Shown here piece by piece: positions 1 to 37,016 of a DNA stretch of 37,016 bases (the stretch's first letter is position 1; the number at the start of each line of letters is the position of its first letter). Source of the stretch: Wenzhouxiangella sp. Its GTDB lineage: Bacteria > Pseudomonadota > Gammaproteobacteria > Xanthomonadales > Wenzhouxiangellaceae. The stretch covers positions 1-37,016 of the forward strand of contig SKQS01000061.1 of assembly GCA_007118895.1 (NCBI GenBank), written 5' to 3'. The notes under the pieces are model-generated. The model saw only the letters and a list, made by a program, of their open reading frames with translations, was not told the DNA's origin and searched no databases. The translations under genes were made by a program, and so were the position numbers.

Positions 1-104
1 CCGGTACCACCGGAGTCGAACCCTCCGGAAGAGCTGCCACCTCCACAGGCTCCAAGCAGGGTGGCGGCGACCAATGCAGCGAACAGGCGGATGGATTTAG
101 TCAT
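1..104 (-). CDS. Putative lipoprotein, N-terminal fragment (runs off window start)
   Basis: A minus-strand reading frame starts with ATG at 104 and stays open to the window edge, giving 34 residues. It begins with a positively charged n-region, a hydrophobic stretch, and a lipobox LLGAC at about residues 17-21, so a lipoprotein signal peptide is well supported. The mature part starts with a Gly/Ser-rich linker (CGGGSSSGGF). It lies 97 bases downstream of pilQ on the same strand. The function cannot be judged from this fragment. Being next to pilQ does not by itself make it a pilus gene, since a hairpin lies between them. Confidence 0.6.
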   Translation of the reverse strand, partial: MTKSIRLFAALVAATLLGACGGGSSSGGFDSGGT

Positions 105-155
105 TGTAGTGTCCCGAGTCGATTGCTTTTGTTCGATGGCAAGGTAATGTCTGCT

Positions 156-175
156 GGCACCGGCTGACCGGCGCC
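156..175 (-). terminator. Hairpin between pilQ and the downstream lipoprotein gene
   Basis: An 8-base inverted repeat (GGCACCGG / CCGGCGCC, seven of eight pairs Watson-Crick) with a CTGA loop lies 27 bases past the pilQ stop. There is no T-run on the minus strand after it, so it may be a transcript-stabilising or attenuating hairpin rather than a true intrinsic terminator. Confidence 0.3.
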
Positions 176-201
176 CGCGGATTGTGCGGTCCTTGGGCTC
201 A

Positions 202-2367
202 TTAGTCCAGTACCACCCGGTCGTCCAGGATCGATGGCGTCACGAAGATAAGCAGCTCACGCTTCTGGTCTTCGGTGGCACGCCGCCTGAACAGGGCCCC
301 CAGTACCGGCACGTCACCGAGCACCGGCACTTTGGTGATCTGGAAGTTTCTCTCCTCCTGGAAGATACCGCCAAGTACCACGGTCTGGCCGTTTTCCAGC
401 AGCACCTTGGTGCTGAGCTCGCGGGTGTCGATCGACGGCACCGTGCCACCCCGACCAGTCTGGAAGATTTCACCGACCGTATCCTGCTTGACGTTCAGAT
501 CAAGCTGAATGCGATTGTCCGGCGTGATGCGTGGAATCGCCCGCAGCTCCAACACGGCGTCCCGGAACTGCACCGCAGTGGCGCCAGCCGAGGTTGCCTC
601 CTCGAACGGAATCTGAACACCCTGGGCAATGAACGCCTCTTCCTGGTTGGCGGTGATCACGCGCGGCGTGGAAATGACCTCACCTTCACCTTCAGCCTCC
701 AGCGCGCTGATCTCGAGATCCAGCAGATAGTCGGCAGCCAGGATACTGAAGCCGAGCCGACCAGCCGGGCTGGCCACCGGTAGATTGACGTTGAGCCGCT
801 CTTCCAGCGATGGCACTTCGATCGGGCTGCCCGCGCTGCCGGGCTCTACCACCGGACTACTCGAGCCGGTGCCGGCACGGCGATTGATCAGCGCCATGTT
901 GTTCATGCGATCCAGCGCCTCGGACGAAGACGACGTCGAATAGACATTGCCGCGAGAGTCTTCCCGGCTGCCGGTGACGCCGAAACGCACGCCGAGGCGA
1001 TGATTGAAGTCGTGACGGGCAATCACGATGCGTGACTCAATCAGTACCTGTCGTACTGGCCGATCAAGCTCGGCCACCAGATTGCGGATTTCGTCGATGC
1101 GTGCCGTGGTATCACTGACCAGCAGCGTGTTGGTCCGGGCATCCACGGTCACCGAACCGCGATCAGACAACAGCCCGCGCTCGCCGTCGGATGCAGCCCG
1201 GATCAATGAGGCCAGCTGGCCGGCATCGGCATAGCTGACTGGCAGCATGATGGTCCGCAAGGGCTCCAGGGTCTGGCGTTCGGCCCGCGCTCTGAGAATC
1301 TGCTGCTCTCGCTGGGCAATTTCGGCCATCGGCGCGATCCAAATCACGTTGCCCGAGCGCCTCATGTCGAGATTCTTGGTTTCCAGCACGATATCCAGCG
1401 CCTGATCCCAGGGTACGTTGGTCAGCCGCAGGGTCAGTCGCCCGGTCACGCTGTCGGAGACCACGATATTGAGATCGGAAACATCGGCGATCAGCTGCAA
1501 AACCGAGCGGACCTGGATGTCCTGGAAATTCAGCGTAATCCGACTGCCTTCGTACTCACGTTCCTCAAAGAATGTAAGCTCGCGTTCGGCTGTCGGCTCC
1601 ACCTCCGGTCGATTGACTTCAAGCACCAGCTGTTCGGTGGTCTGGTAGACCAGGTGCTCGTATGGGCCAGCAATGTCGACAAGCAGGCGGACATTGCCGC
1701 TGCGCTGCTCGGGGGTAATCATCTGCACCGGCGTGGCGAAATCGGAGACATCCAGGCGCTGGAACAGGTGGGCCGGCAGCTCGGTATCGAACAGGTCGAC
1801 GCGCAATCCGCCGCTGCGCTCGTGCACAGTCACGTTGACCCCGGATTGATTGAGCCCTACCAGCACACGGCTCTGGCCATCGGGGCCGCGTCGGAAGTCG
1901 AAATCGGTAACACTGAAGCCCTCGGCGCGGGTGACCCTATCGGCAACCGGATCGGCGGCCGCCGGCGCTGCAACCGTTTCGGTGGCCAGCGCGAGAATGA
2001 CGCGATTGCCGCTGACCAGTACTTCGTAGGGCACGGGGCGTGCCAGGTCGACGACCAGACGAGTTCGACCTCCGGCACTGAGCGCCATGTAGCTCTGTGC
2101 CGCACCGATCCCGACCGGGACACGCTCGCCCCGCATTCCGGAGCTGGTGTCGGGCAACTCGAGCACGATGCGCGGTGGCTCATCAGTCATGAAAACAGAC
2201 GGATCGGTCGGCGTTGCCGATGTCGAGACGATGAAGCGGACCTCACCATCTCCGGACTCCATCCGGACATCGGTCACTTCGTTCGCCTGCGCGGCTGCCG
2301 CCAGACACAACAGACCGACCATCATCAGCCCGACCATCGGCGCCGTTACCTTGCCTGTAGGGTTCAT
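202..2367 (-). CDS. pilQ: Type IV pilus outer-membrane secretin PilQ
   Basis: PilQ forms the outer-membrane channel through which the type IV pilus extends. The 721-residue product has an N-terminal signal peptide (about residues 1-28, ending AAAAQA), two AMIN-type beta domains that bind peptidoglycan (first ~250 residues), a secretin/TonB short N-terminal domain around the segment LNFQDIQVRSVLQLIADVSD, and a C-terminal secretin domain with the typical stretches VLLENGQTVVLGG and VPVLGDVPVLGALF. Length matches the family (about 700). I chose ATG 2367 because GGGAG sits 7 bases upstream and it leads straight into the signal peptide. The frame is open upstream to a TTG at 2448 that overlaps the pilP stop, and ATGs at 2385 and 2406 are alternatives. 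It is the last gene of pilMNOPQ. Confidence 0.95.
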   Translation of the reverse strand: MNPTGKVTAPMVGLMMVGLLCLAAAAQANEVTDVRMESGDGEVRFIVSTSATPTDPSVFMTDEPPRIVLELPDTSSGMRGERVPVGIGAAQSYMALSAGGRTRLVVDLARPVPYEVLVSGNRVILALATETVAAPAAADPVADRVTRAEGFSVTDFDFRRGPDGQSRVLVGLNQSGVNVTVHERSGGLRVDLFDTELPAHLFQRLDVSDFATPVQMITPEQRSGNVRLLVDIAGPYEHLVYQTTEQLVLEVNRPEVEPTAERELTFFEEREYEGSRITLNFQDIQVRSVLQLIADVSDLNIVVSDSVTGRLTLRLTNVPWDQALDIVLETKNLDMRRSGNVIWIAPMAEIAQREQQILRARAERQTLEPLRTIMLPVSYADAGQLASLIRAASDGERGLLSDRGSVTVDARTNTLLVSDTTARIDEIRNLVAELDRPVRQVLIESRIVIARHDFNHRLGVRFGVTGSREDSRGNVYSTSSSSEALDRMNNMALINRRAGTGSSSPVVEPGSAGSPIEVPSLEERLNVNLPVASPAGRLGFSILAADYLLDLEISALEAEGEGEVISTPRVITANQEEAFIAQGVQIPFEEATSAGATAVQFRDAVLELRAIPRITPDNRIQLDLNVKQDTVGEIFQTGRGGTVPSIDTRELSTKVLLENGQTVVLGGIFQEERNFQITKVPVLGDVPVLGALFRRRATEDQKRELLIFVTPSILDDRVVLD

Positions 2368-2444
2368 TGCGTGTCTCCCAATCATGGCCCTCAAGTATTC
2401 ATTCATTGTCTTGTTATTCCTGCCGGCCCGTATGAATCGACCGA

Positions 2445-2978
2445 TCAATTGGTACCTGCCAGTGCGATTCGCACCTGACGCTCAATCCAGCCACCGGTCC
2501 CGTCGGAAACCAGCTCGACCAGCTCGACCTGGTCGCCTGTTACCCGCTGGACCTGACCATGGTTCTGGCCCATGTAATTGCCCGGGCGCACTCGGTGAAC
2601 CACACCTTCGTTATCGCGAATCAGTGCCCAGTCGAGATCCTCGATGCGCATGGTTCCAACCATGGCAAGGGTATCGAGCGGGAAACCCTCGAGATATTCG
2701 CGACGACGGTCAGGATCCGGACGGACTCCTGTACCTTCGCCGGTGACCGGGTCGATTTCTTCCTCGCGCTGCCGTGAGCGCTGGAACGGATCGCGCAAGT
2801 CGTAAGCATCGTAGGCAACCACGTCCGGTGTTCGGATCGGCGGAATCGGGTCGATCGGCTCGCCAGGCCGCTGCAGGGTTTCCTGCACCCAGCGCTCAAG
2901 ATCACGCGTGCCACGCTCGCATCCTGCGAGCAGCGCGGCTGCCAGTATCAGAAGGAGGATGAGGCTGGACTGCTTCAT
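2445..2978 (-). CDS. pilP: Type IV pilus inner-membrane lipoprotein PilP
   Basis: PilP is the periplasmic lipoprotein that links the PilN/PilO inner-membrane complex to the PilQ secretin. The 177-residue product has a lipoprotein signal peptide with lipobox LLAGC near residue 19, a proline-rich linker (IDPIPPIRTPD), then the compact beta domain, including LEGFPLDTLAMVGTM and the RPGNYMGQNHG turn seen in PilP proteins. ATG 2978 is preferred because GGAGG lies 9 bases upstream. An ATG at 2984, overlapping the pilO stop as ATGA, is also possible but sits only 3 bases from that site. It lies between pilO and pilQ in the operon. Confidence 0.93.
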   Translation of the reverse strand: MKQSSLILLLILAAALLAGCERGTRDLERWVQETLQRPGEPIDPIPPIRTPDVVAYDAYDLRDPFQRSRQREEEIDPVTGEGTGVRPDPDRRREYLEGFPLDTLAMVGTMRIEDLDWALIRDNEGVVHRVRPGNYMGQNHGQVQRVTGDQVELVELVSDGTGGWIERQVRIALAGTN

Positions 2979-2980
2979 GT

Positions 2981-3607
2981 TCATTGACCTCCCCCCGCCA
3001 TCAGAATGTCATCGCTTTCATCTTCATCCAGGTAGCGGTAGGTCGTGATCGTGCCCTCCATGCGCAGCTTGCTTGGCCGACCCTGCACCGGCTGCAGAGA
3101 AATATCACGCATGGTCAGGATCACCACCCGCGAAAGCGACGCCACGCTGCTGACGAAATTGCCGAACTCATGATAGGAGCCGATCATCCGTACGTTGATG
3201 GGCTGTTCGGCGTAGAAATCACGCATGATCTCGGCGCGTGGTTCGAACAGCTCGTTGTCGATGCCGGCGCCAAGCGCGGTCTGCGAAATATCCACCAGCA
3301 GGTCCGGCATCTCGGTTCGTGAAGGCAGCTGTCTGAGCATGACCTGGAGCAAGTCGCGCATTTCGTCCAGCTGTTGCTCATAGTCGGCCAGATTGGCAGC
3401 CTTCTGCTGCTTCTGACGGAATTCCTGCTTCAGCTGGGTCTCCACGCGCTCGCGCGATTCCAGGGTCTCGCGCTTTTCCTTGATCATGAGGAAATAGCCG
3501 CCAACCAGGATGACGGCAGCCACGAACACCAGGAGAAATACCTTGGTACCCGTTGAGGCTCCGCCCAGGTTATTGAAGTCAAGATCTCTGAGTTCCGCTA
3601 GATCCAT
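2981..3607 (-). CDS. pilO: Type IV pilus inner-membrane protein PilO
   Basis: PilO pairs with PilN in the inner-membrane alignment complex of the type IV pilus. The 208-residue product shows a short cytoplasmic segment (DLAELRDLDFNNLG, typical of PilO), one membrane helix (about residues 23-42), a coiled-coil rich in Glu, Gln and Lys (about 45-95), and a C-terminal ferredoxin-like periplasmic domain containing INVRMIGSYHEFGNFVSSVA. Length matches the family. It starts 4 bases after the pilN stop, and its stop touches the pilP start region. Confidence 0.94.
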   Translation of the reverse strand: MDLAELRDLDFNNLGGASTGTKVFLLVFVAAVILVGGYFLMIKEKRETLESRERVETQLKQEFRQKQQKAANLADYEQQLDEMRDLLQVMLRQLPSRTEMPDLLVDISQTALGAGIDNELFEPRAEIMRDFYAEQPINVRMIGSYHEFGNFVSSVASLSRVVILTMRDISLQPVQGRPSKLRMEGTITTYRYLDEDESDDILMAGGGQ

Positions 3608-3611
3608 GATC

Positions 3612-4184
3612 TCACCACTCCTCCTGGTCCTGTGCCGGTGGCGATACGCGCACCTGCAGACTGAATCGGTAAGGATGTTCCGGGTCTCGGTCGCCGCCGG
3701 TCTCGGCCTCGACGATGTTCAGGGTCGGGGTGTGCAGCCACGGCGAACGCTCCAGATTGCGCAGAAAAGTTGACACCCGGGTGCTCGACTGGCTGGCGCC
3801 TGTGATCGTCAGGCGCTCACCCGACTGCCGAATGCTGCGCAGACGGATTCCCTCGGGAACCGACCTCGCCATCTGATTGAACAGATGCACCATGGCCGAA
3901 CGGTCGGCCTGGAGCCGTTCAATCACGTCCTTGCGGGCGATCAAGCGGTCCCGCACATCCTCCAGCTCCTGGATTCGGGAAATTTCGCGATCCAGCTTGC
4001 GAATTTCAGCTCGAAGGAAATTATTGCGGTTGTCCTGACCCGAAATCAGGCCGTTATAGACATAGTTGACGGCGAACACCGCGCCAGCGGCGATCAGCGC
4101 AACGACCGCCAGCGCGATCAGGAAATTTCTCTGGCGCTCCTGACGGAGCTCCTCGCGCCAGGGAAGCAGGTTGATTCTAGCCAT
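3612..4184 (-). CDS. pilN: Type IV pilus inner-membrane protein PilN
   Basis: PilN bridges cytoplasmic PilM and periplasmic PilO. The 190-residue product begins MARINLLPWREELR, which contains the conserved INLLPWR PilM-binding motif. A single membrane helix follows (about residues 21-42), then a coiled coil and a small C-terminal alpha/beta domain (GIRLRSIRQSGERLTITG). ATG 4184 was chosen because it places INLLPWR at residues 4-10, as in known PilN. It overlaps the pilM stop by 8 bases, suggesting translational coupling. Confidence 0.95.
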   Translation of the reverse strand: MARINLLPWREELRQERQRNFLIALAVVALIAAGAVFAVNYVYNGLISGQDNRNNFLRAEIRKLDREISRIQELEDVRDRLIARKDVIERLQADRSAMVHLFNQMARSVPEGIRLRSIRQSGERLTITGASQSSTRVSTFLRNLERSPWLHTPTLNIVEAETGGDRDPEHPYRFSLQVRVSPPAQDQEEW

Positions 4185-5256
4185 TGTCAAACCCTCGCAG
4201 TGCCAGCCCGCACGCAGTGGTCAGCGCGGAACGATGCTTGTCCAGAGCCCTGGCATTGACCTTGGGCGACAACCTGAGGCCCTTGAGCGGGTCACCGATT
4301 TCACAGGAAATCCCGACCTCGTTGCCCACCGCCTCGGCAAGCCCCGGCGTAGCCGCCGCGCCGCCGGTGAGATACAACGTCGCAATGGCGCTGTAATCGC
4401 TGGAGGAAGAGTAGAACTGCAGGGCGCGGCTGATCTGCTGAATCACGTTTTGCCGGTACGGCTCGAGCACCTCGTCCTCAAATCCAGCCGGCGGCTCTTC
4501 GCCACGCTGCAGAAAGGCGGCCTCGTTGGCGTCCATCCCGTAGCGCCGCATGCACTCGGCAATCAACTGCTGTCCACCGAATGAGTGCTCGCGGTTGTAG
4601 GTTGCCCGCGACCCGCGCAACACGATCATGGTCGACACTTCCGAACCCATGTTCATGACACCAACCGTCTCAGAGTCGCTGATACCTTCGCGTTTCCTGA
4701 CCAGATCGAAGGCGTTGCCGATGGCAAATGCCTCTACGTCCACCACCTTGACCGTCAGCCCGGCCATGTCAGCCACTGCACGCCGCATTTCCACATGCTC
4801 GGTCTTGGAGGCGGCGAGCATGATTTCCAGCAGATCGGCATTACGCGGCGATGGCCCTAGCACCTCGAAATCCAGGCTTACTTCCTCGCGCGGATAGGGG
4901 ATGTACTGTCCCGCCTCGACTTCGATCTGACCCTCGATTTCTTCCTCGGACAGATCGGCCGGCAGGTTGATCACCTTGGTGATCACGGCCGACCCCGACA
5001 CCATCATCGCGCAATGCTTGGCCTTGGTGCCCGAAATCTTGATGGCTCGCTTCAGTGCCTCCGCAGCCTTCTCCGGGTCGGCCACATTGCCTTCGGCCAC
5101 GGCGCCTTCCGGCACCGGTTCGACGGCAAATGCCTCGACGCGGAACGAAGACCCGCTCGATGCAAGCTGCAGCAGCTTGATGCTGCCGGAACCAATATCG
5201 ACGCCGATGAGTGGCTTGCCGCCCGTCCCCAGCAGATTCTTGATTGCCTCGATCAT
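4177..5256 (-). CDS. pilM: Type IV pilus assembly actin-like ATPase PilM
   Basis: PilM is the cytoplasmic actin-like protein that anchors the inner-membrane pilus platform through PilN. The 359-residue product has the actin-fold phosphate-1 loop GVDIGSGSIKLLQL (about residues 18-31), a second nucleotide loop NMGSEVSTMIVLRG, and an adenosine-loop stretch LYLTGGAAATPGL near residue 295. Length is typical (about 350). It is the first gene of pilMNOPQ and is transcribed away from the penicillin-binding protein gene, an arrangement well known in pseudomonads and xanthomonads. Confidence 0.96.
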   Translation of the reverse strand: MIEAIKNLLGTGGKPLIGVDIGSGSIKLLQLASSGSSFRVEAFAVEPVPEGAVAEGNVADPEKAAEALKRAIKISGTKAKHCAMMVSGSAVITKVINLPADLSEEEIEGQIEVEAGQYIPYPREEVSLDFEVLGPSPRNADLLEIMLAASKTEHVEMRRAVADMAGLTVKVVDVEAFAIGNAFDLVRKREGISDSETVGVMNMGSEVSTMIVLRGSRATYNREHSFGGQQLIAECMRRYGMDANEAAFLQRGEEPPAGFEDEVLEPYRQNVIQQISRALQFYSSSSDYSAIATLYLTGGAAATPGLAEAVGNEVGISCEIGDPLKGLRLSPKVNARALDKHRSALTTACGLALRGFDNG

Positions 5257-5510
5257 CTCTCTCCAGCCCTCTGACCGGCAGTTTCCCGAAAATTCATGCC
5301 CAGGTCCTCTTTGAAGCTCCTGTTTGCCCCCTTGGCTCTCCCTGCCCCTCGCCTTGCCGGCGCCAGGGCCCGCTTGTGCTAATCTCGACCAGGTTCCTTG
5401 CAGTCATCACTTGCTGTCGCCAATTTTATGGTTTTTCGGGCACTTTGCCCGGCAGGTGACGTCAAAAAACCGCGTCAACCCGGTCTCAGGACGTACATTT
5501 ACCACATCCG
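5257..5510. promoter_or_regulatory. Divergent intergenic region between pilM and the PBP1A gene
   Basis: This 254-base gap must hold the promoters of both divergent operons. It contains a small hairpin (CGGGC/GCCCG around a 5-base loop, 5437-5451), an 8-base palindrome TGACGTCA at 5457-5464, and two copies of TTGACG read on the minus strand close by. I could not find a convincing -35/-10 pair with correct spacing in either direction. Confidence 0.35.
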
Positions 5511-8039
5511 ATGCTTCGAATAAAGCGTTTAATTGTTTTTTCTATCCGTCTGTTTTTCCTGATTTTAGCATCAGGAGTGATCGGGATCACAGCCTTGTGG
5601 CTCTTTCTTGCCCCCTCGCTACCCTCCGTGGACGCCCTGAGAGACGTGCAACTACAGGTACCACTGAGGATTTATTCGCAGGATCAAAGGCTCATGGCAG
5701 AGATCGGCGAGCAACGCCGCACTCCGGTCGCGCTGGAGGAGGTGCCCGAGCAGCTGATCCAGGCTTTCCTGGCAGCCGAGGACGACAGATTCTACCGGCA
5801 CCCGGGCATTGACTGGCGCGGGACACTGCGCGGTGTCTGGCTCTATGCACGCAGCATGGGCAAGGGACGCGTGCCCGGGGGCAGCACAATCACCCAGCAG
5901 GTTGCGCGCCGGTTCTTCCTGTCGACCGAGTACTCGGTTACCCGAAAACTGCGCGAAATCATGCTGGCGCTGAAGATCGAGCGTGAGATGAGCAAGGACG
6001 AGATCTTCGAGCTGTATCTCAACAAGGAATTTCTGGGTCATCGCGCTTATGGAATAGGCGCAGCCGCCCAGGTCTACTACGGCAAGCGCCTCGACGAGCT
6101 GACCCTGGCCGAAGCGGCAATGATCGCCGCCCTGCCCAAGGCGCCGTCGCGCAACAATCCCATCTCCGGCCCCCAGCAGGCAATGATCCGACGCAACTGG
6201 ATTCTTGGTCGCATGCTGATGCTCGGCTACATTGACCAGTCGCAGTTCGACCAGGCCATCGTCGAGCCGAACAATGCCCGCTACCATGGGCCAGTCATGG
6301 AGCTCAGCGCGCCATGGGTGGCAGAAATGGCCCGCCGAGAAGCAGTCGATCTGCTGGGCGCCGAGCAGGCCTATGGCGGCGGCTTCCATATCGTGACCAC
6401 CGTCGACTCGCGTCTCCAGGGACTCGCCGACCGGGCCGTTCGCAATGGCCTGCTGGCCTACGACCGGCGTCACGGCTGGCGTGGCGCCGAGCAGCGCATC
6501 GACCCCGAACTCCTGGACACCACCGATCTGGTGCTGGCGGCGCTGGCCGACATTCGCCCGGTGGCCAACCTGCTGCCGGCAGCAGTACTGCAGGTCAACG
6601 AGGAGGCGGCCGAACTGCTGCTGCGCAACGGCGATCAGGCCACCCTGGCGCAGGATCAAGTGCGCTGGGCACGGCCGTTTCTGGCCCGCGACGCGCTGGG
6701 ACAGCGGCCCGAACGAATGGACCAGGTTTTTGAAGCGGGTGATGTCGTGCGCCTGGTGGCCGATGATGAGTATGGCTGGCGACTGGCCCAGGTCCCCGAA
6801 GCCGAAGCGGCGCTGGTGGCCATGGATGCCTCCACCGGCGCCATAGTCGCCCTGGTGGGTGGGCTGGATTTCGGCCGCAGTCAGTTCAATCGCGTCACCC
6901 AGAGTCGCCGTCAGCCCGGATCGGCGTTCAAACCGTTCATCTACGCCGCGGCGCTTGATCATGGATATACCCCGGCCTCGCTGGTCAATGATGCGCCGGT
7001 GGTTTTCGATGACCCGTCAATGGAACGCGCCTGGCGTCCGACCAATTTCAGCCGGCGGTTTCATGGACCGACTCGCCTGCGCGAGGCCATGGTCCACTCG
7101 CGCAACCTGGTCAGCGTGCGGCTGCTGATGGGCATGGGCATGGACTATGCGCGCGACTATATCGTCGACTTCGGCTTTGATCGCAGCGAACTGCCAACGG
7201 GCCCCTCGATGGCGCTGGGTTCGGCCTCGATAACCCCGCTGGCCCTGACCGCGGCCTACGCGGTATTTGCCAACGGCGGTCATGCGGTTAGCCCACAGTT
7301 CCTGTATGCCATTGTCGACAGCGCCGGACGGATCGTTCATGAGCCGGAATGGACTGTCATCTGCCCGGACTGCCCGCAGCCAGCCGAAGCCTTGCCGGTG
7401 GCATTGGTCGATCCTGACAACGGCGCCGACGACGACTCAAGCAACGGTAGCGGGCCGGCCGTGGTCAGGCCACGCCTGGCCGGCGAGCCCGAGCCTGAGC
7501 CGACCATCGAACAGATACCGCCCCTGCCAGGCCCGGCGCTGCCCAGGATCGCACCCCAGGTACTGAGTGCGCAGACAACCTGGCTGATCAACTCGATGCT
7601 GGCCGATGTTATCCGGCATGGCACCGGTCGCCGTGCCCTAGCCCTGGGCCGCAATGACCTGGCCGGCAAGACCGGTACCACAAACGACCTCCGAGACACC
7701 TGGTTTGCGGGTTACGGTGGTGGACTGGTGACCACGGTCTGGCTCGGCATGGACGACCATGAAAGCCTCGGCAGACAGGAACAAGGCGGCCGAACGGCGC
7801 TGCCGATCTGGGTCGAGTTCATGGACGGCGCCCTCGACGAGGTGCCTGAACAGCAGTTGCCGGCACCAGTCGGTCTGGCCCAGGCGCTGATCAATCCGGA
7901 AAGCGGGCTGCGCGCTCGGCCTGGCGCTCGCGGCAGCGTGCCGGAATGGTTCCATGCCGACAACCTGCCGCCCTTGGAGGTTGCCACCGCCGGCGAGGAT
8001 GGAACCGGGGAAATCCCCGATCCCTACGACATCTTTTGA
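5511..8039 (+). CDS. mrcA: Class A penicillin-binding protein 1A (glycosyltransferase/transpeptidase)
   Basis: This bifunctional inner-membrane enzyme polymerises lipid II into glycan strands and cross-links them. The 842-residue product has an N-terminal membrane anchor (about residues 8-33) and a GT51 glycosyltransferase domain with catalytic Glu90 in AAEDDRFYRHPG, plus GGSTITQQ (123-130) and the IEREMSKDEIFELYLN block. An OB-like insert is followed by a transpeptidase domain with S471-x-x-K474 (PGSAFKP), S530-R-N and K720-T-G (GKTGTT). All catalytic motifs are intact. The gene is also called ponA in pseudomonads. Its stop overlaps the next ATG (TGATG-type), so the downstream conserved gene is probably translated with it. 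Confidence 0.96.
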   Translation: MLRIKRLIVFSIRLFFLILASGVIGITALWLFLAPSLPSVDALRDVQLQVPLRIYSQDQRLMAEIGEQRRTPVALEEVPEQLIQAFLAAEDDRFYRHPGIDWRGTLRGVWLYARSMGKGRVPGGSTITQQVARRFFLSTEYSVTRKLREIMLALKIEREMSKDEIFELYLNKEFLGHRAYGIGAAAQVYYGKRLDELTLAEAAMIAALPKAPSRNNPISGPQQAMIRRNWILGRMLMLGYIDQSQFDQAIVEPNNARYHGPVMELSAPWVAEMARREAVDLLGAEQAYGGGFHIVTTVDSRLQGLADRAVRNGLLAYDRRHGWRGAEQRIDPELLDTTDLVLAALADIRPVANLLPAAVLQVNEEAAELLLRNGDQATLAQDQVRWARPFLARDALGQRPERMDQVFEAGDVVRLVADDEYGWRLAQVPEAEAALVAMDASTGAIVALVGGLDFGRSQFNRVTQSRRQPGSAFKPFIYAAALDHGYTPASLVNDAPVVFDDPSMERAWRPTNFSRRFHGPTRLREAMVHSRNLVSVRLLMGMGMDYARDYIVDFGFDRSELPTGPSMALGSASITPLALTAAYAVFANGGHAVSPQFLYAIVDSAGRIVHEPEWTVICPDCPQPAEALPVALVDPDNGADDDSSNGSGPAVVRPRLAGEPEPEPTIEQIPPLPGPALPRIAPQVLSAQTTWLINSMLADVIRHGTGRRALALGRNDLAGKTGTTNDLRDTWFAGYGGGLVTTVWLGMDDHESLGRQEQGGRTALPIWVEFMDGALDEVPEQQLPAPVGLAQALINPESGLRARPGARGSVPEWFHADNLPPLEVATAGEDGTGEIPDPYDIF

Positions 8040-8674
8040 TGGGTCGTCAGCGCAACAACAAGCGGCGCGGCCTCAAGCTGCGCCAGGAGCTGGCTGCAGA
8101 GGCCGCCCGAATCATGGCAACCGAAGGTCAGCGCAGCTTCCTGACCGCCAAGCAGAAGGCTGCTGCGCGGCTGGGCCTTGCGCCCAATGTAAGCATGCCG
8201 ACGAATGCCGAGGTCAGTGAGGCACTCAAGGCCTGGCATGCGCTGTACGGCGGCCAGGGTCATCTTGACAACCTGACGGCACTGCGGCGAACCGCGCTTG
8301 ATGCCATGCGCCTGTTTTCCGACTTTCACCCCAAGCTGGCAGGGCCGGTACTCGAAGGCACTGCAGACAACCATTCGCGGGTCACGCTGCACCTGTTTGC
8401 CGATGACCCCGACGCCGTATTGCGTTTTCTGCTCGAACGCAACCTGCCCTTCCAGCAGGAAAGCCGCCGAATTCGCTGGCACGATGGCAGCCAACGCGAC
8501 ATCGAGATCCTGGTCATGGAGGCCGGTGGCCATGCGGTCGAGCTGATGATGATGATCGGTCGAGATGCGCTGCAATCACCGCCCAGCCCGGTCGACGGGA
8601 GACCTCAGCAGCGAATCGGGCCGAGCGAGCTCGAACGCTTGCTTGACCAGTCGGCGCCTGTCGCCTCACTCTGA
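8039..8674 (+). CDS. Conserved hypothetical protein, coupled to PBP1A
   Basis: The 211-residue product begins with a very basic segment (MGRQRNNKRRGLKLRQ), followed by an Ala-rich helical region (about 15-60), a mixed segment ending in VLEGTADNHSRVTLHLFADD (about 105-130), and an alpha/beta C-terminal half with no signal peptide or membrane helix. I recognise this architecture from conserved xanthomonad-type proteins. These are sometimes labelled as nucleotidyltransferase-like or mislabelled as a Mur ligase, but no catalytic motif of either family is visible here. ATG 8039 overlaps the PBP1A stop by one base, so the two are probably co-translated. Its end overlaps the convergent small gene at 8666-8893 by 9 bases. 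Function unknown. Confidence 0.75.
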   Translation: MGRQRNNKRRGLKLRQELAAEAARIMATEGQRSFLTAKQKAAARLGLAPNVSMPTNAEVSEALKAWHALYGGQGHLDNLTALRRTALDAMRLFSDFHPKLAGPVLEGTADNHSRVTLHLFADDPDAVLRFLLERNLPFQQESRRIRWHDGSQRDIEILVMEAGGHAVELMMMIGRDALQSPPSPVDGRPQQRIGPSELERLLDQSAPVASL

Positions 8675-8893
8675 GTCGCCGGGCTCCTCACTATTGAGGG
8701 CCTGAACCAGCAGCTGCCTGGCCATGGTCGCCTCGGCCCGCGTCGGTCGCTTGATCTGCAGCCTGACATCACCCTCGAGACGCACATTGAATTGCCAGCC
8801 TTCATCGTTTTCGGCCTCGAACAGCGCCGAAATCAGGACCACCTTGTCCAGGCAGATGGTAAACCCCTGCAAATCATAGGTTCTTCGCTTCAT
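8666..8893 (-). CDS. Small hypothetical protein (75 aa)
   Basis: A 75-residue minus-strand frame with an ATG start fits in the gap between two convincing plus-strand genes and overlaps the upstream neighbour by only 9 bases. The product alternates polar and hydrophobic residues (TYDLQGFTICLDKVVLIS, then QFNVRLEGDVRLQI), suggesting a small beta-rich soluble domain followed by an alpha-helical tail. There is no signal peptide or cysteine motif. I do not recognise a family. It reads like real coding sequence because of its balanced composition, but no homologue could be checked. Confidence 0.5.
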   Translation of the reverse strand: MKRRTYDLQGFTICLDKVVLISALFEAENDEGWQFNVRLEGDVRLQIKRPTRAEATMARQLLVQALNSEEPGDSE

Positions 8894-8988
8894 GCCCGAG
8901 CCGCCTTCAGCGCGAAGCCCGGGTTGCGGCCCACCAGCTTGTCGCTGTTCAGCACCAATTCATTCCTTTTCGGATAGACTGACCCATT

Positions 8989-9849
8989 ATGGTGCAAAAA
9001 AGCCATATTCTGCGGACAATTTTGCCGGTCTTGCTGCTGACGGTTGCCGGCTGCGCGACCTATCATCAGCCCCGCTATGGCTCTGACGGCGTCTACTACG
9101 ACGATCCGCGTGTGGTTTACAGACCGGTGGCGGTAATCAGCCCGGTCTACTATCCGTACTGGTCGCTGGACTATTTCTACTTCAGTCGTTTCTACCACCC
9201 CTACTCGGTGTTTGTTCACCCCTGGGATCCCTGGTACTACCCATATCCGGGCTGGTTCTACGGCTACCACCCCGGCCCCAGAACTCGCGCCCGTCTGAGC
9301 GTGCATGTCGGCGGTTTCTATCCCGGCTTCTACTATCCCTGGTCCAGCTTCGGCTTTCTCTATGCACGATACCGTCCATGGCAGGCTGCGCCGGTACCCG
9401 TTGCCCCGGGTCAACCGCGAGTCAGGGAGATCGATCAGCGGCTGCGCGAAATGCAGCGTCGAGATGCCAGGGCCGCCCGACCTCCCGTACCGGGGCATGC
9501 CACCGTCGACCGGATTCCGACTCGGTTTGGCGACCGCAGCACCGAGACGCGCCACATGACTGGCCCCGCCTATAGTCCGGGAACCCGCCGAATCAGCCGT
9601 CCGGAGACTTTCCCGGAGCGAACGCGATCTCCCGCACCATCACAGCAGCGTCTGCCGGGCCGGACCGAGCCCGCGCAGACGCGCCCGCAGCCGCGCGAGC
9701 AAGTCAGGGAGCGAAGCCGCCCGGAACCTCAGACCCGGTCTTCGCCGAGACGCAGCGAGCCGAGGCAACAGCGCCAGCCTCCGTCGGGTCAGCAATCTCG
9801 CGAGCCCTCACGCCAGGCACCGGTACGCGAACGCTACCGGGATCGCTGA
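8989..9849 (+). CDS. Tyr/Trp-rich lipoprotein with Arg/Gln/Pro-rich tail
   Basis: The 286-residue product has a lipoprotein signal peptide with lipobox TVAGC (Cys22). The next part, to about residue 150, is extremely rich in Tyr, Trp, Phe, Pro and Gly, with repeated YYPYW, YFSRFYHPY and WYYPYPGWFYGYHPG-like patches. After a short helical segment (REIDQRLREMQRRDARAAR) the last ~120 residues are low-complexity Arg/Pro/Gln/Ser and strongly basic. Such aromatic-then-basic lipoproteins occur in many proteobacteria without an assigned role. An envelope surface or nucleic-acid/polysaccharide-binding role is only speculation. It stands alone between two gene groups. Confidence 0.8.
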   Translation: MVQKSHILRTILPVLLLTVAGCATYHQPRYGSDGVYYDDPRVVYRPVAVISPVYYPYWSLDYFYFSRFYHPYSVFVHPWDPWYYPYPGWFYGYHPGPRTRARLSVHVGGFYPGFYYPWSSFGFLYARYRPWQAAPVPVAPGQPRVREIDQRLREMQRRDARAARPPVPGHATVDRIPTRFGDRSTETRHMTGPAYSPGTRRISRPETFPERTRSPAPSQQRLPGRTEPAQTRPQPREQVRERSRPEPQTRSSPRRSEPRQQRQPPSGQQSREPSRQAPVRERYRDR

Positions 9850-9945
9850 CCCAGGGAGCTCGGACGGCTTCTGCCGCGCAGGCTCCTTTCCCGATCGAGC
9901 GACGCCGTATAAAATATCCGGCTATTTCTCAAGCACTTTGCGGCA

Positions 9946-11826
9946 ATGCCTGATTTCTACACGTTCGATGTCATCGTGATCGGCGGCGGCCACGCCGGCA
10001 CCGAGGCGGCGCTGGCGGCGGCCCGGGTCGGCGCCCGTACCCTGCTGATTACCCACAGCATCGAGACCATCGGCCAGATGAGCTGCAACCCGGCCATCGG
10101 CGGCATCGGCAAGGGCCACCTGGTTCGCGAGATCGATGCCCTCGGCGGGATCATGGCACGTGCTGCCGATGCTGGCGGCATCCAGTGGCGAACGCTCAAT
10201 GCGCGCAAGGGTCCAGCGGTGCGTGCAACCCGCGCCCAGTGTGACCGCAACCTCTATCGCCATGCAATTCGCCGCGCCGTCGAGCATCAACCCGGCCTGG
10301 CGGTTTTCCAGCAGCCAGTCGAAGACCTGATCGTTCTCAACGGCCGAGTCGCCGGCTGCCGTATCGCGATGGGACTGAGCTTTCATGCGCCATGCGTGGT
10401 GCTGACGACGGGGACTTTTCTCGGTGGCAAGATTCATATTGGTGAGTCCAGGACCAGCGGTGGTCGGGCTGGCGACGCGCCGGCCAACGCCCTGGCCCGC
10501 CGACTGCGCGAGCTGCCGTTCTCGGTCGGTCGACTGAAAACCGGCACCCCGCCGAGACTGGACGGAAGAACCATCGACCTCTCGGTCATGCAGCCGCAGC
10601 CGGGGGACGACCCCAGACCGGTATTTTCGTTTCTGGGCAATCGCAACGATCACCCGCGCCAGGTTTCCTGCCACATCACCCGGACCTCGGCACGCACTCA
10701 CGAGATCATTGCCGCGAACCTGCATCGCTCACCCATGCACGCAGGACACATCGAGGGCACGGGCCCGCGCTACTGCCCCTCGATCGAAGACAAGATCACC
10801 CGCTTCGCCGATCGTGATTCGCACCAGATCTTCCTCGAACCCGAGGGCCTGGAGGTCAACGAGTTCTACCCCAACGGCATCTCCACCAGCCTGCCGTTCG
10901 ACGTCCAGCTGGCTTTCGTGCGCTCTATCGCCGGCCTGGAACAGGCGCACATCACACGCCCGGGCTATGCCATCGAATACGATTTTTTTGACCCGCGCGA
11001 TCTGCTGTCCAGCCTGGAATCAAGGCATCTGCCCGGTCTGTATCTTGCCGGCCAGATCAACGGCACCACCGGCTACGAGGAAGCGGCGGCCCAGGGCCTG
11101 CTGGCGGGGCTGAACGCAGCCAGGGCAACAGCCGGCCAGGCGCCATGGACGCCGGACCGAACCGAGGCCTATATTGGCGTACTGGTCGATGACCTTGTCA
11201 CCCAGGGGGCCAGCGAGCCCTACCGCATGTTCACCAGCCGTGCCGAGTTTCGGCTTCACCTGCGCGAAGACAACGCCGATCTGCGCCTGACCACGATCGG
11301 CCGCGAGCTGGGGCTGGTGGACGATGCGCGCTGGGAGCAATTCTGCCGGCGCCGCGATGCGATCGAAAGCGAACGCTCGCGCCTGGAGCGCCTGCCCATT
11401 CCGATGGCATCAGGTCTGGCTCAGCGGGTCAGCGAAAGGCTGGGAATAGAGATCAACCGTGACCTTCACGCCGCCGATCTGCTCAAGCGCCCCGACGTGG
11501 CGATAGGCGAGCTGCTTGGCGTCGACGGTATCGGTAAACAAGGGCTCTCGCCTGATGTGGCCGAACAGGTCGCGATACAGATTCGCTACGCCGGCTACCT
11601 GGAGCGGCAGCGTGACGAAATCGCTCGCCAGCAGCGCGCCGGTGACACACCGATCCCGGAAGGCTTCGACTTCAACCGAGTGCATGGGCTGTCCGCCGAA
11701 CTGCTGGAAAAGCTCGAGCGCGTCAGGCCTCAGACAGTCGGCCAGGCCAGTCGCATCCAGGGCATGACGCCGGCCGCCATCTCGCAACTGCTGGTCTGGC
11801 TAAAGCGCGCTCGGGATGCTGCCTGA
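9946..11826 (+). CDS. mnmG: tRNA uridine-5-carboxymethylaminomethyl modification enzyme MnmG (GidA)
   Basis: MnmG works with MnmE to install the carboxymethylaminomethyl group on the wobble uridine of certain tRNAs, using FAD, NADH and methylene-tetrahydrofolate. The 626-residue product shows the FAD-binding dinucleotide fold [10 protein letters not shown] near residues 13-22, the signature blocks [20 protein letters not shown] and [12 protein letters not shown], the second family block [15 protein letters not shown], and a helical C-terminal domain ending in the helix-hairpin region [16 protein letters not shown]. Length is typical (about 630). Unlike many gammaproteobacteria, it is not followed by rsmG-parA-parB; a terminator and an unrelated operon come next. 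Confidence 0.97.
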
Positions 11827-11890
11827 ACCCGTTTCCTCACCGAAACCTTCGCCAACTCGACGATTGCGATTGGTTTCACTATGTGTTCAC

Positions 11891-11917
11891 GGCCGAAGTG
11901 CAAAATTGCACTTGGCC
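11891..11917. repeat. Strong inverted repeat downstream of mnmG
   Basis: A near-perfect 27-base palindrome: GGCC, a bulged G, AAGTGCAA, an AA loop, then TTGCACTTGGCC, giving 12 base pairs with one bulge. It lies 65 bases past the mnmG stop and has no T-run, so it is not a classical terminator. Possible roles include mRNA 3'-end protection, a protein-binding operator or a REP-like unit. Confidence 0.6.
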
Positions 11918-11971
11918 GGAGCGGAAATCCCAAGGCTCTGACTCCCCTCCACCGTTTCGGTCAATCCGCAA

Positions 11972-12009
11972 CGCCCTCGACCACGGCTCCCGGTCGGGGG
12001 CGTTTTTTT
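11972..12009 (+). terminator. Rho-independent terminator after mnmG
   Basis: An 11-base-pair GC-rich stem (CGCCCTCGACC / GGTCGGGGGCG, one G-U pair), a 9-base loop and a run of seven T on the plus strand. It sits 145 bases after the mnmG stop and 70 bases before the next gene, and separates the two transcription units. Confidence 0.85.
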
Positions 12010-12078
12010 ACATCAGAGCCTCCTTGGATGCATCCTGCAACGACCCCACCACCACGCAGGTTCCGATAACATCAGGAA

Positions 12079-12528
12079 ATGGGCAGACCCGCCGCGCCAT
12101 CCACCGTCTCGACCAGCCCGGTAGCGACTTTGCTTGGCTGGCTGGGCGTCATTCCGTTCGTCACTTTCGCCCTCGATGGCTGGCTGGACTGGCACGGCTG
12201 GTCGGATCTGACGCTGCTGTTGAAAACCTACGCGCTGCTTATCCTGAGCTTCCTGTGTGGCTGCCTTTGGCTTGAGGCGCTCAAGGCCGATCATCGTCTG
12301 GCGCTGATCGCCAGCAATCTGATAGTGCTGGTTGGCTGGCCTCTGATCCTGGTGCCGGTCGCCCTGGCCGGGCTGATGCTGGCCGTTCTGTTCGTGACAG
12401 TCTGGTTCGGCGAACGTCTGGTGGCTGAAGACCGTCCCGGCTGGTATCAGCGGCTGCGCAGTCGGCTTTCCATCAGCGTTGCCGTGCTCCTGGCGACAGG
12501 TGCCCTGGGCCACCTGTTCCATGGCTGA
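12079..12528 (+). CDS. DUF3429-type integral membrane protein
   Basis: The 149-residue product is almost entirely membrane helices (about residues 17-37, 48-66, 74-92, 95-114 and 132-148). The start GWLGVIPFV and the stretch YALLILSFLCGCLWLEAL resemble the DUF3429 family; the match is by eye. AGGA lies just upstream of ATG 12079. It is the first gene of the ABC-transporter operon and overlaps the ATPase start by 8 bases, so a membrane role linked to the transporter is possible, but DUF3429 proteins have no established function. Confidence 0.75.
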   Translation: MGRPAAPSTVSTSPVATLLGWLGVIPFVTFALDGWLDWHGWSDLTLLLKTYALLILSFLCGCLWLEALKADHRLALIASNLIVLVGWPLILVPVALAGLMLAVLFVTVWFGERLVAEDRPGWYQRLRSRLSISVAVLLATGALGHLFHG

Positions 12529-13189
12529 ACCGGTACTCCAGCTGAGCGCCATTTCGCGTGCCTTCGGATCGGGCGACGAGAAGACCAGGGTGCTGGACGA
12601 TCTGGACCTGGTCATGGGAGCTGGAGAACGCATTGCCATCATGGGCAGCTCCGGCTCGGGCAAGTCGACCCTGTTGCACATCGCCGCAGGTATGGATCGC
12701 CCCGATGCCGGCCGGGTTCGGATTGCCGGCACTGATCTGGCCGGGCTGGACGAGCCAGAGCTGACCCGGCACCGGGCGCGCCACATCGGCCTGGTTTTCC
12801 AGGATTTCAACCTGATGGACAGCCTGACCGTATCGGAGAATATCGAGCTGCCGTTGTGGCTCAATGGGATCGCCCGGCGCGAGCATGCGGTCTCGAGACT
12901 GGCCGAAGAGCTCGGCATTGGCGGCCTGCTCGACAGGCTGCCGGAATCATTGTCGGGCGGAGAGAAACAGCGAGTGGCCATCGCCCGGGCACTCGTTCAC
13001 CGTCCACTGCTGGTGCTGGCCGACGAGCCGACCGGCGCCCTGGACGAGGTAACGGCCGCCAGCGTCATGGCCCTGTTTGAAGAGGTTACCAGGCAGAGCG
13101 GCGCCAGCCTGCTGCTGGTGACCCACGACCGCGATGTGGCCGCCGTTTGCCAGCGCACCCTGACCCTGTCTGGCGGACAGCTGCACTGA
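12521..13189 (+). CDS. YbbA/LolD-type ABC transporter ATP-binding protein
   Basis: This 222-residue ATPase belongs to the MacB/LolD/YbbA subfamily that drives FtsX-like permeases. Motifs in order: Walker A GSSGSGKST (42-50), Q-loop LVFQDFNLM (91-99), signature LSGGEKQ (144-150), Walker B LLVLADEP (163-170) and H-loop His202 (LLVTHD). ATG 12521 is inside the end of the DUF3429 gene. The product stop (TGA) shares a base with the permease ATG. The partner permease and the AttH-like protein downstream suggest a YbbAP or AttEFG-AttH system, probably moving lipid or other hydrophobic cargo, though the substrate is unknown. Confidence 0.93.
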   Translation: MAEPVLQLSAISRAFGSGDEKTRVLDDLDLVMGAGERIAIMGSSGSGKSTLLHIAAGMDRPDAGRVRIAGTDLAGLDEPELTRHRARHIGLVFQDFNLMDSLTVSENIELPLWLNGIARREHAVSRLAEELGIGGLLDRLPESLSGGEKQRVAIARALVHRPLLVLADEPTGALDEVTAASVMALFEEVTRQSGASLLLVTHDRDVAAVCQRTLTLSGGQLH

Positions 13190-15633
13190 TGTTGCTTGCC
13201 AGAAGCTCTTTGCGTTTTTTCGCCCGGCATCCGGGACAGCTTGCGCTGGCATTGATCGGCATTGCTGCAGGCGTGGCGGTAATGACCGGCGTGCTGCTGA
13301 TCCGCCACGTGCTGCTTGATGGCCTGGACGAGGCCAGGGCCGAACTGGCCGGTCCGGACAGCCTTCGCATCGTGTCGACTACAGGCGCCATCAGCCCGGA
13401 ACAGTTCGCCAGGCTGGCGCTGACAGACGGAGCCCCGGAGCTGGTGCCGGTACTGCGTCAGCGCGTTCGGATCGGAGATCGCCGACTGGAGCTGGTCGGG
13501 ATAGACCCGCTGACTCTGGCCACCGGCAGCAGATTTCAACTCAGTGGCTTCGAGGCCGGGCAGCTGCTTGGCGGCACCAACCGGGTCGCATTGAACGCCA
13601 CCACGCTGTCACGGCTCGGCGCCGGACAGGATGAAACCGTGGACTTGACGGTTGGCCAGCGCACCCTGGCAGTCGAGCTCGCGCTGGTTCTGGATGGCAA
13701 CCGCGGGCTCGATGACCGCCTGCTGATGGACCTGGCCTCAGCCCAGCACCTGCTGGGCGGCAAGGCCGAGATCACGCTGATCGAAGCACCGGCACAAGCC
13801 GGAGAATGGCTGGCCAGGCATCTTCCGTCCGAGCTGGTGCTGCAAGGCGCCGAAATCCGGCGCGAGGAGGCCCGACGCCTGACGGCAGGCATGCGCGCCA
13901 ATCTCAGCGCAATGGGCCTGCTCGCGCTGGCCGTCGGACTGTTTGTGATTTTTGGTGTTCTCAACTTCCTGCTGGTCCAGCGTCGCAGATCATTTGCCAT
14001 CATTCGCGCGATAGGCGTCACTCCTGCACAGCTCGATCGGCAGCTGTTGCTTGAAGCGATGGCACTGGCCGGATTGGGAGGCCTTGCCGGATTGGTGATC
14101 GGCACCTGGCTGGCCGACCGGCTATTGGACCTGGTCCGACGCCCCCTTCTCGAGGTCTATCAGGCACTGCCGGTGGCCGGGGTCGAGCCCAGCGTGGCGC
14201 TTTACCTAGGCGTGCTCGTCCTCACCCTGGCCGCAGCCGCGCTGGCGACCGCACCGGTGCTGATCGAGGCGCGACAGATTCCACCCGGGCAACTGGTTCG
14301 GTCGGATCGCCGACCTGCACTTCAGCGACGCTGGATCATCCTGCTCATCAGCGCCGGCCTCACCCTATCCGGAGCGCTGGTACTGGTTGGCTCCGACGGG
14401 CTGCCGGCCGCGCTGGTCGGCTTGTTCCTGGTGCTGGCCGGTCTGGTCGTACTGGTACCTTCGATCGCTTTTGGCATCATCAAGCTGGGGTCCAATATCG
14501 GTCAACCCGAACTGTTTTCCCGGGCGCTCGGGCTGGTCCAGGGCGGGCGCCGACGCCTGGCACCGGCGATTGCTGCATTGACGCTGGCGCTGGCCCTGGG
14601 GGCCGGCATAGGCATGATGGTCATGGGCTTCCGCGTTGCGGTCGATGACTGGATCGACCGCCTGCTCCGAGCCAGCGTTTACCTCACCGTGGATGCCGGA
14701 GTGATCGATCAGCGCGTGGTCGACGCGGTAGCCTCCAGCGCAAAGGTCGTGGCAATTTCCTCGGCCCGTCGGATCGAGCTGGCCGACGGCCATATCCTGG
14801 TAGCCTACGATCTTCCCGAGCCGGCCTGGGGAGGCTTCGACTGGGTGGCCGGTGACCAACCCCTTGCCCGCGAGGCCTTCATCGCCGGAACCGGTGTGCT
14901 GATCACCGAGCCGCTGGCCAGACATCGACAACTGGACCTGGGGCAAACCATCAAGCTGTCAACTCCCGCCGGCGCGCAGTCCTTCGCGATCGCCGGCATC
15001 TTTCGGGATTACAGCAGCGAGCAGGGCTTTGTCGCCATCAATGGTCCCACCTACCGGCAGATCTGGGATGACCCGGTTCGTGACAGCCTGGGACTCTACC
15101 CGGCCACTGATGTCAGCCTGGCAGACCTGCACAGATCGATCGCTGCGATCGAAGGACTGGCCGGGCGGGAGCGGCTGACCACTCGCGAGGAGATCCGCAG
15201 CGAAACGCTGGCGGTCTTTGATCGCACCTTCCGCATTACCACCGCCCTGGCCGTGCTGGTCGGCCTGATTGCCGCCGTATGCCTGCTCAGCGCGCTGCTG
15301 GCCATGGTGCTCGAGCGCCAGCGTGACTACGCCACCTTGCGGGCACTTGGCCTGCCCGCGCACCGGCTGTTCATGCTGGTACTGGTTCAGACCGGCGCCC
15401 TGGCGCTGACCGCGCTGCTGCTGGCCACACCGCTGGCGACGCTGATTCACGGCCTGCTGTCATTGACCGTACAGCCACGTGCCTTCGGCTGGAGCGTGCC
15501 GGTAGTCTGGGCCTGGCAACCGGTGTTGGCCCTGGTGCCGGTGGTCATTGTCGTGGCGCTTGTAGCCGGTCTCGCGCCGGCCCGACGGCTGGCCCTCACA
15601 CCGCCCAGCCGGCTGCTTCGTGGCGACCGGTGA
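13189..15633 (+). CDS. YbbP/FtsX-type ABC transporter permease (large, two FtsX domains)
   Basis: This 814-residue permease has an N-terminal helix (LALALIGIAAGVAVMTGVLL), a periplasmic domain of about 200 residues, a first three-helix FtsX core (about 240-360), a middle pair of helices, a second periplasmic domain, and a C-terminal three-helix FtsX core (about 690-805) ending in PSRLLRGDR. The doubled FtsX layout matches YbbP and corresponds to a fusion of AttF and AttG-like halves. ATG 13189 overlaps the ATPase stop (TGATG), and its own stop overlaps the next start (GTGA), so all are probably translated together. Confidence 0.92.
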   Translation: MLLARSSLRFFARHPGQLALALIGIAAGVAVMTGVLLIRHVLLDGLDEARAELAGPDSLRIVSTTGAISPEQFARLALTDGAPELVPVLRQRVRIGDRRLELVGIDPLTLATGSRFQLSGFEAGQLLGGTNRVALNATTLSRLGAGQDETVDLTVGQRTLAVELALVLDGNRGLDDRLLMDLASAQHLLGGKAEITLIEAPAQAGEWLARHLPSELVLQGAEIRREEARRLTAGMRANLSAMGLLALAVGLFVIFGVLNFLLVQRRRSFAIIRAIGVTPAQLDRQLLLEAMALAGLGGLAGLVIGTWLADRLLDLVRRPLLEVYQALPVAGVEPSVALYLGVLVLTLAAAALATAPVLIEARQIPPGQLVRSDRRPALQRRWIILLISAGLTLSGALVLVGSDGLPAALVGLFLVLAGLVVLVPSIAFGIIKLGSNIGQPELFSRALGLVQGGRRRLAPAIAALTLALALGAGIGMMVMGFRVAVDDWIDRLLRASVYLTVDAGVIDQRVVDAVASSAKVVAISSARRIELADGHILVAYDLPEPAWGGFDWVAGDQPLAREAFIAGTGVLITEPLARHRQLDLGQTIKLSTPAGAQSFAIAGIFRDYSSEQGFVAINGPTYRQIWDDPVRDSLGLYPATDVSLADLHRSIAAIEGLAGRERLTTREEIRSETLAVFDRTFRITTALAVLVGLIAAVCLLSALLAMVLERQRDYATLRALGLPAHRLFMLVLVQTGALALTALLLATPLATLIHGLLSLTVQPRAFGWSVPVVWAWQPVLALVPVVIVVALVAGLAPARRLALTPPSRLLRGDR

Positions 15634-16775
15634 CTGAAACCGCCACCCGATCCGGCAGATTGATGCCGCTGTTGATCGTGACAGTTGCTGTCGCCGCACT
15701 GATGGTCATATGGCTTGCACGGCAAACCGTGAATCCGGAACCAACGGTTCAGCCGATGACCGCGCGCGGGCTCTTGAGCAATGCGCCGGAAGCGTTCCGG
15801 CGCGTCACCGGGCCGCAACCCCTGAACTTTCCTCAAGACCACGGTGCCCACCCGGACTATCGCAACGAATGGTGGTATTTCACCGGCAATCTGAGCGATA
15901 GGCAGGGCCGTCGCTTCGGTTTTCACTTCACCCTGTTCCGGTTTGCGCTTGGCGCGCTCGAGACCCTCGATTCGCCGTTCCATGCCGATCAGCTGTGGAT
16001 GGCCCATCTGGCCTTGAGTGATGCCGAGCGCGGCCAGCACTTTCAGGCCGAGCGCTTCGCTCGCGGCACGCTGGGCCTGGCCGGAGCAACGCCCGAGCGC
16101 TGGTGGCTGCGCGACTGGACAGTCGAGTGGCAAGCCGACGCCTGGCATCTGAAGGCGGCAGGCGAAGAGTTTGCCCTGGCGCTCCGTCTTGCGCCAACCC
16201 GGCCACTGGTGCTGCAGGGCGATGCCGGCTACAGCCGCAAGGGCCCGGAGCCCGGCAATGCCTCTCGCTACTACTCGGCCACTCGGCTGGCAGCCGATGG
16301 CAAGCTGACGCGCGAAGGGGAGCTTGTTGAGGTCAGCGGACTGGCCTGGCTGGACCGGGAATGGGGATCAAGCCAGCTGTCTCCCGACTTGTCGGGATGG
16401 GACTGGTTTGCGCTGCAGCTGGATGATGGACGCGACCTGATGGTCTATCGCCTGCGCCGAGACGATGGCACTGCTTCACCGTTTTCCGCCGGCGTGCTGG
16501 TTGACCCCGACGGCAGCTATCAAACCCTTCAGAAGCATGATTTCACGGCAAGACCTCAGCGATGGTGGACCGACCAGCAAGGCGCCAGCTGGCCGGTGGA
16601 ATGGCAGCTGAAACTTCCCCTGGCCGAGCTCTCCATGACCGTCGAGGCCGTATTCGACGAGCAGCTTTTCACCGGCAGCGTGGTGTACTGGGAAGGCGCG
16701 GTCGATGTGCTTGACACCGCCAGTGGCGTGACCCTCGGCAAGGGATACCTGGAACTCAGCGGCTATGCCGACTGA
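15630..16775 (+). CDS. AttH/CrtC-type lipocalin-like protein
   Basis: The 381-residue product has an N-terminal hydrophobic anchor (about residues 11-29) and then the two-lobed beta-barrel of the AttH/hydroxyneurosporene-synthase (CrtC, Lipocalin_9) family: NEWWYFTGNLSD and FGFHFTLFRFA in the first lobe, WLDREWGSSQL and GWDWFALQLDDGRDLMVYRLR in the second. Carotenoid hydratase activity is unlikely because no carotenoid genes are present. In other genomes the family commonly follows the same kind of ABC genes. It probably acts in the periplasm as a binding partner of the transporter. The GTG start at 15630 overlaps the permease stop. Confidence 0.88.
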   Translation: MTETATRSGRLMPLLIVTVAVAALMVIWLARQTVNPEPTVQPMTARGLLSNAPEAFRRVTGPQPLNFPQDHGAHPDYRNEWWYFTGNLSDRQGRRFGFHFTLFRFALGALETLDSPFHADQLWMAHLALSDAERGQHFQAERFARGTLGLAGATPERWWLRDWTVEWQADAWHLKAAGEEFALALRLAPTRPLVLQGDAGYSRKGPEPGNASRYYSATRLAADGKLTREGELVEVSGLAWLDREWGSSQLSPDLSGWDWFALQLDDGRDLMVYRLRRDDGTASPFSAGVLVDPDGSYQTLQKHDFTARPQRWWTDQQGASWPVEWQLKLPLAELSMTVEAVFDEQLFTGSVVYWEGAVDVLDTASGVTLGKGYLELSGYAD

Positions 16776-16785
16776 ATGTTCTTTT

Positions 16786-17745
16786 TTAGTGGACGCGCAG
16801 TCGGTCCAGTGGCGAGGAGGGCATGGTCTCGCCAGACAACCTGGCCAGCGTGCCAGCGTCCATGTCGCGGTAGGCGCCGGTACCAAGCAACCGCTCGACC
16901 GTACTCATTGCGACCCCGCTTTGAATCAGGTGCACGGCAAAGCTGTTGCGCAGTGTGTTTTTGCCGATCTGCTTCATGATGTTGGCCTCGCTGGCGGCCA
17001 GGGAAAAGCGCCGGCGGATTACGGTTTCCGAGACATGATCGGTGCTTGAGCGACGACCGCTTCCCGGCACCGGCAGGAAAAGGTATTGCCATTGCCAGCT
17101 GCGCGCCAGGTTGGGCTGACGACGGGCAACCTCTTCCGGGAGCGCGGTTTGACCGTAACCACTGGCCACTTCCTCGATGTGCTGGGCGCGCCGTATCTCG
17201 AGATGTCGCTTGAGCGGCTCAAGCACGGTCTGAGGCAGCATGGTGTGGCGTTTGAGCGTCCCACTCAGGCCATGAACCAGAATGCGGCCGTCGGGGATAT
17301 CCAGGTCGCGATTGCGCAAGCGCACGCATTCGAGCAGGCGCAAGCCCGAACCGTAGCAAAGCGCAGCGATCAGAAAGGATAATCCCTCAAGATGCGAAAG
17401 CAGCCGCTGTACTTCCTCGGGAGACAGCACGGTTGGACCGGTACCAGAGAGCCGCTCGCGCAAGTAGTTCTCGATCCACGGTGGCCGCATTTCGAAAACC
17501 CGGGCATAGAGCAGCTCTATGGCCTTGAGCGCCTGGGTGCGCGTCGCCGCCGAAGCATAGCGATCCATGGCCAGATGGCGCATGAAAGTGTCCAGGTCCT
17601 CACGGCCCAGCGCCGACAGGTCGCGACCATCGAAAAATAGCAAAAAGGCACGCGCCCAGTACAGGTATGACTTGGCAATCAGGTGCGAGCGGGCCCGTCC
17701 GGTCAGTCCGCGGCGCAATTCACAAAGCAGCTTCCCGGTCTCCAT
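16786..17745 (-). CDS. Integron-integrase (IntI) homologue lacking catalytic tyrosine
   Basis: The 319-residue product aligns by eye along its whole length with IntI tyrosine recombinases: N-terminal SAM-like domain, then YGSGLRLLECVRLR, TMLP, the IntI-specific insert region (GYGQTALPEEVARRQPN, then WQWQYLF), NTLRNSFAVHLI, VERLLG and the C-terminal SPLD. Catalytic residues kept are Arg136, Lys165 and Arg266. Lost are the HxxR His (Asn263), the LLGH His (Thr289) and, in an ungapped C-terminal alignment, the nucleophile Tyr (Gly298). The frame is uninterrupted. Strand exchange is therefore not expected. ATG 17745 was chosen because a TTG further upstream lies inside the likely -35 box. No attC or cassette array is visible beside it. 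Confidence 0.88.
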   Translation of the reverse strand: METGKLLCELRRGLTGRARSHLIAKSYLYWARAFLLFFDGRDLSALGREDLDTFMRHLAMDRYASAATRTQALKAIELLYARVFEMRPPWIENYLRERLSGTGPTVLSPEEVQRLLSHLEGLSFLIAALCYGSGLRLLECVRLRNRDLDIPDGRILVHGLSGTLKRHTMLPQTVLEPLKRHLEIRRAQHIEEVASGYGQTALPEEVARRQPNLARSWQWQYLFLPVPGSGRRSSTDHVSETVIRRRFSLAASEANIMKQIGKNTLRNSFAVHLIQSGVAMSTVERLLGTGAYRDMDAGTLARLSGETMPSSPLDRLRVH

Positions 17746-17766
17746 GCTGTTCAATATAGAGCATGG
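17742..17766 (-). promoter_or_regulatory. Palindrome overlapping the intI-like start and -10 box
   Basis: Seven-base inverted arms CCATGCT / AGCATGG flank an 11-base AT-rich centre. The palindrome covers the predicted -10 box and the ATG of the integrase homologue, the position expected for a repressor operator. It does not match the CTGT-N8-ACAG LexA box found at classical intI genes. Confidence 0.4.
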
Positions 17767-17781
17767 CGATACCGGGCACAA
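17753..17781 (-). promoter_or_regulatory. Predicted sigma-70 promoter of the integrase homologue
   Basis: On the minus strand TTGTGC (17776-17781) and TATATT (17753-17758) are spaced 17 bases apart. The ATG at 17745 lies only 7 bases beyond the -10 box, so a transcript from here would be leaderless or nearly so. The promoter starts just after the amidohydrolase stop codon. Confidence 0.5.
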
Positions 17782-17793
17782 TCGCGCCGAGCC

Positions 17794-19089
17794 TCAATCC
17801 GGTGCAAAGTAGACCTGGCCATCGCGCATCACGAAGGGCACCGAACCCAGCACGGCCACATCTTCCAGCGGATCGCCCTCGACGGCGATGATGTCGGCCA
17901 GATAGCCGACCTCGATCCTGCCCAGACTATCGGAAACGCCGAGCAGCTCGGCGCTGTTGACGGTGGCCGTACGCAGGGCCTCGGCCGGACTCATCCCGGC
18001 CTCGACCATCAGCGCGAACTCGCCGGCATTGGATCCGTGCGGGCAAACGCCGCAGTCTGTGCCGAAGGCAATCGGCACGCCTGCAGCATGGGCGCGACCG
18101 AAAGTGGCCTGGATCAGCGGTCCGATTTCCGCTGCCTTGGCGCGCACGATGGGCGGGAAATAACCGTCAATCTTTGATTTTTCGTAAACGAACTGCCCAG
18201 CGGAAATGGTCGGCACGTACCAGGTCCGATGCTCGATCATCAGGGCAATCGCCTCATCGTCCATGTAGGTGCCATGCTCGATCGAGTGCACCCCGGCACG
18301 AATCGCCCGCTTCATGCCTTCCAGGCCATGAGCATGGGCGGCGACATGCATGCCGTAGTCACTGGCAATGGCCACGACCGCAGCAAGTTCTTCATCGGTG
18401 AACTGGGGATTCTGGCCGCTGGCGGCAACGCTGAGCACACCGCCTGTGGCTGTGATCTTGATCAGGTCGGCGCCATCCTTGTAGCGCTGACGCACTGCCT
18501 TGCGCGCCTCGTCGGCACTGTTGATGACACCGTCGCGCGGGCCGGGATCGCCCATCAAGTCACGGCGCCAGCTGTTGGTCGGATCGGCATGCCCGCCGGT
18601 GGTTGCCAGCGACTTGGCCGAGGTGAAGATGCGCGGACCGATCACCTCGCCACGTGCGATCGACTCACGCAGCGCGACACTGACGTTGAACTGGTCGCCA
18701 AGATCGCGCACGGTAGTAAATCCGGCAGCCAGCGTAATCCGGGCGAAATGGCTGCCGCGCAGAGCGATATCGGCCTCGTTCCAGGTAAAGCGCTGGACGT
18801 AAGCCTCCGGCGAAAACTCCGACGACAGGTGGGTATGCATATCCATCAGCCCCGGCAGGCAGGTCAAGCCGGACAGATCAATGAGCTCTTCGTCATCATC
18901 GGGTGGTCGGTGGCCGGCATGGATAGCTGCAATACGATCCTCTTCAACGACGATGGTTGCAGCCTCGCCGGTAACGCCTGCATCGACATCGACCAGGCCA
19001 CCGCAATGCAGCCAGAGCTTGTCGGCATGAACCGAAGAACTGAAAAGCATCGCGACGACGATGCACGGGACAAAAACACGGATCACCAT
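17794..19089 (-). CDS. Exported metal-dependent amidohydrolase (prolidase-like family)
   Basis: The 431-residue product has a signal peptide (hydrophobic to about residue 22, site near VHA|DK) and an amidohydrolase TIM barrel with the binuclear metal ligands visible: H85-T-H87 (MDMHTHL), Lys211 (LIKITATGG), His252 (AAHAHG), His272 (SIEHGT) and Asp345 (FGTDCG). The pattern, with KITATGG and TTVRDLGD, is that of the imidazolonepropionase/Xaa-Pro-dipeptidase-like group, whose characterised members cleave acylated or proline-containing dipeptides. The exact substrate is not known. ATG 19089 is preceded by AGGAG; the frame extends further upstream without a better start. Confidence 0.88.
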
Positions 19090-19151
19090 ACTGCTCCTGA
19101 TCTTGATCAACCCGAAGTATAAATGTCGCATGCGAACGAGCGCAGCCGGGC

Positions 19152-19964
19152 TCACGCCAGCCAGCCGGCCAGTAGCAGCAGGCTGAGCACCACCAGCCAC
19201 AGGATCAGCATTCGCCAGGCCAGCTCCAGGCCCCGGCTCAGACCACCTTCCAGGGGCAGGCCGTGCTCGACCAGGCGAGAAGCGACATCATCAAGCAGTC
19301 CGCGCGTCAGCACCCAGCCTAGGCGGCTTCGGCGATGGGCGAACCAGGCCTGGGTCACGCGATCGAAATCAGTAGTCAGCGCTGCGGCCAGCACAACCAG
19401 GAACAGCACCGGCCATTCCATGACCACCTTGAGTCGTATCACCCAACGCGCTTTCGTATCGTCCAGCGCCGACTCGGCCAGGGTGCGCTCAGCCAGCCGG
19501 TAGATCATGGCGCCGCCCGGCCCAAGCAGAACAAACCAGAATACCGGCGCGAACCAGCGCTCGACGGCTGCTGCCATTACCCGGGAACAGGCCGTCTCTG
19601 CGTTGTCATGTTGCCCCAATCGCAGGGCAACGCGAGCCTCACCGGCATGCATATCGGCCGGATCGTCAACCAGCAGGCCGACGTCGTGATCCAGATCGCG
19701 GGGACCGAGCACGTAGAGGAACACCACCAGCGCCAGAAACAGCCAGCCGAAATGCCCGAACAGCCCGACCAGGATCCAGCCGGCCAGCCAGGTAACGCTG
19801 AGGGCGAGGAGTACCACCCCCAGCATCGCAGACCATGCAAGGCGCGGCAATGCCTGGCTGAAGGAATCAATCGCCACCATCCAGGGCCGGAAGCGGCGCC
19901 ATTCAACGATGGCCGGCAGAAAATGGCTCAGCACAAGGCCGAGCAGTAGGATCAGGATGGTCAC
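19152..19964 (-). CDS. ampE: AmpE-like inner-membrane protein
   Basis: The 270-residue product has four or five membrane helices (about residues 2-18, 44-65, 67-86, 140-160, 180-198 and 250-268) and carries the family-like stretch [18 protein letters not shown]. This matches AmpE, the inner-membrane protein encoded beside AmpD and linked to beta-lactamase induction signalling in enterobacteria. Here no ampD is beside it; the neighbours are erpA and an amidohydrolase. The start is GTG 19964, since the ATG 5 bases upstream runs immediately into a stop. It follows erpA by 33 bases. Confidence 0.75.
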
Positions 19965-19997
19965 GTCATGACCGCAGGCGCTCGCGCGACTTTCGGA

Positions 19998-20339
19998 TCA
20001 GGCGACACCGAAAGAGGAGCCGCAGCCACAGGTGGTCGAGGCATTGGGGTTGCGAATCACGAAGCGGGCGCCCTGCAGGCTTTCGCTGTAATCGACCTCG
20101 GCACCTTCGAGGTACTGAAAACTCAAGGGGTCGACCACCAGCGTGACGTCGTTACGAACGACCGTGATATCGCCGTCCTCAATGCTGTCATCGAAGGTAA
20201 AGCCATATTGAAAGCCCGAGCAGCCGCCACCGGTAATGTAAACCCGCAGCTTCAGGTCGGGATTGGCCTCCTCCAGGATCAGCTCGCGCACCTTGGCAGC
20301 GGCAGCATCGGTGAAGATCATCGGCTCAATTTCGGTCAT
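19998..20339 (-). CDS. erpA: Iron-sulfur cluster insertion protein ErpA
   Basis: ErpA is an A-type carrier that delivers iron-sulfur clusters to client enzymes. The 113-residue product has the near-invariant [19 protein letters not shown] block with Cys40 and the C-terminal CGCGSSF motif with Cys104 and Cys106, the three cluster ligands. It fits ErpA better than IscA because of [11 protein letters not shown] and the acidic N-terminus. ATG 20339 gives the usual length of about 114, with GGAG about 11 bases upstream. It is the first gene of the minus-strand group running to the integrase homologue. Confidence 0.96.
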
Positions 20340-20388
20340 CACGGCATTCTCCATTCGTCCAGTCGCCGAAGCGAACCACGGCAAAAAA

Positions 20389-20417
20389 AAGATGGGCCCT
20401 GAATGGCATTATGTCAA
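20389..20417 (-). promoter_or_regulatory. Predicted sigma-70 promoter of erpA
   Basis: On the minus strand a perfect -35 box TTGACA (20412-20417) and a weak -10 box CATCTT (20389-20394) are separated by 17 bases. The expected transcription start leaves a leader of about 45 bases before ATG 20339. No clear IscR site was recognised. Confidence 0.5.
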
Positions 20418-20594
20418 GCAAAAAAGAAGCGGCCCGTTTCCAAGCCGCCAGCAAGTTCTTCTAATGCCCCAAACCGGAGTCTGCGTGGTCAAACTTTGTT
20501 TTAATGAGTTTTTAATGACCGCATTCAGTTATAACCGCAACCACCACCGCTCGTCAACCCGCTATACCGAGCGAACCTTTTTCGGCAATGGTGC

Positions 20595-20624
20595 TTGAGT
20601 TCAAACCTCGCCTTCGCGCACAAT
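20595..20624 (+). promoter_or_regulatory. Possible promoter of hemJ and the multiheme cytochrome
   Basis: TTGAGT (20595-20600) and CACAAT (20619-20624) are separated by 18 bases and lie about 30 bases before the hemJ ATG. Both boxes are partial matches. Confidence 0.35.
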
Positions 20625-20654
20625 AGCAGTCCCGCGCCCGGATAAACCCTCTGA

Positions 20655-21071
20655 ATGCACTGGATCGAGGCCTTCCACATCATTTTCATGGTCACCTGGT
20701 TTGCCGGCCTGTTCTACCTGCCGAGGCTGTTCGTCTATGCTGCCGAAAACCCGTCGGGCGAGCGTTTTTCCCTGCTCCAGTTGATGCAACGCAGGTTGCT
20801 GGTAATCACTCACATCGGCGGCGGCCTGACCCTGGTGTTCGGCCTGGTGCTTCTGATGGGCCACGGTCACTACCTGGCTGCCGGCTGGATGCACGCCAAG
20901 CTGACGCTGGTCGCCGGACTGATTGGATACCACCTGTGGTGCTGGCGCCTGGTCGGTCAGTTTGCCCGCGGCGTCAACAGACGCAGCTCGACCTGGTTTC
21001 GCTGGTTCAACGAGGTGCCGGTCGTATTCCTTATCGCCATTGTCATCCTGGTCGTGATCAGGCCATTCTGA
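20655..21071 (+). CDS. hemJ: Protoporphyrinogen IX oxidase HemJ
   Basis: HemJ is the membrane enzyme that oxidises protoporphyrinogen IX to protoporphyrin IX in heme synthesis in bacteria lacking HemG or HemY. The 138-residue product starts MHWIEAFHIIFMVTWFAGLF, with the conserved His8 and the YLPRLFVY segment, has four membrane helices, and carries the family HAKL motif (WMHAKLTLV). Length is typical (about 140). Its stop overlaps the ATG of the multiheme cytochrome (TGATG), an arrangement linking heme supply with a heme protein. Confidence 0.93.
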   Translation: MHWIEAFHIIFMVTWFAGLFYLPRLFVYAAENPSGERFSLLQLMQRRLLVITHIGGGLTLVFGLVLLMGHGHYLAAGWMHAKLTLVAGLIGYHLWCWRLVGQFARGVNRRSSTWFRWFNEVPVVFLIAIVILVVIRPF

Positions 21072-22765
21072 TGCGGACGGTAATGCTCATAGTGCTGCTG
21101 GCCTGGGCACTGCCGGGCCCACTCGAGGCCGCCATCACCGGCATCGTGGTCGATGATGTCGATGGCGCGCCGCTGGCCAATGCCCGGGTGCGCATCCAGA
21201 CCACCCTGGGCGAACCCTTCATTACCGGCGCCGACGGCAGCTTCACCCTGACCGATGTGCCGGCCGGGTCGGTCATGGTCACGGCAGCAATCAGCCATGA
21301 CAGCACACAACCGGTCAATTACATCACCGGCTCCAGTTCGGCCAGCGACGGAGACCATGTCGAGATTCGCCTGACCCGGGTGCCGGCCGATGACCGTCCG
21401 AATTACGACCCCGGTACCTCGTTTACCTGCGTCAGCTGCCACTTCGACCAGCACGATGAGTGGTTGCAAAGCACCCATGCCAACGCCGCCAACAACGAGT
21501 GGGTCCTGGATCTGTTCTCCGGCACCGGCACGCCGGGTGGCAGTGCCGGCTATGTGTTCATCGACACACATGACCCCGACGACACCGGGTTCTGTGCCAC
21601 CTGCCATGCTCCGATCGAGGATGCCCAGAACCCCGGCGGCGTGTTTCTGCATCAGGTAGCCACTGCCGCCGGAGCCGACGGAGTGACCTGCCTGGCCTGC
21701 CACCAGATGGCAGAGGTCAATCACAACGTCGAGGCGCTGCATCACCTGGGCAACACCCTGTATCGCTTCCCGGATACATTCGACACCGAATTCTGGGTCT
21801 GGGGGCCGCTGGACGATGTCAGTTTTCCGATCATGCGCTCCAGCCACCAGCCGGTTTTCTCCGAGTCACGCTTTTGTGCTTCCTGCCACGAGTACAACAA
21901 CCCGACCACGGGCGCCCCGGGCCAGAACACCTTCACCGAGTGGCTGGCCTCACCATTTTCCGAGCCGGGCGATGGCTTCAGGGCCTGCCAGGACTGTCAT
22001 ATGCCGGCAGCCGACCAGCCCGGTCCGATCAGCAGCGCCGGCGGGGCGATCGTCCGCGATCCGTCACAGCGACGCGCACATACCTTCACCGGCGCCACGC
22101 CGACCACGCTCAGCGAGGCGATCGACCTGTCAGTGGCGCTGGCCCAGCCCGGCAACCAGCTGGAGATTGCCGCCACAGTCGCCAACAATGGCGCCGGCCA
22201 TCACTTTCCGACCGGGATTTCGATCCGCAACGCCATGGTGCATGTGGAGGCCTACGTCAATGGCGTGCCGCTGCCGCAGTTGGCCGGACCGCAGATTCCC
22301 TTCTACGGCAGCGCCGAGAACGGCAACCAGCCCGCGGATCTGGCCGGTCGGCCGGGCAAGGGTTTTGCCCGAGTGCTGGAAGGCCGAATCAACGGCCAGG
22401 GGCCGGTGGTGCGGCCGGTGCTTTTCATCGATGCCGAAGCCGTATGGGCCGACACGCGCATCCCCTCAGGCGCCGAGGATTCGAGCAGCTACCGCTTCGA
22501 TCTGGGCGGGCTTTCCGCCGGCGACGAGGTCGAGGTCTCGGTTCGCCTGCTGTATCGTCGGGCCTGGCGAGATCTGGCCGAGACCAAGGGCTGGACGGTC
22601 ACGCCCACCGGTGGCCCGATCGAGATCGAGGTCGCCAGCTTTTCCGATACCTGGACAATTCGTCAGGCCGCGATCGTGCCGGTACCCAGCCTGGATGCCT
22701 GGGCGATGCTGGCACTGATCCTGGCGCTGGTCCTGCTAAGCGCCGGGCTTATTCGCAGACACTGA
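21071..22765 (+). CDS. Exported pentaheme c-type cytochrome with IPTL-type C-terminal tail
   Basis: The 564-residue product has a signal peptide (about 1-20), an N-terminal carboxypeptidase-regulatory-like beta domain (about 22-100) and five CxxCH heme motifs: CVSCH (120), CATCH (175), CLACH (207), CASCH (269) and CQDCH (306). Many extra His residues could be sixth ligands. A beta domain follows (about 345-530). The end shows VPSLDAWAMLAL, a hydrophobic helix and RRH, the layout of IPTL-CTERM sorting signals that are linked to exosortase H. The heme part resembles the cytochrome c554-like group. Redox partner unknown. ATG 21071 overlaps the hemJ stop. It converges with nudE, 5 bases apart. 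Confidence 0.88.
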   Translation: MRTVMLIVLLAWALPGPLEAAITGIVVDDVDGAPLANARVRIQTTLGEPFITGADGSFTLTDVPAGSVMVTAAISHDSTQPVNYITGSSSASDGDHVEIRLTRVPADDRPNYDPGTSFTCVSCHFDQHDEWLQSTHANAANNEWVLDLFSGTGTPGGSAGYVFIDTHDPDDTGFCATCHAPIEDAQNPGGVFLHQVATAAGADGVTCLACHQMAEVNHNVEALHHLGNTLYRFPDTFDTEFWVWGPLDDVSFPIMRSSHQPVFSESRFCASCHEYNNPTTGAPGQNTFTEWLASPFSEPGDGFRACQDCHMPAADQPGPISSAGGAIVRDPSQRRAHTFTGATPTTLSEAIDLSVALAQPGNQLEIAATVANNGAGHHFPTGISIRNAMVHVEAYVNGVPLPQLAGPQIPFYGSAENGNQPADLAGRPGKGFARVLEGRINGQGPVVRPVLFIDAEAVWADTRIPSGAEDSSSYRFDLGGLSAGDEVEVSVRLLYRRAWRDLAETKGWTVTPTGGPIEIEVASFSDTWTIRQAAIVPVPSLDAWAMLALILALVLLSAGLIRRH

Positions 22766-22770
22766 CTCGA

Positions 22771-23328
22771 TCAAACCTGACCAGCCAGGTCACGTGCCAT
22801 GTACAGCGCGGCAATGCTGCGCCCCTCGGTACAGTCGCCGCGGCGGATCAGGCTGACCAGGTCGGCAATCGGCCACCGAATCACTTCCAGCTCTTCGGGC
22901 TCGTCGCCAGGCAGTCGCGAAGGGTAGAGATCGCGGGCGAGAATGACGTGGGTAACATGAGTCATGTAGCCGGGCGCCAGGCTAAGCTGACCGATTTCGA
23001 CCAACGAGCGGGCGCCAAAGCCTACTTCTTCCTGCAGTTCGCGGTTTGCACCCTCGATGATCGACTCGCCCGATTCCAGGCGACCCTTGGGCAGACCGAT
23101 CTCGTAGCGGTGCATGCCGCAGGCGTATTCGCGAATCAAGAGCACGCTCTCGGGATCAGGCATGGGCACCACGATGACCGCCCCCAGACCGCGACTGATC
23201 AGGCGCTCGTAGCGTCGGCGTTCGCCATTGCTGAACTCGAGGTCCAGCTGCTCGACCTTGAACCGGTCGGCAGGTCTGCTCACGTGCCGGTCATGAATGA
23301 TCGGCAGCTTCGGATCGGTCAATTTCAT
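22771..23328 (-). CDS. nudE: ADP compounds hydrolase NudE (Nudix)
   Basis: NudE hydrolyses ADP-ribose, NADH and diadenosine polyphosphates. The 185-residue product has a complete Nudix box at residues 82-104 (Gly82, Glu88, then REL-QEE-VGF with Glu100 and Glu101) and the NudE-like segments EYACGMHRYEIGLPKG before it and LSLAPGYMTH after it. Length matches the family (about 186). The ATG at 23328 lies inside the end of the upstream phosphatase gene, overlapping it by 38 bases. It is the last gene of the minus-strand group starting with gsp genes. Confidence 0.93.
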   Translation of the reverse strand: MKLTDPKLPIIHDRHVSRPADRFKVEQLDLEFSNGERRRYERLISRGLGAVIVVPMPDPESVLLIREYACGMHRYEIGLPKGRLESGESIIEGANRELQEEVGFGARSLVEIGQLSLAPGYMTHVTHVILARDLYPSRLPGDEPEELEVIRWPIADLVSLIRRGDCTEGRSIAALYMARDLAGQV

Positions 23329-24106
23329 GCAGCGAGGATAGCAGGGAACAGTGCAGTTCCGGAGCGGCAGCGAGCACCGAGGTGGTCGCCAGCCCGGGCG
23401 GCCGCCCCTCCAGATCGGTAAAGTGGCCACCAGCCTCGGTGACGATCACCGCCAGCGCGGCGATATCCAGGATATTGACGTCGCTTTCGATCACCGCGTC
23501 CTGCGAACCATCGGCCAGTCTATGGTAGGAGTAGAAATCGCCATAGCCACGACAGCGCGCTGCCTCGGCCACGATCGCGGCCGCCCAGCGCCAGCGCGGA
23601 CCCTGGGCCAGGGTTCGCAGGTTACCAAAGCACACATCGGCCTCGGCCAGCCGATCCACCGGTCTGATGCTGACCGGATGCCCGTCGAGAAATGCGCCAC
23701 CCCCGGTCCGCGCCCAGGCGGTTTCGCCGAAAGCCGGCGCCGAAGACACACCAAGCAACAGTTCGCCCTTGACCATCAAGGCGATCTGCACCGACCAGAA
23801 TGGCAGCCCGCGGATGAAGCTTCGAGTACCGTCGATCGGATCGATCAACCACAATGGTGCATCGGGATCGGCATGCTTGTTGCGCCCGTATTCCTCGCCG
23901 AATATCTCGTGCTCGGGCCAGCGGCTGGTCAGGACTTCACGGATAGCCTGCTCGGCCTGGCGATCGGCGACCGTCACCGGACTGTCGTCGGCCTTGCGTT
24001 CGATTTCCAGTCGACTTCCGTAGTGACGCATGGCGATTTCGTCGGCGGCAGCCGCAGCCTGGCGCGCTGTCTCAAGCGCGGTTTCGAGATCCAGTGGGTC
24101 AGTCAT
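23291..24106 (-). CDS. Inositol-monophosphatase-family phosphatase (HisN/CysQ-like)
   Basis: The 271-residue product has the metal-binding motifs of the family: GEEYG (Glu71/Glu72), WLIDPIDGTRSFIRGLPFWS (Asp89, Asp92) and DVNILDIAALAVIVTEAGG (Asp214). The GLPFWSVQIAL wording and the YHRLADGSQDAVIE stretch resemble HisN-type histidinol-phosphate phosphatase. CysQ or a plain inositol monophosphatase cannot be excluded by eye. No his or cys genes are in the window. It lies 35 bases after gspN and overlaps nudE by 38 bases, so the three may share a transcript. Confidence 0.85.
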   Translation of the reverse strand: MTDPLDLETALETARQAAAAADEIAMRHYGSRLEIERKADDSPVTVADRQAEQAIREVLTSRWPEHEIFGEEYGRNKHADPDAPLWLIDPIDGTRSFIRGLPFWSVQIALMVKGELLLGVSSAPAFGETAWARTGGGAFLDGHPVSIRPVDRLAEADVCFGNLRTLAQGPRWRWAAAIVAEAARCRGYGDFYSYHRLADGSQDAVIESDVNILDIAALAVIVTEAGGHFTDLEGRPPGLATTSVLAAAPELHCSLLSSLHEIDRSEAADHS

Positions 24107-24141
24107 CGGTTCCAGTCCGGGTCCTTGGATTGCAGCTCAGC

Positions 24142-24852
24142 CTACCAGCCCAGCGCACCGCGCTGGCGAATACGGACCTGGCCATCGGGCTGCAGCTCGC
24201 CAAGCTGGGCCAGCTGACCGGTCAGGTCCGGCCGGGTCCGGTCGGCGCGCAGCCACAGATCAACTTCGTAGCCGTCGCCGTCCAGCTCGAGGCTTCCGCG
24301 GACCAGGATCGGTGCCCGGTCAACCGTCTCAATGTCGGCCCGCTGCCCTTCAGGTTCATCGCTCAGCTTCATCTGTATCCGCCCCAACCGCTCATGCACT
24401 GCGCCTTCGAGCCGCGCCTGGTCCCAGTAAACCAGACCGCTGCTGCGCGGCGGTTGGCCGGCGTCGACTACCAGGTAATCCAGGTCGAGTTCAAGGATGC
24501 CGCGCGGCCGGGTGAAGGCCAGCCAGTGAGCCAGGTCGACGCGGTCGATATCGACCACCCCTTGTATCGCTTCCAGCCTGACCGGACCGGTCGCCAGATG
24601 CAGCTGCCCGCTGACCGCCGTCTCCACCCCGGTGGCTTCCCACAGCAGGGTACGCGGCGGCTGCCAGCGCCAGTTGACAAACAGCGGGCCGTGCTCGGGC
24701 TGGTACCAGCGGGCTGAGCCACGCCACAGGCTGCCCTGCACCTCACGCAGGTTGTCCGGCGCGTCAACCAGCGAGACCACGACCCGCGCCGGGGCAGTCA
24801 GCACAAGAATGACCGGGACGGCAATCAGCGCCAGCCAGATGACCTTACGCAT
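24142..24852 (-). CDS. gspN: Type II secretion system protein GspN
   Basis: GspN is an accessory inner-membrane protein of type II secretion systems. The 236-residue product has one N-terminal membrane helix (about residues 4-24), then VSLVDAPDNLREVQGSLWRGSARW, which matches the GspN family block, and a periplasmic domain predicted to be beta-rich. ATG 24852 overlaps the gspM stop by 8 bases. GspN is missing from many type II systems, so its presence is informative. It is the last gsp gene. Confidence 0.88.
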   Translation of the reverse strand: MRKVIWLALIAVPVILVLTAPARVVVSLVDAPDNLREVQGSLWRGSARWYQPEHGPLFVNWRWQPPRTLLWEATGVETAVSGQLHLATGPVRLEAIQGVVDIDRVDLAHWLAFTRPRGILELDLDYLVVDAGQPPRSSGLVYWDQARLEGAVHERLGRIQMKLSDEPEGQRADIETVDRAPILVRGSLELDGDGYEVDLWLRADRTRPDLTGQLAQLGELQPDGQVRIRQRGALGW

Positions 24853-25330
24853 CTCGCTCCAGCGTAATACGCACGTTGACGCGGCCGGAGCCTGCAGCAC
24901 GATCGGCGGCCAGCTGGCTGATAAGGACTGGTCGGGTGCCAGTCAACTCGTCCAGCCAGCGCATCACCGTGCGGAATTCGGCACCTTCCAGCCAGACGCG
25001 AACCTGATTTTCGCCAACCGGCTCGATGCGCGACAGCTGCCCTGCCAAGCCGGCCGCACGCGCCGTCTCATCGACCACTCCAAGCAGCGAACGCCCGCCC
25101 AGGTCGGTCGAACGGACCCCGGCGCCACGCAGGCCGCGCGCCATCGGCGTGATCGCATCGAGCCAGGCCAAGGTAGCCTGCTGCTGGGCAATTCGTGCGC
25201 GCTCTGCCTGGCGAGCCTCGACCAGTGGCTCCCAGATCTGGGTCCACAACAGCAGCAACAACAAAATACCCGCAGCCAGGGCAATCACCAGTCGCTGGCG
25301 TGGCTGAAGGTCCTGCCACCACTCGTTCAT
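24845..25330 (-). CDS. gspM: Type II secretion system protein GspM
   Basis: GspM pairs with GspL in the inner-membrane platform. The 161-residue product starts with a short cytoplasmic segment (MNEWWQDLQPRQR), one membrane helix (about 13-31), and a periplasmic ferredoxin-like domain with the typical IEPVGENQVRVWLEGAEF stretch and SQLAADRAAGSGRVNVRITLER end. It overlaps both neighbours (ATGA with gspL, 8 bases with gspN). Confidence 0.9.
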   Translation of the reverse strand: MNEWWQDLQPRQRLVIALAAGILLLLLLWTQIWEPLVEARQAERARIAQQQATLAWLDAITPMARGLRGAGVRSTDLGGRSLLGVVDETARAAGLAGQLSRIEPVGENQVRVWLEGAEFRTVMRWLDELTGTRPVLISQLAADRAAGSGRVNVRITLERDA

Positions 25331-26499
25331 CGGCCGCCCTCCGTGACCCGGATCCGCCCGGTGGCGCCTTCACTGCCCAGGCTGGCTGACTGCACGTCGG
25401 CCCGCAAATCCAGTGCCCGCAGGCGCTGCTCCAGCTCATCCAGCCCGGCCAGATCCGGCGCTACCAGCGTCAGTTCGAGCTGGGCATCGCGGAAGTTAAG
25501 TCCTTCCAGCCGAACCTGACTCTGGGCGCTGAGCACCGGCGCCGTGCGATGCAGCAATTCCATGACGCCGGCCGATTCGCCGAAACGCAAGCGCGCCAGC
25601 TCGCGCTCGGCCTGCTCGCGCGGGCGGACCACGCGCCCGACCTCGGGAAACGCCTCGCTGAACTGGGCGAGGATCTCGGCATCCAGCCGGTCGCCCTGAC
25701 GCTTGAGCTGAATCAGCTCGACCCCGGCGGTAGTCACCGCCAGTAATACCGCCAGGCCGGCCAGAGCGGCCGCCCACAGCCACTGCCGGCGTACCCCGGC
25801 GGCAGTGGCTGGCGCAAAGTCGCCACCCTGCAGATTGACCCGGGCCTGCCCGGCTCCGGCGGCCAGCACCTCCGGCAGGCCGCGGTCGGCATGGCTGAAC
25901 TGACCGATACGCTCGCGCAGCGGCTGCGGACAGCCGGCGCCATACCAGATCCACCTGGCTTGCGGGTCAGCAAGCCCTTCGAGCATGGCCTCGAACAGAT
26001 CCGGATCGAAGCTGCCGAAAGACCATTCGCCCCAACGAGCCAGCAGACGATCGCCCGCAGCGGCCAGACTGACTTGTCCGGCCTGCCACGGCAGGCACAG
26101 CGCATCCGGGACTATGACATCAATGACCTGTCCGGCCAGCGCAGCGTGCCACCGGTGCATCCGCTCACGCGCTACCACCAGGCAATGCAGGCGGCCATCG
26201 GCAGCGCGCGGCCCGGCCACCACGTGTTCGTCCTCGGCCGAGCTGGCCAGCTGGTCCTCGACTGCCCAGCGCAGGGCCTGCTCGAGTCGCCGGGCCGACA
26301 TCTCGGGCAGTTCCACGGTCAGGCCGGTGCAGGCAGCGGCATCGACCAGCAAGGTCACGCCGCGACCTGTGGGCAGCTGGCAGTCATCGGCCGGGGTGTG
26401 GCCACGGTCGATGGTCTGGCCGTTGCGATCGATCACGGCCCATTCCCAGCGTTCTCCGCTGGCGTGCACTACGAGTTTGTCGGATCGGGTTCTGGCCAT
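25327..26499 (-). CDS. gspL: Type II secretion system protein GspL
   Basis: GspL is the actin-like cytoplasmic plus single-helix protein that recruits the secretion ATPase. The 390-residue product has a cytoplasmic actin-like part (residues 1-~245; VTLLVDAAACTGLTVELP and ALRWAVEDQLA are GspL-like), a membrane helix (about 247-266, WLWAAALAGLAVLLAVTTAG), and a periplasmic ferredoxin-like domain including LEGLNFRDAQLELTLV. The usual partner ATPase GspE is not in the window. Start ATG 26499 is 25 bases after the gspK stop. Confidence 0.92.
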   Translation of the reverse strand: MARTRSDKLVVHASGERWEWAVIDRNGQTIDRGHTPADDCQLPTGRGVTLLVDAAACTGLTVELPEMSARRLEQALRWAVEDQLASSAEDEHVVAGPRAADGRLHCLVVARERMHRWHAALAGQVIDVIVPDALCLPWQAGQVSLAAAGDRLLARWGEWSFGSFDPDLFEAMLEGLADPQARWIWYGAGCPQPLRERIGQFSHADRGLPEVLAAGAGQARVNLQGGDFAPATAAGVRRQWLWAAALAGLAVLLAVTTAGVELIQLKRQGDRLDAEILAQFSEAFPEVGRVVRPREQAERELARLRFGESAGVMELLHRTAPVLSAQSQVRLEGLNFRDAQLELTLVAPDLAGLDELEQRLRALDLRADVQSASLGSEGATGRIRVTEGGR

Positions 26500-26523
26500 G
26501 AATCGATGAGGTCGCGGCGGCGG

Positions 26524-27456
26524 TCAGGGCACGCCCTGACTGAAGTAGCGGAAATCATAACCCGAACCCGTCCGGCTCATCAGTCGGTAGTAGTCGCGCT
26601 CGATGCCGTCGAGCACGACCCGGGCGTGGGCCAGGTACCACTCACTGGTGACCATCAGGTCCTGACGAAAGGCCGGGGTTGCTACCGGTTGAATCAGCGG
26701 ATGCCGGGCCAGCGCCTCCAGGTCCCCGTAAGGCCCATCATCAACCACCCGTCGCGCCTGATCCAGATCCAGCATGTCCGTCAGGCTGGCCAGCACCGGT
26801 GGGGAGGTGGAGTTGATGTTGATTCGGGTGAACTGCGCCGGCAGCACAGTCACATGCGGCAGCAGCCTGGCCAGCACCTCATCATCCACGCTGCGCAGCC
26901 AGCGCAACTCCGAGACATGGGCCAGCGGACGCCCGGCCGTGCGGTAGGCAGGCTGGCGGCGGGCATAGTAGGCATCGCCGACGCTGCCCGGTCGCGGGGT
27001 CGCGGCCGGGTCCAGCCAATCGGCAAGTTCCACCGCGATAACCGGATCCAGCTCGAGCAGCAGCAGCAGGCGCCGAAAACTTTCCAGCGCGCGGGTCGAG
27101 CGAGCGGCATCCGGGTGAGCCAGGCTGTTCAGGTTGAAGCGCGCGCTTTGATCGATCAGCCGACCCTGGATCATGCCGCCGGGTACTTCGAACGGGGCCG
27201 TCCACTGACCATCCAGCGCGGCCGGATCGATGCCCTCACGAGCCGCCTGCTCCAGCAGCTGCATCGCCAGGGCATCCATGCCCAGCGCGTACTGGTAGGA
27301 TCGCTCGGCCGCCAGCACCGCCTCGGTACGCGCCATGGCCCCCTGGCCCCGCTCGACAAGCGCCAGGGCCACCAGCGCGGCCACTGCCGCGGCCAGTACC
27401 GCGATCAGCAGCGCCCCGCCGCGCTGAGGATTCGGAATGCAGGGCCGATGTCTCAC
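26524..27456 (-). CDS. gspK: Type II secretion minor pseudopilin GspK
   Basis: GspK caps the pseudopilus tip. The 310-residue product has a prepilin-like leader (PNPQRGG then ALLIAVLAAAVAALVALALV) and the large alpha-helical domain typical of GspK: IDQSARFNLNSL, VIAVELADWLDPA, RPLAHVSELRWL and INSTSPPVLASL. Its +1 residue after Gly-Gly is Ala, and GspK is known to lack the Glu5 of other pseudopilins, which agrees here. The start GTG 27456 overlaps the gspJ stop as GTGA. Confidence 0.93.
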   Translation of the reverse strand: MRHRPCIPNPQRGGALLIAVLAAAVAALVALALVERGQGAMARTEAVLAAERSYQYALGMDALAMQLLEQAAREGIDPAALDGQWTAPFEVPGGMIQGRLIDQSARFNLNSLAHPDAARSTRALESFRRLLLLLELDPVIAVELADWLDPAATPRPGSVGDAYYARRQPAYRTAGRPLAHVSELRWLRSVDDEVLARLLPHVTVLPAQFTRININSTSPPVLASLTDMLDLDQARRVVDDGPYGDLEALARHPLIQPVATPAFRQDLMVTSEWYLAHARVVLDGIERDYYRLMSRTGSGYDFRYFSQGVP

Positions 27457-28037
27457 GGATCCAGCACCACCAGGCGTTCGATGCGACCGAATCGACGTGT
27501 TTCAAGTTCCACCGACAGCGCCCGGGGCAAGGTCTCCGGTTCCTGGCCCGGTCGCGGCCAGGCGGTACGCCACTGCATGCCGTCATCCAGGTAGCGAAAT
27601 CTTAGCCCGATGACCTCGTCGAGCACGGCCTCGGTGAAGGCGCCGCCCTCGGTGGCGCGATCGGTTACCGGCCAGGTGGTTCGCTCGAGGCGACCGTCGG
27701 TCATCTGCCAGGCAAAGCGCTGCAGCGACGAGCGAGGCTGCCCGGAAGGGTTGCCCCAGCCACTGCGGGTAGCGACCAGCCGCAGCTCCTCGCCAGCCAG
27801 CGCCGGCTGCGGGCCGGCGCCGGTGCGCACCGGGCGGGTGGCCAGCTGGCGCAGGTCGTTGTCCAGGCGAGTCACCGCCAGCTGCAGATCGGCAAATGCC
27901 GCCGAGCGTTCGCGATGCACGAAGGCCGCATCGCTCAAGCCGTCCAGGGCAACGTAGGCGCTGGCCGAAAGAATGGCGAAGACGGTCACCGCCACCAGGA
28001 CCTCGACCAGGGTATAGCCACGAGCGGCCCTGATCAT
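27453..28037 (-). CDS. gspJ: Type II secretion minor pseudopilin GspJ
   Basis: The 194-residue product carries a class III prepilin leader MIRAARG with cleavage before YTLVEVLVAV (Glu at +5), a hydrophobic helix, then the GspJ domain (LDNDLRQLATRPVRTG, and later LRFRYLDDGMQWRTAWP). ATG 28037 overlaps the gspI stop as ATGA. Reading the frame further upstream gives a low-quality extension without a leader, so it was rejected. Confidence 0.93.
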   Translation of the reverse strand: MIRAARGYTLVEVLVAVTVFAILSASAYVALDGLSDAAFVHRERSAAFADLQLAVTRLDNDLRQLATRPVRTGAGPQPALAGEELRLVATRSGWGNPSGQPRSSLQRFAWQMTDGRLERTTWPVTDRATEGGAFTEAVLDEVIGLRFRYLDDGMQWRTAWPRPGQEPETLPRALSVELETRRFGRIERLVVLDP

Positions 28038-28411
28038 CGGCCTGATGCCGGCAGGAAGCCGGTGTGGGTGAGTACCGGTGAGCGCCGGTCGGCCGCGGCA
28101 TGGACTGCAATATCGATCCGTATCAGCTCCTCGCCCGGGGTGGGCTGGATCAAAATGTCCCAGTACCAGTCTCGCCCCCCCTGGGACGAGGTGCCCTGGC
28201 GCCGACCCGACCGTGCCGGGGGCTCCAGCCGCAACTCTGCAATCAGGTTGTCGGCCACCCACAGGGCCAGCGTGCGCTCCTCCAGTGCTGCCTGCGAGGA
28301 CAGCACCTGGCCGCCGGCCCGGGCCAGAGCGCCAACGGCGATGGCCACGATCAAAAGCGCAACCAGGACTTCCAGCAGGGTAAAGCCGCCGATGCCTTGC
28401 CGCCAGCGCAT
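28034..28411 (-). CDS. gspI: Type II secretion minor pseudopilin GspI
   Basis: The 125-residue product has leader MRWRQGIGG, cleaved before FTLLEVLVALLIVAIA (Glu at +5), followed by WVADNLIAELRL, a typical GspI segment. Length matches the family. ATG 28411 overlaps the gspH stop (ATGA); a GTG one codon upstream is less likely. Confidence 0.93.
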   Translation of the reverse strand: MRWRQGIGGFTLLEVLVALLIVAIAVGALARAGGQVLSSQAALEERTLALWVADNLIAELRLEPPARSGRRQGTSSQGGRDWYWDILIQPTPGEELIRIDIAVHAAADRRSPVLTHTGFLPASGR

Positions 28412-28896
28412 CACAGGTTCTCGATGCTCATGTCGGCTCGGCCGGTTGCCACCAGTCGCCAGCGGTCGGCGTCGGTTTCGGCTACCAGCTCAAAGCGAGT
28501 CAGTTCGCCAAGCGGCTGACACAGCACCTGCGGACCATCAGGTGGATCATCCAGCGACACCCGGTAGCCCTCCACGATCAGTCTGAACCGGGCCTGGCCC
28601 TGCCAGCGCCGCGGTTCGTCGGCACGACGACGGTCAAGCCGCACCCAGCCGCCGTCCGAGGGTTGCCAGAAATCGATGCCTTCGCCGGTAAAGCGGATAC
28701 CGCGCGGACGGGAGTGGAACACCGCCTGCTCGCACTGGGCCTGAACCAGAACGGCGACGCGCTCGAGCTGGCTGCGCGGGCTGGAAGGGTCAGGCATGGA
28801 GGCAAAACGCACGACGACGAATCCGGTAACGATGGCGGCGATCACCACCACCACAAGCACCTCGATCAGGCTGAATCCGGCAACCCGGCGATTCAT
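28411..28896 (-). CDS. gspH: Type II secretion minor pseudopilin GspH
   Basis: The 161-residue product has a short leader MNRRVAG, cleaved before FSLIEVLVVVVIAAIV (Glu at +5), and a small beta domain with SRPRGIRFTGEGIDFW, typical of GspH. ATG 28896 gives the normal 7-residue leader; an ATG 10 codons upstream (28926) is the alternative. A 380-base gap separates it from gspG, unlike the rest of the cluster, and that gap holds inverted repeats. Confidence 0.9.
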   Translation of the reverse strand: MNRRVAGFSLIEVLVVVVIAAIVTGFVVVRFASMPDPSSPRSQLERVAVLVQAQCEQAVFHSRPRGIRFTGEGIDFWQPSDGGWVRLDRRRADEPRRWQGQARFRLIVEGYRVSLDDPPDGPQVLCQPLGELTRFELVAETDADRWRLVATGRADMSIENL

Positions 28897-28946
28897 CGGT
28901 TCAGGGAGCCTGTGAATGACTCTCATAAAACAAACCCCGTAAATTC

Positions 28947-28977
28947 ACCACAGAGGCACGGAGGTCACAGAGGAAAG
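28947..28977 (+). repeat. CACAGAGG-type repeat, left arm
   Basis: Three CACAGAGG-like words (CACAGAGG, CACGGAGG, CACAGAGG) follow each other at 8-9 base steps. The 31-base arm is repeated in reverse orientation at 29166-29196 with about five differences. The same wording is familiar from dispersed repeats in environmental bacterial genomes; its role is not established. Confidence 0.75.
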
Positions 28978-29165
28978 CAAAAACTACTTGATTACGCACG
29001 TGCTTCAGCCATGATCCCGCATGAGTTTCTGGAACCGCAGATATAAATCCCTACCGGCAAGCCGGCTAGTAAAGCATTGAATCTGCGTAAAACTTTGAAA
29101 TCTGTGGTTAACCAATTCAAGCCCATCGGTGGCTGAGACACGTGAGTAATGAGGGAAAATAATTT

Positions 29166-29196
29166 CTTTTCTCTGTGGCCTCTGTGTCTCTGTGGT
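29166..29196 (-). repeat. CACAGAGG-type repeat, right (inverted) arm
   Basis: Reverse-complement copy of the arm at 28947-28977 (26 of 31 positions alike). Together the arms enclose 188 bases. The enclosed and flanking stretch 28927-29279 contains no convincing gene; it is more AT-rich than its surroundings and holds a short CCGGC/GCCGG hairpin at 29054-29065. Confidence 0.75.
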
Positions 29197-29279
29197 CTGC
29201 CCTTCCAGGTGGTCTGCTCTTCTTCATTTCCAGACAGCGAGCCCAAAAACGGGCCTGTAGACTCAGCCGGCAAGAACCA

Positions 29280-29735
29280 TCAATCCTGCCAGTTGCCGAT
29301 CTCGGCGTTGATGCCCTCGCCACCAGGCATGCCATTGGCGCCAAATGACCAGACGTCGATTTCGCCGTGCACACCGGGGTTGAGATACTGGTAGTCGCGT
29401 CCCCAGGGGTCCTTGGGCAGGCGGTCGATATAGCCGCCTTCACGCCAGTTGGGCGCCTCGGGCTGGCCGGACGGGCGACGCACCAGGGCTTCCAGTCCCT
29501 GGTCGGTGGACGGATAGGCAAAGTTGTCCAGGCGGTACATGTTGAGTGCGGTCACCAGCGCCTGGACATCCTGCTTGGCCTTGGTTACCCGGGCGCGATC
29601 AGGCTCGTCCATGAACCGGGGAACGACCACGGCGGCCAGGATGCCGATAATCACGACCACGACCAGGATTTCGATCAGGGAGAACCCCGAAGCAACCCGC
29701 TTCGCACCAGACAAGCCGTACCAATTTTGCTGCAT
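29280..29735 (-). CDS. gspG: Type II secretion major pseudopilin GspG
   Basis: GspG is the main subunit of the type II pseudopilus. The 151-residue product has a 17-residue leader ending in ASG, cleaved before FSLIEILVVVVIIGIL (Glu at +5), followed by PRFMDEPDRARVTKAKQDVQ, the loop YPSTDQGLEALV, LPKDPWGRDYQYLNPG and the C-terminal calcium-site region DVWSFGANGMPGGEG. ATG 29735 is preceded by GAGG. It is the first gsp gene of the cluster in this window. gspC, D, E and F are not present here and must be elsewhere if the system works. Confidence 0.95.
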   Translation of the reverse strand: MQQNWYGLSGAKRVASGFSLIEILVVVVIIGILAAVVVPRFMDEPDRARVTKAKQDVQALVTALNMYRLDNFAYPSTDQGLEALVRRPSGQPEAPNWREGGYIDRLPKDPWGRDYQYLNPGVHGEIDVWSFGANGMPGGEGINAEIGNWQD

Positions 29736-29762
29736 CACTTGCACCTCGCGCACATCTTCCCG

Positions 29763-29768
29763 ATCATA
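29763..29768 (-). promoter_or_regulatory. Possible -10 box upstream of gspG
   Basis: TATGAT on the minus strand, 28 bases before the gspG ATG; the best -35 (TTCTGG, 18 bases away) matches only half of the consensus. Confidence 0.25.
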
Positions 29769-29881
29769 GCAGGAAACCATGATCAGCCAGAATCCGACAA
29801 CAGGCCGCGCCAATCCACCGTGACATGCCCTGATCTCCAGTTGCACAGACAGCGACCGGGCGAATTGCGTTCCCTGGTCTC

Positions 29882-30607
29882 ATGAGCCACATCCGGGTTC
29901 ATACCAGCCAGCTGCTGGAAAGCGGTACCGAGATCGAACTCGATCCAGGCCCGGCCCGGCACCTGGTCCAGGTGCTGCGTCAACGCGCCGGTCAGCAGGT
30001 GGCACTGTTCAACGGCGACGGCTCGGAGTACCAGGCCGAGATTCTTGCCGCCCGCCGACCCGATCATTGCCGTCTGCGCCTGGGCAGGCAACACCGACCG
30101 CAGACCGAGTCGCCACTCGAGATTACCCTGATCCAGGCAATCGGGCGCGGCGAGCGCATGGACTGGGCGATCCAGAAGTCGGTCGAACTGGGTGTGACGG
30201 CCATTCGGCCGGTGTTTACCGAACGCACCCAGGTGCGCCTGGACGCTCGCCGCGCCGCCAGTCGACTGGCCCACTGGCAGCAGGTCGCGATCGCCGCCTG
30301 CGAGCAGTCCGGCCGCACCCGCATCCCGGAGATCGCCGAGCCGATGCCGCTTGTCGATCTGCCGCCCTGCCCCGGCACCGGACTGAGCCTGGATCCGGAG
30401 GCATCCACCGGCCTGTCGGCAGTGGCCAAAGACCGGGACTACTGCCTGGCGGTGGGACCCGAGGGCGGGCTGACAGAGCCCGAGTGCCGCTGGCTGGCCG
30501 AGCGCGGATTCCAGGCGGTGCGTGCCGGCCCGCGGATCCTGCGCACCGAAACCGCCGGGGTCGCGGTACTGGCCGCCCTGCAGGCGCTTTTCGGAGACTG
30601 GCGATGA
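29882..30607 (+). CDS. rsmE: 16S rRNA m3U1498 methyltransferase RsmE
   Basis: RsmE methylates N3 of U1498 in 16S rRNA using S-adenosylmethionine. The 241-residue product has the N-terminal PUA-like part (GPARHLVQVLRQRAGQQVALFNGDG) and the C-terminal SPOUT knot: QAIGRGERMDWAIQKSVELG, AIRPVFTERTQV, AVGPEGGLTEPE and RAGPRILRTETAGVAVLAAL. All family blocks are present. The stop overlaps the next start as ATGA. Confidence 0.96.
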   Translation: MSHIRVHTSQLLESGTEIELDPGPARHLVQVLRQRAGQQVALFNGDGSEYQAEILAARRPDHCRLRLGRQHRPQTESPLEITLIQAIGRGERMDWAIQKSVELGVTAIRPVFTERTQVRLDARRAASRLAHWQQVAIAACEQSGRTRIPEIAEPMPLVDLPPCPGTGLSLDPEASTGLSAVAKDRDYCLAVGPEGGLTEPECRWLAERGFQAVRAGPRILRTETAGVAVLAALQALFGDWR

Positions 30608-31257
30608 GCGAGCAGGTCGTTCGCCGTCGGCTGCCGCGCTGGCTGGCCCGAACCCGCCGCTGGCTGCTGGAGCACGACAACCGGGTCACCTTCACCATCA
30701 TCTACATCACCCTGGCGCTGGTGCTGTCGATGGCCATTTCGATGTTCTGGCTGGCCGCGGTGGTCGCCGCCCACGGCATCATCGAATACTGGAGCCTGGG
30801 TAAGCAGGGGATTGCCGATCACCGGCTGGGACGGACGCTGTGGCACATCAAGCTCGACATCATGCTGGTGCTGGCCGCACTTTGGCTGGGGCTGTACATC
30901 GACCTGCTGTTTGGTATAGCCGGGCTGGGCGCGGCAGCGCGCACCGGCGCCCAGGCAGGCGCCCGGCTCATAGCCTGGCAGCGAACCATCCGCGGCATCC
31001 TGCTCAGCGTGGACGAGGCCGCGCTGGCGGCCAAGGCGGCGCTGGGCAAAGGCAACCATCATGGCCCGGTACGCGGACCCCGGCCGCCACCGCCGGTGCC
31101 CTGGCGTGAGCCTTGGGGTGCCGGCGACTGGCTGACCATCACCACCGCCAGCGCCTTTGCCGCCCTGATCCTGCTAAGCCCGGTGCTGACCGACCACGGC
31201 CTGACCGGCGTGATCGCCATCCTGGCCGAAGACCTGCACCCCTGGCCGGGCGAGTAA
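30604..31257 (+). CDS. Membrane protein of unknown function, coupled to rsmE
   Basis: The 217-residue product has a basic N-terminus (VVRRRLPRWLARTRRWLLE), two close membrane helices (about 29-50 and 82-103), a cytoplasmic-like stretch rich in Ala with a helical segment (RGILLSVDEAALAAKAALG), a Pro-rich linker (GPRPPPPVPW), and a third helix (about 174-191). No motif of a known enzyme is visible. ATG 30604 overlaps the rsmE stop (ATGA), so co-translation is likely. The same frame stays open far upstream across rsmE, but that part is a shadow of the real gene. Confidence 0.7.
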   Translation: MSEQVVRRRLPRWLARTRRWLLEHDNRVTFTIIYITLALVLSMAISMFWLAAVVAAHGIIEYWSLGKQGIADHRLGRTLWHIKLDIMLVLAALWLGLYIDLLFGIAGLGAAARTGAQAGARLIAWQRTIRGILLSVDEAALAAKAALGKGNHHGPVRGPRPPPPVPWREPWGAGDWLTITTASAFAALILLSPVLTDHGLTGVIAILAEDLHPWPGE

Positions 31258-31310
31258 CACCGCATCGACGCATGAGCTGTGAGCAAGCGTTGACGCCGAT
31301 CGAAACAGTC

Positions 31311-31350
31311 GCAGCGGGGGGTATCTGAACGATCGCGGCCTGAATGGGTG
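31311..31350 (+). repeat. 40-base inverted repeat, left arm
   Basis: The arm runs from GCAGCGGG to AATGGGTG and matches the reverse complement of 31489-31528 at 34 of 40 positions, including the shared cores GGTATCTGA and TCGCGGCCTGAA. Confidence 0.75.
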
Positions 31351-31488
31351 GCGGAATCTGGCGATCAGAACAGCCCGAGCCATCCGGCTCGCCAATCGCT
31401 TGACCAAAAGCAATCAATCAACCCGTGGCAATGCACTGGTCTTATCGGCATCGGGCCTCCAGAATCATCAGTTGTCGTCCAGGCCGAT

Positions 31489-31528
31489 CATCCGTTCAGG
31501 CCGCGAGCGGTCAGATACCACCCGATGC
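31489..31528 (-). repeat. 40-base inverted repeat, right arm
   Basis: Reverse-complement partner of 31311-31350. The arms enclose 138 bases, so the whole unit is 218 bases. No target-site duplication could be seen on its flanks. Confidence 0.75.
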
Positions 31529-31559
31529 CTCTCCCTTGCTCTATTCGAAAAAGATCTGC

Positions 31560-32978
31560 TCACTCAACCCGGCCAGCAAAGGAAAAATCATCGGCAAACA
31601 GTGCCGGTTCCAGCCAGCGCGCCAGCTGGCGGTCGATGGCCCTGGCCATGGCGGGTATGCGTTGCGGGTAGCACACGCCGTCGCTGAAGCAGCCGCTGAC
31701 ATAGCGATAGCCGAGGTTGGCATTGAAGGCGATGATGTAATGGCGCTCGGCGATCCCGTCCAGGCCGTGGACGATGCCGGCATTCGAACCATAGTTGTAA
31801 CTCAGGCCGGTCTTGTGGGCGAACTCGACGTCGGCAAAGGTGTTGCAGGGTGTCACATTGTCCGACAGCTCAAGACCATTGACCACCACTGCCCCATCGG
31901 TATCGATCCAGCGCTCGGGCAGACGCGCCGGGATGCCCGGCAGCCGTCCCGGCAGCCCGCAGGTCGCGGTGGTCGACAGCACCTCGTGCAGGCCCTGTTC
32001 GGCCAGCACCGCAAGCAGGTGCTCACGGGCGGGCTGGGAAAGAAAATCGACATCGACCGGCTCGCCGTCGACCAGCCAGCTCGGCGCCGGGGCTCGCGGA
32101 TCGATCAGCCACAGCAGGCGGGCGGTGTCCCAGGCGCTCATGTGGTGGAATCCCACGCCCGAGCCGGCGTTGTTGAAGAACGAGCCGTCGCACGGCCGGG
32201 TGTTGTTGAACTGCAAGGTCTCAAGCCCGAGGCCTGCCAGCAGCGCGTTGACCCCGTTGACCAGCTCGGTCCGTTCGGTGCGCTGGGCGCACGGCAGGGC
32301 CTGCTGGTCGGGCGGCTCCTCGGCCTGGATATCACCCAGCTGATGCAGCAGCCAGGTCAGGGCGAAGGTGGCGGTGTTTGACGAAACGGTGATCATCTCG
32401 TCCAGCCACTGGGCGAGAGTGCGATTGATCCCGGCATAGACCAGCGCATCATCCAGGCTGATCTCCCCGGCATCGACCAGGCTCATGACCCGGACTGCCG
32501 GCATCAGCTTCAGCATGGAGGTGGGATAGGGCAGCACGAAACGATCACCGCTGCCATCCGGCAGCAGCGATTCCGGCGCCAGCAGGTCCCAGTCGGCGCC
32601 CGGCAGCCAGAACTGGCTGGCATTGTTCTGGTCAGGATCGCGCCGGTCGGATTTCCAGTTGATACCGGTAACCTGCCAGCCATCGGGGTCGATATCGGCC
32701 AGCCGACCTTCGGGAAAGTCACGCGAATACAGCAGATTGATGCCGATCGGCGCACAGCCCGGCGCGAAGGCGATCACCGCCAGGTCGATGCTCGGCGGCT
32801 CCTGGATCGGCGCACCACCCAGCTCGCCGTGATCGTTGACCTGGTCGAAGCCCTGCCCGGTCAGGGCAGACAGCGCCGCCTGGCCCAGAGCAGCCGAGTC
32901 AGGGCAGTTGGCCTGCCCGGCCGAAGCGTCAGTGCAGTAAAACGCGGCAAGACAGAAAAGTAACCAGTAGCGAATCAA
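31560..32978 (-). CDS. Exported serine hydrolase with beta-lactamase/DD-peptidase fold motifs
   Basis: The 472-residue product has a signal peptide (about 1-20, ending DASA) and the three active-site elements of the serine beta-lactamase/penicillin-binding fold: S154-x-x-K157 (PTSMLKL), S199-S-N201 and K389-T-G391 (AHKTGLSYNYG). Seven or so Cys residues suggest disulfides. It is longer than class A beta-lactamases (about 290) and carries an N-terminal extension of about 130 residues, so a true antibiotic-hydrolysing role is uncertain. The C-terminus contains ALFADDF, resembling the end of the upstream protease. The start is TTG 32978, overlapping the protease stop as TTGA; no ATG start is available near the signal peptide. 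Confidence 0.8.
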   Translation of the reverse strand: MIRYWLLFCLAAFYCTDASAGQANCPDSAALGQAALSALTGQGFDQVNDHGELGGAPIQEPPSIDLAVIAFAPGCAPIGINLLYSRDFPEGRLADIDPDGWQVTGINWKSDRRDPDQNNASQFWLPGADWDLLAPESLLPDGSGDRFVLPYPTSMLKLMPAVRVMSLVDAGEISLDDALVYAGINRTLAQWLDEMITVSSNTATFALTWLLHQLGDIQAEEPPDQQALPCAQRTERTELVNGVNALLAGLGLETLQFNNTRPCDGSFFNNAGSGVGFHHMSAWDTARLLWLIDPRAPAPSWLVDGEPVDVDFLSQPAREHLLAVLAEQGLHEVLSTTATCGLPGRLPGIPARLPERWIDTDGAVVVNGLELSDNVTPCNTFADVEFAHKTGLSYNYGSNAGIVHGLDGIAERHYIIAFNANLGYRYVSGCFSDGVCYPQRIPAMARAIDRQLARWLEPALFADDFSFAGRVE

Positions 32979-34384
32979 GACTCGAAGCCGTCGGCAAAGA
33001 TCTCCTCGGGCAATAGTAGCAGGGCCTGGTCGAGCTGGATTCTCGGCAACGGACCGGCGCTGGAGCTGATCGGCTGGCCGCTGACCTGGAAGGCTTCGAG
33101 AATCTCGTCGACGCTGGCAAAAGGCGCTGCCTGGCGCACCACTGCCCAGGCGCCGGCGACATGCGGTGCGGCCATGGAAGTGCCCCAATAGAACGCATAG
33201 CCGCTGCCGCAGCTGGACGAGATCCCCGGCACCACCGATGAGCAGATCGAAGCACCCGGGGCCAGCAGATCGATCAGTGAAGAGATATTGCTCGATGACC
33301 AGACCGCATCCTGCTTGGTGGTTGCGCCCACGGCAATGGCGGTAGAGATGCAGGCCGGAGCACCGATCGCCCCGTTGTAGCCGTTGTTGCCGGTGGCGAT
33401 GACCGTTGCAATACCGGCTGCGCGCAGATTGTCGATGATCGGTTTGCGCGAATCACCATCGCAGGCCGAGCCGTGCTGCCCGCCGCCAAGACTCATGTTG
33501 GCTGAGGCGATGGCAAGGCTATTGCGTAAATCGTAGACGCGCTCCAGGCCGAGAATCTGATCGCTGATGTAAGCGAGCACACATGGCGATGGCCCGCTGC
33601 CGCAGTTGCTGCCGGTAAAGCGAGAAAACACCTGGACGGCAACCAGGTCGGCGCCGCGGCCAACCCCATGGATTGTTCCAGAAGAACTGGCACCGTTGGT
33701 GCCGGCGGCTATGCCGGCAACATGTGTACCGTGACCACAGCCGGCCGCAGTGCCAGGAGCACAGTCCAGGCCCGAGTCAACTGCAGTGGAGCTGGACGCG
33801 CCTCCCGGGCACAGGGATGTGGAGTTGTTGGTGGAGCTCGTGGTCGAGTAGCAGGCCTCGGAGACTACCTTGCCGGCGAGAAAGGGGTGGGTCTTGTCGA
33901 TGCCGGTATCAAGCACCGCAACGACCTGGCCGGCGCCAGTCTGGCCGGCTGCCGCCGGACCGGCTGCCCCGATCAGCCCGATCGTGGTCATCAGCTGCGG
34001 TGGGTCGGCACGATCGATCACCACATCGGCCACCGCCGGGTGCTGACGCAGCGCCGCCACGGTTGCCGCGTCAGCCTCCAGCGCCAGCCCGGGCGTGTAG
34101 CGAAACGCCTTGACCGTGGTTTCGTCAACACCATGGGCGACGATCACGTCATCGACCAGCTGCAGCTGGGCCTGGCGAATCGCCTGGTGCTGCTGCTTGC
34201 GGGCATGGCCGCTGAGCCGGGCTTCCGGCGCAACGGGAACGGCCAGTTGAACGATCACCCTGGCCGCACCGTCACGAATCAGCGTTTCGGTCAGCTCATC
34301 AACCTCGGCCCAAACTGCAGGGATCAGACCCAAGGTCAGGCAGCCTGTGACTATCAGTGCCAGAGAACGGAAACCTGCTTTCAT
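32975..34384 (-). CDS. Exported subtilisin-like serine protease (S8) with I9-type propeptide
   Basis: The 469-residue product has a signal peptide (about 1-26), an inhibitor-I9-like propeptide (about 40-125, including VKAFRYTPGLALEADAATV) and an S8 peptidase domain with Asp159 (VAVLDTGID), His218 (CGHGTHVAGIAAG), an oxyanion Asn in ATGNNG (331-336), and Ser403 (GTSMAAPHVAGAWA). Many Cys residues lie in the loops. The last residues are EEIFADGFES, a tail motif partly shared with the downstream hydrolase. ATG 34384 is preceded by AGGAGA. It may be a substrate of the type II secretion system coded nearby. Confidence 0.93.
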   Translation of the reverse strand: MKAGFRSLALIVTGCLTLGLIPAVWAEVDELTETLIRDGAARVIVQLAVPVAPEARLSGHARKQQHQAIRQAQLQLVDDVIVAHGVDETTVKAFRYTPGLALEADAATVAALRQHPAVADVVIDRADPPQLMTTIGLIGAAGPAAAGQTGAGQVVAVLDTGIDKTHPFLAGKVVSEACYSTTSSTNNSTSLCPGGASSSTAVDSGLDCAPGTAAGCGHGTHVAGIAAGTNGASSSGTIHGVGRGADLVAVQVFSRFTGSNCGSGPSPCVLAYISDQILGLERVYDLRNSLAIASANMSLGGGQHGSACDGDSRKPIIDNLRAAGIATVIATGNNGYNGAIGAPACISTAIAVGATTKQDAVWSSSNISSLIDLLAPGASICSSVVPGISSSCGSGYAFYWGTSMAAPHVAGAWAVVRQAAPFASVDEILEAFQVSGQPISSSAGPLPRIQLDQALLLLPEEIFADGFES

Positions 34385-34551
34385 CAAACTCTCCTGGACT
34401 ACCCCACCGAAACCAGTAACCAAACCGCCGTTTAAACCTCGGGAAGTGTACTACCGCAGCGGGCATGCTGGCGTGACCGAACACGCCGTGGCGAATGCCC
34501 GCTCGTTGTTTAACACGATACGTCTCAGGCAGCCTGCAGTAGACTGGCGCC

Positions 34552-35136
34552 ATGGAATGGTTGTTCGCGCTGCTGACAATATCCCTGCTGGTCTGGGGCG
34601 TAGTGCTGTTCAATCGCCTGGTGCGCGCTCGTAACCTGGTCAAGGCGGGATTTGCCGATGTCGACGTCCAGCTACAGCGCCGTCATGACCTGGTGCCAAG
34701 GCTGGTCGAGGTGGTAAAAGGACAGATTGGCTACGAGCGCGGCTTGCTCGACGATGTGATGGCCGCCAGGACAGCCGCGCGACAGGCCGAACAAAGTGGT
34801 CAGCCGGCCCTGATGGACCGACCCGAAGCAACGCTGGCCGCTGCACTGGGACGCATGATGCTGCTTGCCGAAGACTACCCGGAACTGAAAACCAGCCAGG
34901 CCTTCATCGAACTCGGTGCCGAGCTGGTCGCCACCGAAGACCTGCTGTCGCACGCCCGACGCTTCTACAACGGCGCGGTGCGTCAGCTCAATACCCGGGT
35001 CCAGCAATTTCCCGATCTGCTGGTCGCACGCCTGTTCGGCTTCAAGGAGGCGGACTTCTTCAGCGCCGCCATAGAGGCCCGAACGGTGCCTGCGGTGGGC
35101 CGACTGCTCGGCGAGCGGGAGTCAGGGTCAACCTGA
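34552..35136 (+). CDS. lemA: LemA family membrane protein
   Basis: The 194-residue product has one N-terminal membrane helix (about 3-22) followed by the family core NRLVRARNLVKAGFADVDVQLQRR-type block (NLVKAGFADVDVQL, then RHDLVPRLVEVVKG) and helical repeats including LMLLAEDYPELKTSQAF-like text (YPELKTSQAFIEL) and ARRFYNGAVRQLN. Length is typical (about 190). Its molecular role is not settled. It is followed 9 bases later by a DUF2207 gene, a pairing common in bacteria. Confidence 0.95.
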   Translation: MEWLFALLTISLLVWGVVLFNRLVRARNLVKAGFADVDVQLQRRHDLVPRLVEVVKGQIGYERGLLDDVMAARTAARQAEQSGQPALMDRPEATLAAALGRMMLLAEDYPELKTSQAFIELGAELVATEDLLSHARRFYNGAVRQLNTRVQQFPDLLVARLFGFKEADFFSAAIEARTVPAVGRLLGERESGST

Positions 35137-35145
35137 GGATGCAAG

Positions 35146-37016
35146 ATGATGAAACACCTGCTCTCGTGTCTGCTGCTGCTCGGGCTGGTCCACGCCCAGG
35201 CCGCAGAACGCATAGAAAACTACGCCGTCGAGATTTTCATCCAGCCTTCAGGCCAGGTCGAAATCATCGAAACCATCGACGTGATCGCCGCCGGCCAGCA
35301 GATCCGGCGAGGCATCTACCGAGATTTCCCCACCCGGTACCGCGATCACTACGGCAGGCGCTACAGCGTGCCCTTCGAAATCATCGACCTGACCCGCAAT
35401 GATGCGCCGGAGCACTGGCACAAGCAGGGCATCCGCAACGGCGTCCGGGTCTATTTCGGCAGCGCAGAGCGCCTGCTCCGGCATGGCCCGCATCGTTATC
35501 GCCTGGTCTATCGCACGGCGCGCCAGATCGGATTCTTCGACGACTTCGACGAGTTGTACTGGAACGCGATCGGGCACGACTGGGACTTTGTTATCGAAAG
35601 CGCCGAGGTGGTGGTCCACCTGCCCGGACCCGTCCCGGCAGAGCAACTGAGGATTGCCGGCTATCCCGGCAGGCCGGGCGCCACCGGGGGCGAGTTCGAT
35701 TACCGAATCGAGGCCGACGACCGGGTGCGGTTTGCCACCACCCGACCCCTGATGCCCGGAGAGGGATTTACCATTGCCGTAGGCTTTCCCAAGGGCCTGG
35801 TGCACGAGCCGACTGTCACCGAAAGGCGCATGGCGATGGCGGCCGACAATCGCGGTTTCATTGCCGGAATGATCGGCCTGCTCGTTGTTCTTGCCTGGTA
35901 TGTGACTGCCTGGCTGCGAGTCGGGCGCGATCCCGCCCCGGGCGCGATCTATCCGCGTTACCAGCCGCCGACCGGCTATTCGCCCGGCATGCTGCGCTAT
36001 TGCTGGCGCAAGGGTTACGACAACGCCTGCTTTGCCGCCGCCCTGGTCAGCCTGGCCGTCAAGGGTGCGATCCGGCTGGAAAAATCCGGCCGCAACTACA
36101 CCGCCCACAAGGCCGAGGGCCAGACTGATGCGGCGACCGAGCAGGCCCTGCTCAAGCGCATGTTTGCCAACCGCAGCACCTCGCTTAGATTCATCCGCAG
36201 CAATCACCAGCGGGTCAGTGCGGTGATTCGGGCCCACGACCAGGCCCTGTCGCGGCGGATGGAAGGCCGCTACTTTCTGCACAACCGGCTGTGGCTGATT
36301 CCCGGCATCGCGATTTCGGCAGTTGCAGCCGCCCTGTCGATCCTGCTGATGGATCATGTCGACCGCTTCGGCGCGATGTTCCTGGCCGGCTTTGCCATCA
36401 TCTGGAACTCGGCCGTCTGGGCCATGCTGGCCGCCACCATTCGCGCGCTACGCGATCTGCAAAACATCGTCGCCCGATTGGTCGGACTGCTGCCACTGCT
36501 GTTTCTGGTGCCCTTTGTGCTGGCCGGCCTGGCCCCGCTGGGCATGCTGGCGATGCTGGTCGGCATCGCGCCGGTGGCGGTGCTCGTTGGGCTGGCCATC
36601 ATCAACATCGTATTCTGGCAGCTGATCAAGGCGCCGACGCCACTGGGTCGCGAGCTGTTGGACCAGATCGAGGGGCTGAAGCTGTACCTGGATGTCGCAG
36701 AGCGCGATGAGATCGAGCAGCGTCATTCGGGCGCCCCGCCGCAGACTTTCGAGGAATTCGAGCGACTGCTGCCCTACGCCGTGGCGTTGGACGCCGCCGA
36801 TACCTGGGCACTGCGCTTCGAGCGAGAAATCGAGAGTGCGCTGCGCGCCGGTGAGGCCAGTACACGCCACTGGCATTCGGCGGTGGCCGGTCGCGACGGC
36901 AGCTTCAGCGCGCGTGATCTGAGCCGCGGACTGGGCAGCGGTCTGGCATCGTCGACCGCCAGCGCAGCCAGCGCGCCAGGATCGAGTTCCGGCAGCGGCG
37001 GGGGCGAGAATAGCCC
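35146..37016 (+). CDS. DUF2207 family membrane protein (runs off window end)
   Basis: The frame opens at ATG 35146 (a second ATG follows at 35149; GAGGA lies upstream) and remains open to the window end, giving 623 codons. The product has a signal peptide (about 1-22), the DUF2207 beta domain beginning RIENYAVEIFIQPSGQVEIIE-like text (ENYAVEIFIQPSGQVE) with GIYRDFPTRY, a membrane helix near residue 245, and two further helices (about 385-405, 410-430) plus more near 450-505. The end is Gly/Ser-rich (SSSGSGGGE), as is typical before the stop in this family. It forms a pair with lemA. Function unknown. Confidence 0.88.
   Translation, partial: MMKHLLSCLLLLGLVHAQAAERIENYAVEIFIQPSGQVEIIETIDVIAAGQQIRRGIYRDFPTRYRDHYGRRYSVPFEIIDLTRNDAPEHWHKQGIRNGVRVYFGSAERLLRHGPHRYRLVYRTARQIGFFDDFDELYWNAIGHDWDFVIESAEVVVHLPGPVPAEQLRIAGYPGRPGATGGEFDYRIEADDRVRFATTRPLMPGEGFTIAVGFPKGLVHEPTVTERRMAMAADNRGFIAGMIGLLVVLAWYVTAWLRVGRDPAPGAIYPRYQPPTGYSPGMLRYCWRKGYDNACFAAALVSLAVKGAIRLEKSGRNYTAHKAEGQTDAATEQALLKRMFANRSTSLRFIRSNHQRVSAVIRAHDQALSRRMEGRYFLHNRLWLIPGIAISAVAAALSILLMDHVDRFGAMFLAGFAIIWNSAVWAMLAATIRALRDLQNIVARLVGLLPLLFLVPFVLAGLAPLGMLAMLVGIAPVAVLVGLAIINIVFWQLIKAPTPLGRELLDQIEGLKLYLDVAERDEIEQRHSGAPPQTFEEFERLLPYAVALDAADTWALRFEREIESALRAGEASTRHWHSAVAGRDGSFSARDLSRGLGSGLASSTASAASAPGSSSGSGGGENS

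Follow-up and report, generated by a model that had tools for sequence, protein, structure and literature searches.

The closest described relatives of the protein reported here are the integron integrases (IntI), including VchIntIA (IntI4) and IntI1, which are captured by the TIGR02249 model. VchIntIA reads extrahelical attC bases through P232, H240 and H241 and through Q145, W157, K209, Y210 and W219, the last of which contacts base G20'' (PMC3053210), and intI genes have been scored for functionality at individual residues (PMC3108266). Pseudogenes are common among intI genes, at about one third (PMC2426708); those known from Xanthomonas and other hosts are recent frameshifts, stops or truncations beside cassette arrays (PMC2426708, PMC12444791). 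MrpR, the master repressor of the SPbeta prophage, is a DNA-binding protein with a tyrosine-recombinase fold that has lost most catalytic residues (PMC10516654); TnsF of Tn6022-like Tn7 transposons is a tyrosine recombinase that has been inactivated and now serves in DNA targeting (PMC10293859); and domesticated eukaryotic proteins derived from Crypton and DIRS elements document host reuse of the DNA-binding parts of tyrosine recombinases (PMC3212892, PMC3537659).

The gene described here lies in a 37,016-nucleotide stretch of Wenzhouxiangella DNA that was analysed as a whole (the window). Its product resembles IntI over the full length, with a SAM-like N-terminal domain, the IntI-specific insert, the WxWQYLF stretch, an SPLD end and both catalytic arginines, but it belongs to a clade that lacks the catalytic lysine, the tyrosine and one or two active-site histidines, has RN in place of RH, and sits without attC at a fixed chromosomal site beside housekeeping genes. 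Like the known intI pseudogenes, these are inactive chromosomal IntI genes of the same order; unlike them, the clade is ancient, missense-inactivated and intact in frame, and is under purifying selection. MrpR, with which a DNA-binding activity would be shared, is phage-borne and not derived from IntI, and it keeps the lysine and tyrosine but not the arginines, the reverse of the dead clade. TnsF is transposon-borne, carries zinc fingers and retains no more than part of the catalytic domain, whereas the window protein is full-length, host-borne and single, and the Crypton- and DIRS-derived proteins are eukaryotic and come from different recombinase lineages. A literature search, which did not reach most subscription journals, found no earlier report of a conserved dead IntI clade.

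Results

An integron-integrase frame that lacks most catalytic residues

Translation of the gene gave an intact frame of 319 codons plus a stop (Table 1); an in-frame TTG at 17781 is also a possible start. The TIGR02249 model spanned residues 7–316 (E 1.3e-67) with a score of 228.4 bits, under the NCBI cut-off of 265 bits, and the best solved relative by sequence was VchIntIA (PDB 2A3V, E 9.9e-36), which bears out the sequence-only reading of the protein as an end-to-end IntI homologue. The IntI-specific insert (alpha-I2 and the beta-4,5 region) is present and aligns without large gaps. An AlphaFold model had a mean pLDDT of 89.7, and 2A3V chains ranked top in a Foldseek search with this model (TM-score 0.55, rmsd ~15 A); the high rmsd would be consistent with domains that are oriented differently in the model, which contains no DNA.

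We read the catalytic columns after aligning the window protein to VchIntIA together with 41 intact IntI proteins, using 2A3V numbering for IntI residues (K163 and so on). Functional IntI proteins carry the set R-K-H-R-H/W-Y. The corresponding residues of the window protein are R136, L164, N263, R266, T289 and G298, so that it reads R-L-N-R-T-G, and four of the six catalytic residues are lost. The sequence-only reading had likewise placed glycine at the tyrosine position and asparagine and threonine at the two histidine positions, with both arginines kept and a gap-free C-terminal alignment. It had also taken Lys165 for a retained catalytic lysine, an assignment that proved to be off by one column: GKGxKDR and LSGTLKR align without a gap and place Leu164 at the lysine position. 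Because Lys165 sits where IntI has Asp or Asn, the catalytic lysine is lost as well. The window protein thus combines a predicted tyrosine-recombinase fold with the loss of recombinase residues.

Table 1. Features of the window, with positions of the whole stretch and counts across the 23 members of the dead clade.
Feature	Position	Strand	Basis or remark
Dead integron-integrase homologue, 319 aa	16786..17745	(-)	Translation, TIGR02249, 2A3V, AlphaFold model
Arg136, catalytic Arg I (= R135)	17338..17340	(-)	Alignment; kept in 21/23
Leu164 at catalytic Lys position (K163)	17254..17256	(-)	Alignment; Lys in 0/23
IntI-specific insert region (alpha-I2), residues 190–215	17101..17178	(-)	Arg209/Gln210 at attC-reading K209/Y210
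WQWQYLF, residues 217–223	17077..17097	(-)	Trp219 = VchIntIA W219
Asn263 at catalytic His (H267 of VchIntIA)	16957..16959	(-)	Alignment
Arg266, catalytic Arg II (= R270)	16948..16950	(-)	Alignment; kept in 23/23
Asn267 (= H271), clade-wide RH to RN	16945..16947	(-)	Alignment; 22/23
Thr289 at catalytic His (H293)	16879..16881	(-)	Alignment
Gly298 at nucleophile Tyr (Y302)	16852..16854	(-)	Alignment
Amidohydrolase, directly upstream of dead gene, flank	17794..19200	(-)	
CbiB/CobD-like protein, flank	19152..19964	(-)	
Fe-S cluster assembly protein (A-type), flank	19998..20384	(-)	
CrtC-like lipocalin-domain protein, convergent flank	15630..16775	(+)	
FtsX/MacB-like permease, flank	13147..15633	(+)	
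ABC transporter ATPase, flank	12479..13189	(+)	

The same losses recur in two families

Beyond the window we found 22 dead homologues, for a total of 23. They come from two families within the order, namely the window's own Wenzhouxiangellaceae (f1), including the environmental isolate Wenzhouxiangella strain XN79A, and a second family (f8), one member of which is the Gammaproteobacteria MAG JAJRYF010000053.1. The f1 search returned dead homologues in 13 genomes besides that of the window (G000), one of which (G001) carried a second, divergent copy, and the order-wide search added eight proteins from five f8 genomes, among which G170 and G217 each have a tandem pair and G142 has two separate copies. 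In a class-wide sample of 369 genomes, nothing else outside the window genome scored above 332 bits; the dead members score 367–462. The second G001 copy (contig C277, L160:4831-5817) is a very divergent dead IntI paralogue in which Arg I is replaced by Lys and RH by RL. Plasmid matches were at most about 35% identical and of IntI1 type, viral matches were at most 38% identical, and homologue reading frames taken from viral loci keep the tyrosine; carriage of the dead clade by plasmids or viruses was rejected on these grounds.

All 23 members lack the lysine and the tyrosine and keep Arg II, 22 have RN for RH, and 21 keep Arg I, with histidine retained in five at the H267 position and in nine at the H293 position. 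Three positions are near-fixed in the clade, unlike in intact IntI (K to R146, H to N267 and Q to E284). Among 137 intact-frame homologues, a redundant set, every protein without the tyrosine fell in the dead clade, except for one truncated gene. Substitutions of the same kind are therefore found across genera and in a second family, and the recurrence of these losses in 22 relatives excludes chance or sequencing error as the source of the missing tyrosine.

In an IQ-TREE phylogeny, a single branch with 100/100 support split the 23 dead rows from 41 intact rows, and the support stayed at 100/100 with the columns from residue 255 onward and the three longest branches removed. Within the dead clade, f8 and f1 subgroups mostly sort with their hosts. 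The tree is unrooted and is thus compatible with a clade inside or beside the sampled IntI; the IntI-specific insert held in common assigns the clade to the IntI lineage. The lysine, the tyrosine and active-site histidines were most simply lost once, before the f1/f8 split, and the clade is old, vertically inherited and of single ancestry. Long branches (G006, which lacks Arg136, G011 and the second G001 copy, G001b) suggest that constraint was relaxed in some lineages.

A conserved chromosomal locus with repeated loss

Only 48 bp separate the dead gene from its upstream neighbour in the window. The gene occupies one locus in 14 f1 genomes, mostly with the amidohydrolase and CrtC-like genes on either side, in the order FeS protein, cbiB-like, amidohydrolase, dead gene, CrtC, FtsX permease, ABC ATPase; the exceptions are G012 and G017, in which the amidohydrolase is not adjacent. 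In most f8 members, cbiB/FeS genes or an amidohydrolase gene lie within a few kb. Of the 43 f1 genomes, 29 lack the dead gene, and the locus itself persists in at least 14 of these; the gene is therefore dispensable. Gaps at the gene-less loci are clean and short, and we found no recognisable remnant or decayed copy in them; ancestral presence followed by repeated loss is the simplest account of this distribution. Inverted repeats that are long but imperfect, AAACGCAAAGACGC / GCGTCTTTGCGTTT (L129:3385-3598, L130:3244-3526, L131:2193-2459), are frequent in the convergent gap at gene-less loci, and the gap of G031 (L142:3167-3643) is filled by what looks, by eye, like a small antitoxin-like gene.

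Purifying selection on the dead clade

GY94 estimates of omega for f8 pairs were 0.028 for G150/G170d (2dlnL against omega = 1, 346) and 0.156 for the downstream tandem copies G217d/G170d (2dlnL 77); for f1 pairs they were 0.047 for G025/G023 (199), 0.104 for G013/G015 (167) and 0.146 for G009/G004 (90). Between the window gene and G001, omega = 1 was also rejected (2dlnL 127.7), but synonymous sites are saturated, and the window gene's own estimate comes from a comparison with a relative of 46% identity. For the upstream tandem copies G217u/G170u, which have few synonymous changes, omega was about 2 (not significant), compared to 0.1–0.16 for the downstream copies. Frames are intact in 23/23 members, whereas a simple neutral simulation at 0.5 substitutions per site left 0/200 copies free of stops. 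Thus, the dead clade is under purifying selection, with omega of 0.03–0.16 in several orthologue pairs and omega = 1 strongly rejected. The sequence-only reading had proposed that selection maintains a catalytically dead IntI and that ordinary decay would have left frameshifts; the recurring orthologues and the dN/dS values bear out the former.

Integron components in carrier genomes

The window genome, which is 95% complete, has two further IntI genes with all catalytic residues on contigs C252 and C109, and eight other carriers of the dead gene also contain an intact full-length IntI. The remaining five of 14 carriers do not: G001, G006, G011 and G027 have neither an intact IntI nor a detected attC site, and in G023 an attC site was detected, again without an intact IntI. 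A covariance model built from 16 attC sites, nearly all of the order, was run on 43 f1 genomes and detected attC equally often in carriers (8/14) and non-carriers (17/29), with the largest arrays in two non-carriers (G016 and G022). Searches with an attC pattern and this model gave no site at the window locus or at the other dead loci examined, so that no cassette array adjoins the dead gene there; the one site in the window genome lies elsewhere (C189). As the model misses divergent sites and most assemblies are fragmented, this co-occurrence argues against an integron role only in part.

Among the residues through which VchIntIA reads attC, W219 is kept in 21/23 dead proteins and H241 in 19/23. 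Position 145 is Arg in 20/23 and position 157 is Arg in 21/23, the latter as in the intact IntI proteins examined here, and K209 and Y210 are mostly replaced. With this mixture of kept and replaced residues, the dead protein may have kept an ability to read DNA shape, although its reading of attC would differ somewhat from that of IntI.

Sequence elements upstream of the dead genes

Two elements were considered as candidate operators. A block upstream of the f8 dead genes, GATCAACGGATTGGTCAC (L217:8990-9030, L218, L219, L216), is near-invariant despite saturated synonymous sites. It overlaps promoter-like hexamers and is flanked by CACTTTG and CAAAGTG arms, both of which carry a matching change in G142 (CGCTTTG/CAAAGCG), and exact copies were found only at the f8 dead genes. 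In f8, and likewise in the f1 genome G001 (C40:12761, L262), the dead gene has a palindrome, TGTAGGAWATWTCCTACA, on its upstream side. This palindrome occurs once more per f8 genome near purA (G150:C86, G170:C88, G142:C49; L257-L259), and is present at a few further places in G001, one beside what looks like a REP-associated transposase. It may be an operator or a mobile palindrome; because it recurs at a few other places and is absent from the window, where we found no operator, we regard it as a lead only.

Discussion

Two explanations would deny the protein a new role, and we assign each a negligible probability. A decaying pseudogene with a frame intact by chance would account for the missing catalytic residues and would be in keeping with the frequency of intI pseudogenes, the many losses at the locus and the high but non-significant omega of the upstream tandem copies. 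The single ancient origin, the uninterrupted frames and the rejection of omega = 1 contradict it, as does the recent origin of the lesions in known intI pseudogenes; the frameshift, stop, deletion and relaxed selection that characterize such genes are not what we found here, and recurrence and dN/dS rule out both a pseudogene and a sequencing error. An active recombinase with a displaced nucleophile is no more credible: the window protein does have a tyrosine, Tyr292, six residues upstream of the normal position, but the tails of 19/23 members contain none, the other four share no tyrosine position, and the catalytic lysine is missing throughout. An alternative tyrosine nucleophile was rejected because no tyrosine is common to the family tails.

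Roles alongside active recombinases deserve more weight, although none is favored. As an integron modulator, the dead protein would bind folded attC or join intact IntI in mixed tetramers and thereby restrain or bias cassette recombination. Retention of W219, H241 and a basic residue at Q145 in most members, an IntI-like SPxD tail in many, and the co-resident intact integrases speak for such a role, but the five carriers without an intact IntI, the equal frequency of attC in carriers and non-carriers, the loss of the alpha-I2 residues K209 and Y210 and the absence of attC at the locus make it unlikely. Since four of those five carriers also lack detected attC, inhibition of a resident integron is not the whole explanation for the protein, and restraint of that integron as its sole role is not supported by co-occurrence. 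The sequence-only reading had offered a regulator, an attC-binding factor or a dominant inhibitor; the same observations fit the last two less well, and a DNA-binding regulator, for which there are precedents, is plausible. Tyrosine recombinases act as tetramers with no more than two subunits cutting at once, and the dead protein could join XerC/XerD or a different active tyrosine recombinase as a catalytically silent subunit, or serve as a decoy for it, as the tandem copies in G170 and G217 might hint. This idea seems improbable, as the C-terminal part, with the tyrosine helix and subunit docking, is among the least conserved (mean 0.45, compared to 0.80 in intact IntI).

We consider it probable that the window protein is a host-domesticated pseudo-recombinase, an IntI-type protein that lost catalysis, became fixed at one locus under purifying selection and probably binds DNA. 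A tyrosine recombinase of the IntI lineage lost its nucleophile, catalytic lysine and active-site histidines, most simply in one event before the f1/f8 split, and the gene has since passed from parent to offspring at a single chromosomal site, held by purifying selection. Most of the N-terminal domain is kept, as are the arginine pair, Trp219 and His237 (= VchIntIA H241), which suggests that the conserved activity is DNA binding. The protein would have an IntI-like fold and contact DNA through the phosphate-binding Arg136 and Arg266 and the SAM-like N-terminal domain, with Arg146, Trp219 and His237 as a retained part of the IntI base-reading surface, and DNA would be bound but not cleaved. By analogy with the phage repressor MrpR, it probably binds a specific DNA sequence or structure and most likely serves as a regulator or local architectural factor, acting outside integron recombination. 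A more specific version, that IntI was domesticated once as a chromosomally fixed, integron-independent DNA-binding regulator, possibly one that reads folded single-stranded DNA hairpins, is put forward tentatively, at somewhat less than even chances.

Our results suggest that an enzyme of gene capture was repurposed by its host as a DNA-binding protein in a different role. IntI proteins have so far been treated as either active or decaying, and a conserved dead clade would represent a third fate, host domestication. They also carry a warning for annotation, as frame-intact IntI matches should not be counted as working integrons before the lysine, histidines and tyrosine have been checked. If folded hairpins are still bound, the clade would provide a bacterial regulator of a rare kind, one guided by DNA structure, and IntI DNA recognition would have been separated from catalysis.
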